NCBI RefSeq assembly: GCF_900188435.1
Contig: NZ_FYFA01000001.1
Span: 1,860,001 to 1,924,000, forward strand
DNA from: Marinobacter sp. es.048
GTDB taxonomy: Bacteria; Pseudomonadota; Gammaproteobacteria; Pseudomonadales; Oleiphilaceae
DNA length: 64,000 nucleotides
Reading direction: 5' to 3'
Positions within the stretch are counted from its first letter, which is position 1. The number at the start of each line of letters is the position of its first letter. The notes below the pieces were generated by a model. That model did not search any database and was not told the DNA's origin. It saw only the letters and a program-made list of their open reading frames with translations. Shown in pieces: positions 1 to 64,000 of this stretch. The translations under genes and the position numbers were made by a program.

Positions 1-1
1 T

Positions 2-1129
2 CAGGGTAGCCTGGCCAGTGTCAGCGCCACCGACCTGGGCGCACTCACCATCACCGAAGCCGTAAAACGCGCCGGCCTGCAGCCTGCGGATGTGCAGGAA
101 GTCATCATGGGCAACGTCCTGCCTGCCGGCCTCAAACAAGGCCCGGCACGCCAGGCCATGCGCAAGGCGGGGCTGCCTGATAACACCGGCGCCACCACCA
201 TCAACAAACTCTGCGGCTCCGGCATGAAAGCCGCCATGTTTGCTCACGACCTCATCAAAGCGGGCAGCAACGACATCATGGTTGCCGGTGGCATGGAGAG
301 CATGTCCAACGCACCCTATATCCTGCAGGGCGTCCGTAGCGGCTACCGCATGGGACCGGGCCAGGCACCCCAGGATCACATGTTCCTGGACGGCCTGGAA
401 GACGCCGAAACCGGTCGCCTGATGGGTGCCTTTGCTCAGGAAATGGCTGACAAGAAAGGCTACACCCGGGAAGAAATGGACGAGTACGCCATCACTTCAC
501 TCACACGGGCCAAGAAAGCCATTGAAACGGGCCTGTTGAAAGACGAAATCGTCCCGGTAACCGTGAAAGGCCGCAAAGGCGACGTGGTCGTCGAGGACGA
601 CGAGCAGCCCCACAACGCTAACATCGAAAAGATCCCGAGCCTGCGCCCGGCCTTTGCCAAAGACGGCACCGTTACCGCTGCTAACGCGTCTTCAATCTCC
701 GACGGCGCCTCCGCGCTGCTCCTGATGCGCGAATCCGAAGCCGAAAAACGCGGCCTCAAACCCCTGGCCCGCATCGTTGGCCATAGTACCCAATCCCAGC
801 ATCCGTCCGAGTTCACCTGCGCCCCGGTTGGCGCCATCGAAAAGCTGTTCGGCAAAACCGGATGGAGCAAAGACGACGTAGACCTCTTCGAGATTAACGA
901 AGCCTTCGCCATGGTCGCCATGATGCCCATCCGCGAACTCGGCCTGAACCCCGAGAAAGTCAACATCCACGGCGGCGCCTGTGCCCAGGGTCACCCGGTC
1001 GGTTCCACCGGCTCCCGTCTGCTGGTAACCCTTATGTACGCTCTCCAGCGTTACGGCAAAAAGAAGGGCATTGCAGCCCTTTGCATTGGTGGTGGGGAAG
1101 CTACTGCCATGGCTATTGAGATGCTTTGA
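2..1129 (+). CDS. Acetyl-CoA C-acetyltransferase (thiolase), 5'-truncated
   Basis: Thiolase family enzyme that condenses two acetyl-CoA or cleaves acetoacetyl-CoA in the cytoplasm. The open frame runs in from the window edge at base 2, so about 375 residues are visible and roughly 15-20 N-terminal residues are missing compared with the usual ~392. The acylated cysteine is in the NKLCGSG motif (codon at 212-214). The NEAFA block, the catalytic histidine in GGACAQGHPVG and the C-terminal CIGGGEA block with the second cysteine follow in the expected order. An internal GTG at 92 is not the true start because conserved thiolase sequence continues upstream. The length and motifs fit a biosynthetic acetoacetyl-CoA thiolase (AtoB/PhaA type), but a beta-oxidation role cannot be excluded from sequence. 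The downstream neighbour is a repeat element, not an operon partner. Confidence 0.93.
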   Translation, partial: QGSLASVSATDLGALTITEAVKRAGLQPADVQEVIMGNVLPAGLKQGPARQAMRKAGLPDNTGATTINKLCGSGMKAAMFAHDLIKAGSNDIMVAGGMESMSNAPYILQGVRSGYRMGPGQAPQDHMFLDGLEDAETGRLMGAFAQEMADKKGYTREEMDEYAITSLTRAKKAIETGLLKDEIVPVTVKGRKGDVVVEDDEQPHNANIEKIPSLRPAFAKDGTVTAANASSISDGASALLLMRESEAEKRGLKPLARIVGHSTQSQHPSEFTCAPVGAIEKLFGKTGWSKDDVDLFEINEAFAMVAMMPIRELGLNPEKVNIHGGACAQGHPVGSTGSRLLVTLMYALQRYGKKKGIAALCIGGGEATAMAIEML

Positions 1130-1174
1130 ACTCGGGAGTTTGGAAGGGGTTGAAAGCGAACTCCAAAGCCCGAT

Positions 1175-1284
1175 GCCAAGGTGGCGAGGGTTCCTCCGAG
1201 AATGTCGGCGGCCATGGATGGCCGACGCCAAGCGCACATGGATGTGCTAGTAGCGGTTCTCGGAGGAACCCTCACCACCTTGGC
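1175..1284. repeat. 110-bp nested palindromic element (REP/MITE-like)
   Basis: Two 28-bp arms (1175-1202 and 1257-1284) are inverted copies with one mismatch. The 54-base interior holds two smaller hairpins: GTCGG/CCGAC around 1204-1226, and GCACAT/ATGTGC at 1234-1247. Both inner hairpins carry CATGGATG at the loop, so the element has a cloverleaf-like form. It contains no credible gene. It sits 45 bases after the thiolase stop and could also act as an RNA hairpin there. A dispersed extragenic repeat is the likeliest identity (inference). Confidence 0.75.
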
Positions 1285-1556
1285 GCTCCCCGCAACTGAC
1301 AGCCGCCGAAAAAAACCACCAAAACCAAAGTGGTTGCATCCAAATTTGTTGTCTATAGTGATTCTGTGCGAAGAAACCCGGCGGCAAACGGCGTTAACAG
1401 AGGGATGATAGCAAAATCATACTTTTGACTGATCAAAGCGCCTGAAGGCGTTAGCTATAGTGCCAACATCACGAGCACTGTGCTTGAAGCCTCCAATACA
1501 TCGTGAACACCAATAATCAGAGCAGCGACTCAGAACAACAATGGAGTAGCCTTCCA
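1285..1556. other. Intergenic region upstream of the DUF1302 gene
   Basis: No gene is supported here. The tract holds a small hairpin (CGCC-TGAA-GGCG near 1440) and an A/T-richer stretch near 1400-1465 that probably carries the promoter of the DUF1302 gene, but no -35/-10 pair with good spacing was found. A GTG at 1503 opens the downstream frame early, but the start at 1557 is better supported. Confidence 0.5.
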
Positions 1557-3392
1557 ATGACAAGAAAAACACATCAATGGCAGCGTTGGACCAAATTACC
1601 GCTGGCCGTGGCAGTTGCCGCCGGCGTATCCGGTCAGGCAACCGCCTATTCGTTCTATGTGGGTGATGTGGAAGCCCAGTTCAACACCACGCTGTCCGCA
1701 GGTGTGGGTTGGCGGGTAGAAGATCGGGACAGCCGCTTGATCGCTCAGGGCAATCTGGGCCCCGAATTTGTTAACACGACTGTTGGGTCATCCACCAACA
1801 ACTATGATGACGGCAACCTCAATTTCGATAAGGGCGATACCTACTCAAAGATCGTCAAGGGTAACAGTGAGCTATATCTCAATTATTATGTCGATAACCC
1901 TTACCTGACGCGGGTTGGAGCTCTCGTCCGAGGTCGCTATTGGTATGACTTTGAGCTGAAGGACGAAAGTCGTGAGCATGTTGAGTTGAATGAAGAGGCC
2001 TCAGGCAATGCGTCAGGAGGCGAACTTCTTGATGCTTACGTATTCTCCGATTGGTACTTCGGCAATGTTCCCGTCAGCCTTCGTTACGGCAAGCAAGTGG
2101 TAAGTTGGGGGGAAAGTACTTTTATTCCGGGCGGTATCAATGTCATTAACCCAGTTGATGTCCCTGCCTTTCGGGCTCCTGGTTCGGAATTAAAAGACGC
2201 ACTTCTGCCGGTTGAGATGTTCTACATGTCGGCGGGTGTGACTGAGAATATTACCCTGGAAACCTTTGTTCAGGCGGATTGGGAACCGATCCGGCCAGAC
2301 GATTGTGGAACCTTCTTCTCGACAAACGACTTCGCGCCGGACGGTTGTGGACCAGTTTTGCTGGCGGGCCAGTTCCCTGATCAAGTTGCCTATGACCGCG
2401 AATTTATAGCTCCTCGGCTAGGGGATCGTGAAGCCGATTCCAAAGATCAGTTTGGTGTGGCCATGCGTTGGTATGTCCCGCAACTCAATGACTCTGAGAT
2501 TGGGTTTTATTTCATCAAATACAATAGTCGCCTTCCATACGTTAGCGGTACGGTTCGAGATGACCGGGAGGGCGAGCGTTTCCCGAGCTACTTCATTGAG
2601 TACCCGGAAAACATCGATCTATACGGTGTGAGTATCAACACCACAACCCCTGGAGGTTGGTCGCTCGGTGCTGAATACAGCTATCGGGACGGAGTGCCGC
2701 TGCAGTGGAACGCCTTTGAATTGATCTATGGAGGCATTCAACAGATTAACGACGAGACTGGTGATCCAGCTAGTCTGCTCCAGCAGCAGCGTGAGGCTGA
2801 GAATCCTGGCGTAGACCTTCGCGGAAGCGAAGTTGATGGCTATGACCGATTCAACGTATCCCAGGCCCAGTTCACTTTGATCAAGTTCTTCGATCAGGTA
2901 ATGGGTGCTTCACGGCTCTCTTTCATCAGTGAATTTGGTGCCACTTATATCCACGACTTTCCGGATACGGACGAGGCACGATACGGCCGCTCAGGTACAT
3001 TCGGGATCGGTGAGCTTCCTGGTGGTGCCTGTGCAGGCACTGGGGCAACTGGCCAAAAACTTAATCTGAATGCCAGTTATTGTACTAACGATGGCTACAC
3101 AACCGACTTCTCCTGGGGTTATCGTGCACGCCTCGTTTGGGATTACCCGAACGCGCTGGCCGGTGTTAACCTGTCACCGCAGCTGGCCTGGAGCCACGAC
3201 GTGCAGGGTTACAGCCCGCAACCTGGCGGCGCTTTCAACGAGGGAAGCAAGGCCATCGGTCTGTCTCTGGAAGCGGTTTACCAGAACAAGATTACCGGCA
3301 ACATCGGTTACACAAACTTTTTCGGCGGCAAGCCGTATAACGAGTTGACTGACCGCGATTTCGTGAGTGCTAGCGTTTCATACTCATTCTGA
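1557..3392 (+). CDS. DUF1302 family outer-membrane protein
   Basis: Predicted outer-membrane beta-barrel protein of the DUF1302 family, about 611 residues. The ATG at 1557 was chosen because GGAG at 1543-1546 gives a usable ribosome-binding site and because the product then begins with a basic segment, a hydrophobic core and an A-x-A cleavage region near residue 30. The earlier in-frame GTG (1503) would bury the signal peptide. The body has many short aromatic-rich amphipathic strands and ends in Tyr-Ser-Phe, the terminal aromatic typical of BAM-inserted barrels. DUF1302 proteins are commonly linked to DUF1329 genes, as here, and to RND exporters, in bacteria that use hydrophobic substrates. 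No direct function is established; transport of a hydrophobic compound is an inference from that linkage. Confidence 0.85.
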   Translation: MTRKTHQWQRWTKLPLAVAVAAGVSGQATAYSFYVGDVEAQFNTTLSAGVGWRVEDRDSRLIAQGNLGPEFVNTTVGSSTNNYDDGNLNFDKGDTYSKIVKGNSELYLNYYVDNPYLTRVGALVRGRYWYDFELKDESREHVELNEEASGNASGGELLDAYVFSDWYFGNVPVSLRYGKQVVSWGESTFIPGGINVINPVDVPAFRAPGSELKDALLPVEMFYMSAGVTENITLETFVQADWEPIRPDDCGTFFSTNDFAPDGCGPVLLAGQFPDQVAYDREFIAPRLGDREADSKDQFGVAMRWYVPQLNDSEIGFYFIKYNSRLPYVSGTVRDDREGERFPSYFIEYPENIDLYGVSINTTTPGGWSLGAEYSYRDGVPLQWNAFELIYGGIQQINDETGDPASLLQQQREAENPGVDLRGSEVDGYDRFNVSQAQFTLIKFFDQVMGASRLSFISEFGATYIHDFPDTDEARYGRSGTFGIGELPGGACAGTGATGQKLNLNASYCTNDGYTTDFSWGYRARLVWDYPNALAGVNLSPQLAWSHDVQGYSPQPGGAFNEGSKAIGLSLEAVYQNKITGNIGYTNFFGGKPYNELTDRDFVSASVSYSF

Positions 3393-3426
3393 ACCCGGAA
3401 AGAATTCGTTGAACGAGGGAATTTAA

Positions 3427-4788
3427 ATGAAACTAAACAAGAAACTACTGGCCACAGGCGTTCTGGCAGCGAGCATGTTTGCCGGCCAGGCCTGGGGTGC
3501 GGTTTCTGCTGAAGAAGCGGCCAAACTGGGTGATACACTGACACCGATGGGTGCAGAAAAAGCCGGTAACGGTGGTGCGATTCCGGCCTGGACCGGCGGT
3601 CTGACGACTCCGCCGGCCGGTTATGAAGGCGATGGCATCTATGTGAATCCGTTCGCGGATGAGCAGCCCCAGTTCACCATCGATCAGAGTAACGTCGAGC
3701 AGTACAAAGACAATCTGTCCCCTGGACAGGTTGCTATGATTGAGCGCTACGATGACTACTTCATGCCGGTGTACGAAACCCATCGTACTGCCGCCTACCC
3801 CAAAGAGGTCATGGATAAGACCGTTGAGAACGCAACCTCGGTTGAGTTGATCAAAGATGGCAACGGGCTGGGTAACTATCAATCTGCCACTCCGTTCCCG
3901 ATCCCTCAGAACGGTCTTGAAGCGATCTGGAATCACATCACCCGATATCGGGGTGGTTCAGTCCAACGGACAGTGGGACAGGTAACCCCGACCGAAGGTG
4001 GCGATTTCTCGGTGGTGAAGTTCCAGGATGAGCTCACCTGGCGGACCTATCTCGCTGATTACGACCCAGGAGAAGACGGGAACGTTCTGTTTTACTTCAA
4101 GCAGGCCATTACCGCACCGGCACGTCTGGCGGGTAACGTACTGCTGGTTCACGAAACCATTGATCAGGTAGCAGAGCCCCGTCGTGCGTGGGTTTACAAC
4201 GCCGGTCAGCGTCGTGTGCGCCGTGCTCCCCAGGTTGCTTATGACGGACCGGGTACCGCGTCGGATGGCATGCGCACGTCTGACAACTTCGACATGTTCA
4301 ACGGTGCTCCGGATCGTTACAACTGGGAATTGGTCGGCAAGAAGGAGATGTACATCCCGTACAACTCTTACAAGCTGGGCGATCGTAACCTGAGCTATGA
4401 TCAGATCATCCAGGCTGGCCATATCAATCAGGAGTACACCCGTTATGAACTGCATCGCGTATGGCATGTTCGGGCAACCCTGAAAGAAGGCTCCCGCCAC
4501 ATCTATGCCCAGCGTGACTTCTACATTGATGAGGACTCCTGGCAGGCAGCCGTCATTGACCACTATGATGGTCGCGGTGAGCTCTGGCGGGTTGCTGAAG
4601 CCCACTTCATGCAGTTCTACGATCAGAACGTACCTTGGTACGCCATCGAAACTCTGTATGACTTGCTGTCTGGCCGCTACCTTGCGCTTGGCCTGACCAA
4701 CGAAGAAGAAAACCCGTATGAGTTTGGCGTTGAGCGTCGCTCAAGGGATTACACGCCTTCTGCTCTGCGCCGTGCCGGTACCCGGTAA
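3427..4788 (+). CDS. DUF1329 family periplasmic/outer-membrane-associated protein
   Basis: A 453-residue DUF1329 protein. Residues 1-25 form a clear Sec signal peptide (KLNKK start, hydrophobic core, AWG-A cleavage), and the ATG at 3427 follows GAGGGA. DUF1329 proteins share the LolA/LolB-like fold that binds lipids, so a periplasmic lipid or hydrophobic-substrate carrier partnering the DUF1302 barrel is plausible (inference). The gene lies 34 bases after the DUF1302 stop on the same strand and is followed by a strong terminator, so the two form a compact bicistronic unit. No truncation is visible; the C-terminal region contains the usual Trp/Tyr-rich blocks. Confidence 0.87.
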   Translation: MKLNKKLLATGVLAASMFAGQAWGAVSAEEAAKLGDTLTPMGAEKAGNGGAIPAWTGGLTTPPAGYEGDGIYVNPFADEQPQFTIDQSNVEQYKDNLSPGQVAMIERYDDYFMPVYETHRTAAYPKEVMDKTVENATSVELIKDGNGLGNYQSATPFPIPQNGLEAIWNHITRYRGGSVQRTVGQVTPTEGGDFSVVKFQDELTWRTYLADYDPGEDGNVLFYFKQAITAPARLAGNVLLVHETIDQVAEPRRAWVYNAGQRRVRRAPQVAYDGPGTASDGMRTSDNFDMFNGAPDRYNWELVGKKEMYIPYNSYKLGDRNLSYDQIIQAGHINQEYTRYELHRVWHVRATLKEGSRHIYAQRDFYIDEDSWQAAVIDHYDGRGELWRVAEAHFMQFYDQNVPWYAIETLYDLLSGRYLALGLTNEEENPYEFGVERRSRDYTPSALRRAGTR

Positions 4789-4807
4789 GCGCTGATCTGC
4801 AGACCTG

Positions 4808-4841
4808 AAAACGGCGGGCCTTCGGGCCCGCCGTTTTTTTT
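4808..4841 (+). terminator. Rho-independent terminator after the DUF1302-DUF1329 unit
   Basis: A GC-rich perfect stem (ACGGCGGGCC / GGCCCGCCGT, with flanking A/T pairs) and a short loop are followed by an uninterrupted T run. It begins about 20 bases after the DUF1329 stop. Confidence 0.93.
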
Positions 4842-5001
4842 ACACCTGAGAAAATCCTTTCACGTCAAAATTTTGCAGCCCACCCCTCAATTGGTTTAAC
4901 CTTCCTGTCATACTAAAGGCGTACCCATTGACGGTCGCCACTCAAAAGTCAGTGCAAGATCCACTTTTCCGGCGGTGCAAGGCAGCTCAGGCCGGAGTTA
5001 A

Positions 5002-7704
5002 ATGGGGCAGTGCGTGAAACCATTCAATGATGGCTGTGCAGCCAACGATGAATTTCAGTCGGCGAATAGTGGTCTTCAGCGAGGTGAGCTGGTCAGGGAC
5101 CTGCTCAGGCAGCGGGTTCAAATCCCCCCGGTTCCGTCTGACTCACTGGCCCGGCCCAGGCTCGATGGCAAAATTTCTGAAGCTCTGACTTCCAGAAGCG
5201 TTCTTTTTATAGAGGCGCCCTGTGGCTACGGAAAATCCCATGCCATAGTCAATGCTCTGGGCAGCGCAGAACTGGACGCTGATCAGGTTCGCTGGGTTGC
5301 ACTGAACTCCCAGGACAATGCGCCCTCCCGTTTTCTGACGTTGCTTGCCATCGCCCTGGATCTGCCCGAAACCCCTGAGCAGGGTTTGCAGAGTGGCGCG
5401 ACCTTCGCGGATACCCTTTCGATGATGCAGGTAGCGCTGGCCCGCAAAAATTCAGGTCAGCCACGGGTTCTGGTGCTGGATAACCTCCAGAATCTCAGCA
5501 ACCCTGCCGTTGTAGATCTGCTTCAGCAACTGGTAGTGGATTTTCCGTCCGGTTCATCCATTGTTCTGATTTCGCGAAAGGCACTGCCTTTCGAAACACA
5601 TAGCCTCGAGCTGGAAAACCGGTTTACACGCCTGGGGTCCGAAGCGCTTGAGTTCTCTCGTTCAGAAACCTTCGAGTTTTTCCGGTCCGCCACGGCGAAC
5701 AGCGAACTCACCAGTGTTGCTGTCGACAATCTGTATTATATGACTGAGGGCTGGGCGACGCCGTTAGCGCTGTATCGCCGAGAGGTTCTCCAGAATATTG
5801 AGCGAAAACCGATTCAGGAAACACCAAGCGTTGAGCGGTTCCTGAAGGAATCGGTTCTTGGCAACCTGACACCGGGTCAGATACGCTCCATGCGCGGCAT
5901 TGCCGAACTAGAGCTGTGTTCCGATGAACTGTTCCTGGCGCTTGAGCCCCTCTTGCCAGAAACCGGTTTCGTTCCCTCCCAGACTGTTGATCGGGGGCTG
6001 CCGCTGAAGCCCATGCCGGGTCGTGGGCGCTGGTACCGCATTAATCCCTTGTTGCAGGAATGGCTGAAGTCGCCGGTAATGGCTGGTTATTCGGAGCGAA
6101 TGCTGCAGGCGAGTCGGTGGTTTGGCGTGCGTGACCAATTCCCGGAAGCGCTCAAGTACGCGCTGCTGGCTGGCGATGCCGAGGAGGTTATCCGCATTGC
6201 CTCTGAAGGGTCAGAGGCCCTGTTGCTGGGGCAGGATACCGCTTCACTTCTTCGTCTTCGCAAGAGCTTGCCGGCACAGCTACTGGAGCGGAGCGTGCGG
6301 CTCAGGATTGTCTATAGCTGGGTTCATGCGATCGGGGGCCAATTTCGTCACGCGCGAGCCCTGATTGACGGTCTGGCCGAGCCTGACCAGAAAGAACAGG
6401 CTGCACGTATCTGTGCTCTGAAAGCCTTTATTTTGCGGGGTGAGGGCAGCGTTGGCCCGGCCCTGGAAATGGCAGACCGGGCCCTGGGCGAGGGCGAGCT
6501 CAGTACGCAGGGGCAGTTGGTTACCCAGATGGTACGCTCCAGTGCCCTGTGCGCAGCGGGTCGGTTCCCGGAAGCGCGGGAAGCCAATCGGGCTGCGTCG
6601 AGACTTGCCAGGGAAGCTGGCGATTCCGGTTCAGAAGCCCTGGCGGTCTACGCCCATGCCCGGATTGAGCTTGGCAAGGGCGCCCTCAAACACGCAGAGC
6701 AGCTGTTACGTACCGGTCTGGATACCGCGATGCAGGAACTCTCCCGTCCCGCCCGAATCGGTGAAACCCGGCTTCAGTTGAACCTGGTGCTGGTGCTCTG
6801 GCATCAGGGCAGGGAAGCAGAGGCAGACCGCTTGCTGGTTACTTGCGGGCGCCATGCCGAACAGACCCGGGATCTGGGGCTGTTGCTTGCGATGACGATC
6901 CGCGTACTGATGTGCCGCGCCCAGGGCCGGCTCGAGGATGCCTTTGTCTGGATTGGCCGGGCGGAACGCACCATGCACTCGTGGCAAGTCGACGAATCAC
7001 TGTTCGTGCCCGTTCTTGAGGCCCTGAAAGCCAATTGCTGGCTATCCCAGAACCAGATCGATAGTGCCGATCAGGCGGTCCGGAAGCTGGCCCCCTATCG
7101 GGAAGCCGGCTGTGTACCGGAGCTCTTCCCCATGATGCCGGGCCTGCTGGATTGCCTTCAGGTACGGGTTGATCTGGCCCGTGGTGACCTGATAAAGGCG
7201 CGAGAAACACTCCAGGGCATCCGCGAGCGCTATGAGGGTGCTATTCCCTGGGGCGTCGAAATGCATATGCGCTTGCTGGAGGCAGTGATCGTTCTGGATG
7301 AAAAGGGGCCGGTGGTTGCCCAGAAGATTTTGTCCACGGTTGTTGCTGAAGCGTCCGAGGAGCACTTTATCAGCCCCTTCAGGGAGCTTCGGAGCGAACT
7401 CCAGGTTTTGATGGTGAAAGGCTTTGGTCAGCTTCCTGAAAGTGCGTTCAAAGAGGCGCTGGGTGAGCTGTTCGAGCTGCAGGAGGTGGCAGGTGTTGTA
7501 GATGCCCTGGCCGAACCCATTAGTGAGCGGGAGCAGGGCGTGCTTGAATTGATCGCCAAAGGGCTGTCGAACCAGGAAATTGCCGACAAACTGCACATTT
7601 CCCTGCACACGGTGAAAACCCACGCCCGCCGAATCAATGCCAAACTGGAAGTAAAATCCCGGACTCAGGCTATTGTGCGCGCCAGAGAACTCGGTTTGCT
7701 CTGA
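5002..7704 (+). CDS. MalT-like LuxR-family transcriptional activator (LAL type)
   Basis: A 900-residue STAND/LAL regulator. Near residues 71-79 there is a P-loop (APCGYGKSH) followed by a Walker-B-like hydrophobic Asp strand (VLVLDNL), then a long helical repeat region resembling the TPR/MalT sensor domain. The last ~65 residues are a LuxR-type helix-turn-helix (GLSNQEIADKLHISLHTVKTH). Such proteins bind ATP and an inducer, oligomerise and activate sigma-70 promoters. GGAG at 4994-4997 lies close to the ATG at 5002. The gene follows the DUF1302-DUF1329 pair but is separated by a terminator and about 200 bases, so it has its own promoter. Regulation of the upstream pair, perhaps in response to a hydrophobic substrate, is an inference from position. 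The inducer is unknown. Confidence 0.88.
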   Translation: MGQCVKPFNDGCAANDEFQSANSGLQRGELVRDLLRQRVQIPPVPSDSLARPRLDGKISEALTSRSVLFIEAPCGYGKSHAIVNALGSAELDADQVRWVALNSQDNAPSRFLTLLAIALDLPETPEQGLQSGATFADTLSMMQVALARKNSGQPRVLVLDNLQNLSNPAVVDLLQQLVVDFPSGSSIVLISRKALPFETHSLELENRFTRLGSEALEFSRSETFEFFRSATANSELTSVAVDNLYYMTEGWATPLALYRREVLQNIERKPIQETPSVERFLKESVLGNLTPGQIRSMRGIAELELCSDELFLALEPLLPETGFVPSQTVDRGLPLKPMPGRGRWYRINPLLQEWLKSPVMAGYSERMLQASRWFGVRDQFPEALKYALLAGDAEEVIRIASEGSEALLLGQDTASLLRLRKSLPAQLLERSVRLRIVYSWVHAIGGQFRHARALIDGLAEPDQKEQAARICALKAFILRGEGSVGPALEMADRALGEGELSTQGQLVTQMVRSSALCAAGRFPEAREANRAASRLAREAGDSGSEALAVYAHARIELGKGALKHAEQLLRTGLDTAMQELSRPARIGETRLQLNLVLVLWHQGREAEADRLLVTCGRHAEQTRDLGLLLAMTIRVLMCRAQGRLEDAFVWIGRAERTMHSWQVDESLFVPVLEALKANCWLSQNQIDSADQAVRKLAPYREAGCVPELFPMMPGLLDCLQVRVDLARGDLIKARETLQGIRERYEGAIPWGVEMHMRLLEAVIVLDEKGPVVAQKILSTVVAEASEEHFISPFRELRSELQVLMVKGFGQLPESAFKEALGELFELQEVAGVVDALAEPISEREQGVLELIAKGLSNQEIADKLHISLHTVKTHARRINAKLEVKSRTQAIVRARELGLL

Positions 7705-7708
7705 AGAC

Positions 7709-7737
7709 GGGGTCTGACCCCAAGGGGGTCAGACCCC
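7709..7737. repeat. Perfect 13-bp palindrome of the GGGGTCTGACCCC type
   Basis: Arms 7709-7721 and 7725-7737 are perfect inverted copies with an AAG loop, between two convergent genes. The right arm supplies the final codons and stop (7729-7731) of the acyltransferase gene. It may also terminate both genes. A related but longer palindrome lies at 18722-18752. Similar GGGGTCAGACCCC-type repeats are dispersed in many gammaproteobacteria and some are linked to REP-associated transposases (general knowledge, not tested here). Confidence 0.75.
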
Positions 7738-8643
7738 AATTTCAGCTTTTCCCTCGGTCTTCAACTCCTCAATTCTCCCATCCTTCTCGGCCCAGATCTC
7801 ACTCACCCAGCGCTGAAACGCGACTCGGGTTTCCCGGTTGTTTTCGTAATCCATCCCCAGAAACTCGCCGGGAATTTCCCGCGTCCGCACCTCAATAATA
7901 ATCCTGCGGATCCGCCCGCACAGGTAATCCCAGAAGCCGGCGCGGCCGTCCGGATACACGATGGTGACATCCAACATGGTATGGATCATCTCACCCATAG
8001 CGCCGAGCACAGACGCGGTACCACCGGCTCTTGGTTTTAAAAGGTGCCTGTACGGCGAATTCTGCCGGTCATGCTTCTCTGGTGTAAACCGGGTGCCTTC
8101 CATAAAGTTGAAAATCGTCACCGGAGTGTAGCGGAACTTCTCGCAGGCGGCCTGGGTGGCGGCCACATCCTTTCCCTTCAGCTCAGGGCGTTTGGCGATC
8201 TGTTCCTTGGTATGGCGGTGCATAAAAGGAAAGTCCAGCGCCCACCAGGCAATCCCCAGAAACGGCACCCAGATCAGCTGCTTCTTCAGGAAGAACTTCA
8301 GCAGTGGAATCCGGCTGTTGAGCACATACTGAATGGCCGGAATGTCGGCCCAGCTTTGGTGGTTGCAGGTGACAAAATACCAGTGCTCCCGGCTGAGATT
8401 CTCTACGCCCCGCACATCCCAGTGGACCTTGTGCAGAAGATCCATCAGCAGGTTGTTGAAACCGATCCAGACCCACGCGATGTTGTTCAGAATCACCGTG
8501 CAGCCCTTGCGAACGGCGGTAATCGGCAGCACCAGTTTAAGCAGGGCGAATACCAGAAGAACCGGAAACAGCACAAATGTGTTACACAGGATAAGCAGGG
8601 CCGCCAAAGTCCCCTTTAGCGGCGCGGGGAGAAAATCGAGCAT
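7729..8643 (-). CDS. 1-acyl-glycerol-3-phosphate acyltransferase family protein (YihG-like)
   Basis: A 304-residue PlsC-family membrane acyltransferase. A hydrophobic N-terminus (about residues 10-45) precedes the catalytic NHQSWAD (HX4D) motif and the EGTRFTPEK motif that binds the acyl acceptor phosphate. The length and the internal hydrophobic stretch match the YihG/inner-membrane acyltransferase group rather than the shorter canonical PlsC. It probably acylates lysophosphatidic acid or a related lysophospholipid in the inner membrane; E. coli YihG affects the fatty-acid composition of membrane lipids. The C-terminal EIGV and stop are encoded inside a palindromic repeat, so the original C-terminus may have been altered by repeat insertion. 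It is transcribed toward the LuxR gene, and the stop codons are only about 25 bases apart. Confidence 0.86.
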   Translation of the reverse strand: MLDFLPAPLKGTLAALLILCNTFVLFPVLLVFALLKLVLPITAVRKGCTVILNNIAWVWIGFNNLLMDLLHKVHWDVRGVENLSREHWYFVTCNHQSWADIPAIQYVLNSRIPLLKFFLKKQLIWVPFLGIAWWALDFPFMHRHTKEQIAKRPELKGKDVAATQAACEKFRYTPVTIFNFMEGTRFTPEKHDRQNSPYRHLLKPRAGGTASVLGAMGEMIHTMLDVTIVYPDGRAGFWDYLCGRIRRIIIEVRTREIPGEFLGMDYENNRETRVAFQRWVSEIWAEKDGRIEELKTEGKAEIGV

Positions 8644-8655
8644 GGGGTAGGGTCT

Positions 8656-9591
8656 CTAACCTTCAGCCGGGTTGTTGTTCAGGGATGATTGGCGGGGTAA
8701 CAACCCGGTTTCCGCTTCTGTGGAGGCCAGTTGCTCCAGGCTGCCAGGTTCAAGGTTGCGAACCACGCTACGGAAATCGTCATCATAGAATTCCAGGTTG
8801 TTGTAATGAATCATTGCCCGGATCTCTTCTATATAGTCTTCGCCCCGTTCGGAATAGCCGAGCAGGCCTTCGGCGAGCTCCAGGCCCGACAGGGGGGCAT
8901 TGTTGCGGCGGTCTTTAAGCCGAACATCCCGCAACAGCTGGTAGGTGGGGTGGCGATTCAGGTTCTGGATGTAGGCCCGAACCGACCGGTAGGGTGAAGA
9001 GAACTTCGCCACTTCATGGCTCGCGCCTTCGGCACGACTAAGGGGAACCAGACCGCAGCCTTTGGAAAAACACCACTGCCCGAACAGGTTGTTGCCCTTG
9101 GTGGCAAACCGCGAGGTGCCCCAGGCAGATTCGTTGGCGGCCTGGGCCAGGATCAGGGACGGGGGAATCACGTCCAGGCGCTTGCGCAGCAGGGCAAATT
9201 GCTCGTCGCTGCCGGGCTCGGCATCTACCCTTAACCGTTCGGATTGCTGAGCCAGCCAGTTGTACTCCTTGCTGGTGAGGGTTCCCTTGTCGGCGAGGCT
9301 ATCCAGGTAATTCCGTTCGATCAGAATCCGGGAATTGGCCAGAACAATCCTTGGGTAGAGAAACGAAAAGAATGCGGCCTTTTTCTCGGTGGTGTCCCGG
9401 TACTGTGAGAAATCCGGGAGGTCGTCATTGGCCCAACGTGGCAGAGGAGGCAGGGAGGACAGCGCAGGCTCGGAACCCGAGTTATCAGAATTGCCCCGGT
9501 CAACGTTCGCCTGTGGCATATAGAAGCCACCCCCGATCGCAAACGCGATCAAGGGAACCATCAGCATGATCGCCCGTTTACCCGCACACAT
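8656..9591 (-). CDS. Bax-like glucosaminidase domain protein
   Basis: A 311-residue exported protein with a hydrophobic N-terminal segment (residues 7-25) that acts as an uncleaved anchor or signal. A glucosaminidase (lysozyme-like, GH73-related) domain lies at about residues 130-270, with the catalytic Glu in QAANESAWG and the conserved NNLFGQWC and YIQNLNRHP blocks. This combination is typical of the Bax family. A role in peptidoglycan trimming is likely but not proven for the family. The C-terminal ~45 residues are low in conserved features. The gene sits 12 bases downstream of the acyltransferase start in the minus reading direction (it is upstream in transcription), so the two may be co-transcribed. 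Confidence 0.85.
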   Translation of the reverse strand: MCAGKRAIMLMVPLIAFAIGGGFYMPQANVDRGNSDNSGSEPALSSLPPLPRWANDDLPDFSQYRDTTEKKAAFFSFLYPRIVLANSRILIERNYLDSLADKGTLTSKEYNWLAQQSERLRVDAEPGSDEQFALLRKRLDVIPPSLILAQAANESAWGTSRFATKGNNLFGQWCFSKGCGLVPLSRAEGASHEVAKFSSPYRSVRAYIQNLNRHPTYQLLRDVRLKDRRNNAPLSGLELAEGLLGYSERGEDYIEEIRAMIHYNNLEFYDDDFRSVVRNLEPGSLEQLASTEAETGLLPRQSSLNNNPAEG

Positions 9592-9680
9592 AAAACCTCT
9601 CGTTTAAATCGATATACCAATGATTATAACAGGTTATACGAGAGCGTCTGCCTGTTGGGTTTCGTTGGCTGTTTCTGCGG

Positions 9681-11852
9681 TCAGGGCAAGCGGGTCGCAA
9701 TCACCAGGCCAATCTGTTCCTCGTTGCCCTCCGAGGTTCGGAAACGCAGGTAGAACTGGTCCTGGCTGGCGGTGTGAAAGCCTTCGAGTACGAGGTTTCC
9801 GGCAGTGAACTGCACCTGACCGTCGCCGGACTGACTGTAAGTCAGGGCAATGTCTGGAAGGCTGTCAAGAGCGGGTTTTGTCACCGACTCGTTGTCGACG
9901 GAATGGGTGCTGGTCAACGAGACCGGCGAGAGTGTCGCGGCGCTGGTGGAATCGATGGTCAGCAGTGCATTGTCAAAATGCCGGAGCCGGTTGGTGTCCG
10001 TTGTCAGGGCAAGGGCGACGCCCTGAAGCCGGAACTGACCCATGGCTGGTGCGCCGTTGGCGGTTTGCTCGGCCGCGATCAAAATGCCGTCACCGAGGGG
10101 GCTGTCGTCCAGATTGAACGCCATCAGGCTGCCATCGGGGGCGCTGGCACCGACTCCGATATCCGGCTCCCGGAAATCACCGGAGGCGGTGGAGATGTCC
10201 AGATTCAATCGGCCGATATCCACATCGCCCTTGCTGAGCCGTGAGGTTCGGTTGCTCAGGGTCCAGGATTCTGTTCGGGTGCCGGTGGGGTCAGTGGTGA
10301 CAGTGCCCGAGTTACCGCGCTCTACCGTTGTAAAGCTCTGGGATTGGCTGACAGTGCCGCCACTGATCTGCCACTGGCCAATGCCTGTTTCAATGGCCAG
10401 GGGCGTTGTCTCATCGCTGAACCGGGTTCCCAGATAAACCACGTTGTATGCGCGGCCATTCAGGGTGTCGGCGTCGAAGCCTTCCTTTCGGAGCAGGTTG
10501 ACTTCAAGAACCGACAGATAGTGATCTTCCAGAGTACCCAGCCGCCTCAACTGATCACCATCAGCCTCCAGTCCGATCGCCTTGCCAGCACTGAAATAGC
10601 CGCTGATAACCCGGTCTGGGCCGGTTGTCTCATCCACGGGAGCGCTGGTGAAGGCATCCAGGTAGTAGGGATTGCGAGTCCAACCAATGATCTTGGAGCT
10701 GCCCCGGCCGGTAATGCTCTGGAACAGCGCCCGACCGGCCATCAGACGAGTATCTTCCAGCAGGGTGGCTGCACCGGGTGATGAGGAGTGGGTGTTCCGC
10801 TCCCATTGCTCTGAGCCGCGCACAAAGAAGTCATTGCCTCTCTGATGGATCAACGTTTCCCGGTCATAGGGAATGTCATTGGCAAGCGAGGTGACGCGAA
10901 TATTGAATGCATCGAAACTCGTGAGCGTGAGGGCTGGGTAAACGTAACCGGTGCCGTTCTCATCCGTCAGCACCTCCTCCTGTGCGGTACGCACACCCCA
11001 TTGTCCCGATCCGCTGACGGAAGGCTCCAGAAACGTCTGCCCCAGCTCAATGCCCAGGAACACCGAATTGTAGTCTGCGGAACTGGCGCTGATTTTGCCC
11101 GAGGAAGCCTCACCCAGCACGGCATAGCCGGCCATGGCGCTCACGTAACGGGCAAAGTCTCCCCGATTCTCCAGCACATCCATTGCACCGCTCAGACCAA
11201 CATTGGAGGGAATATCAATTTCAAAGTCGTGCACCTGATCGGCCAGGGTAGACCATACATACTTGTTCAGGCACAGCTCACCACCCTCATCGGCAACGCA
11301 ATCCATAATGGTCTGGAACTCACCAGCCGTGTAGCGGCTGAGGGTATTGCGCACCAGGTACTCGGAGAAAGGATTCACCTTTACATCCCGGTCGGCATCG
11401 GCGGCCAGGGCGCGCATACGAGTATTGCCGTAACTGGCATCGATAATTACATCCGGCCCCAGGGGCAGGCCGTTGGTGAATTCGATGATGGTGAAGCCGT
11501 CACTGTCGGTTCGGGTGGAAACCGCGGGTTCACCCAGCACCGACAGGGCCTGATTCGTGTAGTAAACGCTCACCCTGTCCGGCTTTACGATTCTCAGGTT
11601 TCGCCGGGTAGGCTCGCCCTCGCTGGTGACGCCACCCGGTACCTCCATGGTTACCCGAACTTCGTTGCTGGCAAGGCCGCCGGCGTTGGTGGAATCGCCC
11701 GTGCTGCCGGAGCTGAAATCGTCAACGGGGTTTTTGTTACCGGCGAAGTCATTGGGCTCACTGGCTGCCCCCTCAATGGCATCTTCGCCGCTTCCGCATC
11801 CCGCGGTGAGCAGCAGAGTCGAAGAGAGCAGTAAACCGAGAGTAAATCGCAT
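9681..11852 (-). CDS. Large predicted lipoprotein of unknown function
   Basis: A 723-residue lipoprotein. The N-terminus has a type II signal peptide with lipobox LTAGC (Cys at residue 19) and a Ser/Gly/Asp-rich linker to about residue 60. The residue after the Cys is Gly, so by the +2 rule it should be sorted to the outer membrane. The rest is rich in beta-strand-like segments with many Thr/Ser and no recognised catalytic motif. It shows a carboxypeptidase-regulatory-like or Ig-like flavour near residues 65-150. I do not recognise the family. It stands alone: 89 bases separate it from the glucosaminidase gene, and a hairpin lies upstream toward the YfaZ-like gene. Confidence 0.8.
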   Translation of the reverse strand: MRFTLGLLLSSTLLLTAGCGSGEDAIEGAASEPNDFAGNKNPVDDFSSGSTGDSTNAGGLASNEVRVTMEVPGGVTSEGEPTRRNLRIVKPDRVSVYYTNQALSVLGEPAVSTRTDSDGFTIIEFTNGLPLGPDVIIDASYGNTRMRALAADADRDVKVNPFSEYLVRNTLSRYTAGEFQTIMDCVADEGGELCLNKYVWSTLADQVHDFEIDIPSNVGLSGAMDVLENRGDFARYVSAMAGYAVLGEASSGKISASSADYNSVFLGIELGQTFLEPSVSGSGQWGVRTAQEEVLTDENGTGYVYPALTLTSFDAFNIRVTSLANDIPYDRETLIHQRGNDFFVRGSEQWERNTHSSSPGAATLLEDTRLMAGRALFQSITGRGSSKIIGWTRNPYYLDAFTSAPVDETTGPDRVISGYFSAGKAIGLEADGDQLRRLGTLEDHYLSVLEVNLLRKEGFDADTLNGRAYNVVYLGTRFSDETTPLAIETGIGQWQISGGTVSQSQSFTTVERGNSGTVTTDPTGTRTESWTLSNRTSRLSKGDVDIGRLNLDISTASGDFREPDIGVGASAPDGSLMAFNLDDSPLGDGILIAAEQTANGAPAMGQFRLQGVALALTTDTNRLRHFDNALLTIDSTSAATLSPVSLTSTHSVDNESVTKPALDSLPDIALTYSQSGDGQVQFTAGNLVLEGFHTASQDQFYLRFRTSEGNEEQIGLVIATRLP

Positions 11853-11950
11853 GCCTGGCTATCCGTGCAGAAAAAACAGGCAAACAGTCTAACAGTCGGA
11901 TTCTCGGTAAAGCGTGAGGGAAAGCACGAAAGAGTTATGGAAGGGGTGCG

Positions 11951-11980
11951 GAACGGGCTCCGCCAGGAGGGAGCCCGTTC
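11951..11980 (-). terminator. Possible hairpin terminator after the YfaZ-like gene
   Basis: A perfect 10-bp stem (GAACGGGCTC / GAGCCCGTTC) with a 10-base loop begins 16 bases beyond the YfaZ-like stop on the minus strand. No proper T run follows the distal arm, so intrinsic termination is uncertain. Confidence 0.45.
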
Positions 11981-11995
11981 CGGAAAAAGCAGCAA

Positions 11996-12553
11996 TCAGA
12001 AGAAAATCTTCATGCCCGCCATAATGCCTTCATCGAGGTTGACGTCTCGCGAGGAGTTCTCGATATCGGTGTTCAGGTAACGATAGCCGGCGAAGAGCTC
12101 AGCGTTGCGGATCACGCGATAGCTGCCCCGCAGCTCCAGGCTGGTCATGTCATCGGAATCGCCGAATGAGAGAATGCTGGGCGCGTAATGCAGGCCGCCT
12201 GTGAACGACAGGCCGGGAACATTCGGGATGTTCACGGTCGCGAAACCGCCGAGACCCAGAGCTCCGCCATCTGCGCGGTTCTGATCCCAGAAGATACCGC
12301 GCATACCGATGCCGGCGGTGGTGGGCAGGTTACCGATAGCGGTGCGGCCCTGGGCGTGGAAATCCGCGTTGAAGATGTCGCGGCCACCCTCGTGATAGGT
12401 GTAACCAGTGCCAAGCTGGACGTCATTGTTTGTATCGAAGAAATTCACCTGGCCTTTCACCGAATCATTGGTGAGGCTGAGGTCGACATCCCCTGCAAAG
12501 GCAGGCGCGGCAGCCAGTGAGAGAACCATCAGGGAAATCCGGGACGCTTTCAT
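11996..12553 (-). CDS. YfaZ family outer-membrane protein
   Basis: A 185-residue small outer-membrane protein. Residues 1-20 are a standard signal peptide ending in AFA-GD. The mature part has alternating amphipathic strands, Gly-rich turns and a terminal Phe, consistent with an 8-stranded barrel of the YfaZ family. The family's function is not established. The gene is single, with about 110 bases to yacG upstream and a hairpin downstream. Confidence 0.82.
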   Translation of the reverse strand: MKASRISLMVLSLAAAPAFAGDVDLSLTNDSVKGQVNFFDTNNDVQLGTGYTYHEGGRDIFNADFHAQGRTAIGNLPTTAGIGMRGIFWDQNRADGGALGLGGFATVNIPNVPGLSFTGGLHYAPSILSFGDSDDMTSLELRGSYRVIRNAELFAGYRYLNTDIENSSRDVNLDEGIMAGMKIFF

Positions 12554-12665
12554 ATGTGTGCACCTTCGTTACGTGATTAGCAGGATTGGCGGTATGTTAA
12601 CGGGGTGTTCGGGACCACTCAACTTAAATGCCAGTAAGTACCCGTTAACTTTCGGTTTTCGCAGA

Positions 12666-12854
12666 TCAGTGCCGGGTGGTCTCGCCGCCCTGGTCCAGAT
12701 CCTCCGGTGATGCGTTCTCTGCCGGTACCCGGTATTCCTCGTTGGCCCAGGCCCCCAGATCAATCAGTTTGCAGCGCTCGGAACAGAAGGGGCGCCAGGG
12801 GTTGGTCTCGGTCCATTCCACGGACTTTTTACAGGTTGGGCATTCAACGTTCAT
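12666..12854 (-). CDS. yacG: DNA gyrase inhibitor YacG
   Basis: A 62-residue zinc protein with the four-cysteine site of the family: CPTC at residues 5-8 and CSERC at 24-28. YacG binds the GyrB C-terminal region and inhibits DNA binding by gyrase in E. coli. In many gammaproteobacteria it follows pilD-coaE or coaE-zapD. Here it is last in the minus-strand run that begins with pilB, but three unrelated genes separate it from coaE, suggesting they were inserted into an ancestral coaE-yacG pair (inference). Confidence 0.93.
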
Positions 12855-12916
12855 GGTTGCCTTCGGGTATTGGAAACGTGTCTGGATGTCTGTGCCCCGA
12901 TTTAAGAAAACAGCTT

Positions 12917-15268
12917 TCAGGAGGCAGCAGACGCCTGACAGTATTGTTCCAGCACTGCCCGCAACATTTCAATATTGACAGGCTTGGCAACAAAAGAATC
13001 CATACCGCTCCGGCGGCAGCGTTCTTCGTCTTCTTCCATGGCACTGGCGGTCAGGGCGACCACGGGTATGTGGGCCCGGTTGTGGGTTTTCTCCCATTCA
13101 CGGAGGCGTCGGGTGGCTTCAAAACCATCCACGCGGGGCATCACGCAATCCATGAACACCAGGTCGAAGGGATGCCACTGCCATAGGCTGGCAGCAGCCT
13201 CGCCGTCATTGGCGGTCATCACGTCGCAACCGAGTTTCTCGAGCAGCCGACGGGTCAGGGTACGGTTAACCGGGTTGTCTTCCACCAGCAACACTTTCAT
13301 GCGGCCACAGGGCAGCTCGCGGCGCCGGGCGGTGTCGGTGACTGCCTGCAGGGAAAACCGGGTAAGGAAACGTCGTTCCTGTTTGGCGGCATCGGCAAAC
13401 AACTGGTTAAGAATCGGGGTCAGGCAGGATTCCCGTAGCGATTTACTGAGGAAAGCGTCGGCGCCAGCCTGACGGAAGTGTTCGGCATCGCCCCGTTGAG
13501 GGTTGGATGAAAGAATCAGCAGGCGCATATCCGACCACAGCGGATTGCTGCGGATCTGCCGGCACAGCAGGTCGCTGTCCATATCCGGCACAAAGCCATC
13601 CAGAATGATAGCGTCGAAGGGCTGCTGACCATCAAACGCGGTGCGCAGGGACGTCAGCGCCTCGCCGGCGGATTTCACCGCTTCAATGTGTACCTCGTGG
13701 CGGGACAGCATTTCCAGGGTGATCTTGCGGGACAGCTCGTAGGAATCCACCACCAGAATCCGGCGGTTTTTCACCATTCGGGTATCCGGCCTTACCCGGG
13801 CTGCGTTCTCCGGGGCCACCGGCAGGGTGAGTTCGATCCAGAAGGTCGAGCCCTCACCGGGGCGGCTTTCCAGGTCCATGGAGCCGTCCATCAGGCCCAC
13901 CAATTGGCGGCAGATGGTCAGGCCCAGGCCGGCCCCGGGTAACTGGCGCTGGAACTGCTGGCCAAGCTGTACGTAGGGCTCGTAAACCAGGGGAACATCC
14001 TCCGGGTTGATACCCACGCCGGTATCTTCCACGGCAATGCGGATACGTGCCCTGTCGTCCCGGCGGCCCAGCACCTCGATACTGATCAGCACATGGCCGG
14101 AATCGGTAAACTTGATGGCGTTGGAGGTAAGGTTCAGCAGGATCTGGCGAATTCGAACCGGGTCGCCCTTCAGTGCCCAGGGCAGGTTCTCGTCAATCCG
14201 AAGCTCCAGCGCTAACCCTTTCTCCCGAGCACGGGCACCGAGCATGTGCACCAGATCATTGAGGGTTTCCCGAAGATCAAATGGAATGTCATCCAGCACC
14301 AGCTTGCCGGCTTCCATGCTGGAGATGTCCAGCAGATCATTGATGATGGCAGAGAGGCTCTCGGAGGCGCTCAGCAGTGTCTGAACATATTCCCGCTGCT
14401 CCTGATCCAGGGGCGTGTCTGTTAACAGGTTGGCGTAGCCCAGTACAGACTGCAGCGGAATGCGCAGCTCGTGACTGACATTGGCCAGGAACTGGTTCTT
14501 GGCATGGTTGGCCCGCACCGCCTCGTCCCGCTCGCCCTGGGACTGGATCGTGGTCTGGCGCAGGGAGCGGGTGTCTTCCAGAATTTGAAGGCGCATCTTG
14601 TTCAAAGCCTGTTCCAGCTCTGAAAGCTCATCCGGCGTTTTCCGGGCTTTGCGTTTGAGTTTCAGTGGATCCACCAAGGCGTCCAGGTTCAGCCGGGCGG
14701 CGTAATCGGCCATGGATTCCAGGTGCCGGGACAGCGTCAGACGCACGATCACCAGCAGCCCCAGGGTGCCCAGCATGACCACAATGGATTGGAACAGCAG
14801 GTTCACCAGGGCCCGATTGCGCAGGTCTGTGTATATCTGGTCGATGGAAGAGGTAATCGTCAGTGTGCCCACGTTCTCTGGAGTGCGGGTGCTGGAGCGG
14901 TCAAAAACCAGTGGAAAGGTCTGTGAGATTACCCGACCCTCGGGGTAAGTGCCGGTACTGAAGGTTTCACCGGTGCTGGTCACCACCCGCCCGTACTGGA
15001 CAGCGGGCACCGCCTTCATATCATCCAGACTGTTGGCCACCTCGCTGAAATTCATCAGCCAGACGTTGTTGCTCATACTGCCAGAGACCAGCTCTGCGGC
15101 TCGAGTCTGGTCGTTCAGAAGATCGTTCTTGCGTCGCTCGAATTCTCCAATCAGCTGAACACCCGTTGCCACCAGAGACAGAAAAATGCTGAACAGCAAT
15201 ACGTAGGCGAGCAACCTTGCCGCCAATGGTCGTATTCCCAATCGTTTGAAGAACCGCTTTGAAGGCAA
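12917..15268 (-). CDS. Hybrid sensor histidine kinase with two receiver domains
   Basis: A 783-residue membrane sensor. TM1 lies at about residues 17-42, a periplasmic sensor region spans ~43-165, and TM2 is at ~166-186, followed by a HAMP-like linker and a coiled coil. The HisKA domain has the phospho-accepting His in [14 protein letters not shown], and the HATPase domain has DTGVG and [11 protein letters not shown]. Two C-terminal receivers follow. The first (about 495-615) has ILDGFVPD but its acidic pair is reduced to VVDSYE. The second (about 640-780) has a complete set: LVEDNP, FMDCVMP and the Lys in VAKPV. The usual Thr four residues after the catalytic His is Ile, which may reduce phosphatase activity. 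No HPt domain is present, so output needs an unlinked phosphotransfer protein. The signal is unknown. Confidence 0.92.
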
Positions 15269-15311
15269 GGCACATATTCCCTGTGTCGACTACAAAATCA
15301 CCAAAAGCAGT

Positions 15312-16055
15312 TTAACAGACCGTCAGCACTTCGACACGTTTCCGTGAATGATCATTCACGAATCGGAATCGCACATTCAGATCGTATAGATGCGCGCCGT
15401 AAATGCGTTCTTCCTCCCGCCCTCGACGAAAGGATGGGCGTGGATCGTAGGCCACCACATCCTCAATCAGTGGGCGCAGTTCCGGGTAATCTTCGGGTGA
15501 AAGCCCACTGATCTGGGCCTCTGCTTCAGGCAGAAAAACCACCTCCAGTCTTTCCGTGGGCGGGGAGTCTGCCCAGCCCAGGGTGGCTTCCGGAACGGAA
15601 TCGGCGAAGGGCAGGTAGGGTTTGATATCGAGTATCGGTGTGCCCTCGATGAGGTCATGGTCGCTGATGCGCAGGATAAGCTCGCCGTCTCTGCGAATCA
15701 GCCCTTCATTGCGAACCACTGACAGGCCGAGACTGTTGGGGCGAAACGGTGAACGGCTTGCAAACACACCCATCTTACGGTTGCCGCCCAGGCGGGGAGG
15801 ACGAACCACTGGCCGCCATTCTGCCCGCACCGCCTCGTGAAACTGAAAGGTCAGCCAGAGGTGGCTGGCGGTTTCCAGCCCGCGGAACGCGTCCTCCCGG
15901 TCAAACGGTGGCTGGATGATCAGGTCGGCCCGGGCATGACGGGTCAGCCCCGGCTGGCGCGGCACCCCGAATTTGTCCTGGAAGCAGGACCGGGTAATGG
16001 CGATAGGCGTGAGAGTGAGGGCCTCGGTCGCGGGTTTCGAGGGGTGTCTTGGCAT
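15312..16055 (-). CDS. trmO: tRNA (N6-threonylcarbamoyladenosine(37)-N6)-methyltransferase TrmO
   Basis: A 247-residue TsaA/TrmO (UPF0066) protein. It methylates N6 of t6A37 in threonine tRNA using S-adenosylmethionine. Conserved blocks are KFGVPRQPGL near residue 30, the WLTFQFHE stretch, and the MGVFASRSPFRPNSLGLSV signature that binds cofactor. The C-terminal DPRPSFRR and the VRF stretch match full-length homologues (E. coli 235 aa). The ATG overlaps the stop of the upstream outer-membrane protein gene by one base (TAATG), so the two are translationally coupled. Confidence 0.93.
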   Translation of the reverse strand: MPRHPSKPATEALTLTPIAITRSCFQDKFGVPRQPGLTRHARADLIIQPPFDREDAFRGLETASHLWLTFQFHEAVRAEWRPVVRPPRLGGNRKMGVFASRSPFRPNSLGLSVVRNEGLIRRDGELILRISDHDLIEGTPILDIKPYLPFADSVPEATLGWADSPPTERLEVVFLPEAEAQISGLSPEDYPELRPLIEDVVAYDPRPSFRRGREEERIYGAHLYDLNVRFRFVNDHSRKRVEVLTVC

Positions 16056-17170
16056 TACAAACGATCATCCTCAATGATGCCGGAGAAAAACATTTCCACC
16101 CGAAACACCACAGAAGCACGGTCTTTAAAGCTCTCCTCCCGGGGGAATTCCAGTGCTGGAATCAGCTCCGCATAGAGCCAGTTGCTGTGTAGACGGTAGC
16201 GAAACGTGAGATCCCCGAACGCTGATGTGGTGCGCCAGGAAGGTTTGCTTTCCCCGAGTACGCCCAGCCGGGGCGTTACAATCAAGCGGTTATTCATGCG
16301 CTTACGCATGCTGAATATCTGAGCCGCAACAAATTCCTTGTTGTTGTGCACCCACTCCAGTTCCGAAGACGAGCGGAAATACCAGTCATTGCCCACCGGG
16401 CGCCCAACGCCAATCCAGGTCCGCTCGCCCCAACCGTCCTGATGAAAATAATAGAACCGTTGCTGGGCGTTCAGAATCCACTTATCGTCCAGGCGCCAGC
16501 GTTTCTCCGCTGTTGCCCGCCAGAAGGCGTCTGGAGGAAGCCGCAGGCGCACACCCACATCGTTGGAGAAATTGATGGCGTCGCCAATTTGTGTCAGATA
16601 GCGCAGTGCACCTGTGGCTTGCGTGTCGGAACGTTCCGGCTCGGTAAGCTGGCGGTCCCGTTGACGTTCGCCCAGCGGAATCAGGTCTTCGCTTTCGCTT
16701 TCGATAACCAGGCGCAGCTTGCGCCGGGTGGTGGGAATGTCCAGCCGGAATCGCGCCTCTGGTTCAAACTGTGCAGGATCCCCGTACTCGGATTCCGTCG
16801 CAAAGCCGACTCGGAGATAGCTCTCGTTGTTTGGCAGGCTCTGGGAGCTGCCAGAAAGCGTGCGGTCTGCCCATTGGCCAACAGACTGGATCTTCTGCCC
16901 ATGAAGACGTTCCTGGCGGAGCACCCAGTTACTGAATTTAAGCCAGTAGGAGTCCCGAGGATCGGCCCAGTATTCGTCCGGCTCGAACGTGTAGAAGCCG
17001 ATCGGGAGGTCGGCCGGAGACAGAATCTCAGCCACAGAGCGCTCCCGAACCTCAAACACCGGCTCGATACTGTGGCTTGGGGGAGAAAGGGTTAGAGCAA
17101 GCGCAGCCGCAAGACCTGCAAAACGATACCGGAAAAAACAGTCAGCCAAAGTCCACCAGCAACCTTTCAT
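16055..17170 (-). CDS. Predicted outer-membrane protein of unknown function
   Basis: A 371-residue protein with an N-terminal hydrophobic segment (about residues 15-33, ending SPPSHS) that could be a signal peptide, although it begins with an unusual Cys/Trp-rich stretch. A later start may be real, since the assumed one lies 29 bases inside coaE. The mature part has many aromatic, strand-like segments (for example WILNAQQRFYYFHQDGWGE) and looks like a porin-like barrel. The family resembles conserved hypothetical proteins of Marinobacter and Pseudomonas; no function is known to me. It is coupled to coaE and trmO by overlaps. Confidence 0.72.
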   Translation of the reverse strand: MKGCWWTLADCFFRYRFAGLAAALALTLSPPSHSIEPVFEVRERSVAEILSPADLPIGFYTFEPDEYWADPRDSYWLKFSNWVLRQERLHGQKIQSVGQWADRTLSGSSQSLPNNESYLRVGFATESEYGDPAQFEPEARFRLDIPTTRRKLRLVIESESEDLIPLGERQRDRQLTEPERSDTQATGALRYLTQIGDAINFSNDVGVRLRLPPDAFWRATAEKRWRLDDKWILNAQQRFYYFHQDGWGERTWIGVGRPVGNDWYFRSSSELEWVHNNKEFVAAQIFSMRKRMNNRLIVTPRLGVLGESKPSWRTTSAFGDLTFRYRLHSNWLYAELIPALEFPREESFKDRASVVFRVEMFFSGIIEDDRL

Positions 17171-17741
17171 GCAGCTCCCGCACCTGACGCATTACATCAT
17201 CCAGAGGTCGGTTATTATCAACCACCTCATCCGCCCGCGCCAGCCGATCCTCACGCGACATCTGAGCCGCAATAATCCGCTCCACCTGTTCCCGGGAATT
17301 GGTATCCCGGGCCATGGTGCGTTCAAGTTGAACGTCCTTGGGTACGTCGATCACAATAATGCGATCAACCAGCTCATGCTGGTCGGTCTCCAGGAGGAGA
17401 GGGGAGACCAGAAGCACATAGGGAAGCTGGTAATTTTCCGGGTTCAATTGCCGAATCAATTCTTCACGAATGATGGGATGTAACAGCGACTCCAGCCAAA
17501 CACGCTCTTCCGGCTCCTGAAAGACTATTCCGCGAAGCCGGGCGCGATCCAGGGTGCCGTCAGAAGTAAGAATCTCATGCCCGAAATGCTCCGCAATCCT
17601 TGCCAGCGCAGGCGTCCCCGGCTCAACCACCTCCCGGGCAACATCATCCGCATCCACCCAGTGCACGCCAAGGTCACCGAATAAGCGAGCAACAGTGGAT
17701 TTTCCGGAACCTATCCCGCCGGTAAGGCCGATTACTGCCAT
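17142..17741 (-). CDS. coaE: Dephospho-CoA kinase
   Basis: A 199-residue kinase for the last step of coenzyme A synthesis, phosphorylating the 3'-hydroxyl of dephospho-CoA. The P-loop GGIGSGKST is at residues 8-16. The DADDVAREVV block (substrate Asp) and the LLLETDQHELVDRIIVIDVP lid region follow. The length is normal. It follows pilD as in pseudomonads, but the pilD-coaE gap carries a REP-like repeat. Confidence 0.96.
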   Translation of the reverse strand: MAVIGLTGGIGSGKSTVARLFGDLGVHWVDADDVAREVVEPGTPALARIAEHFGHEILTSDGTLDRARLRGIVFQEPEERVWLESLLHPIIREELIRQLNPENYQLPYVLLVSPLLLETDQHELVDRIIVIDVPKDVQLERTMARDTNSREQVERIIAAQMSREDRLARADEVVDNNRPLDDVMRQVRELHERLLVDFG

Positions 17742-17778
17742 TGAATCTCCGAATTAGAATTATGTTTTACAAGTTCGG

Positions 17779-17809
17779 CGTAGGTCGGATTAGCGAAGCG
17801 TAATCCGAC
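17779..17809. repeat. REP-like palindrome (GTAGGTCGGATTAG type), intergenic copy
   Basis: GTCGGATTA and TAATCCGAC arms flank CGAAG-type loop sequence, preceded by CGTAG. It lies in the 75-base gap between pilD and coaE. The same motif occurs twice inside the second beta-CASP gene at 56230-56319. Confidence 0.85.
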
Positions 17810-17816
17810 AAATTAC

Positions 17817-18695
17817 TTAGACCCCCAAAAACCCAAACCAAAACTCCTGAATCTCACTGCCAAACCACAAACAAATCAACCCCGCCGTCGCCAGGTAAGG
17901 CCCAAACGGAATTGGCACCTCGCGCCCATGCTTCCTGAACACCATCAAACTGATACCGACAACCGCACCAACCACCGAAGAAAGCAGAATCACCGCCGGC
18001 AACAACTGCCATCCCAGCCAGGCGCCCAGCGCGGCCAGCAACTTGAAGTCCCCGTGCCCCATGCCTTCCTTGCCGGTGACCAGCTTGAACAGCCAATAAA
18101 CCGACCAAAGCGAGAGATAACCGGCTACCGCCCCCCAAAAGGCACTGTTGAAGTCCGTCAATGCGCCGAAATAATTCAGCACCAGACCCAGCCACATCAG
18201 GGGCAGGGTAATACTGTCTGGCAGAAGCTGAGTGTCGAAATCAATAACCGTCAGGGCTACCAAAGACCAAACCAGCAGCAGAGCCCAGAGCGCCGACTCG
18301 TTCGGTCCGATCACGACAATGGTCGCTACCGAGAAAATCGCGGTAACGGCCTCAATAATCGGATAGCGGGGCGAGATGGGGGCTTTGCAGGAAGCGCATT
18401 TGCCCCGCAGGACCAGCCAGCTGACCACGGGAATATTCTCCCAGGCGCGAATGCCATGGTCGCAGGAAGGGCAGGTGGACGCTGGCTTGGAGAGCGTAAT
18501 CCTATCTTCCTGCTTGCGCTGCTTCTCCGGCAGCTCCAGAAACTCCTCGCATTGGCAGCGCCAGTCCTGATGCATCATTTTCGGCAGCCTGAGAATGAGA
18601 ACATTCAGGAAGCTGCCGATGCAGAGGGAAACGAGCGTGACAGAGAGGAAAAGAAGCCAGGGAGTGGCGAGAAAGGCGTCCAGAGTAATCATCAA
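17817..18695 (-). CDS. pilD: Type IV prepilin leader peptidase/N-methyltransferase
   Basis: A 292-residue polytopic inner-membrane aspartyl protease that cleaves prepilin leaders and methylates the new N-terminal Phe. Two zinc-type CxxC pairs occur in the N-terminal cytoplasmic loop (CPSC...CASC). The two catalytic aspartates lie in VIDFDTQLLPD and GHGDFKLLA. The TM helices and the length match full PilD, not the short single-domain forms. It would process both pilins at 22.1 and 24.6 kb and type II secretion pseudopilins elsewhere. Confidence 0.96.
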   Translation of the reverse strand: MMITLDAFLATPWLLFLSVTLVSLCIGSFLNVLILRLPKMMHQDWRCQCEEFLELPEKQRKQEDRITLSKPASTCPSCDHGIRAWENIPVVSWLVLRGKCASCKAPISPRYPIIEAVTAIFSVATIVVIGPNESALWALLLVWSLVALTVIDFDTQLLPDSITLPLMWLGLVLNYFGALTDFNSAFWGAVAGYLSLWSVYWLFKLVTGKEGMGHGDFKLLAALGAWLGWQLLPAVILLSSVVGAVVGISLMVFRKHGREVPIPFGPYLATAGLICLWFGSEIQEFWFGFLGV

Positions 18696-18721
18696 TTATC
18701 CGAGAATCAGGCGGGCGAACT

Positions 18722-18752
18722 CGGGGTCAGCAGAAACTTTCTTCTGACCCCG
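18722..18752. repeat. 15-bp imperfect palindrome of the GGGGTCAG...CTGACCCC type
   Basis: Arms 18722-18736 and 18738-18752 are inverted copies with one mismatch, located in the 89-base gap between pilC and pilD. It shares the GGGGTC/GACCCC ends with the palindrome at 7709-7737. As an RNA hairpin it could reduce readthrough or stabilise the upstream pilBC message (inference). Confidence 0.75.
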
Positions 18753-18784
18753 CCTTAATGCTGAGGGGCGTAAGAGAAGGCTGT

Positions 18785-20005
18785 TTAACCAACAACCTGG
18801 CCCATCTGGAAGATTGGCAGATACATGGCAATGATCAAGCCGCCTACGAGCACACCCAGCACCGCCATGATCATCGGCTCCATGAGTGCTGTGAGGTTAT
18901 CGACCATGTCGTCGACCACAGCTTCATAGTGCTCGGCAACTTTTGCCAGCATTTCATCCAGGTTACCGGATTCTTCGCCTATTGCCGTTAGCTGGACCGC
19001 CATCACGGGGAATACGTCTTGTTGGCGCATTGAGGCCTGCAATTGAGTACCGCTGGATACATCGTTTTTGATGCGGTCGATAGCATCTCGATAGACAGCG
19101 TTGCCGGTAGCTCCGGCAACAGAATCGAGGGCGTCGACCAGCGGAACACCAGCAGCGAACGTAGTCGATAGAACACGACCGAATTTTGCGACGGCCGACT
19201 TATCCAATATTTCGCCTACTACAGGAAGTTTGAGTGTGTATTTATCAACAAAGTCAGAAAACTTCCGAGAGCGGCGCTTCCCTTCTTTGAACAAGAAAAT
19301 TGTTCCTACAATTCCTAAAAGAACCACGAACCACCAACTTTGCAGCCATTCAGACAGATTTACTACCATTTGAGTAAACACGGGAAGCTCTGCTCCAAAG
19401 CCCTTGAATAAACTCTCGAACTGCGGAACTACTTTTACAAGCAGAATTGCCGTCACGATGATAGCCACAACAATTACTGCTATCGGATATGTCATCGCTT
19501 TTTTTACTTTTTTCTTGAGAGTTTCAGTTTTCTCAAGGTAGGTTGCAATGCGATCAAGCATCGCTTCAAGTGCCCCCGCCTTCTCACCGGAATCGACCAA
19601 ATTACAATAGAGATCATCGAAGTATTTGGGATGCTTGCGTAGGGCGCCGGCAAAACTTGTGCCTGATGAGATATCATTTCGGATACTCATAACCAATTCC
19701 TGAAGCCCCTTGTTCTCCAAACCATCCGCAACAATATCAAAGCTCTGCACCAGAGGTACGCCCGCCTTCATCATGGTCGCAAGCTGACGAGTCAGCATGG
19801 CAATGTCGAAGGGGGTAATCTTCTTGCTGCCACCGAAAAGCGGCTTGGGCTTTTTCTTGACTTTATCTGGAATGATGCCCTGCTTGCGTAACTGCGCTTT
19901 GACCAGGGCAAGGTTCGAGCCCGTGAGTTCCCCCTTGGACCTATTACCTTTTCGGTCCTTCCCTTCCCAAACGTACGCTTCCAGTTTCTGTGCTTTCTCT
20001 GCCAT
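18785..20005 (-). CDS. pilC: Type IV pilus inner-membrane platform protein PilC
   Basis: A 406-residue member of the GspF/PilC family, which anchors the assembly ATPase and recruits pilins. Two cytoplasmic T2SSF domains (about 70-195 and 275-395) each carry the G-x-P-L-V/GESGN-type helical motifs (AGVPLVQSFD, AAGVPLVDAL, IGEESGNLDEML). Three TM helices lie at about 170-195, 220-240 and 375-400. It is separated from pilB by 2 bases, clearly one operon. Confidence 0.96.
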   Translation of the reverse strand: MAEKAQKLEAYVWEGKDRKGNRSKGELTGSNLALVKAQLRKQGIIPDKVKKKPKPLFGGSKKITPFDIAMLTRQLATMMKAGVPLVQSFDIVADGLENKGLQELVMSIRNDISSGTSFAGALRKHPKYFDDLYCNLVDSGEKAGALEAMLDRIATYLEKTETLKKKVKKAMTYPIAVIVVAIIVTAILLVKVVPQFESLFKGFGAELPVFTQMVVNLSEWLQSWWFVVLLGIVGTIFLFKEGKRRSRKFSDFVDKYTLKLPVVGEILDKSAVAKFGRVLSTTFAAGVPLVDALDSVAGATGNAVYRDAIDRIKNDVSSGTQLQASMRQQDVFPVMAVQLTAIGEESGNLDEMLAKVAEHYEAVVDDMVDNLTALMEPMIMAVLGVLVGGLIIAMYLPIFQMGQVVG

Positions 20006-20007
20006 GC

Positions 20008-21723
20008 TTAGTCCTTCGTCACGCGATTGGCTTCCTCAAGGCTTGTCACGCCCTCAATCACCTTCATAAGTGCGGATTGACGCAAATTACGGAAGCCTTC
20101 TGCCTGAGCCTGTTTTGCAATTTTAATGGAACTGGCCTCTTCCATAATCATGCTCGCCAGCTCGTCGGTAATCTTGACCACCTCGTAAATCCCGACGCGG
20201 CCCTTGTATCCTCCATTGCATTTATCACAGCCCTTGGGACGGTACAACGTGAAGCCTGTATCAATTTGTTCCTGTGTGAACCCTTCCTCCAAAAGCACGT
20301 CTTTCGGGACTTCAAAGGGCTGCTTGCATGCACTGCAAAGTCTCCGGCCCAGGCGCTGGGCAATAATCAGGCTTACGGAGGTAGCGATGTTGAAAGATGG
20401 CACGCCCATGTTCATCATCCGCGTGAGAGTCTCTGCGGCACTGTTGGTGTGGAGCGTCGATAGAACCAGGTGTCCCGTTTGTGCCGCCTTGATCGCGATA
20501 TTTGCCGTTTCCAGATCCCGGATCTCACCCACCATGATTACGTCAGGGTCCTGACGCAGGAAGGCTCGCAATGCTTCTGCAAAGCCAAGCCCTACGCGGT
20601 TGTTTACGTTGACCTGGTTTATGCCCTCCAGGTTGATTTCTGCCGGGTCTTCCGCAGTGGAGATGTTGATGTCTGGTGTGTTAAGAATATTCAGCCCGGT
20701 ATACAAAGAAACGGTTTTACCCGAGCCGGTGGGGCCAGTCACAAGAATCATGCCCTGTGGCTGTTTTAGGGCATCCATGTACATCTCTTTCTGGTCCGCC
20801 TCATAACCGAGCACATCAATGCCCAGTTTTGCCTGACTCGGGTCAAGAATCCGCAGAACGATCTTCTCGCCCCAAAGGGTGGGTAGTGTGTTTACCCGGA
20901 AATCGATAGCCTTGGTTTTTGACAGCTTCATCTTTATTCGGCCGTCCTGGGGTACCCGCCGCTCAGAGATGTCGAGCTGGGCCATGATCTTCACTCGAGC
21001 TGAGATCTTGGGCGCGAGCTTGATAGAGGGCCTAGACACCTCTTTCAGAATGCCATCTGTCCGGTATCGTACCCGATAGACTTTTTCATAGGGCTCGAAG
21101 TGAATATCCGACGCCCCGCCGCGAATCGCATCGAGAAGCATCTTGTTGACGTACTTTACAATCGGGGCGTCGTCCACCTCACTGGCAACAACAGCGCCAT
21201 CGTCCTCTTGCTCACCGCCTTCAGTCTCAACCCCCTCAAGATCGGAGTCATCCAGATCACCCATAGTGGTGTCCTGGGATTCCAGATACTTGTCAATGGC
21301 TTCCCGAAGTTTGGCATCATCCACCAATATCGCATCGGTGCTTAAGCCTGTGTTGAACTTAATTTCATCCAAGGCCTGGATGTTAGTCGGATCGGAAACA
21401 GCAATGAACAGCCTATTGCCTCTCTTGTATAGAGGGAGCGCGTTGTGCTTCCGCACTAGTTTCTCGTCTACCACCTTTTCCGGCATCATCTCCGGCAGAA
21501 AGGATGATAGATCCAATACTGAAACCCCAAATTCCATCGCCGCTGAGAATGCCAGTCTCGAGCTGTCAGCAAGATTGTTTTGCGTAAGATAGGTAATGAG
21601 TGGAATGCGGTTCTGGGAGGCTTGCAGAAAAGCATCTTTGGCAGTTGTCTCGTCAAGGAGTCCATCGTCAACGAAACGTCTCGCCAAACCAGTAAGCGTG
21701 ATGTTGCTCTTGTTGGTAGACAT
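20008..21723 (-). CDS. pilB: Type IV pilus assembly ATPase PilB
   Basis: A 571-residue extension ATPase. The N-terminal MshEN/T2SSE_N domain spans residues ~1-150. The GspE catalytic domain has Walker A GPTGSGKTVS, an Asp box, Walker B (DPDVIMVGEIRD) and the His box. A tetracysteine zinc site follows (CSAC...CDKC). The length matches P. aeruginosa PilB (566). It is the first gene of the minus-strand run and is divergent from pilA across a 419-base region, as in Pseudomonas. Confidence 0.97.
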   Translation of the reverse strand: MSTNKSNITLTGLARRFVDDGLLDETTAKDAFLQASQNRIPLITYLTQNNLADSSRLAFSAAMEFGVSVLDLSSFLPEMMPEKVVDEKLVRKHNALPLYKRGNRLFIAVSDPTNIQALDEIKFNTGLSTDAILVDDAKLREAIDKYLESQDTTMGDLDDSDLEGVETEGGEQEDDGAVVASEVDDAPIVKYVNKMLLDAIRGGASDIHFEPYEKVYRVRYRTDGILKEVSRPSIKLAPKISARVKIMAQLDISERRVPQDGRIKMKLSKTKAIDFRVNTLPTLWGEKIVLRILDPSQAKLGIDVLGYEADQKEMYMDALKQPQGMILVTGPTGSGKTVSLYTGLNILNTPDINISTAEDPAEINLEGINQVNVNNRVGLGFAEALRAFLRQDPDVIMVGEIRDLETANIAIKAAQTGHLVLSTLHTNSAAETLTRMMNMGVPSFNIATSVSLIIAQRLGRRLCSACKQPFEVPKDVLLEEGFTQEQIDTGFTLYRPKGCDKCNGGYKGRVGIYEVVKITDELASMIMEEASSIKIAKQAQAEGFRNLRQSALMKVIEGVTSLEEANRVTKD

Positions 21724-22142
21724 AAATTAATTAAAAAACTCTGCCTAAGTTACTGAAACGGATGTTTTGTCAATTGGGAAGAGTTTAGATGGGTGGCTGC
21801 CTTTTGGAAAGTTTCTTTCCATAGGAGGTCATGGATGCCTGCTGCAAGAAAAACACTAGAGGATGGCTGTTAACACCAACCGTTTGAAGTTGGCCGTATT
21901 TAAAGTCGGGTGACGCAAATTGTCACCCACTGACGTTTGAAGGCAGGGTTTGCAGAACATTTTTAGCTGATCCGTTATAAGGAGAATCTTTAACTATCTG
22001 GAATAAAAAGATAAAAATAAATTTCTGGGTCTTGGCACGGGTAGTGCATACTGGGGTTAGGCTCTCAATTCCGGTCGCGGGGCAATGCTCCACCGGGCCC
22101 GGGCCAGAAAGCGTTGATCAACGACAAACACAGAGGTCAAGA
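21724..22142. other. pilB-pilA divergent intergenic region
   Basis: No full gene is supported. It contains the sigma-54 promoter of pilA (22032-22048). It also holds a 6-bp stem-loop (TGGAAA/TTTCCA, 21805-21821), then AGGAGG at 21823-21828 ahead of two tiny overlapping frames: ATG 21831 (18 codons) and ATG 21835 (12 codons). The minus-strand pilB promoter must also lie here but was not resolved. Confidence 0.6.
22032..22048 (+). promoter_or_regulatory. Sigma-54 (-24/-12) promoter of pilA
   Basis: TTGGCACGGGTAGTGCA has GG at 22034-22035 and GC at 22046-22047 with exactly ten bases between, and the -24 half TGGCACG is perfect. Predicted transcription begins near 22058, giving an ~85-base leader. 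By analogy with Pseudomonas, the activator would be PilR, which is not in this window. Confidence 0.85.
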
Positions 22143-22604
22143 ATGAAGAACATCCAAATCAACCATGCTCAGAAGGGTTTTACCCTGATTGAACTGATGA
22201 TCGTGGTCGCGATCATTGGTATTCTCGCTGCAATCGCCATTCCTCAGTACCAAGATTACGTTGCTCGTTCACAGGTAAACCGGGTTTTAGGTGAAATATC
22301 CGCTGCAAAAACAGCCGCTGAAGAACAGCTCAACCGTGGCTCATTCCCTGCAGATGCGCAAGACCTTGGTATGACTTCGTCCAACCTGATGGTCGGCGAC
22401 GTTCCGAGCACCATCACCTTCAACTCAGCGGACAATGGCGCTGGCGTTATCATCGCAACATTTGGCCAGGATGCGAGCGCTATCCTTAACGGTAGTGTTA
22501 TCGGTATCCAGCGCACCACCGGCGGAAGCTGGGAATGCGTAACTGACGTAAACGCAGACTACCGTCCGTCAAGCTGCTCGAATGGTACGCCTGCAGTGCC
22601 GTAA
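22143..22604 (+). CDS. pilA: Type IVa major pilin PilA
   Basis: A 153-residue prepilin. A 12-residue leader ends in KG, followed by the cleavage site and [20 protein letters not shown], with Phe+1 and Glu+5 of the mature pilin. The C-terminal disulfide-loop cysteines are in SWECV and PSSCSNG. The ATG at 22143 was chosen because the upstream extension of the frame is not pilin-like and GAGGT lies just upstream of it. A sigma-54 promoter precedes it and a strong terminator follows, so it is mostly monocistronic, as expected for a major pilin. PilD at 17.8 kb should process it. Confidence 0.97.
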
Positions 22605-22636
22605 GCATTTTGCAAGCTTTCAGAGCTTTGTGATTG

Positions 22637-22663
22637 AAGGGAGGGGTTCGCCCCTCCCTTTTT
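22637..22663 (+). terminator. Terminator after pilA
   Basis: The stem AAGGGAGGGG / CCCCTCCCTT with a TTCG loop is followed by TTTT. It lies between pilA and the glycosyltransferase gene and would limit, but perhaps not abolish, readthrough. Confidence 0.93.
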
Positions 22664-22693
22664 AATGTCAGCGAATCTGTACTCGGAGGGGTG

Positions 22694-24517
22694 ATGGTGC
22701 TTGAGTCGAAGCTGAGATGGCCACAACTTATGGTTTTTGCTTTTTTAGCCGGCCTGGTTGGTTTTCAGTCTATCCCTTCCGATGGTGTTTGGGTCGCCAT
22801 CTTCTGGTTGACCTCAGTTTGCTGCTTGTTATGGCTTAAAAAAGGAAAAAGCATCCAGCGGATTGAAGTATGGGCCCTGATTTTTTTGTTTGTTATTTTC
22901 CTATCTGTTGTTTTCAGTCAATGGATGTGGGTGTCGTTCTGGGTTGCCTGTTCGCTTAGCTTGCTTGCTGTCGGATTTATGCTTTTTCTGAACCAAGACG
23001 GGGAGGATGCAAAAAAGTACTTTCAAATATCCATCGTAACCATTGCTCTTTTTAATGGTCTATATGCGATGGTAATGTTGTATAATTTTGATGGGCGTAA
23101 TGGGGGGCTGTTTGCCGATGCTAATATAGCGGCAAACCTATCGGTAGTTGCGATCCTGACTCTTTCGAACTCTGTTGTTAAGACTCAAAAGTTCAACCTT
23201 TTGTGTTGGGCCTCGTTGCTGCTGTTAAGTGTTGCAATGTTTTCAATGCAATCAAGGGCCGCGATACTGCTTTTAAGTCTATCTTTATTTGCAATTCTGG
23301 TTTTTTCTGAAAAGAAATACAAAAAGGCTATTTGTAGTGTTTTTGGGCTGATTCTTTTAAGCTATTTGGTGTCATTTTTCATTTTTTCTGGTGGGATCTC
23401 AGAAGGTGTCAATCCTCTGAGTCGGCCGGAATCACTTTCATACCGCTTTGATATGTGGTTGTCGAGTTTAAAGCTTTTCTCTGATTCTCCCTGGGTGGGG
23501 TCAGGGTTAGGAACTTTCTCTCTGCTTTATCCGGCTGTTCGCGAGCCCAGTGAGGTTGGCAGTGTCGGTTTTTTTGCTCACAACGATTATTTACAGCTTC
23601 TCTTAGAGCTAGGTTTTCTGGTTTTTTTGGTTTGTCTGATTTTACCGATTCTCGCTTTTGCAAGGACACTTTCAGGAGTTATAAAAGCGAATGATGATCG
23701 TAGAATCGACGGATTATTCGTCGTAGCTATTCTGTTTACTGTCGCATCTCATTCTTTTGTAAATTTTATTATTTATCAACCACTTCTCGCATTTATTTTT
23801 GGCAGCTTCCTTGGCTTAGGCGTAGCTGAATTTGCTGTTGAAAAAAAGGCTTTCCTTGCCCCGTCTAAAAGTTCGAAAGTTTTGAAGTGGGCGGCATTGA
23901 CTATGTTTTTATCGATCGGATTTTTCGGGCTTGTTTCATCAATAGTGGATCAGTTTGCAAAAAGAGAAATTGCGCGTGCAGGTTCGTCGGAACTCTCACC
24001 CTCTTTATCAAGGGATGCCTATTACAAGCTGCTGGCTTTCTCCTACCTCTCTCCGCTGAATACCTCGGTATCGAATTATTTAATCCAAGCTGAGGCTAAC
24101 ACCGCTATTTCAATGGCGGATATGGATCTTGGGCTAGAGCTCGCGAGAAAGACCATACATCGAATCGAGTTTCAATCGTTACTAAAAGCGCCAAACTGTA
24201 GTCAGTTCACAACGGAAGCCCGCCTTTATTGGATGCTTGGCGAGAAAGATAAGGCCATAGAAGTGCTTGAAAATAATCTAGAGAAGGCGCCAGATTGCGT
24301 TGAGGCACGGGTTGTGCTGGCAGATGCTCTTACAAGGGAAGGTTATGCGAATCGGGCTATTGATATTCTGAATGCGGGTGTGGATCGAATTAGATTTAGG
24401 GAAGTCCTGCAAGAGGAGGGTAGGGCGATTTTTGAAGCGCTGGAAAGAGCATTGCGAAACGCCGGAAGAGTAAATGAAGCGGATGCTATCCAGCTTTACT
24501 TGAAGTTTGGTATCTGA
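22694..24517 (+). CDS. Wzy_C family polytopic protein, probable pilin O-oligosaccharyltransferase
   Basis: A 607-residue inner-membrane protein with about 10-12 TM helices and a C-terminal soluble helical region resembling TPRs (about 440-607; note repeated ALTREGYANRAIDIL-type helices). The Wzy_C region (about 260-330) contains GSGLGTF and the HNDYLQLLLELG motif shared by O-antigen ligases and PglL/TfpO-type pilin glycosylases. GGAGG at 22685 precedes ATG 22694; the earlier in-frame start falls inside the pilA terminator and was rejected. Position between two pilin genes favours transfer of a lipid-linked glycan to pilin, as for TfpO/PilO downstream of pilA in P. aeruginosa and Acinetobacter. 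Alternatives are a LPS ligase (WaaL) or a polymerase. The glycan made by the 28.9-55.3 kb locus could be its donor (inference). Confidence 0.8.
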   Translation: MVLESKLRWPQLMVFAFLAGLVGFQSIPSDGVWVAIFWLTSVCCLLWLKKGKSIQRIEVWALIFLFVIFLSVVFSQWMWVSFWVACSLSLLAVGFMLFLNQDGEDAKKYFQISIVTIALFNGLYAMVMLYNFDGRNGGLFADANIAANLSVVAILTLSNSVVKTQKFNLLCWASLLLLSVAMFSMQSRAAILLLSLSLFAILVFSEKKYKKAICSVFGLILLSYLVSFFIFSGGISEGVNPLSRPESLSYRFDMWLSSLKLFSDSPWVGSGLGTFSLLYPAVREPSEVGSVGFFAHNDYLQLLLELGFLVFLVCLILPILAFARTLSGVIKANDDRRIDGLFVVAILFTVASHSFVNFIIYQPLLAFIFGSFLGLGVAEFAVEKKAFLAPSKSSKVLKWAALTMFLSIGFFGLVSSIVDQFAKREIARAGSSELSPSLSRDAYYKLLAFSYLSPLNTSVSNYLIQAEANTAISMADMDLGLELARKTIHRIEFQSLLKAPNCSQFTTEARLYWMLGEKDKAIEVLENNLEKAPDCVEARVVLADALTREGYANRAIDILNAGVDRIRFREVLQEEGRAIFEALERALRNAGRVNEADAIQLYLKFGI

Positions 24518-24648
24518 TGCGCTCGTTGAAATTGATTAATTCTATTCGACAATCAATGATAAGTATTAAGCCTCTAACGTCGGATTTTTGGCCGAGGTTT
24601 TGCTTGTTTGTTAGGAAACTGACAAAGAAACGTGGTAATGAGTTGATT

Positions 24649-25092
24649 ATGAAAGAGCAGCATTTTGGCTTCACTTTGATAGAGGTAATGATTGTAGTGG
24701 CAATCATTGGGATTTTGGCTGCAGTGGCCATTCCGCTCTATCAAGGTAATATCATGAAAACACAGGTAAATAGGGTGGTGGGCGAGTTGGCTGCATACAA
24801 GTCGGCCTTTGAGGTTCAGGTGGCCAATGGGGGTGCTGTCGCCAATACGGATCTCGGCTATGTTCCATCGCGGCTCACAAATGGAAGCGCTGCTACCGAC
24901 ATTGGTTCTGTCAATGCTGACGGTTCAGGTCACATTCAGGTGACCTTGGGGGACAATGCTCACCCAAATCTTGCAGGGGTTGTTGTTCGGTTTGAGCGAA
25001 GTAGTGCGGGTTCTTGGCAATGCGTGATTGACCCTTCCGGTGCATCAAGATGGAGCGACGAGTTTAGCCCCGGGTCTTGTACAGTGGTTTGA
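24649..25092 (+). CDS. Second type IVa pilin
   Basis: A 147-residue prepilin paralogue of pilA. A 7-residue leader ending in Gly is followed by [20 protein letters not shown] with Glu+5. Two C-terminal cysteines occur in SWQCV and PGSCTVV. The start at 24649 was chosen to give a normal leader; the frame remains open upstream to 24517 with an unlikely 44-residue extension, and no clear ribosome-binding site is seen at 24649. Its head resembles the first pilin while the tail differs. No sigma-54 promoter precedes it, so it is probably expressed with the upstream transferase gene, at a lower level. Confidence 0.88.
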   Translation: MKEQHFGFTLIEVMIVVAIIGILAAVAIPLYQGNIMKTQVNRVVGELAAYKSAFEVQVANGGAVANTDLGYVPSRLTNGSAATDIGSVNADGSGHIQVTLGDNAHPNLAGVVVRFERSSAGSWQCVIDPSGASRWSDEFSPGSCTVV

Positions 25093-25099
25093 ATCATGC

Positions 25100-26461
25100 T
25101 CAGACTTCGACTTCCTCAAACAACTCCGGTACCTCAGCATCCCAGCCAAACTTCTCCCGAATCCGTTTCCGCATAACGTCACTCGCAACCATCTCCCCGT
25201 GAGTGACGTAAACCTTCTCGGGTTTCAGTGAGCCTTGCTCCAGCCAAGCCAGAATCTCATTGTAATCGCCATGCGCCGAGAGCGAATCCAGGTTGTGAAT
25301 TTCGGCCTTCACCGGCCAATATTCGCCATGAATCTTCACCGATTCCGCACCGTTAACCAACGCATCCCCACGAGTTCCCGGTGCCTGGAAGCCAGCAAAA
25401 ACGATGCTGTTCCGAGGATTTGGCAATAGGGTTTTAAGATGGTGCAGAACCCGTCCACCACTGGCCATGCCACTGGCGGAAATAATCACGCAGGGGTAAC
25501 GCACCGCATCCAGTTCGATCGATTCTTCCACCTTGCGCACAAAATTGGTTTTGTCATCAATCCGCTCACATTGAGCGGAATTGAGTTTGTGTTCTTTATG
25601 GTGCTTGCAGAAGATCTCTGTGGCTTTGATAGCCATCGGGCTGTTCAAAAACACCGGCAGTTTCGGAATCTTCCCATCACCCATAATCTTGTGAATCACA
25701 TAGAGCAGCATTTGCGCCCGCCCAACCGCAAACGCGGGTAAAAGCACAATGCCGCCGCGGCCAGCCGTTTTGGTGATGATCTCGGTCAGTTCCGCTTCCG
25801 GGTCGGTTTCGCCGTGGGCACGATCCCCGTAGGTGGATTCACACACCAGTACATCCGCCTTTTGAAGGGGCTCGGGTGGGCGCATGATGATGTCGTTCTG
25901 TCGCCCCACGTCACCGCTGAACACAACCGTTCGGTCGGCAGTTTTGTGATGAACGTGCACGCAAGAAGAGCCAAGTATGTGACCGGCCGGGGTAAACGTT
26001 ACCTCGAAACCTTTTACCGGCTCGAACGTCTCGTGATAATGCAGGGATTCAAAATGTTTGAGGGCTTCCCAAGCGTCTTTCTCGGTAAACAACGGTTCCG
26101 GGTGCTCGTGCTTGGAAAACTTTTTGCGGAAGGCATACTTGGCGTCTTCCTCCTGCAGAAAGCCGGCATCTGGCAGCAGAACCTTGCACAATTCGTGGGT
26201 CGCTTTGGTGCAATACACCTTACCCTTAAAGCCGTTCTTCACCAGGGCCGGCAGGTACCCGGAATGGTCAATGTGTGCGTGGGTAAGCACCACGGCATCA
26301 ATGGTAGAAGGATCTACCGGGAATTTCGCCCAGTTTCGCCGGCGCAGCGTTTTCACGCCCTGATACATGCCGCAGTCCACCAGTACCCGGTGCTTGTCGT
26401 CCGAGAGCAGGTAGCGGGAGCCGGTGACCGTGCCCGTGCCGCCAAGGAAGCGAAGTTTCAT
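25100..26461 (-). CDS. Metallo-beta-lactamase fold, beta-CASP RNA-processing family protein
   Basis: A 453-residue YsiA/CPSF73-like hydrolase of the MBL-fold family. The metal-binding HAHIDHSG motif is present, with downstream metal-ligand Asp and His residues in the GDVGRQ and SAHGD blocks. The beta-CASP domain has STYGD near its start and the C-terminal FVRKVEES and SGMASGGRVLHHL blocks. Members are nucleases acting on RNA or, in some groups, other phosphodiesters; the specific substrate is unknown. The ATG at 26461 (MKLRFLGG) was preferred over the upstream frame opening. It converges tightly on the second pilin gene (7-base gap) with no clear terminator. A paralogue lies at 55.4 kb on the other side of the polysaccharide locus. 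Confidence 0.88.
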   Translation of the reverse strand: MKLRFLGGTGTVTGSRYLLSDDKHRVLVDCGMYQGVKTLRRRNWAKFPVDPSTIDAVVLTHAHIDHSGYLPALVKNGFKGKVYCTKATHELCKVLLPDAGFLQEEDAKYAFRKKFSKHEHPEPLFTEKDAWEALKHFESLHYHETFEPVKGFEVTFTPAGHILGSSCVHVHHKTADRTVVFSGDVGRQNDIIMRPPEPLQKADVLVCESTYGDRAHGETDPEAELTEIITKTAGRGGIVLLPAFAVGRAQMLLYVIHKIMGDGKIPKLPVFLNSPMAIKATEIFCKHHKEHKLNSAQCERIDDKTNFVRKVEESIELDAVRYPCVIISASGMASGGRVLHHLKTLLPNPRNSIVFAGFQAPGTRGDALVNGAESVKIHGEYWPVKAEIHNLDSLSAHGDYNEILAWLEQGSLKPEKVYVTHGEMVASDVMRKRIREKFGWDAEVPELFEEVEV

Positions 26462-26551
26462 AGAGGCGTCCTTCTGGTTCTTTGTTAAGAGAATGTTACT
26501 ATTACCTATCATAGTTCATAACGTTTTGATCTGAAGCAGGAATCGCATCGC

Positions 26552-27328
26552 ATGCATTACAGCTCCATCCTTCCGGATGTCATCAAGGTAGCAGACGAGG
26601 CCAGCGAGAAAGTGCTGCATATCTATCAGTCAGACTTCAAAGTGAACTACAAAGCAGACGATTCGCCCATCACAGCTGCAGACACCGCCGCCCACGACAT
26701 CATCACCCGTGGGCTGCGCAGAATTAGCCGGGATATCCCTATCCTTTCGGAGGAGGGCAACGATATCCCTTGGGAAGAGCGCAAGCACTGGCGCCGGTTC
26801 TGGCTGGTGGACCCCGTCGACGGTACCAAGGACTTCACACAGCGCACAGGGGAGTTCACTGTGAACATCGCCATGATTGAGGACGGTGAGCCAGTTATGG
26901 GTGTGGTCATTGCTCCTGCTTTGAAGGAAGCCTACTGGGGTGTGGTCGGTGAGGGCGCCCATATGCGTGATCGCACAGGCAAAGTTCACAGAATTCGGGT
27001 GGCGGAGCCCAAAGACGTAAAGCGTGTTGTGGCCAGCAAAAATCACCTTAACCCGGAAACCAGAGCGTTTATCGATAAGCTCGGAGAGCACGAACTTGTG
27101 CAGGCTGGCAGCTCGTTAAAGTTTTGTCGCATAGCCGAGGGGCACGCAGATATATACCCACGTATGGGACCCACCTGTGAGTGGGACACAGGCGCAGCAC
27201 AGGCTGTGCTGGCGGCGGCCGGTGGGAAAGTTCAAACGGTGGATGGCAAACCTCTGAAATACGGTAAACAAGATGTGTTAAATCCGTATTTCGTTGCGGC
27301 AGGAAGCTGGTACCTTCCGCAGCCATGA
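26552..27328 (+). CDS. cysQ: 3'(2'),5'-bisphosphate nucleotidase CysQ
   Basis: A 258-residue inositol-monophosphatase-superfamily enzyme that removes the 3'-phosphate of PAP/PAPS and so recycles a sulfate-assimilation by-product. Metal-site residues are in the SEEGND block and the DPVDGTKDF signature; the WDTGAAQAVL block binds substrate. Length and motif order are normal. Its stop overlaps the rfaH start (ATGA), so cysQ and rfaH are one translational unit. Confidence 0.93.
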   Translation: MHYSSILPDVIKVADEASEKVLHIYQSDFKVNYKADDSPITAADTAAHDIITRGLRRISRDIPILSEEGNDIPWEERKHWRRFWLVDPVDGTKDFTQRTGEFTVNIAMIEDGEPVMGVVIAPALKEAYWGVVGEGAHMRDRTGKVHRIRVAEPKDVKRVVASKNHLNPETRAFIDKLGEHELVQAGSSLKFCRIAEGHADIYPRMGPTCEWDTGAAQAVLAAAGGKVQTVDGKPLKYGKQDVLNPYFVAAGSWYLPQP

Positions 27329-27804
27329 CATGGTTCGCACTTCAGCACAAGCCCGCCCAGGGCGACCGAGCCCTTACACATCTCCAGAATCAGGATATCG
27401 CCTGCTTCTACCCGAAAATTACAGTGGAGAAAATCAAGGCCGGCAAGCGTACAAAGAAGCTTGAGCCGCTATTTCCCGGTTACTTGTTCGTGAACCTGGA
27501 ACAATCGGATCCTGTTTGGGCAAAGCTGCGCTCTACTCGCGGTGTGCTCAGGATTGTGGGTTTTGCCAACAAGCCTGCAGCTATAAGTGATGATGTAATC
27601 ATGCACATAAAGAAAAGCTTGGATTCAGTTGCAGAGCAGGGCGGCATCAAACCCGGCCAGGCTGTGCAATTGAACGACGGGCCATTTGAAGGTATCAATG
27701 CCATTTTTCAGGCATACGACGGTGAGGCGCGTGCAATAGTGCTGATCAACTTCATGCAGAAGCAGCAGAGGGTAAAGGTTCCGGTCTCGGCTTTAAAAAA
27801 CTGA
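27325..27804 (+). CDS. rfaH: Transcription antitermination factor RfaH
   Basis: A 159-residue NusG paralogue with an N-terminal NGN domain (FALQHKPAQGDRALTHL opening; PLFPGYLFVNL core at about 48-60) and a C-terminal KOW domain (about 108-159). The C-terminal MQKQQRVKVPVSAL is typical of RfaH rather than NusG, and the length is that of RfaH (E. coli 162). RfaH loads at ops elements, suppresses pausing and Rho termination across long surface-glycan operons, and recruits ribosomes through S10. Here an exact ops lies 1.1 kb downstream within the first codons of wzi, making the neighbouring locus its obvious target. Confidence 0.92.
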   Translation: MTWFALQHKPAQGDRALTHLQNQDIACFYPKITVEKIKAGKRTKKLEPLFPGYLFVNLEQSDPVWAKLRSTRGVLRIVGFANKPAAISDDVIMHIKKSLDSVAEQGGIKPGQAVQLNDGPFEGINAIFQAYDGEARAIVLINFMQKQQRVKVPVSALKN

Positions 27805-27895
27805 AGATACTATCGCGCGCGGAACTGACTCGCAGCTCCAATCTCAGGCTGTAGTCGGTGTGCAGCCACAATAATTAGAGGAAAGATGAATTAAT

Positions 27896-28654
27896 ATGGA
27901 AGAACGACAGCGCTCCGTTAAACACGCCCATGACGATGAAATCAGCCTTGTAGACCTGGCTTCAACTTTTTTGAAGCGCCGTCGAATTTTCTACGTTGTT
28001 TTTCTGGTTACCCTTGCGGCGGGTGTCCTGTACGCGACTCTAATGCCAGAGAAGTATGATTACGTTAGCTTGTTAAAGCTGGCGGAGAAGGAAACAGGGA
28101 GCTTCATCGAGAAGCCGGCCTCTGTGATAGCCACACTCGAGAATCGCTGGTTTCCTGAGATTGAGGCCGCTTACCTCGCCGAGCACGATCAGCCGCTTCC
28201 TTTCGAAGTGAGCTTTTCGAATCCCGAGAATACGGGACTCATTCGCATTGTCTCTGAAGCCAAGCCGGCAGGGTCTGAGGGCGTTAAGCAGATTCACGCT
28301 GCACTCATTGAGAATCTGGAGCAGACCCAATCGATTGCGGTATCTACCCTTAAAAGTAACCTGGAAAGACAAATCGAATCTTTGACCTCAACCATTGACA
28401 GGTTGGAAGGCTCTCAGGACGTGGGAGCGGCGATAGCTGACGCAGTGAATAAGCGGCTGTCCCTTGAAGTGCTTCTCCTTTCAATTCAACCGGCAGAACT
28501 TCTGGTGCTCAACCGCCAAATGGCAGAAAGGAAGGGCCCCGCGAGGAGCCTGATTGTTGTTTTGGCTGCCATGCTGGGTTTAATGGGCGGTATATTTATT
28601 TCGTTTTTAGCTGAATTTGTAAGCTTGGTAAGAGCCAACCTGAATGAAATATAG
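27896..28654 (+). CDS. Wzz/chain-length-determinant family protein
   Basis: A 252-residue polysaccharide co-polymerase of the Wzz type. TM1 is at about residues 33-52, a periplasmic region spans ~53-215, and TM2 is at about 222-242 with the Pro/Gly-rich end (GLMGGIF). The short periplasmic domain, with a coiled-coil segment (NLERQIESLTSTIDRLEG), is smaller than classical Wzz. GAGGAAAG precedes the start; a two-codon mini-frame (ATG AAT TAA, 27886-27894) sits just before it. It lies 91 bases after rfaH and 220 bases before the ops-bearing wzi, so it probably belongs to the cysQ-rfaH unit rather than to the RfaH-dependent operon. Confidence 0.82.
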   Translation: MEERQRSVKHAHDDEISLVDLASTFLKRRRIFYVVFLVTLAAGVLYATLMPEKYDYVSLLKLAEKETGSFIEKPASVIATLENRWFPEIEAAYLAEHDQPLPFEVSFSNPENTGLIRIVSEAKPAGSEGVKQIHAALIENLEQTQSIAVSTLKSNLERQIESLTSTIDRLEGSQDVGAAIADAVNKRLSLEVLLLSIQPAELLVLNRQMAERKGPARSLIVVLAAMLGLMGGIFISFLAEFVSLVRANLNEI

Positions 28655-28874
28655 GCGATAAGGTTGAGGTTCCGAACCTTTAACAAATCTTTACCTCCAT
28701 AACCCTCTGATAACCAATGTGGCAGACTTTTTGTCACTTGCTTGTCATAGGCATTGCCGTAAAATCTTCACGCTTCTGAAACAGTTCATTCATCTACCGA
28801 CAAGGATGCAGTTGGGAGTCAGTTGTCCCCTTCCTTTTGTCTGTTTCCTGTCATTTGTCAGATAATCCAATCTT

Positions 28875-30356
28875 ATGACCTTAAAACACTGGGCCCTGGT
28901 CGGTGGGGCGGTAGCGTGTCTGACAAGTTTGTCTGTCTCGGCGGCCCCCTGGCTGGAGCCGGGTGATTCGAGGGCGAGATTTGCGGCCCAGAAACTGGCA
29001 GACCGCGGCCATATGGACCGCACTATCAGCACCTGGCCAATAATGTGGAATACGGTCCACAGTGGGCTGGAGGACAGCGTCAGTTTCGATCAGACCTCGG
29101 TGGGCTCCGCTGCCGCCTACCTGCGCTTTGAGAAGGAACAGCAGGCTCAACAGGGCAGGCGGGGCGAGTACAGCCTGTATGGCAGCAGCGAGATTCCCGG
29201 AGTGCGCGGTTTTGATCAGAATCCACTTGCGAAAGCCGGAACGGCAATCAATCTCCAGTGGCAAGGGGAAGTCTGGGCTCTAGGACTTAAGCCTTCATAC
29301 GCCCATCAGAGCGATGACGACGAAGAGCTTCGCCTGGATGGCAGCTACTTGGCAGCGGCCGCAGGAAACTGGGTGTTGGGCGCTGGAGCTATTGACCGTT
29401 GGTGGGGGCCCGGCTGGCAGTCCAGCCTCATTCTCTCCAACAACGCCCGCCCAATGCCGGCGCTTTGGATTAATCGGAAAAACACCCACGCCTTTGAAAC
29501 CCCATGGTTAAACTGGATCGGCCCGTGGCAGTTCACAGCACTTGCCGGCCAGTATGAAAGTGATCGTGCGGTACCCGATGCCAAAATGGTCGGAATGCGT
29601 TTTACGTTCCGCCCAATGAATGGCTTGGATATAGGTCTTTCCCGCGCGATCATGTTTGGCGGAGCAGGGCGGCCGGAAGGCTCATCCACCATCTGGAACG
29701 CCCTGATCGGCCGCGATAACGGACAGCTCGAAGAGAACGACCCGGGCAACCAGCTCGCCAGCATCGATGCCCGTTATGGATTTGCAATTGGCCAGCAGTC
29801 CATGGGTCTTTACGTCCAGATGATGGGCGAAGACGAAGCCGGAGCCTTCCCAGCCCGCAAATCCTGGCTCTTCGGTACGGACTGGACCACGCAGCTCTTT
29901 GCCGCAGACCAGCAGTGGTTTATTGAATACACCAACACCTTGGCGGATGACTTTCTGGGCGATGCCATACCTAACATTACCTATGACCATTTCCGTTACC
30001 GCTCTGGCTACCGCTATTACGGGCGTAGTATGGCAGCCAGCTTCGACGGCGACGCAGAAGCCGTTACCATTGGCGCCCTGAACTTCTTCGACAACGGCGC
30101 CAATCTGACTGCAAAGGTGACATACGCCAGGCTGAACAAAGATGGTGCAAGCCGCACGGTTGTGACTGATGAGGACATCTTTTATAACGTACCCGAGGGT
30201 GACCAAAACGTCGCTATTCTTGATTTCGGATACGGCAGTCGCTTCTTGAATGGCTGGCTGGATTTGAACTTCCAGGCAACCGAAAAGAAAATCCAGTACT
30301 TGGGTGGCGAGAAAGAGCAATGGTCTGTGGGAGCCACCTGGATCTACCGATTCTAA
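28875..30356 (+). CDS. wzi: Capsule assembly Wzi family outer-membrane protein
   Basis: A 493-residue protein with a signal peptide (residues 1-23, ending SVSA-AP) and a Wzi-like barrel (about 25-493) rich in aromatic strands and ending in WIYRF. Wzi proteins anchor capsule or exopolysaccharide at the cell surface. The ATG at 28875 is the only start compatible with the signal peptide (the frame is closed by TAA just upstream). No Shine-Dalgarno is visible in the 20 bases before it, and GATAAT at 28861-28866 with a weak TTGTCT 18 bases upstream could even be a promoter giving an almost leaderless message. The ops element sits at codons 11-15. It is the first gene of the long locus; the SLBB export gene follows after 33 bases. 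Confidence 0.9.
   Translation: MTLKHWALVGGAVACLTSLSVSAAPWLEPGDSRARFAAQKLADRGHMDRTISTWPIMWNTVHSGLEDSVSFDQTSVGSAAAYLRFEKEQQAQQGRRGEYSLYGSSEIPGVRGFDQNPLAKAGTAINLQWQGEVWALGLKPSYAHQSDDDEELRLDGSYLAAAAGNWVLGAGAIDRWWGPGWQSSLILSNNARPMPALWINRKNTHAFETPWLNWIGPWQFTALAGQYESDRAVPDAKMVGMRFTFRPMNGLDIGLSRAIMFGGAGRPEGSSTIWNALIGRDNGQLEENDPGNQLASIDARYGFAIGQQSMGLYVQMMGEDEAGAFPARKSWLFGTDWTTQLFAADQQWFIEYTNTLADDFLGDAIPNITYDHFRYRSGYRYYGRSMAASFDGDAEAVTIGALNFFDNGANLTAKVTYARLNKDGASRTVVTDEDIFYNVPEGDQNVAILDFGYGSRFLNGWLDLNFQATEKKIQYLGGEKEQWSVGATWIYRF
28907..28918 (+). promoter_or_regulatory. ops element (RfaH recruitment site) inside wzi
   Basis: GGCGGTAGCGTG matches the core ops element 12 of 12. It starts 33 bases into the wzi frame and encodes part of the signal peptide (GAVAC region). 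A purine/G-rich tract precedes it, as in JUMPstart sequences. The location within coding DNA is unusual, since E. coli ops sites lie in untranslated leaders. The rfaH gene itself is 1.1 kb upstream. Confidence 0.9.
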
Positions 30357-30389
30357 ATTTTACCGAACCAAACCGCCGGATTTATACCT

Positions 30390-33089
30390 GTGAAGCTTAA
30401 GAACCTATTGCTCCCATTGGCTCTTCTGCTGCCAATGGCCGCGACTGCCCAGTCCATCAGTCCTGCCCAGATTGAGCAGTTCAAGAACCTGCCCAAAGCC
30501 CAGCAAGAGGCCCTGGCCCGGCAGTACGGTATAGACCTTGATGGCTTACAGGGTCGCAGTCAGAGCCAGCAGCGCCCTGAAAATGTTGATGTTGTTGAAC
30601 CTCAACAAGGCAGTGGGGGTGACAACCAACGGAGGATGCAACAAGAACAGGAAGAGCTACAAAAAGAGGAAGAACAGGCCCGTAAAAACGGGGGCCTGAA
30701 ACCCTTCGGATATGACCTTTTTGCGGGTAGCCCCACCACCTTTGCTCCGGTAACGGAAATTCCGGTTCCCAACAACTACACCCTTGGTCCCGGTGATGTG
30801 CTTCGCGTCCAATTGTGGGGCAAAGAGAATCGACAGCTTGAGCTGCCAGTCAGCCGCGATGGCTCTATCAGCTTCCCGAATTCCGGCCCTCTCAGCGTTG
30901 CAGGCCTGAGCTTCGATGAAGCCCGGCAACAGATTCGCAAACGGGTCTCCGAGCAATACATCGGCGTGGAGGCCAGTGTTTCTCTCGGCGAATTGCGCAG
31001 CATGCGAGTCTTCGTTCTCGGCGAAGCCCGAAATCCAGGCTCTTACACCGTGAGCTCTCTGTCCACTATAACCAACGCCCTGTATGTTTCAGGCGGCGTA
31101 AAACAGTCCGGATCTTTGCGTGCCGTTCAGCATAAGCGCAACGGCAAGCTTATCGCTACTCTGGATCTGTATGACCTGCTTCTCAAGGGTGACAGCTCTG
31201 GCGACAACCGCCTTCAGCCCGGGGATGTTATTTTCATTCCACCGATTGGCAACCGGGCAGGCATTGATGGCGAAGTATACCGGCCCGCCCTTTACGAACT
31301 GGAAGACAAAACCAGCCTCAAAGAACTGGTACGCCTGGCTGGGGGACTTACACCCCAGGCTTACCCGGAGCGTGTAAAAATTGAGCGCACCAACGAAGAC
31401 TTTCTGAGAATCATCGCCGAAGCGGACTACACGGAGCAGAAGGGGCGGCGTGCTCGGGTTTTGCCGGGGGACCGCATTACCATAGCCTCTATTGCCAACA
31501 TCACCGGTCAGTATGTAGAAATCCGTGGCGCAGCCACCCGCCCTGGGCGCTATGCGTTCATAGCCGGCATGAGGGTGTCATCGGTTCTCAAGAACCTGCG
31601 CAACGACCTACTGCCTGCGGCAGATCGCGATGTAGCTCTTCTCGTAAGAGAGTCCGCGGATGATCAGCTGAGCACTCAGGTGATTGATCTGCGCAGTGCC
31701 CTTCGTAACCCTGGCAGTTCAGCGGACCTCATCTTTGAGGAGAGGGACCAACTATTGGTGTTTTCTGATCTCGAGAAAACAGAGCTCGATGAAAGGGCTC
31801 TGAGATACGAGGAATATCAAGATTTGCGGGAGCGCCTGGCGAAAGGTGAGCGGATTTCGAAACCGTCCGAGCGCCAGCTGGCGGATCTGCGCCCCCAACA
31901 ACGGGAAGAACTCCAGCAAAACTATGAGGAGCGCCGTTGGCTTGCCATGCTGGAGCGAGAGCAACTAACTGAAAGTGAACAGGACGAGCTCCGGCAGCTG
32001 CAGGACGCAAAGCGAGAGAAACTACTGCCAGGGCTGCTGAAGCAGTTGCGCATTCAGGCAACGCCTCTTGAACCTGCCTCTTTTGTCACCATATCCGGCG
32101 AGGTTCGCTACCCGGGTGAATACCCTATCCCGGAAAACGGCGGGCTTGCCGATGTGATTGCTCTTGCTGGAGGGCTGAAAGATTCAGCATCTCTACTTAC
32201 GGCGGAGTTGGCCAGATCGGAGCTCACAGAAGAGGGCGACCGCAGAGTGATCACCCGCCAGATTGCGTTAGCGGAAGCAATGACAGGCGAGACCCGGCAA
32301 TTGCTCCAGAGCCGTGATGCCATCTTGATCCAGCCAACGCCGGATTTTGACAAACAATACCGAATCACGCTTTCCGGTGAAGTGCGCTACCCCGGAGAGT
32401 ACACCTTCGGTGAAGGCGAAACTCTGAGGGACGTTATTGTTCGTGCTGGTGGTCTGACCGAAAACGCTTTCCCCAAAGGGGCGGTATTTACCCGCCAGAA
32501 ACTTCGACAGTTGGAGGCCCAGCGCCTGCAGGAGGCAGAGGAGCGCCTCCAAGGGGATCTTCTAGGGGTGCAGCTTCAAGGTGACAGCTTCGGTGGTCAG
32601 AATGCTCAGCGGGTCCAACAGGTTCAGGGCTTACTGGAAGACGTCCAGAACAGCCGACCTGTAGGCCGCATGGTGATCGACCTTGCTGCCGTCATGCAGG
32701 ATCAAGATTATCAGAGCATTCGCTTGCAGGATGGCGATACCTTGAACGTTCCCAACATACCGCAGTCGGTTTCCGTGTTCGGGGAGGTACAGTTCCCGAC
32801 CAGTCATTTGCACCAAGCAGGCCTGACCGTGGATGACTACCTTGAGCGCTCTGGGGGCCCGACTCGCCAGGCGGATGACAGCAGAGTGTACGTTGTGAAG
32901 GCGGACGGCTCTGTGATGCTGCCGGAGCAAAGCCGTTGGTTTGGTGGCCGTAGCCAGCAACTGGAACCGGGGGACACGATCATCATGCCGATTGATGTGG
33001 ACCGCCTGAATCAGTTGGAGTTGTGGAGCAACGTCAGCCAGATTGTTTACCAGATGGCGCTGGGTGCAGCAGCAGTGGGGAATTTGTGA
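30390..33089 (+). CDS. Large SLBB-domain polysaccharide export protein (Wza-like)
   Basis: An 899-residue exported protein: signal peptide residues 1-20, then a Gln-rich linker and a charged coil to about 110. A Poly_export domain (about 125-205, PNNYTLGPGDVLRVQLWG) is followed by several SLBB domains, seen as repeated V-x-G-E-V/A-R-x-P-G-x-Y blocks at about residues 210, 370, 570, 660 and 810. Helical, Glu/Gln/Arg-rich inserts separate some of them (about 460-555 and 700-745). It is far larger than E. coli Wza (379) and resembles the WbfF-type proteins of Vibrio and Shewanella surface-polysaccharide loci. The GTG start is used, with a weak ribosome-binding site. The stop overlaps the next start (TGATG). 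Confidence 0.88.
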   Translation: MKLKNLLLPLALLLPMAATAQSISPAQIEQFKNLPKAQQEALARQYGIDLDGLQGRSQSQQRPENVDVVEPQQGSGGDNQRRMQQEQEELQKEEEQARKNGGLKPFGYDLFAGSPTTFAPVTEIPVPNNYTLGPGDVLRVQLWGKENRQLELPVSRDGSISFPNSGPLSVAGLSFDEARQQIRKRVSEQYIGVEASVSLGELRSMRVFVLGEARNPGSYTVSSLSTITNALYVSGGVKQSGSLRAVQHKRNGKLIATLDLYDLLLKGDSSGDNRLQPGDVIFIPPIGNRAGIDGEVYRPALYELEDKTSLKELVRLAGGLTPQAYPERVKIERTNEDFLRIIAEADYTEQKGRRARVLPGDRITIASIANITGQYVEIRGAATRPGRYAFIAGMRVSSVLKNLRNDLLPAADRDVALLVRESADDQLSTQVIDLRSALRNPGSSADLIFEERDQLLVFSDLEKTELDERALRYEEYQDLRERLAKGERISKPSERQLADLRPQQREELQQNYEERRWLAMLEREQLTESEQDELRQLQDAKREKLLPGLLKQLRIQATPLEPASFVTISGEVRYPGEYPIPENGGLADVIALAGGLKDSASLLTAELARSELTEEGDRRVITRQIALAEAMTGETRQLLQSRDAILIQPTPDFDKQYRITLSGEVRYPGEYTFGEGETLRDVIVRAGGLTENAFPKGAVFTRQKLRQLEAQRLQEAEERLQGDLLGVQLQGDSFGGQNAQRVQQVQGLLEDVQNSRPVGRMVIDLAAVMQDQDYQSIRLQDGDTLNVPNIPQSVSVFGEVQFPTSHLHQAGLTVDDYLERSGGPTRQADDSRVYVVKADGSVMLPEQSRWFGGRSQQLEPGDTIIMPIDVDRLNQLELWSNVSQIVYQMALGAAAVGNL

Positions 33090-34090
33090 TGACCAAGTTT
33101 GAATCGGCAAGTCAGCCTGGGATAGGACAACACTACGGTCCAGATGATGAAATTGACTTGCGGGAGTTGTTCACAACTCTTTGGCGCGGCAAATGGATCA
33201 TGATTGTCGCCACCATTGCCTTCACAGTTGGGGCGGGGGTTTATGTCCTCTGTAAACCTAATATCTATCAGGCCAGCGTGTTGCTGGCCCCCTCTCAAGA
33301 AGACAGCCGCGCTGTCGGTGTGGGTGGCCAATTGGGTGGCTTGGCCAGCTTGGCCGGCATCAACTTGAGCGGTGGAGATTCCAATAAAACCGTGATGGCC
33401 AAACAGGTATTGCAGTCCCGTGCCTTTCTTACCGATTTCATGCATCGGCATAATCTCAGTGTGCCACTCATGGCGACCAAAGGTTGGGATATGGAGAGTC
33501 AGGAGTGGCTAGTCAATGGGGAGGTGTATGACCCCCGAGCCCGAGAGTGGCTGCAGGGCAAGGACGGGAAGAGCCAAAAGCCTACGGACTGGGATATGGT
33601 GAAGAAATTCAAGGAAGAGCACCTCAGCATTTCTGAAAATAAAGACACTGGCATGGTTACGGTGAGCATTAAAAGCCAGTCCCCGATAGCCGCCCAGCAG
33701 TGGGCTGAAAAGCTGGTGCAAGACATAAACGAACACATGCGCCAGCAAGATGTAGAAGATGCAGAAGCTCGAATTGCATACCTCGAAGAGAAGCTCAGCG
33801 AAACAAATATAGCTGGAATGCAGCAGGTGTTCTACCAGTTGATAGAAAGTGAAACTCGTACTGTCATGTTGGCCAATGCTCAGAATGAATACATTTTCAA
33901 AACCGTAGATCCGGCCGTGGTTCCTCAGGAAAAAAGCGAGCCTAATCGCGCGCTAATTGTAGTTCTGGCAGTTGTATTAGGAGGAATGCTTGGAGTTTTT
34001 GTTGTTTTCGTTCGGGTTTTTCTGAGCGGGCGAAGCGCCGGTAATGCTTCCAATGCAAACATCAGTGCAGGCTTTGATGAAAGAGCATAA
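33089..34090 (+). CDS. wzz: Wzz/FepE-type chain-length determinant protein
   Basis: A 333-residue polysaccharide co-polymerase. TM1 lies at about residues 40-60 after the typical cytoplasmic opening (DEIDLRELFTTLWRGKWIM), a periplasmic helical domain with a coiled coil spans ~60-285, and TM2 is at about 293-313 (RALIVVLAVVLGGMLGVF). It sets modal glycan length together with Wzy. The ATG at 33089 overlaps the SLBB stop; the longer upstream frame is not Wzz-like. It overlaps the flippase start by 14 bases. Confidence 0.9.
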   Translation: MTKFESASQPGIGQHYGPDDEIDLRELFTTLWRGKWIMIVATIAFTVGAGVYVLCKPNIYQASVLLAPSQEDSRAVGVGGQLGGLASLAGINLSGGDSNKTVMAKQVLQSRAFLTDFMHRHNLSVPLMATKGWDMESQEWLVNGEVYDPRAREWLQGKDGKSQKPTDWDMVKKFKEEHLSISENKDTGMVTVSIKSQSPIAAQQWAEKLVQDINEHMRQQDVEDAEARIAYLEEKLSETNIAGMQQVFYQLIESETRTVMLANAQNEYIFKTVDPAVVPQEKSEPNRALIVVLAVVLGGMLGVFVVFVRVFLSGRSAGNASNANISAGFDERA

Positions 34091-35339
34091 TGCTCGTGTA
34101 AAGCTCTTGAATATATCGATCCGAGCAATAACGCTGGGGTGTCGGTTTTTATTCATTTTTTTTCTGGCCAAGCTGCTTACACCCGCTGAAGTGGGCCTAT
34201 ATGGGTTGGTGACAGCAACCGTCGCCTATTCCCTATATTTTGTTGGTTTGGATTTTTACACTTACACAACACGTGAACTGGCATCGCATCCGCGCTTTGT
34301 GTGGGGCGGGCTACTGAAAAACCAGATCGTACTGTCGCTCGTGCTTTACGCAGTGGTATTGCCGGCTCTTTTGCTAGTATTCGTGAGTGAAATGCTGCCG
34401 TGGGAACTGGCCAAATGGTTTTTCATGCTCATTGTGTTGGAACACATCTGCCAGGAATTAACTCGACTGTTCATTGCTGTATCAGAGCAATTATCCGCAA
34501 GCATCGTATTGTTCCTGCGGCAAGGGACGTGGGCGATCGTAATAGTTTTAGCAATGCTTTATGAGGAGAGCTTGCGAAATCTGGACGCTGTGTTCGCAAC
34601 CTGGGTAATGGCCTGTGGTATCGCAATAGCTTTTTCAGTTCGAAAACTTCGCTCAATGGAGGTCAAGGGTTGGTCTGCCAGAATAGACAGAGAGTGGATC
34701 TGGCGTGGTATCAGAATTGCGCTACCTCTTCTGATAGCCACCCTGGCCATACGCGGCATATTCACCATTGATCGTTATTGGGTACAGTGGCTTGCGGGCT
34801 TGGAGATTGTTGGCGCCTATGTTTTGTTTATCGGGCTAGCAAGCACTTTAATGTCGTTTTTGGATGCTGGCGTTTTCTCTTTTGCCTATCCAGCGATGAT
34901 TGCTGCATACCAGCGAAATGAGCCGCAACGTTACCGCAAAAAAATGCGCGAAATGCTGTTACTAACTTTACTGTTTTCGTTCGGATTTGCCGTTGTCAGC
35001 GTCGTGGTCTTGCCTTATTTGCTTGATTGGTTGGGTAAAGATATATACTTGCAGAACCAAGTACTGTTTTATTGGCTGCTGCTGGCAACTATTCTCAATG
35101 CGCTGGGTATGGTTCCTCACTACGCGGTGTACTCCCAAAAACGCGACCGGTCAATTATTCAATCCCATCTGGCTGCACTGCCGGTTTTTATTGCAGTGAC
35201 GGCCCTGGTGGGCATCTGGAAGCCATTGTTCGCAGTGCCAATCGGTTTGTGTGCATCGCAGTTGTTTATAATCTTCTGGAAGGCTCGCGCCTACCTACAG
35301 TGTACGCCGCGCCCTTTCCTCGGCATCGCCAAGGCCTGA
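34077..35339 (+). CDS. wzx: Wzx-type lipid-linked oligosaccharide flippase
   Basis: A 420-residue polytopic protein with about 12 TM helices, belonging to the MOP/polysaccharide-biosynthesis family. The N-terminal LTPAEVGLYGLVTATVAYSL segment is typical. It should flip undecaprenyl-linked repeat units across the inner membrane. ATG 34077 was chosen (MKEHNARV, aligned with a basic N-terminus). Charged residues in TM regions (for example R at IRGIFTIDRYWV) fit Wzx. The reading frame overlaps wzz by 14 bases. Confidence 0.87.
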   Translation: MKEHNARVKLLNISIRAITLGCRFLFIFFLAKLLTPAEVGLYGLVTATVAYSLYFVGLDFYTYTTRELASHPRFVWGGLLKNQIVLSLVLYAVVLPALLLVFVSEMLPWELAKWFFMLIVLEHICQELTRLFIAVSEQLSASIVLFLRQGTWAIVIVLAMLYEESLRNLDAVFATWVMACGIAIAFSVRKLRSMEVKGWSARIDREWIWRGIRIALPLLIATLAIRGIFTIDRYWVQWLAGLEIVGAYVLFIGLASTLMSFLDAGVFSFAYPAMIAAYQRNEPQRYRKKMREMLLLTLLFSFGFAVVSVVVLPYLLDWLGKDIYLQNQVLFYWLLLATILNALGMVPHYAVYSQKRDRSIIQSHLAALPVFIAVTALVGIWKPLFAVPIGLCASQLFIIFWKARAYLQCTPRPFLGIAKA

Positions 35340-35391
35340 TGAATTCCCTAGAATTAGTCTGTCTAACGTTACCTCAAGTCAAGAGCCCTTT

Positions 35392-36552
35392 ATGATTCCC
35401 TACGGTCGGCAAGACATCACTGAAGAAGATATCAAGGCGGTTGTGGAAGTGCTGACTTCCACACACCTGACCCAAGGCCCCGCCGTTCCCAAGTTTGAGC
35501 AAGCCGTTATCAGGCACTGTAATGCCAAACACGCTGTCGCAACCAATAGCGCCACTTCAGCACTTCACATAGCCTGCCTTGCGCTTGGTTTGGGGCCTGG
35601 TGACTGGTTATGGACAAGCCCGAATACCTTTGTGGCTTCGGCGAATTGTGGCCTTTACTGTGGAGCGAAGGTCGATTTTGTGGATATAGACCCCCGGACC
35701 TACAACCTTTGCCCGAAGGCGCTGGAAGACAAACTACAGGTCGCGGAGAGGAACGGAAACCTGCCCAAAGTAGTTGTTCCCGTCCATTTTAGCGGTCAGC
35801 CTTGCGATATGAGGTCGGTCCACGAGCTTTCAAAAAAATACGGGTTTAGAATCATCGAAGATGCCTCCCATGCGATTGGGGGGAAATATCTGAATGAGCC
35901 CATAGGCAATTGTCGTTACAGTGACATTACGGTGTTCAGTTTCCACCCAGTCAAAATTGTCACCTCTGCAGAGGGCGGCATGGCAGTTACGAACAACGAT
36001 AAGCTTGCCGAGAAGGTAGCACTGTTACGAAGCCATGGAATCACCCGCACCCCCAGTTTGATGACAAAGCCCATGGAAGGCTCCTGGTATTATCAGCAGG
36101 TTGACCTGGGGTTCAATTACCGCATGACGGACCTTCAAGGGGCTCTTGGCGCCAGCCAGATGGGGCGGCTTGTGCATTACGTTGCGCGCAGGCATGAGCT
36201 GGCGAAACGATACGACAAACTCCTGAAAGACTTGCCAGTCGTTACTCCCTGGCAGGATAAAAATGGCTATTCTGCTTTCCATCTGTACGTGATCCGTTTG
36301 AAGCTTGGCGAGATTAACACCTCTCACGTGGATGTATTTGAAGCTCTGCGCGCAAAGGAGATTATCGTCAATCTCCATTATATTCCGGTGCACACCCAAC
36401 CCTATTACCGGGAAATGGGTTTCAGTGATGGCGACTTCCCGGAATCCGAAAAGTATTACTCTGAAGCCATCAGTATTCCCCTTTTCCCGGCGCTGACATA
36501 CGACGAACAGGACTTCGTGGTAGAGTCGCTTAAGGAAGCTATGGGCTTATGA
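35392..36552 (+). CDS. pseC: UDP-4-amino-4,6-dideoxy-N-acetyl-beta-L-altrosamine transaminase PseC
   Basis: A 386-residue PLP aminotransferase of the DegT/DnrJ/EryC1 family. It converts UDP-2-acetamido-2,6-dideoxy-L-arabino-hexos-4-ulose to the 4-amino sugar, using Glu as donor. The Schiff-base lysine is in FHPVKIVTSAEGG, and NSATSALHIA and EDASHAIG bind PLP. The length is normal. It is followed directly by pseF, pseG and pseI, which supports the Pse assignment over generic DegT. No pseB precedes it, which is unusual. Confidence 0.92.
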   Translation: MIPYGRQDITEEDIKAVVEVLTSTHLTQGPAVPKFEQAVIRHCNAKHAVATNSATSALHIACLALGLGPGDWLWTSPNTFVASANCGLYCGAKVDFVDIDPRTYNLCPKALEDKLQVAERNGNLPKVVVPVHFSGQPCDMRSVHELSKKYGFRIIEDASHAIGGKYLNEPIGNCRYSDITVFSFHPVKIVTSAEGGMAVTNNDKLAEKVALLRSHGITRTPSLMTKPMEGSWYYQQVDLGFNYRMTDLQGALGASQMGRLVHYVARRHELAKRYDKLLKDLPVVTPWQDKNGYSAFHLYVIRLKLGEINTSHVDVFEALRAKEIIVNLHYIPVHTQPYYREMGFSDGDFPESEKYYSEAISIPLFPALTYDEQDFVVESLKEAMGL

Positions 36553-37241
36553 TCGTTGCGGTTATTCCAGCACGAGGTGGCAGCAAGCGCATACCTCGTA
36601 AAAACATCAAAGAGTTTTGTGGCAAACCGATGATCGCTTGGTCTATAGAGGCCGCAAAGGAGAGTGGGTGTTTTAACAGGATAGTTGTATCCACAGACGA
36701 TGAAGAGATTGCAGAAGTTGCGAGAGCCTGGGGCGCATGGGTTCCTTTTATGCGACCGCACGAGTTATCAGATGACTACACTGGAACTTTGCCAGTAATT
36801 CGAAATGCCGTGGACTGGATTAATCAGAACGACTCGCAGGTAAAATATGCATGCTGTCTTTATGCAACCGCGCCTTTCGTTTCACCTGAGGACCTCCAAC
36901 GCGGCTACAGCCTGCTCAAGCAAGAATCTGCAAGCTTTGCTTTTTCGGTGACCAACTACGCCTTTCCAATCCAAAGAGCCATTCGGATCACGGAGAGTGG
37001 ACGGGTGGCCATGTTCAATCCTGAGCACTTTAATTCTCGTTCCCAAGATCTGGAAGAGGCATGGCATGATGCGGGCCAGTTCTATTGGGGAACCAAAGAG
37101 GCGTGGATGGAAGAGCAGACGTTGTTTAACGAAAGAGCTGTCCCAGTAAAGCTCCCAAGACATCGGGTTCAGGACATCGATACCCATGAGGACTGGGTGC
37201 GAGCTGAGTGGATGTTCCGTGCCATGAAGAGTAAAGAATAA
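36549..37241 (+). CDS. pseF: Pseudaminic acid cytidylyltransferase PseF
   Basis: A 230-residue CMP-sugar synthase that couples Pse to CTP. The CTP-binding PARGGSKRIPRKN motif is at residues 6-18; the GTLPVIRNAVDW and HDAGQFYW blocks (catalytic Asp) follow. Overlaps pseC by 4 bases (ATGA). Confidence 0.94.
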   Translation: MIVAVIPARGGSKRIPRKNIKEFCGKPMIAWSIEAAKESGCFNRIVVSTDDEEIAEVARAWGAWVPFMRPHELSDDYTGTLPVIRNAVDWINQNDSQVKYACCLYATAPFVSPEDLQRGYSLLKQESASFAFSVTNYAFPIQRAIRITESGRVAMFNPEHFNSRSQDLEEAWHDAGQFYWGTKEAWMEEQTLFNERAVPVKLPRHRVQDIDTHEDWVRAEWMFRAMKSKE

Positions 37242-37244
37242 CGA

Positions 37245-38333
37245 ATGAGAATTGTCTTCCGGGCAGATGCCTCAATTCAGATGGGAACTGGCCACGTGAT
37301 GCGCTGTATAGCGTTGGCTGACGAATTGAAACGCCAAGGGCATGAGTGTCGTTTCATTTGCCGTGAGCACCCTGGGCACTTGGGCAAGTTCATCGCGGAA
37401 AAAGGTTTTGAGCTTAGTCTACTGCAGAGTGAACATTCGCCTCCCCTCAAGATTGATGCTAACCGGCACGCTGAATGGCTTGGTGTTAGCTGGGAGGTGG
37501 ATGCTATGCAAAGTCAGGCTATCCTGGGCATGATAGATGCTGACTGGCTAGTTGTAGATCACTATGCACTGGATGACTTGTGGGAGAGGCAGGTAAGCCC
37601 TTTGGTTGGCAAAGTTATGGCTATTGATGACTTAGCTGACCGAAAACACCATGTGGACGTGCTTCTTGATCAGAACTTGGGTAGATCTAACATTGACTAC
37701 GAAGGGCTGCTCCCCAAGTACTGTATTCGATTGATCGGTCCTCGTTACGCGCTACTCAGGCCAGAGTTTTCTGGTGCCAGAGAATGCAGCTTACATCGTA
37801 GGAGGAAGGCAGGGTTGGGCCGAATTCTCATATCGATGGGTGGAATGGATACCCCCAATACAACATCTTCGATTTTGAAGAGTCTACAGCATTCAGATTT
37901 ACCATCTGAGCTCAATCTTGATGTAATAATGGGCTCTGCCGCACCAGGGCTGGATGAAGTTCGTTATTTATCGGAAATATCCCGTTTCAATACCAGTGTG
38001 AGTACAGACGTTCGCAATATGGCTGAGCGTATGTGCCTGGCTGATTTATCCATCGGTGCTGCAGGGAGCACATCCTGGGAGCGCTGCGTTCTCGGGCTTC
38101 CATCAATTGCAGTTGCCCTGGCGCATAACCAGTCAGCAATACTGGAAGCCCTACATAGTGCAGGGGCTGCTGAAAAACTTGGCTACCCGTTCGATGAGTT
38201 GGACCTGATTGATGCTGTGAACCGTTTTCACAAAGAACCCGAAACTCTGGAGGCAATGACGGAGAGAGCGTCAAGAGTGTGTGATGGGAAGGGTGTAGAT
38301 AGAGTGTTGGAGTGGTTAAATGTTAAGAAGTGA
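37245..38333 (+). CDS. pseG: UDP-2,4-diacetamido-2,4,6-trideoxy-beta-L-altropyranose hydrolase PseG
   Basis: A 362-residue GT-B-like hydrolase that releases UDP from the 2,4-diamino sugar before condensation with PEP. The MGTGHVMRCIALADEL opening contains the catalytic His region, and ISMGGMDTPNTT plus GAAGSTSWERC are the nucleotide-binding blocks. Normal length. Overlaps the next gene by 14 bases. Confidence 0.93.
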   Translation: MRIVFRADASIQMGTGHVMRCIALADELKRQGHECRFICREHPGHLGKFIAEKGFELSLLQSEHSPPLKIDANRHAEWLGVSWEVDAMQSQAILGMIDADWLVVDHYALDDLWERQVSPLVGKVMAIDDLADRKHHVDVLLDQNLGRSNIDYEGLLPKYCIRLIGPRYALLRPEFSGARECSLHRRRKAGLGRILISMGGMDTPNTTSSILKSLQHSDLPSELNLDVIMGSAAPGLDEVRYLSEISRFNTSVSTDVRNMAERMCLADLSIGAAGSTSWERCVLGLPSIAVALAHNQSAILEALHSAGAAEKLGYPFDELDLIDAVNRFHKEPETLEAMTERASRVCDGKGVDRVLEWLNVKK

Positions 38334-38982
38334 TGACAAGTCCGCAACTGTTCTCGTGGATAACGACTCCTGGATAATGCCTTACGCCGAGCGGTTGGTA
38401 GATAGTATTCACCAAATGGGCCTTAGTGCTGAACTGGTTCGGAGTGCGGATGAAATTAGAAATGGCTGGGTCTGTTTCCTGTTGGGGTGTGTCAAAATCG
38501 TGCAACCCAGCCATCTTAATAGGAACAACCATAATCTGGTGGTTCATGAGAGTGGCCTTCCCAAAGGGCGGGGGTTTGCCCCGATGGCCTGGCAAATTAT
38601 TGAGGGTGCTAACTCTATCCCGGTTTGTTTGTTGGAGGCTTCCGCGGGCGAACCAGACGCTGGAGATATATGGCTGCGGGATTCAATCGAACTCGATGGC
38701 AGTGAGATGCTCCCAGTGTGGCGCCATCTTCAGGGAGAAAAGACAATCGAGCTTTGCCTCAGATTCCTTAAAGAATACGATTCGTTGCGTCCAATAAAGC
38801 AGACCGGAGAGCCCTCCTGGTACCGTCGTCGAAGGCCCGCTGATAGCGAGCTTGATCCTCATTTATCCATCATGGAACAGTTCAATCTGATCAGGACCGT
38901 CGACAATGAGAGATACCCAGCTTTTGCAAGGCTTAGTAATAGGAAACTTGTTTTCAAAGTCGATTATGAAGACAGCAACTAG
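38320..38982 (+). CDS. Formyltransferase-like protein (first of two)
   Basis: A 220-residue protein with a formyl_trans_N-like core: VVHESGLPKGRGFAPMAWQI resembles the HPSLLPKYRGAAPIQ block of methionyl-tRNA and sugar N-formyltransferases, and PDAGDIW resembles their catalytic-Asp block. The Asn of the usual N-x-H triad is replaced (V-V-H), so activity is uncertain. It lies between pseG and a second formyltransferase-like gene, in the place where pseH would be expected. It may form the 4-amino (later C7) formyl group of Pse, or be a scaffold or a different acyltransferase (inference). Overlaps pseG by 14 bases. Confidence 0.7.
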   Translation: MLRSDDKSATVLVDNDSWIMPYAERLVDSIHQMGLSAELVRSADEIRNGWVCFLLGCVKIVQPSHLNRNNHNLVVHESGLPKGRGFAPMAWQIIEGANSIPVCLLEASAGEPDAGDIWLRDSIELDGSEMLPVWRHLQGEKTIELCLRFLKEYDSLRPIKQTGEPSWYRRRRPADSELDPHLSIMEQFNLIRTVDNERYPAFARLSNRKLVFKVDYEDSN

Positions 38983-39035
38983 TCAAATCAGATCGTTGAC
39001 GAACCCACGCATGAAATCGAACCTGGAATAATCTT

Positions 39036-39731
39036 TTGCAAGAACAAACCTGCGTCCTCGCGACCTCCAAACCTTGGCATGAGCCACTCGCTGCTAAATA
39101 TCCGGTTGCAGGGTGTAGATTCGTGTGGGCTCACAATCCAAGACAGCTGGAAGAATTAATTGGCCAGGAAGATAGTATCCGATACATTTTTTTTCTGCAT
39201 TGGAACTGGCTTGTTCCGGAAGACATCTGGAAGAATCATGAGAGCGTCTGTTTTCACATGACAGACGTTCCGTACGGTAGGGGTGGCAGCCCATTGCAGA
39301 ATCTGATTGTTCGTGGCCACAAAGACACCAAGCTCACAGCGCTCAGGATGGTGAGAGAAATGGATGCAGGGCCGGTGTATGTGAAACGAGACCTTTCATT
39401 GAAAGGAACAGCGGCGGAAATCTACCAGAGAGCTGGGGAGCTGAGTTTCGAAATCATACAATGGATAGTCGGTAACCAGCCCGAGCCGGAACCGCAATCC
39501 GGCGAACCGGTTGTTTTTAAACGCAGAAAACCAGAGCAGAGCATCCTGCCAGGCACCGGAAGTTTGGAAGGCCTTTATGATCATATCAGGATGCTGGATG
39601 CGCCTACCTATCCCCTTGCGTTCATCGAGTATGGGGAGTTTGTTATCGAATTCTCTGATGCTCGTGTCGAGGGTCAAGAGCTAAATGCATCGGTAAAAAT
39701 CCGGAAGAAACAAAATCAGGGGCAGTCATGA
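39036..39731 (+). CDS. Formyltransferase-like protein (second of two)
   Basis: A 231-residue methionyl-tRNA-formyltransferase-like protein. The core block CFHMTDVPYGRGGSPLQNLI and the catalytic-Asp block REMDAGPVYVKRDL are clear. As in its neighbour, the triad Asn is replaced (C-F-H). This variant motif is, to my recollection, common in nonulosonate clusters that lack pseH. It starts with TTG at 39036 (GGAA 39024-39027 upstream). The frame overlaps pseI by 4 bases (ATGA), so it is coupled to Pse synthesis. Predicted to transfer a formyl group from N10-formyl-THF to the C4 amine of the PseC product. Confidence 0.78.
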   Translation: MQEQTCVLATSKPWHEPLAAKYPVAGCRFVWAHNPRQLEELIGQEDSIRYIFFLHWNWLVPEDIWKNHESVCFHMTDVPYGRGGSPLQNLIVRGHKDTKLTALRMVREMDAGPVYVKRDLSLKGTAAEIYQRAGELSFEIIQWIVGNQPEPEPQSGEPVVFKRRKPEQSILPGTGSLEGLYDHIRMLDAPTYPLAFIEYGEFVIEFSDARVEGQELNASVKIRKKQNQGQS

Positions 39732-40777
39732 AAGACGTTACTATTGATGGGGCCAAGATCGGACCGAAACATCCTCCTTATATTATTGCTGAACTATCGG
39801 CTAACCATAATGGTTCCCTTGAAAGAGCCTTAGAGACAATAGACGAAGCCAAGCGGCGTGGTGCCTCTGCCATAAAGTTGCAGACTTACACGGCAGATAC
39901 CATGACGATTGACAGCGATCGTCCGGAGTTTCTGATCCAGGGTGGCCCTTGGGATGGATTTAAGCTTTATGACCTCTACAAGTGGGCAGAAACACCCTTC
40001 GAGTGGCATAAAGCCATGTTCGAGCATGCTCGTAAAATAGGCCTTACTGTGTTCTCAACGCCTTTTGACGAAACAGCCGTTGATTTATTGGAGCAGCTGG
40101 ATGCACCCGCCTACAAGATCGCTTCTTTTGAAGTGACCGACTTGCCACTCATCGAATATGTGGCGAAAACTGGCAAGCCAATGATTATGTCGACGGGGCT
40201 GGCCACCGAATCGGAGATTGAGGAGGCTGTCGCTACTGCTAAAAATGCTGGTTGCGAAGAACTGGTCCTGTTGCATTGTATTAGTAGTTACCCTGCACCC
40301 ATGGACCAGGCAAACATTGCACAACTGGTTGAGCTAGGCCAAAGGTTTGATGCTGTTCCAGGGTTGTCGGACCATACACTGGGCACCGCAGCGTCCGTTG
40401 CTGCGGTTGCGCTTGGCGCTTGCCTGATTGAAAAGCACTTTATTCTGAGCAGGAATGATGGTGGGCCTGACAGTGGCTTCTCGATTGAACCTGATGAGCT
40501 GGAACGTTTGTGTAAAGACACTCGAGATGCCTGGGAGGCTGTCGGGGAGAAAGGATACGTAAGACAGAAGGCGGAGGAATCGAACCGCATTTTCCGTCGA
40601 TCAATATATTTTGTGCGAGATATGAAAGCCGGAGAGGTAGTTGAGGAAAAAGATATCCGACGCATCCGCCCCGGCGTAGCCTTGGAACCGAAGTATTTCA
40701 AGTCTCTGATCGGCAGAACCCTGGCGACTGACGTAAGCCATGGAACGCCGACAAGTTGGGAGCATTTTGATGGGTAA
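39728..40777 (+). CDS. pseI: Pseudaminic acid synthase PseI
   Basis: A 349-residue NeuB-family enzyme that condenses the 6-deoxy-altrose diamine with PEP to give pseudaminic acid. A TIM barrel (about 1-280) has the opening IIAELSANHNGSLE, metal and PEP residues in KLQTYTADTMT, and the ALGACLIEKHFILSR block (catalytic His). A C-terminal SAF domain (about 290-349) follows. It overlaps the next gene by 8 bases. Confidence 0.95.
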   Translation: MKDVTIDGAKIGPKHPPYIIAELSANHNGSLERALETIDEAKRRGASAIKLQTYTADTMTIDSDRPEFLIQGGPWDGFKLYDLYKWAETPFEWHKAMFEHARKIGLTVFSTPFDETAVDLLEQLDAPAYKIASFEVTDLPLIEYVAKTGKPMIMSTGLATESEIEEAVATAKNAGCEELVLLHCISSYPAPMDQANIAQLVELGQRFDAVPGLSDHTLGTAASVAAVALGACLIEKHFILSRNDGGPDSGFSIEPDELERLCKDTRDAWEAVGEKGYVRQKAEESNRIFRRSIYFVRDMKAGEVVEEKDIRRIRPGVALEPKYFKSLIGRTLATDVSHGTPTSWEHFDG

Positions 40778-41441
40778 GACGGTTCTTGTTGTTGCTGCCC
40801 ACACTGATGATGAAGCCCTTGGCTGTGGTGGAACGATTGCCAGGCACGTCGCAGAGGGTAACTCTGTCTACGCTGTCTTCCTTGCTGATGGAGTAACATC
40901 ACGACCTGATTCAACCCAGGAAGAATCGAAAAAGCGCAATAATGCGGCTGCCAAGGCTCACGAAATACTCGGAATCAGGAAGTCTTATCTGCTGGGTTTT
41001 CCCGATAATAAGATGGATGGGGTAGCACTGTTAGAAATTGTTCAGAAACTCGAGGCGGTCCTTGACGAAATTAAGCCCCAAATAATTTACACTCATCATC
41101 ACGGTGACCTAAATGTAGACCACGAGATAACGCATAAAGCTGTAATCACAGCGTGCCGCCCAGTACCAAAATCTCCGATACAAGAAATCTACTCTTTTGA
41201 AGTACTCTCCGCTACAGAGTGGAATACTCCAGGAGTTGATCCATTCATCCCCAATGTTTTTGTAGATATTTCATCATATATTGAAAAAAAAATAGAAGCT
41301 CTTACCGCTTATCACATGGAAATGCGGTCCGCCCCGCACTCTCGATCGATTGCGAATTCGGAGCGTCAGGCAATTCTGCGAGGAAGTACAGTAGGAGTAT
41401 CTGCCGCCGAGGGCTTTAGCTTAGTTCGGTTAATTCGTTAA
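40770..41441 (+). CDS. PIG-L family LmbE-like N-deacetylase
   Basis: A 223-residue zinc-dependent deacetylase. The metal site AAHTDDEALGCGGT is near residues 8-20, and YTHHHGDLNVDHEI holds the second histidine set. The start at 40770 follows GGAG (40757-40760) with 9-base spacing. Family members remove N-acetyl from amino sugars. Coupling to pseI suggests it removes an acetyl from a Pse intermediate or product (for example the 5-N-acetyl group), allowing a different acyl group. This is an inference. Confidence 0.85.
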   Translation: MGKTVLVVAAHTDDEALGCGGTIARHVAEGNSVYAVFLADGVTSRPDSTQEESKKRNNAAAKAHEILGIRKSYLLGFPDNKMDGVALLEIVQKLEAVLDEIKPQIIYTHHHGDLNVDHEITHKAVITACRPVPKSPIQEIYSFEVLSATEWNTPGVDPFIPNVFVDISSYIEKKIEALTAYHMEMRSAPHSRSIANSERQAILRGSTVGVSAAEGFSLVRLIR

Positions 41442-41547
41442 TACGCCCCCCGCACCCGGCTTGTGCTTTCTATGGCACGTTAAAGCCGAGTATCAAGCGA
41501 AAAGCCAGTTTTTCTAGTGACAATTATTTATCGATCAGGTTCGTAAA

Positions 41548-42996
41548 ATGAAGCAGAGTATCGTACTCCACGCCGTAGATTCACCACGTAGAGATATGGA
41601 GTGGCGTTTATTTCTGGCTGCAAAGTTAGCTGAGCGGGGAATAACGAGCATAATAGGATCTAAATCAGCTATCCGAGCTATTCACGCAAGATCGAAAAAC
41701 TGTGTATTTCTTGGGCGCCTGGACAGTAATACCGGCCGAACAAAACCAGATCGTGAATATGTCTCGGAAATGGAGAAAAGGGGAACCTCCCTCCTTTTTT
41801 TGCATGATGAAGGTGCTTTGTACTTTAAAGGTGAGTATGAAGATTGGGTAAGAAAAATCTATCCAGAAGAGTATTTTGGTAGTAAAGCTGTCAAAAAGGT
41901 GTTGTTTTGGGGAGAGGCTCAAAGAAACATCTTTAAGTATTCTCGTTATAAAGACAAATTCGAAGTCTCCGGGTTTCCACGCTTTGACCTCTGTAAGCCA
42001 GGCTTGAGTAAAATTGATGAGTCATCGGTTTCGAACCTCCAGAAACGATATGGCGATTTTATTTTAATATGTGGCAGATTTGCTGCAGTGAATACGGTGG
42101 CTGATGATCCATCAGCGCTTGGAAAAAGAAGTTATGATATAAGAGTAGAGGGAGGGGCACTTAAAACAAAACAAAAAGATGAGATATTGAAGTCGATGTT
42201 TGGAGCATGGGAAAAAGTATCTCTGGAGTTTTCTCAGTTCGTGCCCGCAGTTGCAAGGTTGGCTCTAGACTTCCCAGAACTAAATTTTGTTCTTCGGCCC
42301 CACCCAGCAGAAAAAGAGTCTTTCTACACTGACGCATTCGGACATTTTGACAATATTTTTATCAATAAAACTGGGGACGTAAGGCCATTCATCAGAGCAT
42401 CGAAAGCATTGGTTCATAGTGAATGTACGACTGGCCTTGAGGCTGAGCTCAGCCGAAAGCCTAGTATTAATTTTAGGCCCTGTGCCGATCACCCAATGGC
42501 CCGTGATTATGAGGTTGCAGGTGCTTCGGATATTGGTGTTACCGTAAAGAATTATGAACAACTAAGGGAAGCACTGTCGCGTATTATAAAACCGAATTTT
42601 ATTTTTCATGAATCTGAGTATGATGCAAGCCACTTAACGATAAACTTAAAGAGCGATTTTTCAAGTTCAGAAAAAATATGTAATTTAGTTGAAATTTGCG
42701 CAGCCGAAAATGAACCTTCGAAAATATATGATAAGTATCAGTCGTCAGATTATATAGGATACGCAGGTCTCTGGTTTTTCAAAGTTCTTGCAAAGAAAGC
42801 TCTAGGGTATTTGGGTGTTGAAAGGTTCAAAAAGGTGGTTGTTGGTGAAGGAGATTTAAAGTTTTACAGATATAGTGATAATGAAGTTGAGGAATTATGG
42901 GGTGCTGTAAGATCTAAAAAGGCAGTGTTGATAAAAGGTTCCAATTTATATTTTGTTTCTCCCAAGGGTTCTCAGGTAAATTTTGACAAATATTAA
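41548..42996 (+). CDS. Putative surface-carbohydrate biosynthesis protein (GT-B-like)
   Basis: A 482-residue cytoplasmic protein with no TM segment. The N-terminal half has Rossmann-like strands (SIVLHAVDSPRRDMEW), while the middle has FEVSGFPRFDL, FVLRPHPAEKESF and a TTGLEAELSRKPSINF block. This pattern resembles the polysialyltransferase/CDP-glycerol transferase-like GT-B group and proteins annotated as surface carbohydrate biosynthesis. It could be the transferase for the CMP-activated Pse sugar, given that the genes just upstream make that donor (inference). The gene is A/T-richer than the pse genes, which may mark a junction. Confidence 0.65.
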   Translation: MKQSIVLHAVDSPRRDMEWRLFLAAKLAERGITSIIGSKSAIRAIHARSKNCVFLGRLDSNTGRTKPDREYVSEMEKRGTSLLFLHDEGALYFKGEYEDWVRKIYPEEYFGSKAVKKVLFWGEAQRNIFKYSRYKDKFEVSGFPRFDLCKPGLSKIDESSVSNLQKRYGDFILICGRFAAVNTVADDPSALGKRSYDIRVEGGALKTKQKDEILKSMFGAWEKVSLEFSQFVPAVARLALDFPELNFVLRPHPAEKESFYTDAFGHFDNIFINKTGDVRPFIRASKALVHSECTTGLEAELSRKPSINFRPCADHPMARDYEVAGASDIGVTVKNYEQLREALSRIIKPNFIFHESEYDASHLTINLKSDFSSSEKICNLVEICAAENEPSKIYDKYQSSDYIGYAGLWFFKVLAKKALGYLGVERFKKVVVGEGDLKFYRYSDNEVEELWGAVRSKKAVLIKGSNLYFVSPKGSQVNFDKY

Positions 42997-43210
42997 GGAT
43001 GCTTTCTGAAAAACAGAATTCAAAGTATCTATTTATTATATAAATTTTTTCATAACGAATGAAGATTCCCGGCTACTTTGCGAGAACTAGAGGTTTTTCT
43101 TTTTAGGTTTGTTAAATATCTTTTTATCAGGCACTCTCATGCTTCAGTATTGACTGCTCACGTTGTCGCTTGTTCTTGCCTGGTTATTCTATAGAGTAGC
43201 GCCATTTTAA
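42997..43210. other. A/T-rich intergenic region before wzy
   Basis: No gene. A possible weak promoter is TTGTCG, 16 bases, TATTCT near 43160-43190. No hairpin terminator is obvious. Confidence 0.4.
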
Positions 43211-44482
43211 ATGCTAATCATCAGTCTTTATTTTCTGTTTTATGTAATTGTATTCCGGTTGCGATATCCTATCGTAACATTCATTTGTTTTATGTTTTCT
43301 TTGTCGTTTATTTCTGCTTGGTTGATAGGGCGAAATCTACAAATTAAAAATTGGTCTGATCTTGCTAACTTGAGCTTCAGCCTTTTAGTTTTGTCATGTT
43401 TTGCTCTTTCATTTTGCAGTTGCGCCAAAAAACCAACATTTACAATTTCTAACAAAAATTTTTTTAGGTTTTTTGCTGTAATACTTGCGGTGTTGTTAGC
43501 TCCTGCTATTGTTATTAATGTTTATATAGTTATTGGCTCCCTAGATTATGTTTTATCCGGCAATGTAAGTATTACACAGTTCAAAAATCAAGGGGAAGCG
43601 GCTGAGTTAATTCGAAGTTGGATCGACCCCAATTTGGTATTTTATGCAAATTTAGTGTCGGGTCTTGGGGTTATTTCAATTTTTTATCACTTTTATTATT
43701 TAAATCAAAAAAGGGGTTTTCTTACCGTTTTTTACTTCATTGTCAGTCTAAATCTTCCATTGGTTGGTTTGCATGGTCTATCAAGGGCTTCAATCGTTCA
43801 TTTCATTCTAATGTATTCTTGTCTTTATCTTTATGTTTATCAAGCCCTTGATCGAGGTGTTCGGCGTAAATTCAACGTTTTGCTTGCATTGATAGGCTTT
43901 GTTGTTCTGATTGCATTTTTATTAATTACCTATTACAGGTTCTCAGATTCTACCTTTTATCAAATATCAGAGGGCGCGATAGTTCAAAACAAAGTTATTT
44001 ACTCAATTTTTGATTATTTTTCCCAATGGATAAATAATGGATTAATAGTAATGAACAGATTTTCACTTAATGATTTATGGCTTGGGAAATCGTCGATATC
44101 TCTTTTTGACTATGTTTTGGAAAGGCTGGGATTTCACGTCCAGTCTTACGTTGAGCTCCGGTCGGATACATTGGGAATCTATGGAAGTCGCTTTAATGGA
44201 CTCGTAGCGACATTAGTGTATGATTATTCATATGTTGGTGTTCTTGTTTTTTTGGCCGCTTTTTCCATGGTGGTTAAAATGGCGTCGTCTTCTGGTGCGT
44301 TTTTAAACGGTTACTCACTACCACTGATCGGCTTCCTTTTGTCGATTCCAGCCTTGTTTTTCTCAAATAACTATCTATCCAATGAGATTTTTTCACTTAG
44401 TGGGCTGTATGCTGCAGTGTTTCTCGTTTTGTCAAAAGTAAGATTTCCTTTTAGCTTAACGCCAAGATCAACTTTTACCTGA
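43211..44482 (+). CDS. wzy: Wzy-type oligosaccharide repeat-unit polymerase
   Basis: A 423-residue integral membrane protein with about 10-11 hydrophobic helices and a large central periplasmic loop (about 260-330, including ERLGFHVQSYVELRSD). Strongly A/T-rich with Phe/Leu/Ile bias, typical of horizontally exchanged polymerase genes. By position and topology it should polymerise lipid-linked repeat units with Wzz. Sequence similarity within the family is low, so assignment rests on topology and context. Confidence 0.78.
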   Translation: MLIISLYFLFYVIVFRLRYPIVTFICFMFSLSFISAWLIGRNLQIKNWSDLANLSFSLLVLSCFALSFCSCAKKPTFTISNKNFFRFFAVILAVLLAPAIVINVYIVIGSLDYVLSGNVSITQFKNQGEAAELIRSWIDPNLVFYANLVSGLGVISIFYHFYYLNQKRGFLTVFYFIVSLNLPLVGLHGLSRASIVHFILMYSCLYLYVYQALDRGVRRKFNVLLALIGFVVLIAFLLITYYRFSDSTFYQISEGAIVQNKVIYSIFDYFSQWINNGLIVMNRFSLNDLWLGKSSISLFDYVLERLGFHVQSYVELRSDTLGIYGSRFNGLVATLVYDYSYVGVLVFLAAFSMVVKMASSSGAFLNGYSLPLIGFLLSIPALFFSNNYLSNEIFSLSGLYAAVFLVLSKVRFPFSLTPRSTFT

Positions 44483-44549
44483 TATTATAATGTTTAGATT
44501 TATGTTGAAAGTTGCGCTAGATTTTCTCTTACGACAATAGGTATATTTT

Positions 44550-46160
44550 ATGGATCCCAAGCTCGTATTTTTAGATTGTACTCTTAGAGATGGTGGTTAT
44601 TATAACTCTTGGGACTTTTCGGAAAAGCTTGTCTCAGAATACTTGAGCGCTATTAGTGAAAGTGGCGTTGATGTAGTCGAGCTGGGGCTTCGTTCTAGAA
44701 AGGCGGGAGGGTTCAAAGGCATGTTCGCCTTTTGTCCTGAGGAGTACCTGTCCGCTTTGCCCATTCCTAAAAATTTGCAAGTAGGAGTGATGGTTAATGC
44801 CTCCGAGCTTCTGGAATCGGACGATGTCAGTTCAACACTCGAAGATCTTTTTCCTGTGCCCGCAGCCCAGTCCTGTATTGATCTTGTGAGAGTCGCGTGT
44901 CATCTCCACGAGGTGCCGAGTGTTCTTGTCGGGACTTCTTGGCTGAAGAATAAGGGCTATCAAGTAGGTATCAATTTAATGCAGATAGCAGGGCGCCCTA
45001 AAGAGGACATCGTGGAACTGGCCCGCATGGTCGCAACAACACCGGCGGACGTTCTCTATTTTGCCGATTCATTGGGTAGCATGGATCCTGAAGCGGTTGC
45101 TGATACCATCAGATCCCTCAGAGAGGCGTGGAGTGGCCCCATAGGTATTCATACCCATGACAATATGGGAATGGCTCTCCAGAACTCGCTTCGCGCAATT
45201 GGCGAGGGTGCAACGTGGCTCGACGCCACCGTTACGGGAATGGGACGAGGGCCGGGTAACGCAAAAACAGAGGAGCTTGCGATTGAAATAGCTGAACGAC
45301 GCTCCGATCCGAGGGCGCTCGTGCCTATTTTTCATCTTGCTTCCGAGATTTTCATACCTTTACAGCGAAAGTATGGCTGGGGCACTAATCCTTTCTATTA
45401 TTTGGCTGGTAAGTATGGGATCCACCCGACATACATTCAGGAGATGCTGAGCGACTCACGATATGATGAGGCGGATGTTCTAGCCGTTATTGACCATTTG
45501 CGGCGCGTAGGCGGGAGGAAGTTCAGCGCAAGTACACTGGGCACTGCTCGAAGTTTCTATCAGGGTGAAGCAAAGGGCGAATGGCGTCCTGCAGAGAGTT
45601 TCTTTGGGCGAGAGGTTCTCCTCCTGGGGTCAGGCCCAGGAGTGCGAGAACATTCTTCAGCTCTGGAGACATTTATCCACAGACATCGCCCTGTTGTTAT
45701 GGCGCTGAACACACAGTCAGCTGTGTCTGAGGAGCTGATTGACTTCCGTGTTGCATGTCATCCTGTGAGGCTGATGGCGGATGCCAGAAAGCACAGTCAG
45801 TACCAGCAGCCTCTCATCATGCCTTATTCGATGTTACCCGCGGACGTGCAGAACTCCTATGGCCCCGAGAGAGTGCTTGATTTTGGTTTAAGTGTAGAAT
45901 CGACGCTGTTCACGTTTGGAGAGACCAGCTGCGTAGTACCGGCACCATTGGTTGCAGCTTACGCGTTGGCTTTGGCCAGCAGCGGGGGGGCAAGTCGGCT
46001 GCTAATGGCTGGCTTCGATGGATACGGAGCCGATGACCCGCGCAGTGAGGAAATGGAAAATCTCTTGAGATGTTACGAGAATTCCTCCGGAGCCTGCCCT
46101 ATTCTGGCTGTGACTCCCACACGCTACAAAATACCACTGACATCAATTTATCTGTTGTGA
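44550..46160 (+). CDS. HMGL-like aldolase fused to a C-terminal domain of unknown function
   Basis: A 536-residue fusion. The N-terminal ~290 residues are a DRE-TIM aldolase: DCTLRDGGYYNSW opening, IHTHDNMGMALQNS metal-binding His motif (H-x-H), and GMGRGPGNAKTE. These enzymes (DmpG, HMG-CoA lyase relatives) act on 2-oxo acids through metal-bound enolates of pyruvate or acetyl groups. The C-terminal ~190 residues begin with VLLLGSGPGVREHS, a glycine-rich nucleotide-binding-like loop, and may be a MAF/DUF115-like or other sugar-nucleotide domain; I do not recognise it firmly. Together with the following KdsB-like and HAD genes it suggests formation of a 3-deoxy-ulosonate by aldol addition of pyruvate (inference). 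Confidence 0.78.
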   Translation: MDPKLVFLDCTLRDGGYYNSWDFSEKLVSEYLSAISESGVDVVELGLRSRKAGGFKGMFAFCPEEYLSALPIPKNLQVGVMVNASELLESDDVSSTLEDLFPVPAAQSCIDLVRVACHLHEVPSVLVGTSWLKNKGYQVGINLMQIAGRPKEDIVELARMVATTPADVLYFADSLGSMDPEAVADTIRSLREAWSGPIGIHTHDNMGMALQNSLRAIGEGATWLDATVTGMGRGPGNAKTEELAIEIAERRSDPRALVPIFHLASEIFIPLQRKYGWGTNPFYYLAGKYGIHPTYIQEMLSDSRYDEADVLAVIDHLRRVGGRKFSASTLGTARSFYQGEAKGEWRPAESFFGREVLLLGSGPGVREHSSALETFIHRHRPVVMALNTQSAVSEELIDFRVACHPVRLMADARKHSQYQQPLIMPYSMLPADVQNSYGPERVLDFGLSVESTLFTFGETSCVVPAPLVAAYALALASSGGASRLLMAGFDGYGADDPRSEEMENLLRCYENSSGACPILAVTPTRYKIPLTSIYLL

Positions 46161-46167
46161 GTTCACT

Positions 46168-46902
46168 ATGAGGACAGTTGTAATCATTCCAGCAAGGTTT
46201 TCATCTAGTCGTTATCCGGGAAAACCATTGGTGCCTTTACTGGGTAAGCCAATGATTCTTTGGGTTTCAGAATTGGCAGCGAAAGCGGTAGGCAATCAGA
46301 ATGTATACGTTGCAACAGATGACGATCGTATTGCGAGAGTGGTAGAGCAAGCTGGGTTCAGATTCGTTATGACAGGCGAGGCGCAAACAGGAACCGACCG
46401 TATCGCGGACGCTGCACTTGCGATAGACGGAGACATTTTCATCAATGTACAAGGAGACGAGCCGCTTGTTGACCCCCAGGACATTCTGAATATTCGTGAT
46501 GCGAAGCTTCGTAATCCTGAGAAAGTTATCAATGGCTATGCCTGGCTATCGGATTCCGAGGATCCATCTAATGTGAATATTCCCAAGGTGATCACGAACG
46601 AGAGCGATGATTTGGTTTATATGTCTAGGCTCCCGATACCTGGATTTAAAGAAGAAAAGAATGTTCCTGATCGTTACAAAAAGCAGGTCTGTATTTATGC
46701 TTTTTCTAAAAATGAGCTGAAAAAATATCGGGAGTTTGGCAGAAAGAGCACACTGGAACAGTGTGAAGATATTGAGATTTTGCGCTTCTTTGAGCTTGGT
46801 GTGCCAGTGCTCATGGTAAAGACAAGGCCGGGAAGTCTTGCTGTGGATGTCCCTGACGATGTGGGGAAAGTGGAGTCAGCATTGCGAGCGCTACAGTCAT
46901 GA
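46168..46902 (+). CDS. KdsB-like CMP-ulosonate cytidylyltransferase
   Basis: A 244-residue member of the 3-deoxy-manno-octulosonate cytidylyltransferase family: PARFSSSRYPGKPLVPLLGKPM, then the VATDDDRI and FINVQGDEPLVDP blocks, and the TLEQCEDIEILRF helix. It should activate a ulosonic acid with CTP. The cell must have another KdsB for lipid A-linked Kdo, so this one probably serves a second ulosonate such as the product of the neighbouring aldolase and HAD phosphatase. It overlaps the HAD gene by 4 bases. Confidence 0.88.
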   Translation: MRTVVIIPARFSSSRYPGKPLVPLLGKPMILWVSELAAKAVGNQNVYVATDDDRIARVVEQAGFRFVMTGEAQTGTDRIADAALAIDGDIFINVQGDEPLVDPQDILNIRDAKLRNPEKVINGYAWLSDSEDPSNVNIPKVITNESDDLVYMSRLPIPGFKEEKNVPDRYKKQVCIYAFSKNELKKYREFGRKSTLEQCEDIEILRFFELGVPVLMVKTRPGSLAVDVPDDVGKVESALRALQS

Positions 46903-47567
46903 AACGGTCAATTGAATCATATTCAACCCTAATTTTTGACTGTGACGGTGTTGTTCTGGACTCAAATGCAGTCAAAACCCGTGCATTTTATGAAACTGCA
47001 CTAGAGTTTGGACAGGATGCTGCCGAACAACTGGTTGCTTACCATAAGGCCAATGGTGGTGTTTCACGGTTTAAAAAGTTCGATTACTTTCTAGCAAATA
47101 TCGTTAAAAACGTGGATCCTTTGCCATCACGTGAGGAGTTGGTTGAAAAGTATGCGAGGAAAGTAAGGGAGGGTCTGGTAGAGAGCCGCGTGGAGCCAAA
47201 TATTGATGTTATGAAGCGCCTTACTCCTGATTCGAACTGGTTGATAGTATCTGGCGGTGCGCAGGACGAATTAAGGTGGGTTTTCAGTGAAAAAGGAATT
47301 GACGTATTGTTTGAGGGCGGAATATTCGGATCGCCGGACTCAAAGGAAGAAATCTTGGATCGCGAGATCACCAAAGGGAATATAGTCGAACCAGCACTTT
47401 TCATCGGTGATAGTAAGTATGATTATTTGGCGGCCAAGAAATATAACATCGACTTTTTATTTATTAAGCAATGGACAGAATTTGCTGGTTGGTCCGAATT
47501 TTGTTGCTCTCATAACATTATTGTCTGTGAGGAGCTAAGCGATATTTTAAAACTAGAATTTGATTAA
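46899..47567 (+). CDS. HAD-superfamily phosphatase
   Basis: A 222-residue HAD hydrolase. Nucleophile Asp is in FDCDGVVLDSN, motif II Ser in LIVSGGAQDE, the Lys in the SPDSKEEIL region, and motif IV Asp pair in FIGDSKYDYLAA. The alpha-helical cap at about 20-100 marks subclass I. Overlap with the KdsB-like gene suggests it dephosphorylates a phospho-ulosonate or its aldehyde precursor before CMP activation. Confidence 0.85.
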   Translation: MKRSIESYSTLIFDCDGVVLDSNAVKTRAFYETALEFGQDAAEQLVAYHKANGGVSRFKKFDYFLANIVKNVDPLPSREELVEKYARKVREGLVESRVEPNIDVMKRLTPDSNWLIVSGGAQDELRWVFSEKGIDVLFEGGIFGSPDSKEEILDREITKGNIVEPALFIGDSKYDYLAAKKYNIDFLFIKQWTEFAGWSEFCCSHNIIVCEELSDILKLEFD

Positions 47568-47568
47568 T

Positions 47569-49014
47569 ATGTCCAGAATTTTGAAGCTTTCCGGGAATAC
47601 CTGGTGGGTCAAAAGTGATGCCGGGTGGCAAGAGTTGAACCTTGAGAACGCCTACAACAATGAGTTTATTGAAGATCTTAATTCCTGCAGTCGTCATGCC
47701 CCTTTTTCTGACTACATAAACGAACTGTATTTATACTATTTTGTAAGAAGTAAGGAGTTAGAGCAGGTTGTAGGTGAGGTGGATGAATCGTCATACTCTT
47801 GTAAAGCTAGGCTGGCAGATAAAAGCCTTCTTTTTAATATAAGAAAAAAGATTGGTTTTAAGGTCGGCTTATTACAATCTGTATTTTTTTATCTGCAGGC
47901 ATTAATTGCTTTCTCTGCATCAATATTTCTTAGTGTTTTTGTTTCGGTTATTTTGCCGTTTATTCTTTTGATCAAGTGTAGAAGCCGATATTCATCTCCA
48001 AAAAATAGTTTGAGGTCAAGAAAAAACGTATTCTTTGTCAGAAGTAAGTCTGGCTACTCTCGAGCAAAACGTTTTATTGAGGAGAGCTCTAATTGTATTT
48101 TATTTGTTGATGATTTTTCCAAGATTAATGTTCCGGGCGAATCGATATATGTTGTGCTTTGGTCGTCGAGCTTTCTTAGGATCTACCTGAGAACATTGAG
48201 ATATCTTTTCCGAGATTTATCGCTATTTTACAAAGACGCAAGCGCGCTCTTGGGAAGTTGGGTGGCACTGTCTGTATTTTGGGACTACTGGAAACGAATA
48301 CCTCAGAAGGTACTTTATGAAGCTTGTTTTGAGGAGGTTTTGCAACTTTCGTCAAAGAAGTCTGAGTTGTTTTCAGGTGAGAAAGAAGACCGTTTTGCCA
48401 TGCTGCAAACACGATGCTGTTATCGGAGTGGTCACAGACTAAACTGCCTTCCTCATGGGCTGGAATACGGTTTCAGATTTCCTGGTGGGTTGTGTGGTAG
48501 TGCGTTTTATTGTTTTAGTAGGAGGGCCAAGGAGTTTCTTGAATCCATATACTCTTCCAATAAGTTTTTATACTCGGAGGATGTCGTCAATAGAATGCTT
48601 GGGATAGGTATGGATTATCGAAGAAGTACTATCGATAGAGTTTGTTTCTTCACGGAGCCCAGGGATCAAGGTGTTAATTTTGAAATAATAAATCAACTAG
48701 TCGCAGAGAATATCAAGTTCTCAGTCAAACTACACCCTTTAGAAAACCAAGAAATATATAAAGATCGATATCCGAACATCGACATGATTTCTGACTTAGA
48801 AGATGCGTTGAGCTCCTCTTTCTGCCTGTCCAGAAAATCAACGGTACTTATCGAAGCATCGCAGCGTGGTAGTCAAGCGATAGCCATACTCATAAACCAA
48901 AAAGATAGATTTTATGTTGAGCATTTATTCCCTTCTCTATCTTCAGAAAAAATAGCGAAGGCATATAATTTCAACGATTTAACTCGAGCTCTGGCAATAA
49001 ACAATGATGGGTGA
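47569..49014 (+). CDS. Putative glycosyltransferase-like protein with membrane hairpin
   Basis: A 481-residue A/T-rich protein. Residues about 105-145 are strongly hydrophobic and may form a membrane hairpin. The C-terminal half has GT-B-like blocks: NIKFSVKLHPLENQEIY, and FCLSRKSTVLIEASQRG near the end, similar in pattern to the acceptor/CMP-sugar transferases of the polysialyltransferase type. I do not recognise a firm family. ATG 47569 lies just after the HAD stop. As the last A/T-rich gene before the fnl genes, it is a candidate transferase for the second CMP-ulosonate (inference). Confidence 0.6.
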   Translation: MSRILKLSGNTWWVKSDAGWQELNLENAYNNEFIEDLNSCSRHAPFSDYINELYLYYFVRSKELEQVVGEVDESSYSCKARLADKSLLFNIRKKIGFKVGLLQSVFFYLQALIAFSASIFLSVFVSVILPFILLIKCRSRYSSPKNSLRSRKNVFFVRSKSGYSRAKRFIEESSNCILFVDDFSKINVPGESIYVVLWSSSFLRIYLRTLRYLFRDLSLFYKDASALLGSWVALSVFWDYWKRIPQKVLYEACFEEVLQLSSKKSELFSGEKEDRFAMLQTRCCYRSGHRLNCLPHGLEYGFRFPGGLCGSAFYCFSRRAKEFLESIYSSNKFLYSEDVVNRMLGIGMDYRRSTIDRVCFFTEPRDQGVNFEIINQLVAENIKFSVKLHPLENQEIYKDRYPNIDMISDLEDALSSSFCLSRKSTVLIEASQRGSQAIAILINQKDRFYVEHLFPSLSSEKIAKAYNFNDLTRALAINNDG

Positions 49015-50051
49015 ATTCTGTGGTATTTAAAGGTAAGACTCTTTTGATTACGGGTGGTACTGGTTCGTTCGGTAATGCCGTTCTGCGTCGTTTTCTTGAC
49101 TCTGATGTTGGCGAAATTCGTATCCTCAGTCGCGACGAAAAGAAACAAGACGACATGCGCAAGCGTTACGACAACCCTAAGATAAAGTTTTATATTGGGG
49201 ATGTGCGGGATTATCAGTCTGTTCTGAATGCCGTTCGCGGTGCCGATTTCATCTTCCACGCAGCAGCGCTGAAGCAGGTACCGTCTTGCGAGTTTCACCC
49301 GTTGGAAGCGGTCAAGACCAACGTCCTTGGTACCGAGAACGTACTTGAAGCGGCGATCAGTACTGGTGTTCAGCGAGTAATCTGTCTCTCAACGGATAAA
49401 GCTGTTTATCCAATTAATGCCATGGGCATATCCAAAGCCATGATGGAGAAGGTAGCGGTTGCCAAATCTCGCAGCGCGAACGATACCGTCATTTGTGCCA
49501 CCCGGTATGGAAATGTGATGGCGTCCCGTGGCTCTGTTATCCCGCTGTTCGTGGACCAGATTCGCGCTGGCAAAGAAATCACCATTACTGATCCGAACAT
49601 GACCCGGTTCATGATGACACTCGATGATGCTGTGGATCTTGTTTTGTATGCCTTCGAACACGGTAATCCCGGAGATATTTTTGTCCAGAAGGCGCCAGCT
49701 GCAACGATTGAGACTCTCGCGTACGCTCTGACTGATCTGCTTAAGCAGCCCGAACATAAGGTCCATGAGATCGGCACCCGCCACGGTGAGAAGCTGTTCG
49801 AGGTGTTGCTTAGCCGTGAAGAGATGGCTGCAGCGGCAGACCTTGGTGATTATTTCCGTGTGCCGCCCGATCTGCGTGACCTGAACTACGGGAAGTTTGT
49901 TGAAGAGGGTGAAAGAAAGATTTCGGAAGCGGTAGACTACAACTCCCACAATACCACTCGCCTTGATAAAGCGGGAATGCAGGAGCTGCTGATGAAATTG
50001 GATTTCGTTCAGGCCATTGTGCGCGGCGAGAACGCAGAACCTCAGGATTGA
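49011..50051 (+). CDS. fnlA: UDP-GlcNAc 4,6-dehydratase (5-inverting), FnlA/WbjB/CapE type
   Basis: A 346-residue extended SDR. NAD motif GGTGSFG, the catalytic Thr/Asp region in LSTDKAVYP, and the modified YxxxK region (MGISKAMMEK) typical of the PseB/FlaA1/CapE group. It converts UDP-GlcNAc to UDP-2-acetamido-2,6-dideoxy-beta-L-arabino-hexos-4-ulose. FnlB, FnlC and WbuB follow, so L-FucNAc synthesis is its primary assignment. The same 4-keto sugar is the PseC substrate, and no separate pseB exists in the window. GTG 49011 overlaps the preceding stop; a second GTG at 49020 is also possible. Confidence 0.92.
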   Translation: MNSVVFKGKTLLITGGTGSFGNAVLRRFLDSDVGEIRILSRDEKKQDDMRKRYDNPKIKFYIGDVRDYQSVLNAVRGADFIFHAAALKQVPSCEFHPLEAVKTNVLGTENVLEAAISTGVQRVICLSTDKAVYPINAMGISKAMMEKVAVAKSRSANDTVICATRYGNVMASRGSVIPLFVDQIRAGKEITITDPNMTRFMMTLDDAVDLVLYAFEHGNPGDIFVQKAPAATIETLAYALTDLLKQPEHKVHEIGTRHGEKLFEVLLSREEMAAAADLGDYFRVPPDLRDLNYGKFVEEGERKISEAVDYNSHNTTRLDKAGMQELLMKLDFVQAIVRGENAEPQD

Positions 50052-50055
50052 ATCT

Positions 50056-51183
50056 ATGCGTGTACTGATTACTGGTGCAAATGGGTTTATAGGCAGGAAC
50101 TTGCGGCAGCACTTGGCGGAGAGAGCAGATGTAGAGGTTTTGCCCATTACCCGGGATGCCTCTGATGAAGATCTGGCAACGTCCGTCTCACGGGCCGATT
50201 TCGTGTTTCACCTGGCCGGCGTAAATCGCCCTAAAGATCCTGCAGAATTTCATGAGGGGAACGCCGGGTTTACCGGGCGACTGTGCGAGCTTCTCGCGCA
50301 AAAGAGCGGTGATCCGGGAGTGGGTGTGCCGGTGGTGTTTTCTTCCTCCATTCAGGCTGTTCAGGATAATCCCTACGGGCAGAGCAAACGAGATGCCGAG
50401 GCGGCCGTTTTCTCTCTTGGAACCGGTTGTTCTTTGCCCGTCCACGTGTTTCGGCTGCCCAATGTCTTTGGCAAATGGTCTCGCCCTAACTACAACTCTG
50501 TTGTTGCAACCTTTTGCCACAACATTGCCCGAGGGCTTCCGGTTCAGATAAACGATTCTGCTGCGCCGATGAACCTTGTCTATGTGGATGATGTGGTTCG
50601 CCGGTTTATCGAGTTGTTGGACGGTGCGGCGCCAAACCCGGATTCAGAAGGCTTCGAACAGGTTCAACCGGTGTATCACACGACCGTAGGTGAATTGGCC
50701 GAATCGATTCGCGCGTTTCGCGATACCCGGGAGACGTTGGTAACGGAACGGGTAGGGAGGGGGTTAACTCGTGCTTTGCACTCCACTTATCTGAGTTTTC
50801 TGAGGCCCGAGCAGTTTTCCTATACGGTGCCTCAACACGGTGACTCGCGTGGGGTATTTGTAGAAATGTTAAAAACGCCAGATTGCGGCCAGTTCTCGTA
50901 CTTTACGGCACATCCTGGAATTACCCGCGGTGGACATTACCATCACACGAAAACAGAAAAGTTTCTCGTGATCAAAGGTACAGCCCGGTTCAAGTTCCGC
51001 CATATGCAAACGGGTGAAGAGTATGCATTGATAACTCGGGGAGAGAAAGCCGAAATCGTCGAAACAGTGCCGGGATGGACCCATGACATCACGAACATCG
51101 GCGAAAGCGAGTTGGTCTGTATGCTCTGGGCCAACGAGATTTTCGATCGGGAGAACCCGGATACTTACGCTTGCCCACTCTGA
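50056..51183 (+). CDS. fnlB: FnlB/WbjC-type bifunctional reductase-epimerase
   Basis: A 375-residue protein with an N-terminal SDR domain (GANGFIG near residues 8-14, FHLAGVNRP) and a C-terminal cupin (about 250-375; GGHYHHTKTEKF metal motif, GWTHDI). As in CapF, the cupin is thought to catalyse C3 epimerisation and the SDR to reduce C4 with NADPH, giving UDP-L-PneNAc. The ATG at 50056 begins five bases after fnlA ends; the longer frame from 50017 is not SDR-like. Confidence 0.92.
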   Translation: MRVLITGANGFIGRNLRQHLAERADVEVLPITRDASDEDLATSVSRADFVFHLAGVNRPKDPAEFHEGNAGFTGRLCELLAQKSGDPGVGVPVVFSSSIQAVQDNPYGQSKRDAEAAVFSLGTGCSLPVHVFRLPNVFGKWSRPNYNSVVATFCHNIARGLPVQINDSAAPMNLVYVDDVVRRFIELLDGAAPNPDSEGFEQVQPVYHTTVGELAESIRAFRDTRETLVTERVGRGLTRALHSTYLSFLRPEQFSYTVPQHGDSRGVFVEMLKTPDCGQFSYFTAHPGITRGGHYHHTKTEKFLVIKGTARFKFRHMQTGEEYALITRGEKAEIVETVPGWTHDITNIGESELVCMLWANEIFDRENPDTYACPL

Positions 51184-51212
51184 TTAAATACTTCTGATTC
51201 CTGAGAACCTCG

Positions 51213-52349
51213 ATGAAAAAACTGAGAGTAGTGACGGTGGTTGGCACCCGGCCTGAGATTATACGGCTATCAAGGGTTCTGGCACGGCTCGATGAGCACT
51301 GCGAACATATCCTGGTGCATACCGGACAGAACTATGACTACGAGCTTAACCAAGTGTTTTTCGATGACCTGGATATTCGTAAGCCGGACCACTTTCTAAA
51401 CAGCGCGACGGGGAGTAAAGGTGCGGCCAACACCATTGGCAACCTGATATCTGCCGTTGATGAGGTTCTGGCGCGGGTTCAGCCTGAAGCTTTACTAGTG
51501 CTGGGTGATACCAACAGTTGTCTCTCTGTGATTCCGGCCAAGCGTCGACAGATCCCGATTTTCCATATGGAAGCGGGCAACCGGTGCTTCGACCAGCGAG
51601 TACCCGAGGAGACCAATCGGCGAATTGTGGACCATACGGCCGACATCAACCTGACATATAGCAGCATTGCGCGGGAGTATCTGCTGCGAGAGGGCTTGGC
51701 TCCGGACCAAGTGATCAAAACCGGTAGCCCGATGTTCGAGGTGCTGAATCACTATCGGCAACGCATTGAGGCCTCTGATGTGTTGGATCGGCTTTCGTTG
51801 AAGGCTGACCAGTATTTCGTCGTGAGCGCTCATCGGGAGGAGAATATAGAATCCGAGCGCTCGTTTACCCGCCTTGTGGAAACGCTGAATGGCGTTGCCG
51901 AGGACTTCGATTTGCCAGTAATTGTGTCCACGCACCCGAGAACGCAGAACCGTATCAACGCCACGGGGTCGATCTTCCACGATAAGGTCAGGCTTCTGAA
52001 ACCGCTGGGTTTCCATGATTACGTGAAGCTTCAGCTCTCTGCCCGGGCGGTGTTATCAGACAGCGGCACCATCAACGAGGAGTCATCAATTCTCAATTTC
52101 CCCGCTTTGAACCTTCGTGAGGCCCACGAACGGCCGGAAGGAATGGAAGAAGCGGCCGTTATGATGGTGGGGCTCGATGTGGAAAGAGTCCGGCAGGGAC
52201 TATCGATTCTTGAAACCCAGCCACGGGGCGATGAGCGAGGCCTTCGGTTGGTAGGGGATTACAGCATGCCCAATGTCTCGGACAAGGTGGTGAGAATCAT
52301 TCATAGCTATACCGATTACGTGAATCGAGTGGTATGGAAAAAGTATTGA
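51213..52349 (+). CDS. fnlC: FnlC/WbjD-type UDP-L-PneNAc 2-epimerase
   Basis: A 378-residue WecB-like epimerase that makes UDP-L-FucNAc by inversion at C2. GTRPEIIRLSRV opening, HTGQNYD, and HREENIES blocks are typical. Together with fnlA and fnlB it completes UDP-L-FucNAc synthesis. Confidence 0.93.
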   Translation: MKKLRVVTVVGTRPEIIRLSRVLARLDEHCEHILVHTGQNYDYELNQVFFDDLDIRKPDHFLNSATGSKGAANTIGNLISAVDEVLARVQPEALLVLGDTNSCLSVIPAKRRQIPIFHMEAGNRCFDQRVPEETNRRIVDHTADINLTYSSIAREYLLREGLAPDQVIKTGSPMFEVLNHYRQRIEASDVLDRLSLKADQYFVVSAHREENIESERSFTRLVETLNGVAEDFDLPVIVSTHPRTQNRINATGSIFHDKVRLLKPLGFHDYVKLQLSARAVLSDSGTINEESSILNFPALNLREAHERPEGMEEAAVMMVGLDVERVRQGLSILETQPRGDERGLRLVGDYSMPNVSDKVVRIIHSYTDYVNRVVWKKY

Positions 52350-52362
52350 CTCCGGGGCGTTA

Positions 52363-53553
52363 ATGAAGATTGCACTGATTGCGGATACCTTTCCTCCGCT
52401 GAGAACCTCTGGCGCAGTTCAGCTTCGGGACTTATCCCGGGAGTTTGTCAGGCAGGGGCATTCCCTGACAGTCATGTTGCCCGCGCCAGGTATGAAGGAG
52501 CCCTGGGCAATCGAAGATTTTGATGGTGTGCAGTTGTTGCGGCTGCGTGCTCCCAGGACGAAAGACATCAATTATGTCCAGCGCACTTTGGGCGAGTTTG
52601 TTATGCCCTATGCCATGTTGCGCAACCTCAGCAAAAGCCCTCTTGCCGAGGACGGCTGGGACGGTGTGGTTTGGTATGCACCGAGTATTTTCTTTGGGCC
52701 TATTGCGAAGGCTTTGAAGAGCGCGAGTGGTTGCCGGAGCTACCTGATAATCCGCGATATCTTCCCGGAGTGGGCCGTAGATATGGGCCTGATGGGCCGC
52801 GGCCTTCCGTATCGGTTTTTCCGTGCCGTGGCCAATTATCAGTATTCCGTTGCCGATATCATTGGGATTCAGACCCCTGGCAATGCAGTTTACTTTGATG
52901 ACTGGCGAAAAGATGAAAGCCGGAAATTGGAAGTGCTGCAAAACTGGCTGGCCGATGCACCGGCAGAGCACTGTTCCATTGATGTCGCCAAAACCTCCCT
53001 GGCGGGGCGCAAGGTGTTTGTCTATGCCGGGAATATGGGCGTTGCGCAGGGCATGGATATTTTGCTGGATCTTGCAGAAGCGCTGCAATGCAGGGAAGAC
53101 ATTGGCTTCCTGTTTGTGGGGCGTGGAAGTGAAGCTCGAAAGCTGGCAGAGGATGCAGAGCGTCGAAATCTCGACAATGTGCTCTTCCACGATGAGATTG
53201 ATCCAGATGAAATACCCGGCTTGTACGCCCAATGTGATGTCGGCCTGGTTGCGCTGCACCCAAGCCATAAGACGCATAACATTCCAGGCAAGTTTCTGAC
53301 CTACATGCAGAGCGGATTGCCTGTTTTGGCAAAGGTCAATGAAGGAAATGACCTCGTGAATCTAATTCGGGAGGAGCGGGTTGGGGCGGCTGTTACTGAT
53401 AACTCTGTAGGTGCGCTGAAGAGAATGGCGGAGTCCCTGATAGAGCGATGTAACCTGGACGAAGAATTACCCTCGCGCTGCCGGGCTGTTTATAAACGGC
53501 TTTTCTCGCCGAAAACCGCAGTTGAACAGATTGTGAATGCACTGAAAAGGTGA
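52363..53553 (+). CDS. wbuB: L-FucNAc transferase WbuB (GT4)
   Basis: A 396-residue GT-B glycosyltransferase. The N-terminal domain opens with ADTFPPLRTSGAVQLRDL, and the nucleotide-binding half contains VYAGNMGVAQGMD and a DNVLFHDEI block. WbuB homologues follow fnlABC and transfer L-FucNAc, usually to the first HexNAc on undecaprenyl diphosphate. Confidence 0.9.
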   Translation: MKIALIADTFPPLRTSGAVQLRDLSREFVRQGHSLTVMLPAPGMKEPWAIEDFDGVQLLRLRAPRTKDINYVQRTLGEFVMPYAMLRNLSKSPLAEDGWDGVVWYAPSIFFGPIAKALKSASGCRSYLIIRDIFPEWAVDMGLMGRGLPYRFFRAVANYQYSVADIIGIQTPGNAVYFDDWRKDESRKLEVLQNWLADAPAEHCSIDVAKTSLAGRKVFVYAGNMGVAQGMDILLDLAEALQCREDIGFLFVGRGSEARKLAEDAERRNLDNVLFHDEIDPDEIPGLYAQCDVGLVALHPSHKTHNIPGKFLTYMQSGLPVLAKVNEGNDLVNLIREERVGAAVTDNSVGALKRMAESLIERCNLDEELPSRCRAVYKRLFSPKTAVEQIVNALKR

Positions 53554-53562
53554 CCGTTTTGT

Positions 53563-54054
53563 ATGTCGTTTAAAGTCATTTCGAGAAATCTGTTGGACGA
53601 ATTGGGAGAGAAAGCCCAGCAATCCTCACGATGTCGTCAGCATCACAATATCCATGGCTCATATGAAGACCCCTGCCAAAAACTATTGAACGCAATAGGA
53701 ATCGATAGCTACATTCGGCCTCACCGTCATGCACTTGACCCCAAGGATGAATGCTTAATTGCTGCCAAAGGCCTGTTCGCGTTGGTCGTCTTTAATGAAG
53801 AGGGTGATATTCGGCATGTGGAGCAGTTTGGTACCGAGACCTATTACCGTAATGATCCCGCTATTTCATTCGGCGTAGAATTGCCAGCAGGTACTTGGCA
53901 CACCGTTATCGCGCTGGAACCGGACTCGGTATTGCTTGAATTGAAGGCTGGCCCGTTTGATCCGGATGCCGCGAAGGAATTCGCACCTTGGGCACCGGAG
54001 GAAGGTTCGGCCGAGGCTGAGGAATACCTCTGTTGTCTGAGATCATTAGTGTGA
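53563..54054 (+). CDS. wbuC: WbuC family cupin-fold metalloprotein
   Basis: A 163-residue cupin. The family signature includes CRQHHNIHGSYEDPCQK and PHRHALDPKDE, with metal-binding His residues. WbuC is commonly found after wbuB in L-FucNAc O-antigen loci; its exact role is unknown. Confidence 0.9.
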   Translation: MSFKVISRNLLDELGEKAQQSSRCRQHHNIHGSYEDPCQKLLNAIGIDSYIRPHRHALDPKDECLIAAKGLFALVVFNEEGDIRHVEQFGTETYYRNDPAISFGVELPAGTWHTVIALEPDSVLLELKAGPFDPDAAKEFAPWAPEEGSAEAEEYLCCLRSLV

Positions 54055-54232
54055 AGAGGTCCGGCTATGAGATTGGCGATCGTATTGAGGGAAATTTTGT
54101 GTCTGGAGTCTTAAACTTTGGTAGGGCAATTGTGAAAGTGTGTGAAAGAGGTCACACTTGGTTTTTCGAAAAGAGTAAACTCTCGGTCGCTTTGACTGTC
54201 ACGCCTTCCCTCAAAGCCTTCCACAGCCAGCG

Positions 54233-55318
54233 ATGCCCGGGATGATTATGGAAACCGCAAGTTTTACAGGACTGATCGCCGTGGTTTCGGCTTTTATCGC
54301 GCTGCTCATTTTGCAACCGATTGCGGGTAGGTTTCGGCTCGTTGACATGCCCGATCACCGCAAATCCCATAAGGGCGCAGTTCCACTTATTGGGGGATTG
54401 AGTGCCTTCGCGGGACTTTTGGTGGCCTGGCTGATTTCCATGCCGCTCACGGAGGGTTTTGGAATCTATCTGTTCTGTGCACTGATGCTGGTTATTCTCG
54501 GTGCCATAGATGATGCCAGAGATATCCCGGCAAGGTATCGCCTCTGGGCGCAGGTTCTCCTCGGTGCGCTGCTTTCTTACGGTTCGGGAATCTATTTAAC
54601 GACCTTTGGAAACCTGCTTGGGCTCGGTAATATTGAACTTTCCTGGCTGGGCCCAGTCGTTACTATTGCGGCCGTTATTGGGGCAACCAACGCTTACAAC
54701 ATGATTGATGGAATCGATGGCCTCGCCGGTACCATGAGTCTTGTGACTCTGGGCGCATTGGCGCTATTGTTTGCATTGGCAGACGGGTTCCACCTGGAAC
54801 TCGCCCTGGCAATAACCATTGGGGCTGCCTTGCTGCCATACCTGGGTGCTAACCTTCAGCTGCGTCCGTTCCGAAAAAAAATCTTCATGGGCGATGCCGG
54901 ATCTATGTTTATCGGTTTTTCAGTCGTGTGGTTGCTGGTGAACGGTGCCCAGACTGACAATGGCGCCTTCAGACCTGTCACTGCGCTTTGGGTGTGCGCA
55001 TTGCCATTGATGGATATGGTTGCGATCATGATTCGGCGTGCCCGTAAAGGGCAGTCTGTAATGATGCCGGATAGGGACCACTTGCACCATATATGCCTGA
55101 GGGCCGGTTTCTCTGATAGGCAAGCCCTTCTTGTAATCACTGCGTTGGCAGTTGGCTGCGCACTTATTGGGGTGGGGGGCGAAATACTCCGCATCTCAGA
55201 GTGGGTAATGTTCGTTTTATTTATGGCCGGGTTTTTTGCTTACAACTGGGCAATTAGCCATGTTTGGCGATTGCTGGTGTTTTTTCGAAAAAACTACGAG
55301 GCAGCGGATCAGAAGTAA
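54233..55318 (+). CDS. wecA: WecA-like UDP-HexNAc:undecaprenyl-phosphate HexNAc-1-P transferase
   Basis: A 361-residue MraY/WecA-family membrane enzyme with about 10-11 TM helices. DDARD in GAIDDARDIP, NAYNMIDGIDG, MGDAGSMFIG and the C-terminal HLHHICLRAG motif give a complete active site. It begins glycan assembly on undecaprenyl phosphate, probably with GlcNAc. Closely spaced starts at 54233, 54242 and 54248 exist; GGGA at 54239-54242 would favour 54248. It is last in the long plus-strand locus, followed by a terminator. Confidence 0.88.
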   Translation: MPGMIMETASFTGLIAVVSAFIALLILQPIAGRFRLVDMPDHRKSHKGAVPLIGGLSAFAGLLVAWLISMPLTEGFGIYLFCALMLVILGAIDDARDIPARYRLWAQVLLGALLSYGSGIYLTTFGNLLGLGNIELSWLGPVVTIAAVIGATNAYNMIDGIDGLAGTMSLVTLGALALLFALADGFHLELALAITIGAALLPYLGANLQLRPFRKKIFMGDAGSMFIGFSVVWLLVNGAQTDNGAFRPVTALWVCALPLMDMVAIMIRRARKGQSVMMPDRDHLHHICLRAGFSDRQALLVITALAVGCALIGVGGEILRISEWVMFVLFMAGFFAYNWAISHVWRLLVFFRKNYEAADQK

Positions 55319-55343
55319 TTCGTTCGTTTCACGTAAATTTTGC

Positions 55344-55380
55344 GAGGGTCAAGCTGGATGCTTGACCCTCTTGCTTTTTA
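55344..55380 (+). terminator. Terminator ending the polysaccharide locus
   Basis: Perfect 11-bp stem GAGGGTCAAGC / GCTTGACCCTC (55344-55354, 55360-55370), loop TGGAT, then TTGCTTTTTA. It lies 26 bases after the WecA-like stop. Confidence 0.88.
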
Positions 55381-55420
55381 CAGCCTGTATCAGACTGAAA
55401 ATTTACAAGGAGTGTTGACG

Positions 55421-56923
55421 ATGCTTGAGATTTCCCACCACGGCGCCACCTCTGGCGTAACCGGCTCCTGCCACGAACTTACCCTTGGTCAAGAGGCCCA
55501 GAAGAGCGGCATCCTTATAGACTGCGGCCTGTTCCAGGGCCAGGATGAAGGTCGCGGGGCTTCTGCTTCTGATCTTTCCATTGATTTTCCCATTGATCAT
55601 ATCCGGGCCCTCGTGGTCACCCACGTGCATATCGACCACGTGGGGCGCATTCCCTATTTGCTAGCCGCGGGTTTTGAGGGGCCAATTATCTGTTCCGAAC
55701 CCTCGGCCATAATGCTGCCGGAGATTCTGGAAGATGCCCTGAAGATTGGGTTTACCCGGGACAGGCGTTTGATTGAGCGGGTTTTGGGGCTGATTCGTTT
55801 CCGCTTGGTGCCGGTGCCTTATGGCCAGTGGCACTCGGTGTTTGCTGAGGGTGATTGCTCGCTGTCGATTCGGCTTCAGAGAGCAGGGCATATCCTTGGC
55901 TCGGCCTATGTGGAGTGCGATGCTCGTGCGGGAGATTCTGAAGAGCGGATTGTGTTCAGTGGCGATCTTGGGGCGCCCCATGCCCCGTTGCTCCCGGCAC
56001 CCGAATCACCGGAGCGGGCGGATCGATTGGTGATTGAGAGTACTTATGGGGATAAAGACCATGAGGATCGGGAAACGCGGCGTTACCGATTGAAGGCGGT
56101 GCTGCAGCATGCGCTTGAAGATGGAGGCACGGTGCTGGTGCCGGCGTTCAGTATTGGGCGGACGCAGGAATTGCTTTATGAGATGGAGAGTCTGATCCAC
56201 GAATTTGGGGATAGGGCTCTTGGTGGGGTGTCGGATTACGTGCCGCAGAGCGGCTCTAATCCGACCTACGAAGACGACTCCGAACCCGTAGGTCGGATTA
56301 GGCAGAGCCGTAATCCGACAAAGAAGCTAACGTGGAACGATCTGGAAATTGTCGTGGATTCGCCGCTGGCCGCCGAATTTACCCGAATCTACCGCGATCT
56401 GAAGCCCTACTGGGATGCCGAAGCCACGGAGCTGGTTTCTCAGGGCCGGCATCCGCTCTCTTTTGAGCAACTCACAGTCATCAATTCCCATGAAGACCAC
56501 CTGAACGCGGTGGATTACCTGGCCCGCTCTCACCGCCCCTGTGTGGTTCTGGCCGGTTCCGGTATGTGTGCCGGTGGCAGGGTGGTGAATTACCTGAAGG
56601 CGATGCTGGGTGATAAACGGAACGATGTTCTGTTTGTGGGATACCAGGCAGCCGGTACACCTGGCAGGGATATTCTTACTTATGGCCCTCGCGGTGGCTG
56701 GGTAGAGCTGGATGATGAACGTTACGATATCCGGGCCCGGGTTCATCAGGTCGGGGGCTATTCAGCCCATGCCGGGCAATCGGATCTGGTGGGGTTTGTA
56801 AGAGGAATCCCTACACCACCCTGTGAGATTCGAATTGTCCATGGTGACCCGGACGCCAAGCGGGCATTGAAAAGATGTTTTCAATCCCTGTCTGGGACAG
56901 ACATAATCATTCCATCAGAGTAG
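55421..56923 (+). CDS. Second beta-CASP metallo-beta-lactamase family protein, with in-frame repeat insert
   Basis: A 500-residue paralogue of the 25.1-kb protein. [11 protein letters not shown], the GDLGAP block, the ESTYGD block, and C-terminal [13 protein letters not shown] and [11 protein letters not shown] are all present. A strong AAGGAG ribosome-binding site precedes ATG 55421; the earlier frame opening lies in the terminator. Residues about 270-300 ([10 protein letters not shown]... to NPTKK) are encoded by a pair of REP-like repeats in opposite orientation spanning 90 bases (30 codons), so the frame is kept. That insert falls in a linker before [12 protein letters not shown] and may be tolerated. 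Predicted RNA or phosphodiester hydrolase; function unknown. Confidence 0.86.
56230..56270 (-). repeat. REP-like palindrome, intragenic copy A (minus orientation)
   Basis: Reads GTCGGATTACG ... TAATCCGACCTACG on the plus strand, the reverse complement of the 17779-17809 motif with a longer middle. It is embedded in the coding sequence of the beta-CASP gene. Confidence 0.85.
56287..56319 (+). repeat. REP-like palindrome, intragenic copy B (plus orientation)
   Basis: Reads CGTAGGTCGGATTAG ... GTAATCCGAC. Sixteen bases separate it from copy A, with which it forms an inverted pair (REPIN/BIME-like arrangement). The two together span 90 bases. Confidence 0.85.
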
Positions 56924-56967
56924 GGCGGATCGACGCCAAGGTTTTACTTCTTGGGAAGGGATTGCAA

Positions 56968-58230
56968 ATGAAGAAAATTGCAGTTATTGGTCTTGGCTAT
57001 GTGGGGCTGCCTCTGGCTGCTTCCTTTGGTGAAAAGCGTGAAATTGTTGGTTTTGATATCAACAGCAAACGTATTGCCGAGCTTAAGGACGGTGTTGATT
57101 TCACCCGCGAAGTTTCCCGGGAAGAGTTGGCTGCGGCATCGAGTTTGTCTTTTACCGATAATCTTGAAGGCATTCGCGACTGCCAGATTTTTATTGTCAC
57201 AGTGCCCACCCCGATTGATGAGTTCAAAACCCCGGATTTAACCCCTCTGGTAAAAGCGAGCGAAACCGTAGGCAAGGTTTTGAAGCAAGGCGATATCGTG
57301 ATTTACGAATCCACGGTATATCCCGGCGCCACGGAAGAAGTGTGCGTACCGGTATTGGAAAAAGTCTCCGGCCTTGCGTTTAACAAGGATTTCTTTGCCG
57401 GTTATAGCCCCGAGCGAATCAATCCGGGTGATAAAGAGCATCGGGTAGCCAGCATCATGAAAGTAACCTCTGGTTCCACTCCGGATATTGCCGATGAAGT
57501 GGACGCACTTTATGCCAGTGTTATTACCGCAGGCACCCATAAAGCCAGTTCCATTAAAGTGGCCGAAGCGGCGAAGGTTATCGAAAATACCCAGCGTGAT
57601 CTGAATATCGCGCTGATGAATGAACTTTCGATGATTTTCTCGCGCCTGAAAATTGATACTCATGAAGTGCTGGCGGCAGCAGGCACTAAATGGAATTTCC
57701 TGCCATTTAAACCCGGTCTGGTGGGTGGTCACTGTATTGGTGTGGATCCGTATTACCTGACTCACAAAGCCCAGGCCATTGGCTACCACCCGGAAATTAT
57801 TCTTTCCGGTCGTCGGGTAAATGACAATATGGGACCGTATGCAGCAGCCGAGCTTGTAAAGGCTATGATCAAAAGCGGGCATACTGTGGCGTCCTCAAAA
57901 GTCCTGGTAATGGGGCTTACCTTTAAGGAAAACTGTCCGGATTTACGGAACACCCGGGTGATTGATGTTATCCGTGAATTGGAGGATTTTGGCTGTTCCG
58001 TGGATGTGACGGACAGCTGGGCAAATAATGAAGAAGCTGAGCATGAATATGGTATTTCTTTGGTGGAATCTCCGAAAGCCGGTGATTATGACGCGTTGTT
58101 TTTGGCCGTGCCTCATCGTGAATATGCTGCGAAATCTTCGAAAGAACTGCGGGATTATTTGAAAGACAATGGTGTTTTGTTTGATCTGAAGGGTGTTTTG
58201 CCATTGGGCGAAGCGGATCTCAGATTGTAA
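56968..58230 (+). CDS. tviB: UDP-N-acetylhexosamine 6-dehydrogenase, TviB/WbpO type
   Basis: A 420-residue UDP-sugar dehydrogenase. N-terminal NAD motif [10 protein letters not shown], substrate loop [13 protein letters not shown], and catalytic Cys in [12 protein letters not shown]. It oxidises C6 of UDP-GlcNAc or UDP-GalNAc to the uronate. ATG 56968 follows GGGAAGGG; the longer upstream frame overlaps the beta-CASP end and was rejected. It has its own terminator and is outside the main locus. No TviC-like epimerase is adjacent. Confidence 0.92.
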
Positions 58231-58257
58231 GTACACAATTTTTACAGTGTGTGATTT

Positions 58258-58287
58258 AAAAGCCGGTCAAATCGACCGGCTTTTTTA
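58258..58287 (+). terminator. Terminator after tviB
   Basis: AAAAGCCGGTC / GACCGGCTTTT stem with loop AAATC followed by a T run. Confidence 0.92.
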
Positions 58288-58408
58288 TTAAGGGCCCGTA
58301 AATAAATAATTTTGCCAGACTACATTTAATTGATTATTATCGTCACTGACTTTTGGTCAACTCCACTTGAGTTTTTTAAAACCCCTATTTGAATAAGGTT
58401 TTAATTCC

Positions 58409-58777
58409 ATGGCAAAGATTAACGATTACTACCAGAAAAAACAGCTTATGGAAAAGCTTGCTGCAGAGCTGGAACAGCTTGAAAAAGACCAGGCTCTGAA
58501 AGGCGAACTGGAGTTTGAAAACAAAGTTCGCGCCTTGATGAAGGAGTATGACAAGTCACCGAAGGATGTTCTTCAGATTCTGTCTGCAATTGATCCCTCG
58601 GTGTCTGGTAGCAAGGCCGATTCAACCGCTGGCAGCCGCCCGAAGCGCCCGATGAAGACCTACAAGAATCCGCACACCGGGGAAGTAGTCAAAACCCGTG
58701 GTGGCAATCACAAGACGTTGAACGAATGGCGTCAGAAGCATGGTAAGGAAGCTGTGCAAAGCTGGCAGCAGGACTGA
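58409..58777 (+). CDS. mvaT: MvaT/MvaU-type H-NS-like xenogeneic silencer
   Basis: A 122-residue nucleoid protein. The N-terminal ~60 residues are a coiled-coil oligomerisation region. The C-terminal DNA-binding domain carries NPHTGEVVKTRGGNHKTLNEW, with the R-G-G-N loop that enters A/T-rich minor grooves. MvaT proteins silence A/T-rich acquired DNA and are characteristic of Pseudomonas and relatives. The A/T-rich 41.5-49 kb part of the neighbouring locus is an obvious potential target. Confidence 0.94.
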   Translation: MAKINDYYQKKQLMEKLAAELEQLEKDQALKGELEFENKVRALMKEYDKSPKDVLQILSAIDPSVSGSKADSTAGSRPKRPMKTYKNPHTGEVVKTRGGNHKTLNEWRQKHGKEAVQSWQQD

Positions 58778-58780
58778 TTC

Positions 58781-58814
58781 CAGCTGGCCCTTCTCCCTTC
58801 AGGGGGAGGGGCTG
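58781..58814. terminator. Possible bidirectional hairpin between mvaT and the diguanylate cyclase gene
   Basis: An imperfect stem (CAGC...GCTG with C-rich and G-rich arms) sits between convergent genes. No long T run on either side, so function is uncertain. Confidence 0.4.
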
Positions 58815-59768
58815 TTAACCCACCACAACCCGATTTCTACCCCCTTCCTTTGCGGCGTATAGCGCTTCGTCCGCCTTCTGCATCCACTGCATATAGTTTT
58901 CAGGCTCGTCGGTTAGCTGGGCAATGCCAATACTGATGGTATAGCGTATTGGTGCCACGCTGGTTTCCACCACACTCTGTTCAATGCTTTCCCGTATCCG
59001 TTCGCAGATAATGCGTGCGCCCTCGGCGTCGGTTTCCGGTAGTATGATGCCGAACTCCTCACCACCGTAACGGCCGGCGCTGTCGGATTGGCGGATGGCG
59101 TTACGGGTGATGCTGGCTGTGTGCTTGATCACTGCATCTCCAGCCAGATGGCCGTGGGTGTCGTTCACAGGCTTGAAGTTGTCTATGTCGAACATCACCA
59201 GGCTGGTGGTGTGGCCATAGCGGCGGAAGCGCTCGAACTCGGCGTCTACCAGGTTTTCCCAGGTGCCCCGGTTAAGCAGGCCGGTGAGGCGGTCTGTCAT
59301 GCTCAGTTTTGCCAGCTGTTCGTTGGCTCGTTCCAGGGCCATTTTGCTGCTGGCGATGTCGGTAACGTCGTACACCATCAGGCACACTTTATTGACTTCG
59401 CCCGTGGTGCCGGAGAGTGGGCTGATAGTGAGGTTCTGGAACATGTACTCTTCGGTACCGGTGATAGGCCGGGTATTGCGGAACTGGAACAGGTAAGGGC
59501 GCTGCTCCCACGACGTAAATGCTTTGGTGTTTAGCAAGGCCACAGCATCGACTTTGCGCGTCAGCCAGGCTTGGGGGATATCCGGGAATACATCGAACAA
59601 CACCTGGCCCTGGATCCTGCTCGCAGTGATACCGCTGTGGTTCTCCATGAAGCCGTTCCAGACTTCGACTCTGAAATCCAGGTCCAGGACCACCAGGCCC
59701 ACTTCCACGGATTCCAGCATGTCCATCAGCCAGTGAAAGGAGTTGGCTTCAGATTCTTCTATGGCCAT
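58815..59768 (-). CDS. PAS-GGDEF diguanylate cyclase
   Basis: A 317-residue cytoplasmic protein: a PAS-like sensor (about 15-140) and a GGDEF domain (about 150-317). The active site is GGEEF, and an RQSD inhibitory-site motif lies five residues upstream, so it should make c-di-GMP and be feedback inhibited. It starts 3 bases after the response-regulator gene ends, so the two are likely co-expressed and signal together. Confidence 0.92.
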   Translation of the reverse strand: MAIEESEANSFHWLMDMLESVEVGLVVLDLDFRVEVWNGFMENHSGITASRIQGQVLFDVFPDIPQAWLTRKVDAVALLNTKAFTSWEQRPYLFQFRNTRPITGTEEYMFQNLTISPLSGTTGEVNKVCLMVYDVTDIASSKMALERANEQLAKLSMTDRLTGLLNRGTWENLVDAEFERFRRYGHTTSLVMFDIDNFKPVNDTHGHLAGDAVIKHTASITRNAIRQSDSAGRYGGEEFGIILPETDAEGARIICERIRESIEQSVVETSVAPIRYTISIGIAQLTDEPENYMQWMQKADEALYAAKEGGRNRVVVG

Positions 59769-59771
59769 GAG

Positions 59772-60800
59772 TCAGTCCACCAGATATTGCAGGCGATCTT
59801 CGAGAAAAGGCACTGAATCCTCGGTTAGAAGGATCAGCATGTCGCATTCGATGTCGCGGTCTTCCAGGGTGTAGCAGATTTCGATGCACAACAGCTGTTC
59901 TTCCCTGGCGCTGTGGTGGTCAAGCAATTCGGTGATTTGTCGATGCTGGCCCAGCACCGTGGGATGACCCAGGCCCAGCTTCAGGTCTAGCTGGTCGCCG
60001 ATTCCTTTGAGGAAGGCGCCGAACAGTATGCTGGACATGTCCATCAGTACCTCCACGTTCACCGCTTCGCCCTCAAGGGTGTCGTAGTGGAGCATCTCTG
60101 CCATTTCCCGGAAGCTGGCGTCTGCAAATAGCAGAAGTGCCTCACCCGCAATGCCAGCCCCGGTGAAACCCTGGCAAACGGCAGAATAGGTGTCGCTGTC
60201 GCTGACCGATGAAATCGCCATGTGCAGCTCGGAGTTGGCCAGGAAGGCGACCTTGGGAATCGGCTGCTTTACGAAGACCCGTAACAGTCGGGCCAGCAGA
60301 TCCGAGGACCGGCCCATGGCGACGTTGGATATTTCCTGCAGGTAGTCGTTCAGGGAAACCGAGATTTCCGGAGAAGTGCTGCCTGTGTTTTTAAGGCTGG
60401 CATCCTGCAGCGCGGCATCTTCAAGGTCTCCGGGGCGATACACCCCGTATTCCACTAACAGATCAAGTACGATGCAGGTTTCGGTGGGCTTTTTGATGAA
60501 GTCGAGGGCACCGAGTTTCTTCACCCGCTCCCGTGCTTCGGGCTGGATATCGCCGGAAACCACGATGGTCATAACCGGCAGGTCTTCCTTGCGAACCTGT
60601 TCCAGCACCTGATAGCCGTCCATCTCCGGCATGTTCAGATCCAGGAACATCAGCTCTGCCTCGTGCCGGCGCAATTTCTCCAGCGCTTCCACGCCGTCTT
60701 TCGCGAAGCTGACATCCCCACGCAATCCTTCTGGCAGGGCTCGGGCGATTTGCTTTCTGGCAAGAGCAGAGTCGTCGCAGATCAGTATGCGGGTGGTCAT
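59772..60800 (-). CDS. Response regulator with CheC/CheX-like C-terminal domain
   Basis: A 342-residue protein. The receiver domain (about 1-120) has CDDSA, the phosphorylated Asp in MFLDLNMPEMDG, and Lys in DFIKKPT. The C-terminal part (about 150-342) resembles CheC-type phosphatases (NVEVLMDMSSILFGAF helix). CheC-like proteins dephosphorylate CheY-like regulators. It precedes a GGDEF gene, suggesting a local circuit linking phosphorylation to c-di-GMP. Confidence 0.85.
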   Translation of the reverse strand: MTTRILICDDSALARKQIARALPEGLRGDVSFAKDGVEALEKLRRHEAELMFLDLNMPEMDGYQVLEQVRKEDLPVMTIVVSGDIQPEARERVKKLGALDFIKKPTETCIVLDLLVEYGVYRPGDLEDAALQDASLKNTGSTSPEISVSLNDYLQEISNVAMGRSSDLLARLLRVFVKQPIPKVAFLANSELHMAISSVSDSDTYSAVCQGFTGAGIAGEALLLFADASFREMAEMLHYDTLEGEAVNVEVLMDMSSILFGAFLKGIGDQLDLKLGLGHPTVLGQHRQITELLDHHSAREEQLLCIEICYTLEDRDIECDMLILLTEDSVPFLEDRLQYLVD

Positions 60801-61067
60801 TGATGGAGCCGTAGGGGGTTGGTCATAAGGTGCGAAAGTATACCAGTAGTCTTGGTTATGTACACGTTTGCTACAGCATTCGTAACAATTGGTAAGGTGC
60901 TGTAAGTAGTTTAAGCCAAAGGTTTTGTGACTGTATTCAAAGTTGGTTAAGTATTACTGAATTGTAAACGGCGAGTGTGACTCTGCGCACTCTATTGGCC
61001 GATCTGCCTTGGTTATAGTGTGCCTGCGGCAAATAAAATAATAATGGTTCTTCAGAGACACAAAGCT

Positions 61068-61958
61068 ATGAGACAGCTGGCGTATGGATACGCTGCCGTC
61101 ACCCTGTTCTGCCTGGGTATTGCGCCCATTGCCCAGGCCGAGCTGAAGCCCATTTCTGAGGAAATAATGGGCGAGGTGACCGGGCAGGCTTTTATGCAGA
61201 TCGAGAACATTGACGGCGGTGTCGACGGTCATCAGTTCACCCGAATGACTTTGGGCATGGACGTCGAGACCCGGGTTAACATTGATGATGTGAAGGCCGG
61301 TGAAATTGACGGTGGCGTGGACTTTGCCGCCCAGCACGTGGCGCTGGGACATATTGCCCGAAATGATGGCGTTCAATATAACGGCCGCACTTACAATGAA
61401 GGCGATACGGTTCATTTCGAGGCGTTCAAGCCTTACATCGAGCTGGCAAATGACGCTAACGATGAGCTGGCCGGTTTCAGGATGGGCTTCGGGCAGGCGA
61501 GAGGTTCGGTTTCTTCGCTGACCAGCAGTTTCAGTGGCGATATTGGTCTGAAACTGGTAAGCGGCGATCAGGAGTATGATGCCACCCTTTTTGATGCGAA
61601 CACCCAGGCCACCAAGTACCGGGCTAGCCATATCGGCATCGACGACCCTGCTGCCGCGCCTGCCGATTGTGCCTCGTCCAACCCTACCAACTGTGCGCCT
61701 TTGACGCATTTACAGTCGATTATTGTTGGTGAAGAAGGCGCTGACGGCGTTACCGATTTCACCGACGATTTCATCATTGGTTTTCAGCGTGAAGGTGTGG
61801 ACTGGCAAAGCCCGGATGGCGCCAATGTGATCAACGCCGACAAAGGCGTTTTTATTAACCTGCCTACGAGCATGAAGCTCGAAATGGGCCAGTTGATTGG
61901 CCAGGGTGTGGAGCGACTTCAGACCCATAGGGAGGATATGGGTACCCAATTGTTTTAA
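61068..61958 (+). CDS. Secreted protein of unknown function
   Basis: A 296-residue protein with a signal peptide (MRQLAYGYAA..., ending AQA-E near residue 24) when ATG 61068 is used; earlier starts at 61020 and 61044 exist. The mature part opens with a short motif, EEIMGEVTGQAF, seen in some pseudomonad surface proteins, and it has beta-strand-rich, Asp/Gly-rich sequence. One Cys-containing loop lies near residues 205-220. No family is recognised with confidence. Confidence 0.75.
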   Translation: MRQLAYGYAAVTLFCLGIAPIAQAELKPISEEIMGEVTGQAFMQIENIDGGVDGHQFTRMTLGMDVETRVNIDDVKAGEIDGGVDFAAQHVALGHIARNDGVQYNGRTYNEGDTVHFEAFKPYIELANDANDELAGFRMGFGQARGSVSSLTSSFSGDIGLKLVSGDQEYDATLFDANTQATKYRASHIGIDDPAAAPADCASSNPTNCAPLTHLQSIIVGEEGADGVTDFTDDFIIGFQREGVDWQSPDGANVINADKGVFINLPTSMKLEMGQLIGQGVERLQTHREDMGTQLF

Positions 61959-62007
61959 ATGCTAAACTCTTGCCAGTATTTAACTCATTCGGCAGGAGCT
62001 TAGTCCC

Positions 62008-63453
62008 TTGATCCGCTCGTTTTACTGGCACGATTACGAAACCTTCGGGGTAGACCCGGTTCACGACAGGCCTTCCCAGTTTGCCGGCGTGCGGACGGAT
62101 GCGGATCTCAACATCATCGAAGATCCGCTGGTGATTTACTGCAAGCCGGCGGACGACTATCTGCCATCGCCGGAAGCCTGCCTGATTACCGGGATTACTC
62201 CACAAAAGGCCCTGGAAGATGGCTTTCCCGAGGCGGAGTTTATCGCTCAGATCAACGAAGCCTTCAGCCAGCCCGGCACCTGTGTGGTGGGCTACAACAG
62301 CCTGCGCTTTGACGATGAAGTGACCCGTCACACCCTCTACCGCAACCTGCGCGACCCCTACGCCCGGGAATGGCAGAACGGCAATTCCCGCTGGGACATC
62401 ATTGATATGGTGCGCCTGACCTACGCCCTGCGACCGGAAGGCATCAATTGGCCCCGCAAGGAAGACGGTAGTCCCAGTTTCAAACTGGAGGAGCTGACGG
62501 TGGCCAACGGCATCGCCCACGAAGCCGCCCATGATGCCATGTCGGACGTTGAGGCGACCATTGAGGTGGCGAAACTGATCAAGAAAAAACAGCCAAAGCT
62601 CTTTGATTTTGTTCTGCAGAACAAAGACAAACACTCCGCCCGGGCCATGTTGGATACGGCCACCATGAAGCCGGTTTTCCACATTTCCGCCAAGTACCCG
62701 GCCAGCCGGGGTTGCTGCGCACTGGTTGCGCCGGTTGCCGAGCACCCCACCAACAAGAACCTGGTGATTGTCTTTGACCTTCGGGAAGATCCCAGCGAGT
62801 TGATCAATGCCAGTGCTGAGCAGATTCGTGAGCGGGTATTTACTTCTCAGGCGGAACTGGGGGAGGGCGTCAGCCGTTTTCCGCTGAAAGGTGTGCAACT
62901 GAACAAGTGTCCGGTGCTGGCGCCGGCGAACATGCTTTCCACGCTGTCGAAAGGGCGGCTGGAAGAGCTGGCGCTGGACGGCGATACCCTGCGCGCCAAC
63001 CTGGCCATCCTGCGCAAGGCCCCGGACTTGCCGGCCCGGATTGCCGAGGCGTTTGACCAGCCTCACGAAAGCGACCTTACAGATCCGGATGAACAGCTTT
63101 ATGCTGGCGGATTTATCAGTAAAACAGACCGCGAGAAGCTGAACTGGGTGCTGGAGCAGCCGGTGGAAACCCTGGGTGAGCTGGAGGTGACCTTCGAGGA
63201 TGATCGTCTGCAGGAACTGCTGTTTCGCTTTCGGGCCAGGAACTACCCGGGCAGCCTAATGGGTGAGGAGCTGGAGCGTTGGGAAGAGTTTCGCAGCCAG
63301 AGGTTAATGCACCCGAAGAAGGGATGGCGGTCTTTGGAGGCTTATGCCAATGAATTGCAACGCCTGGCGGCGGATCCCGAATTGGCGCCGGAGAGGCGGC
63401 ATATTCTGGAGGATTTGCATTTGTATGGGGAGTCTTTGATTCCTTATATCTGA
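62008..63453 (+). CDS. sbcB: Exonuclease I (SbcB)
   Basis: A 481-residue 3'-5' single-strand DNA exonuclease. DEDDh residues: DYETFG (residues ~9-14), YNSLRFDDEV, and HDAMSDVEAT. The SH3-like and C-terminal helical regions follow in normal order. TTG at 62008 is the start, with AGGAG upstream. Roles in mismatch repair and recombination are known from E. coli. Confidence 0.95.
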   Translation: MIRSFYWHDYETFGVDPVHDRPSQFAGVRTDADLNIIEDPLVIYCKPADDYLPSPEACLITGITPQKALEDGFPEAEFIAQINEAFSQPGTCVVGYNSLRFDDEVTRHTLYRNLRDPYAREWQNGNSRWDIIDMVRLTYALRPEGINWPRKEDGSPSFKLEELTVANGIAHEAAHDAMSDVEATIEVAKLIKKKQPKLFDFVLQNKDKHSARAMLDTATMKPVFHISAKYPASRGCCALVAPVAEHPTNKNLVIVFDLREDPSELINASAEQIRERVFTSQAELGEGVSRFPLKGVQLNKCPVLAPANMLSTLSKGRLEELALDGDTLRANLAILRKAPDLPARIAEAFDQPHESDLTDPDEQLYAGGFISKTDREKLNWVLEQPVETLGELEVTFEDDRLQELLFRFRARNYPGSLMGEELERWEEFRSQRLMHPKKGWRSLEAYANELQRLAADPELAPERRHILEDLHLYGESLIPYI

Positions 63454-63550
63454 GGACAAGGATGTTGGCCGTTCCGGCAGCCGCTTTCTTTATTGTCTGG
63501 GGGGCAAGGTTTAAACTCCAAACATATACCGGCAAACGACTGAGTAAAGT

Positions 63551-63874
63551 ATGGCTGCATTTAATGCACTGGAAATGCTGAAAGAAAAACAGGACGAGAT
63601 TCGCCTGCTTTGTGAAAAGCACCGGGTAATGTCGTTTGGTGTTTTTGGTTCTGCCGCCACAGGGCATTTTAAAGAGAATAGTGATCTGGATTTTCTTGTG
63701 GATTTTGATCCAACGCTAACCGCCTCACAAAAAGCTGCGGCGTTTTTCGGACTAAAAGAAGATCTGGAAGCAATGTTTTCTCGCCCGGTGGATTTGGTCA
63801 CGCTGGCATCCTTGACCAATCCTTATTTCAGAGACTCGGTTCTCGAAGAGCGGCATTCCTTGTATGCAGCGTGA
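63551..63874 (+). CDS. MNT-type nucleotidyltransferase antitoxin
   Basis: A 107-residue minimal nucleotidyltransferase with FGVFGSAATGHF and the metal-binding SDLDFLVDF motif. In HEPN-MNT modules this protein neutralises the HEPN toxin, in some cases by AMPylation. The HEPN-like gene overlaps its end by 11 bases. Confidence 0.9.
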   Translation: MAAFNALEMLKEKQDEIRLLCEKHRVMSFGVFGSAATGHFKENSDLDFLVDFDPTLTASQKAAAFFGLKEDLEAMFSRPVDLVTLASLTNPYFRDSVLEERHSLYAA

Positions 63875-64000
63875 GGCTCTCAAGTACCTTTACGATATTC
63901 TTGCAGCTGCTGAGAAGGTTCAGCGTTTTGTTGCTGGTAGCAGTGAAGATGATTATCTGAATGATGAGTTGTTGCAGTCTGCCGTTGAGCGCCAGTTCGA
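63864..64000 (+). CDS. HEPN (HepT/DUF86-like) toxin, 3'-truncated
   Basis: The first ~45 codons are visible, opening MQREALKYLYDILAAAEKVQ, with the helical pattern and SAVERQF of HepT proteins; the RNase R-x4-6-H motif lies beyond the window. Overlap with the MNT gene fixes it as the toxin of a type VII-like pair. Confidence 0.82.
   Translation, partial: MQREALKYLYDILAAAEKVQRFVAGSSEDDYLNDELLQSAVERQF

What the first reader, a model, noticed from the sequence alone, without database searches (positions are those of the whole stretch)
28875..28918. Exact ops element inside the wzi signal-peptide codons, with no Shine-Dalgarno at wzi
GGCGGTAGCGTG at 28907-28918 is a full ops core. It lies 33 bases inside the wzi coding frame rather than in a leader, and no ribosome-binding site precedes ATG 28875. 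E. coli RfaH recruits ribosomes through S10 to genes lacking a Shine-Dalgarno, so RfaH could control translation as well as elongation here. The cognate rfaH is 1.1 kb upstream.
Basis: partly seen in the sequence, partly recalled or inferred. Interest (0 to 1): 0.82.

Follow-up and report, generated by a model that had tools for sequence, protein, structure and literature searches.

The report
RfaH loading site inside first gene
In Marinobacter-type bacteria the DNA signal that loads the RfaH anti-termination factor is built into the first codons of the capsule operon's first gene, just after a start codon without a ribosome-binding site, instead of lying ahead of the gene as in E. coli, which makes a natural test of how RfaH brings ribosomes to messages.

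Summary
GGCGGTAGCGTG at 28907-28918 is codons 11-15 of wzi (ATG 28875) and the 3' part of a 48-nt block that begins at the start codon and is nearly invariant in the genus, while both flanks have diverged: ops is exact in 71 of 72 starts compared. Same-residue codon identity is 0.89 in the block, 0.44 elsewhere in wzi. The block also heads an unrelated protein, YjbH (11 genomes), or encodes a 16-42-aa leader peptide (9 genus genomes). It co-occurs with rfaH: 97 both, 24 neither, 3 discordant of 124. These starts have Shine-Dalgarno-like motifs no more often than shuffles (3%), against about 30% for comparison genes. Fourteen genomes also carry an untranslated ops element ahead of another gene, 13 of them wzz-like. 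In the papers I saw, ops lies in untranslated leaders with the start codon downstream; here the order is reversed. AUG to the expected ops pause is 42-44 nt, close to the 41-47 nt of NusG-bridged expressomes. Conserved architecture is shown; RfaH-driven translation is inferred and untested. New variant of RfaH/ops.

The parts
27325..27804 (+). rfaH, the cognate NusG paralog
   Evidence: NCBIfam TIGR01955 above cut-off; PDB RfaH relatives
27896..28654 (+). wzz-like chain-length gene between rfaH and the operon start; present in some relatives, absent in others
   Evidence: Pfam PF02706; layout in relatives
28731..28765 (+). predicted promoter of the capsule operon: TTGTCACTTG box 28731-28740 (overlapping a possible -35 TTGCTT at 28738-28743), -10 TAAAAT 28760-28765; transcription start expected near 28772
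   Evidence: upstream alignment; GTA[AG]AAT in 66 of 87 class I leaders at -131..-101, 0 in shuffles; TTGTCACTTG in 41 of 87; not tested
28799..28807 (+). CsrA/RsmA-like site GACAAGGAT in the predicted 5' UTR
   Evidence: ACA[AG]GGA in 57 of 87 class I leaders at -79..-58, 1 of 26 class II; the consensus RUACARGGAUGU is recalled and was found in ten papers seen as a listing; binding not tested
28875..28922 (+). 48-nt conserved coding block (class I element): start codon to codon 16, MTLKHWALVGGAVACL
   Evidence: conservation profile and codon test
28887..28905 (+). possible RNA hairpin CACTGG-N7-TCGGTG ending one base before ops
   Evidence: 92.1% of cells paired against 90.1% in shuffles, 4 of 6 pairs with two-sided changes; not supported by RNAalifold or by single-sequence folding
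28907..28918 (+). ops element GGCGGTAGCGTG, in codons 11-15 of wzi
28875..30356 (+). wzi, capsule assembly protein, first gene of the operon
   Evidence: Pfam PF14052
30390..33089 (+). next gene: polysaccharide export protein (Poly_export, SLBB), start codon GTG

Best explanation
This is an RfaH-loading (JUMPstart/ops-type) module built into the first open reading frame of the capsule operon. Shown by sequence: start codon without Shine-Dalgarno, ops starting 32 nt after the A of that codon, all in one frame; constraint on the DNA rather than only the peptide; association with rfaH. Inferred: transcription starts about 100 nt upstream; RNA polymerase makes the AUG and about 40 further nt, then pauses at ops; RfaH from the neighbouring gene binds the non-template strand, opens and stays for the rest of the operon. 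Because the AUG has already emerged, RfaH's ribosome-binding domain (through S10) delivers or holds a ribosome on that upstream AUG, instead of promoting scanning to a start codon downstream. The AUG-to-pause distance of 42-44 nt would allow a directly bridged ribosome-polymerase complex from the first codon. The encoded peptide also serves as the start of the signal sequence of Wzi or YjbH (my reading; no signal-peptide predictor was run).
For: ops exact at +33..44 in 71 of 72 starts and sharp conservation edges at -1 and +49. Same-residue codon identity 0.89 in codons 2-16 against 0.44 in 414 other codons; the 14 best 5-codon windows all overlap the block. The same block heads YjbH-like proteins (assigned by blastp; one checked by Pfam PF06082) and leader ORFs ahead of WcaJ-like or Wza genes. 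Untranslated copies of the element occur ahead of wzz, and ahead of yjbH in a sister genus with its own ATG 20 nt after ops. rfaH and element: 97 both, 1 element only, 2 rfaH only, 24 neither, in 124 genomes. No Shine-Dalgarno. Window RfaH keeps K10, R16, H20, Q24 and R73 (E. coli numbers; roles from passages of PMC5995543). NusG-bridged complexes: 41-47 nt between active centres (PMC10953045 passage). [quoted passage not shown]
Against: No transcript, ribosome or protein data. The rows share ancestry, so counts are not independent and a fixed spacing could be inherited rather than selected. R23, a direct ops contact in E. coli, is N in 51 of 54 genomes, H20 is N in 11 of 54, and T68 and N70 differ in all 54. 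PMC13015549 (passages) reports that ops-independent, constitutively active RfaH proteins lack some ops-binding residues and sit beside their operons; the window's rfaH also sits beside its operon, so ops dependence is not assured. The hairpin is not favoured by RNAalifold and the window element folds no better than shuffles (z +0.87). No Rfam match. One wzi-first genome (G123, L082) has lost this ops and keeps an open wzi frame. In leader-ORF loci the structural gene's own start lies downstream of the ops core, as in the canonical order.
Confidence: 0.56

Rival explanations
1. Elongation only: ops loads RfaH to stop Rho-dependent polarity across the long operon; the AUG ahead of it is translated by an ordinary Shine-Dalgarno-independent route (pyrimidine-rich upstream region) and its place is incidental.
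For: Class II loci of the same genus carry ops with the gene start downstream, so the AUG-first order is not needed for an ops. The region just upstream of the AUG is T-rich.
Against: The conserved block starts exactly at the start codon; a start codon is kept in the 9 leader-ORF genus loci (ATG 7, TTG 2), where no structural gene needs it, though this may be recent descent; no Shine-Dalgarno in nearly all.
Confidence: 0.25
2. Translation-first checkpoint, like the trp/his leader pause: a pioneer ribosome starts at the AUG, runs about ten codons into polymerase paused at ops, melts the upstream hairpin and releases it, so only translated transcripts go on. RfaH is loaded during that pause.
For: Leader ORFs of 16-42 codons ahead of genes with their own start; possible hairpin ending about 12 nt before the pause site, with two-sided changes at 4 of 6 pairs. 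Release of a paused complex by translation is the title of a reference seen.
Against: No regulatory codon run in the block (direct reading); hairpin support is only moderate.
Confidence: 0.14
3. The block is conserved because the signal-peptide residues MTxKHWxLVGGAVACL are needed.
For: Residues are conserved as well.
Against: Synonymous sites are frozen; the ops and upstream box also occur untranslated ahead of wzz and ahead of yjbH in a sister genus; the block is fused to non-homologous proteins.
Confidence: 0.02
4. Recent horizontal spread or gene conversion of a short tract gives the identity without function.
For: Capsule loci recombine often (general knowledge); the block begins several different first genes.
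Against: Would have to swap 48 nt repeatedly between flanks that have diverged; wzi identity falls to about 45% with the block intact.
Confidence: 0.03

Closest known systems
E. coli RfaH/ops in JUMPstart leaders (rfb, waaQ operons)
   Same: Exact ops GGCGGTAGCGTG; a G-rich stretch just before it; RfaH; long surface-polysaccharide operon; no ribosome-binding site at the first gene (PMC6358824, PMC7819879, passages seen).
   Different: In E. coli the ops is untranslated and the start codon is downstream: 74 nt lie between ops and the annotated rfbB start in two records; 'within 100 nts downstream' (PMC11001881); 'upstream of the first ORF' (PMC7819879). Here ops starts 32 nt after the A of the start codon and is codons 11-15.
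Class II ops loci of the same genus (mostly wzz)
   Same: Same ops and upstream box; 14 genomes hold both classes.
   Different: No start codon or in-frame stops; gene ATG a median of 39 nt after ops (17 wzz-like loci); CsrA-like site in only 1 of 26.
trp/his-type translated leader pause
   Same: Short translated stretch, pause, possible hairpin before the pause site.
   Different: No regulatory codons seen; a terminator switch was not searched for; includes an RfaH site.
NusG paralogs UpxY and LoaP
   Same: Specialised NusG paralog beside a polysaccharide operon.
   Different: Window protein scores as RfaH (159.6 bits, above cut-off) well over UpxY (76.1) and LoaP (67.5), both below their cut-offs.

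Membership tests
RfaH (TIGR01955) | Profile score above curated cut-off | tested here: met
   159.6 bits, cut-off 144.5
RfaH (TIGR01955) | ops-contact residues K10, H20, R23, R73 (PMC5995543) | tested here: inconclusive
   K10, H20, R73 kept in the window; R23 is N; in 54 genomes K10 54, R73 52, H20 43, R23 1
RfaH (TIGR01955) | Fold switch of the C-terminal domain and S10 binding | not tested
   No structure prediction or assay was run
ops / JUMPstart-controlled operon | 12-nt ops sequence | tested here: met
   Exact, conserved in 71 of 72
ops / JUMPstart-controlled operon | ops in an untranslated leader upstream of the first ORF | tested here: not met
   ops lies in codons 11-15 of the wzi frame, whose only upstream start is ATG 28875; so this is filed as a variant, not as a standard JUMPstart leader
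ops / JUMPstart-controlled operon | First gene lacks Shine-Dalgarno | tested here: met
   3% of 77 against about 30% in comparison genes
ops / JUMPstart-controlled operon | Match to any Rfam family at the operon start | tested here: not met
   0 matches at E up to 1 in 26500-31500, 0 at gathering score in the window
ops / JUMPstart-controlled operon | Expression depends on RfaH | not testable with these tools
   Needs rfaH deletion and reporters

The most novel reading that the evidence does not exclude
A reversed-order RfaH system: the ops module carries its own start codon at a fixed distance, so that RfaH bound to ops-paused polymerase delivers a ribosome straight onto the AUG behind it, forming a bridged complex from codon 1 without scanning and without Shine-Dalgarno. 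This 'start-plus-ops' cassette has been captured by at least two unrelated outer-membrane protein genes, for which it supplies the signal-peptide start, and by free-standing leader peptides.
Probability: 0.4. Interest if true: 0.88.

Novelty: new variant of a known kind. Interest (0 to 1): 0.78.

Why it matters
[quoted passage not shown] Here nature has put the start codon upstream of ops at a near-fixed spacing, beside canonical copies in 14 of the same genomes. Moving the AUG relative to ops, or changing ops synonymously, separates direct delivery from scanning and from pure anti-termination. It also shows a regulatory DNA element living under a reading frame and being used as the start of unrelated exported proteins.

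Tried and rejected
Leaderless transcript from GATAAT 28861-28866: rejected, because only some close relatives share the site and a conserved -10 lies about 100 nt upstream. Second exact ops in the genome: chance. Protein-only constraint: rejected (single codons elsewhere reach 0.92, but no 5-codon window clear of the block exceeds 0.64). Rfam: no match. RNA hairpin: kept as possible only.

Rows and sites set aside. From: L045 (no N-terminus), L051 (outside the genus set), L085 and L087-L092 (wzi with another N-terminus, not at the element). One search used 58 of 64 reading frames, those above 470 codons, after partial, broken or non-wzi frames were left out. Matches L156, L188, L191, L237-L242, L244, L247, L249-L252 and L254 were not counted as elements because they lack the upstream box or an operon start of this type (my judgement). 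On re-checking, the + strand match of L236 (G136) lies 10 nt before the ATG of a MarR_EPS regulator (TIGR04176, 155.7 bits, cut-off 88): a canonical untranslated ops that my classification does not contain. start from loci that hold an ops, so they measure context, not ops conservation. G066 is counted as leader but is a wzi whose frame is interrupted; I count 9 genus leader loci. Genomes called element-free are so at the sensitivity; a more diverged element would be missed.

Literature: ten papers were opened, by found passages only (PMC3911127 also by outline and abstract); other hits were seen as listings. I found no report of an ops inside a coding sequence in the searches; absence from that library is weak evidence.

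Full report
What is there. Of nine loci found by the wzi protein in named records, seven are Marinobacter. The order in the window is cysQ, rfaH, wzz-like, a 220-bp gap, wzi, an export gene and sugar-nucleotide genes including pseC, pseF and pseG. The ops GGCGGTAGCGTG is exact at 28907-28918 and falls in codons 11-15 of wzi. The wzi frame is closed by TAA four codons before ATG 28875, so no other ATG, GTG or TTG start exists upstream; a start after ops would leave too short a signal sequence (my reading, no predictor was run).

It is conserved as DNA. wzi was sought by protein in 124 genomes of the genus; 78 have a match. From the loci fetched, 72 starts with this N-terminus were compared: ops is exact at +33..44 in 71, the exception being G123 (L082). 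The 72 include one record outside the genus set (L059), one leader locus (L086), two YjbH fusions (L107, L108) and one contig-edge piece (L106); L086 and L106-L108 were found only through residues that include the block, which leaves 67 of 68. Column conservation is near complete from the A of the start codon to +48, apart from columns 4, 8, 12, 19 and 21, and drops at once on both sides. In 58 wzi reading frames, pairs with the same residue share the same codon 0.89 of the time in codons 2-16 and 0.44 in 414 other codons; 113 positions elsewhere with over 95% residue conservation average 0.47. The 14 best 5-codon windows of the gene all overlap the block; the next is 0.64.

It is a module, not a wzi feature. 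A scan with GGTCGGTGGGGCGGTAGCGTG (up to 3 mismatches) hits 99 of 124 genomes; 98 hold an element that I could classify (the G095 match was set aside as chance). Class I (ops starting 32 nt after the A of a start codon, frame open through ops) occurs in 85 of the 98: fused in frame to wzi or to a YjbH-like protein in 76 genomes, or a short leader ORF. Fused elements number 78, one of them from another genus: 67 wzi, 11 YjbH-like (by blastp). Of the 78, 77 begin with ATG at that place; G018 has TTG there and an ATG one codon earlier. One fused protein was confirmed as YjbH by Pfam PF06082, and public records with the same or a related N-terminus are named YjbH domain-containing protein in Marinobacter. 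Leader ORFs of 16-42 codons (9 genus genomes: ATG 7, TTG 2) precede WcaJ-like sugar transferases, Wza or other genes, and overlap the next start in the WcaJ-type loci. Class II (no start codon or in-frame stops; gene start after ops) occurs in 25 genomes, 14 of which also have class I; in 13 of those 14 the class II gene is wzz-like. Two class II ops copies are not exact (L185, L192).

Wider distribution. In the family, 108 of 163 genomes have GGGGCGGTAGCGTG. I read the matches of the 8 genomes outside the genus. Five have elements of this type: G144 wzi-fused; G136 an 18-aa leader before wza, and on the other strand an untranslated ops 10 nt before a MarR_EPS gene; G161 untranslated with yjbH starting 20 nt after ops; G149 and G152 untranslated before wzz. 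The other matches (G137, G140, G160 and four sites of G144) have different contexts and were set aside. So yjbH is found in the canonical order in one genus and fused to the element in another. A scan of 390 genomes of the order with the start-to-ops pattern (up to 2 mismatches) found 13, all among the 16 sampled from the genus; 0 of 374 others. One locus from a record titled 'Proteobacteria bacterium 005FR1' has the coding form (L059).

Link to RfaH. rfaH (E up to 1e-20) is in 99 of 124 genomes (five genomes without a match were not listed and are inferred by elimination). Both rfaH and element: 97; element only: 1 (G064, 62% complete); rfaH only: 2 (G088, G097); neither: 24 (Fisher p 3e-22, not corrected for ancestry). 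rfaH lies directly upstream in many loci, or with wzz between, and is divergent in two genomes (L068, L075) of those examined. Its ops-facing residues are partly kept: in 54 genomes K10 54, R16 54, Q24 54, R73 52, H20 43, but R23 is N in 51, and T68 and N70 are replaced in all (roles from passages of PMC5995543). PMC13015549 links loss of ops-binding residues and a place beside the operon to ops-independent RfaH, which is a caution here.

The leader. Class I loci share a promoter-like signal (GTA[AG]AAT in 66 of 87, median -111) and a CsrA-like ACA[AG]GGA (57 of 87, all at -79..-58); class II has the latter in 1 of 26. The class I start has no Shine-Dalgarno: 4-mers in 3% of 77, against 3% in shuffles, 31% of 48 rfaH, 29% of 17 class II wzz and 29% of 21 window ORFs. 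A hairpin CACTGG-N7-TCGGTG just before ops pairs in 92.1% of cells over 72 distinct elements (shuffles 90.1%), with two-sided changes at 4 of 6 pairs (shuffles 1.7; 11 of 500 reach 4); slid versions pair in at most 65.5%. Against it, RNAalifold chose another fold and the window sequence folds no better than shuffles.

Mechanism. From papers (passages only): ops is a pause that recruits RfaH; [quoted passage not shown] RfaH binds S10 and activates translation; the ribosome is thought to be caught between ops and a start codon up to 100 nt downstream, by scanning (PMC6391919, PMC11001881, PMC7819879). [quoted passage not shown] In two E. coli records, which share the same gene, the annotated rfbB start comes 74 nt after ops. 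In the window the order is reversed. PMC2871177 gives pauses at a U and at the C two bases on and PMC5995543 a delay at positions 12/13; I place these at ops positions 11-13 by matching letters. The A of AUG is then 42-44 nt behind the RNA 3' end. NusG-bridged ribosome-polymerase complexes were reported at 41-47 nt between active centres (PMC10953045). The match depends by a few nt on how one counts: from the last base of AUG it is 40-42. I therefore favour direct delivery or holding of a ribosome on the upstream AUG by ops-loaded RfaH, alongside anti-termination. Steps shown: sequence, conservation, absence of Shine-Dalgarno, co-occurrence. Steps inferred: promoter use, pausing, RfaH loading, ribosome recruitment.

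Verdict. It works like E. coli RfaH/ops but fails one defining feature of that layout (ops in an untranslated leader), so I file it as a new variant.

Noticed in passing
window 28799-28817: CsrA/RsmA-like GACAAGGAT and a further GGGA in the predicted capsule leader; typical of class I loci (57 of 87 against 1 of 26), which suggests a second, translational control.
   Followed up: partly
L240, L241, L242, L244 (G144), L252 (G063), L247 (G160): A different recurring context ends in the same GGGGCGGTAGCGTG: about CCAGGGATTGGGTGTCAGGTA-CCGG, up to four sites in one genome, with no obvious long gene after it. Unexplained; it could be another ops class or a repeat.
   Followed up: partly
L237 (G137), L239 (G140): Another shared context before GGGGCGGTAGCGTG (ACGCTGATTGGACGGTGACTAAAGTCCGCC in G140, a close variant in G137).
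   Followed up: no
L236 2007-2333 (G136): Untranslated ops 10 nt before an EPS-associated MarR regulator (TIGR04176), divergent from a coding-leader ops before wza about 320 bp away.
   Followed up: partly
L082 / G123: A wzi-first genome that has lost the ops in wzi but keeps rfaH and an untranslated ops ahead of a wzz-like gene: a natural comparison for the role of the coding ops.
   Followed up: no
L117 (G121), L154 (G006), L159 (G040): Class I-like elements whose leader frame closes early or lacks a start codon, ahead of other genes: decay or intermediates between the classes.
   Followed up: no
L093 (G066), L099 (G051): wzi frames interrupted although the start-ops block is intact.
   Followed up: no
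L063 (G109) and G109:C1:4424151: wzi and rfaH appear with equal scores about 8-12 kb from each end of one 4.4-Mb contig, probably an assembly overlap.
   Followed up: no
L051: A contig filed as Rhodopirellula sp. MED697 carries this Marinobacter-like locus (wzi 85% identical); probably mis-binned.
   Followed up: no
window 35392-38333: pseC, pseF and pseG in the operon suggest a pseudaminic-acid-containing capsule.
   Followed up: no
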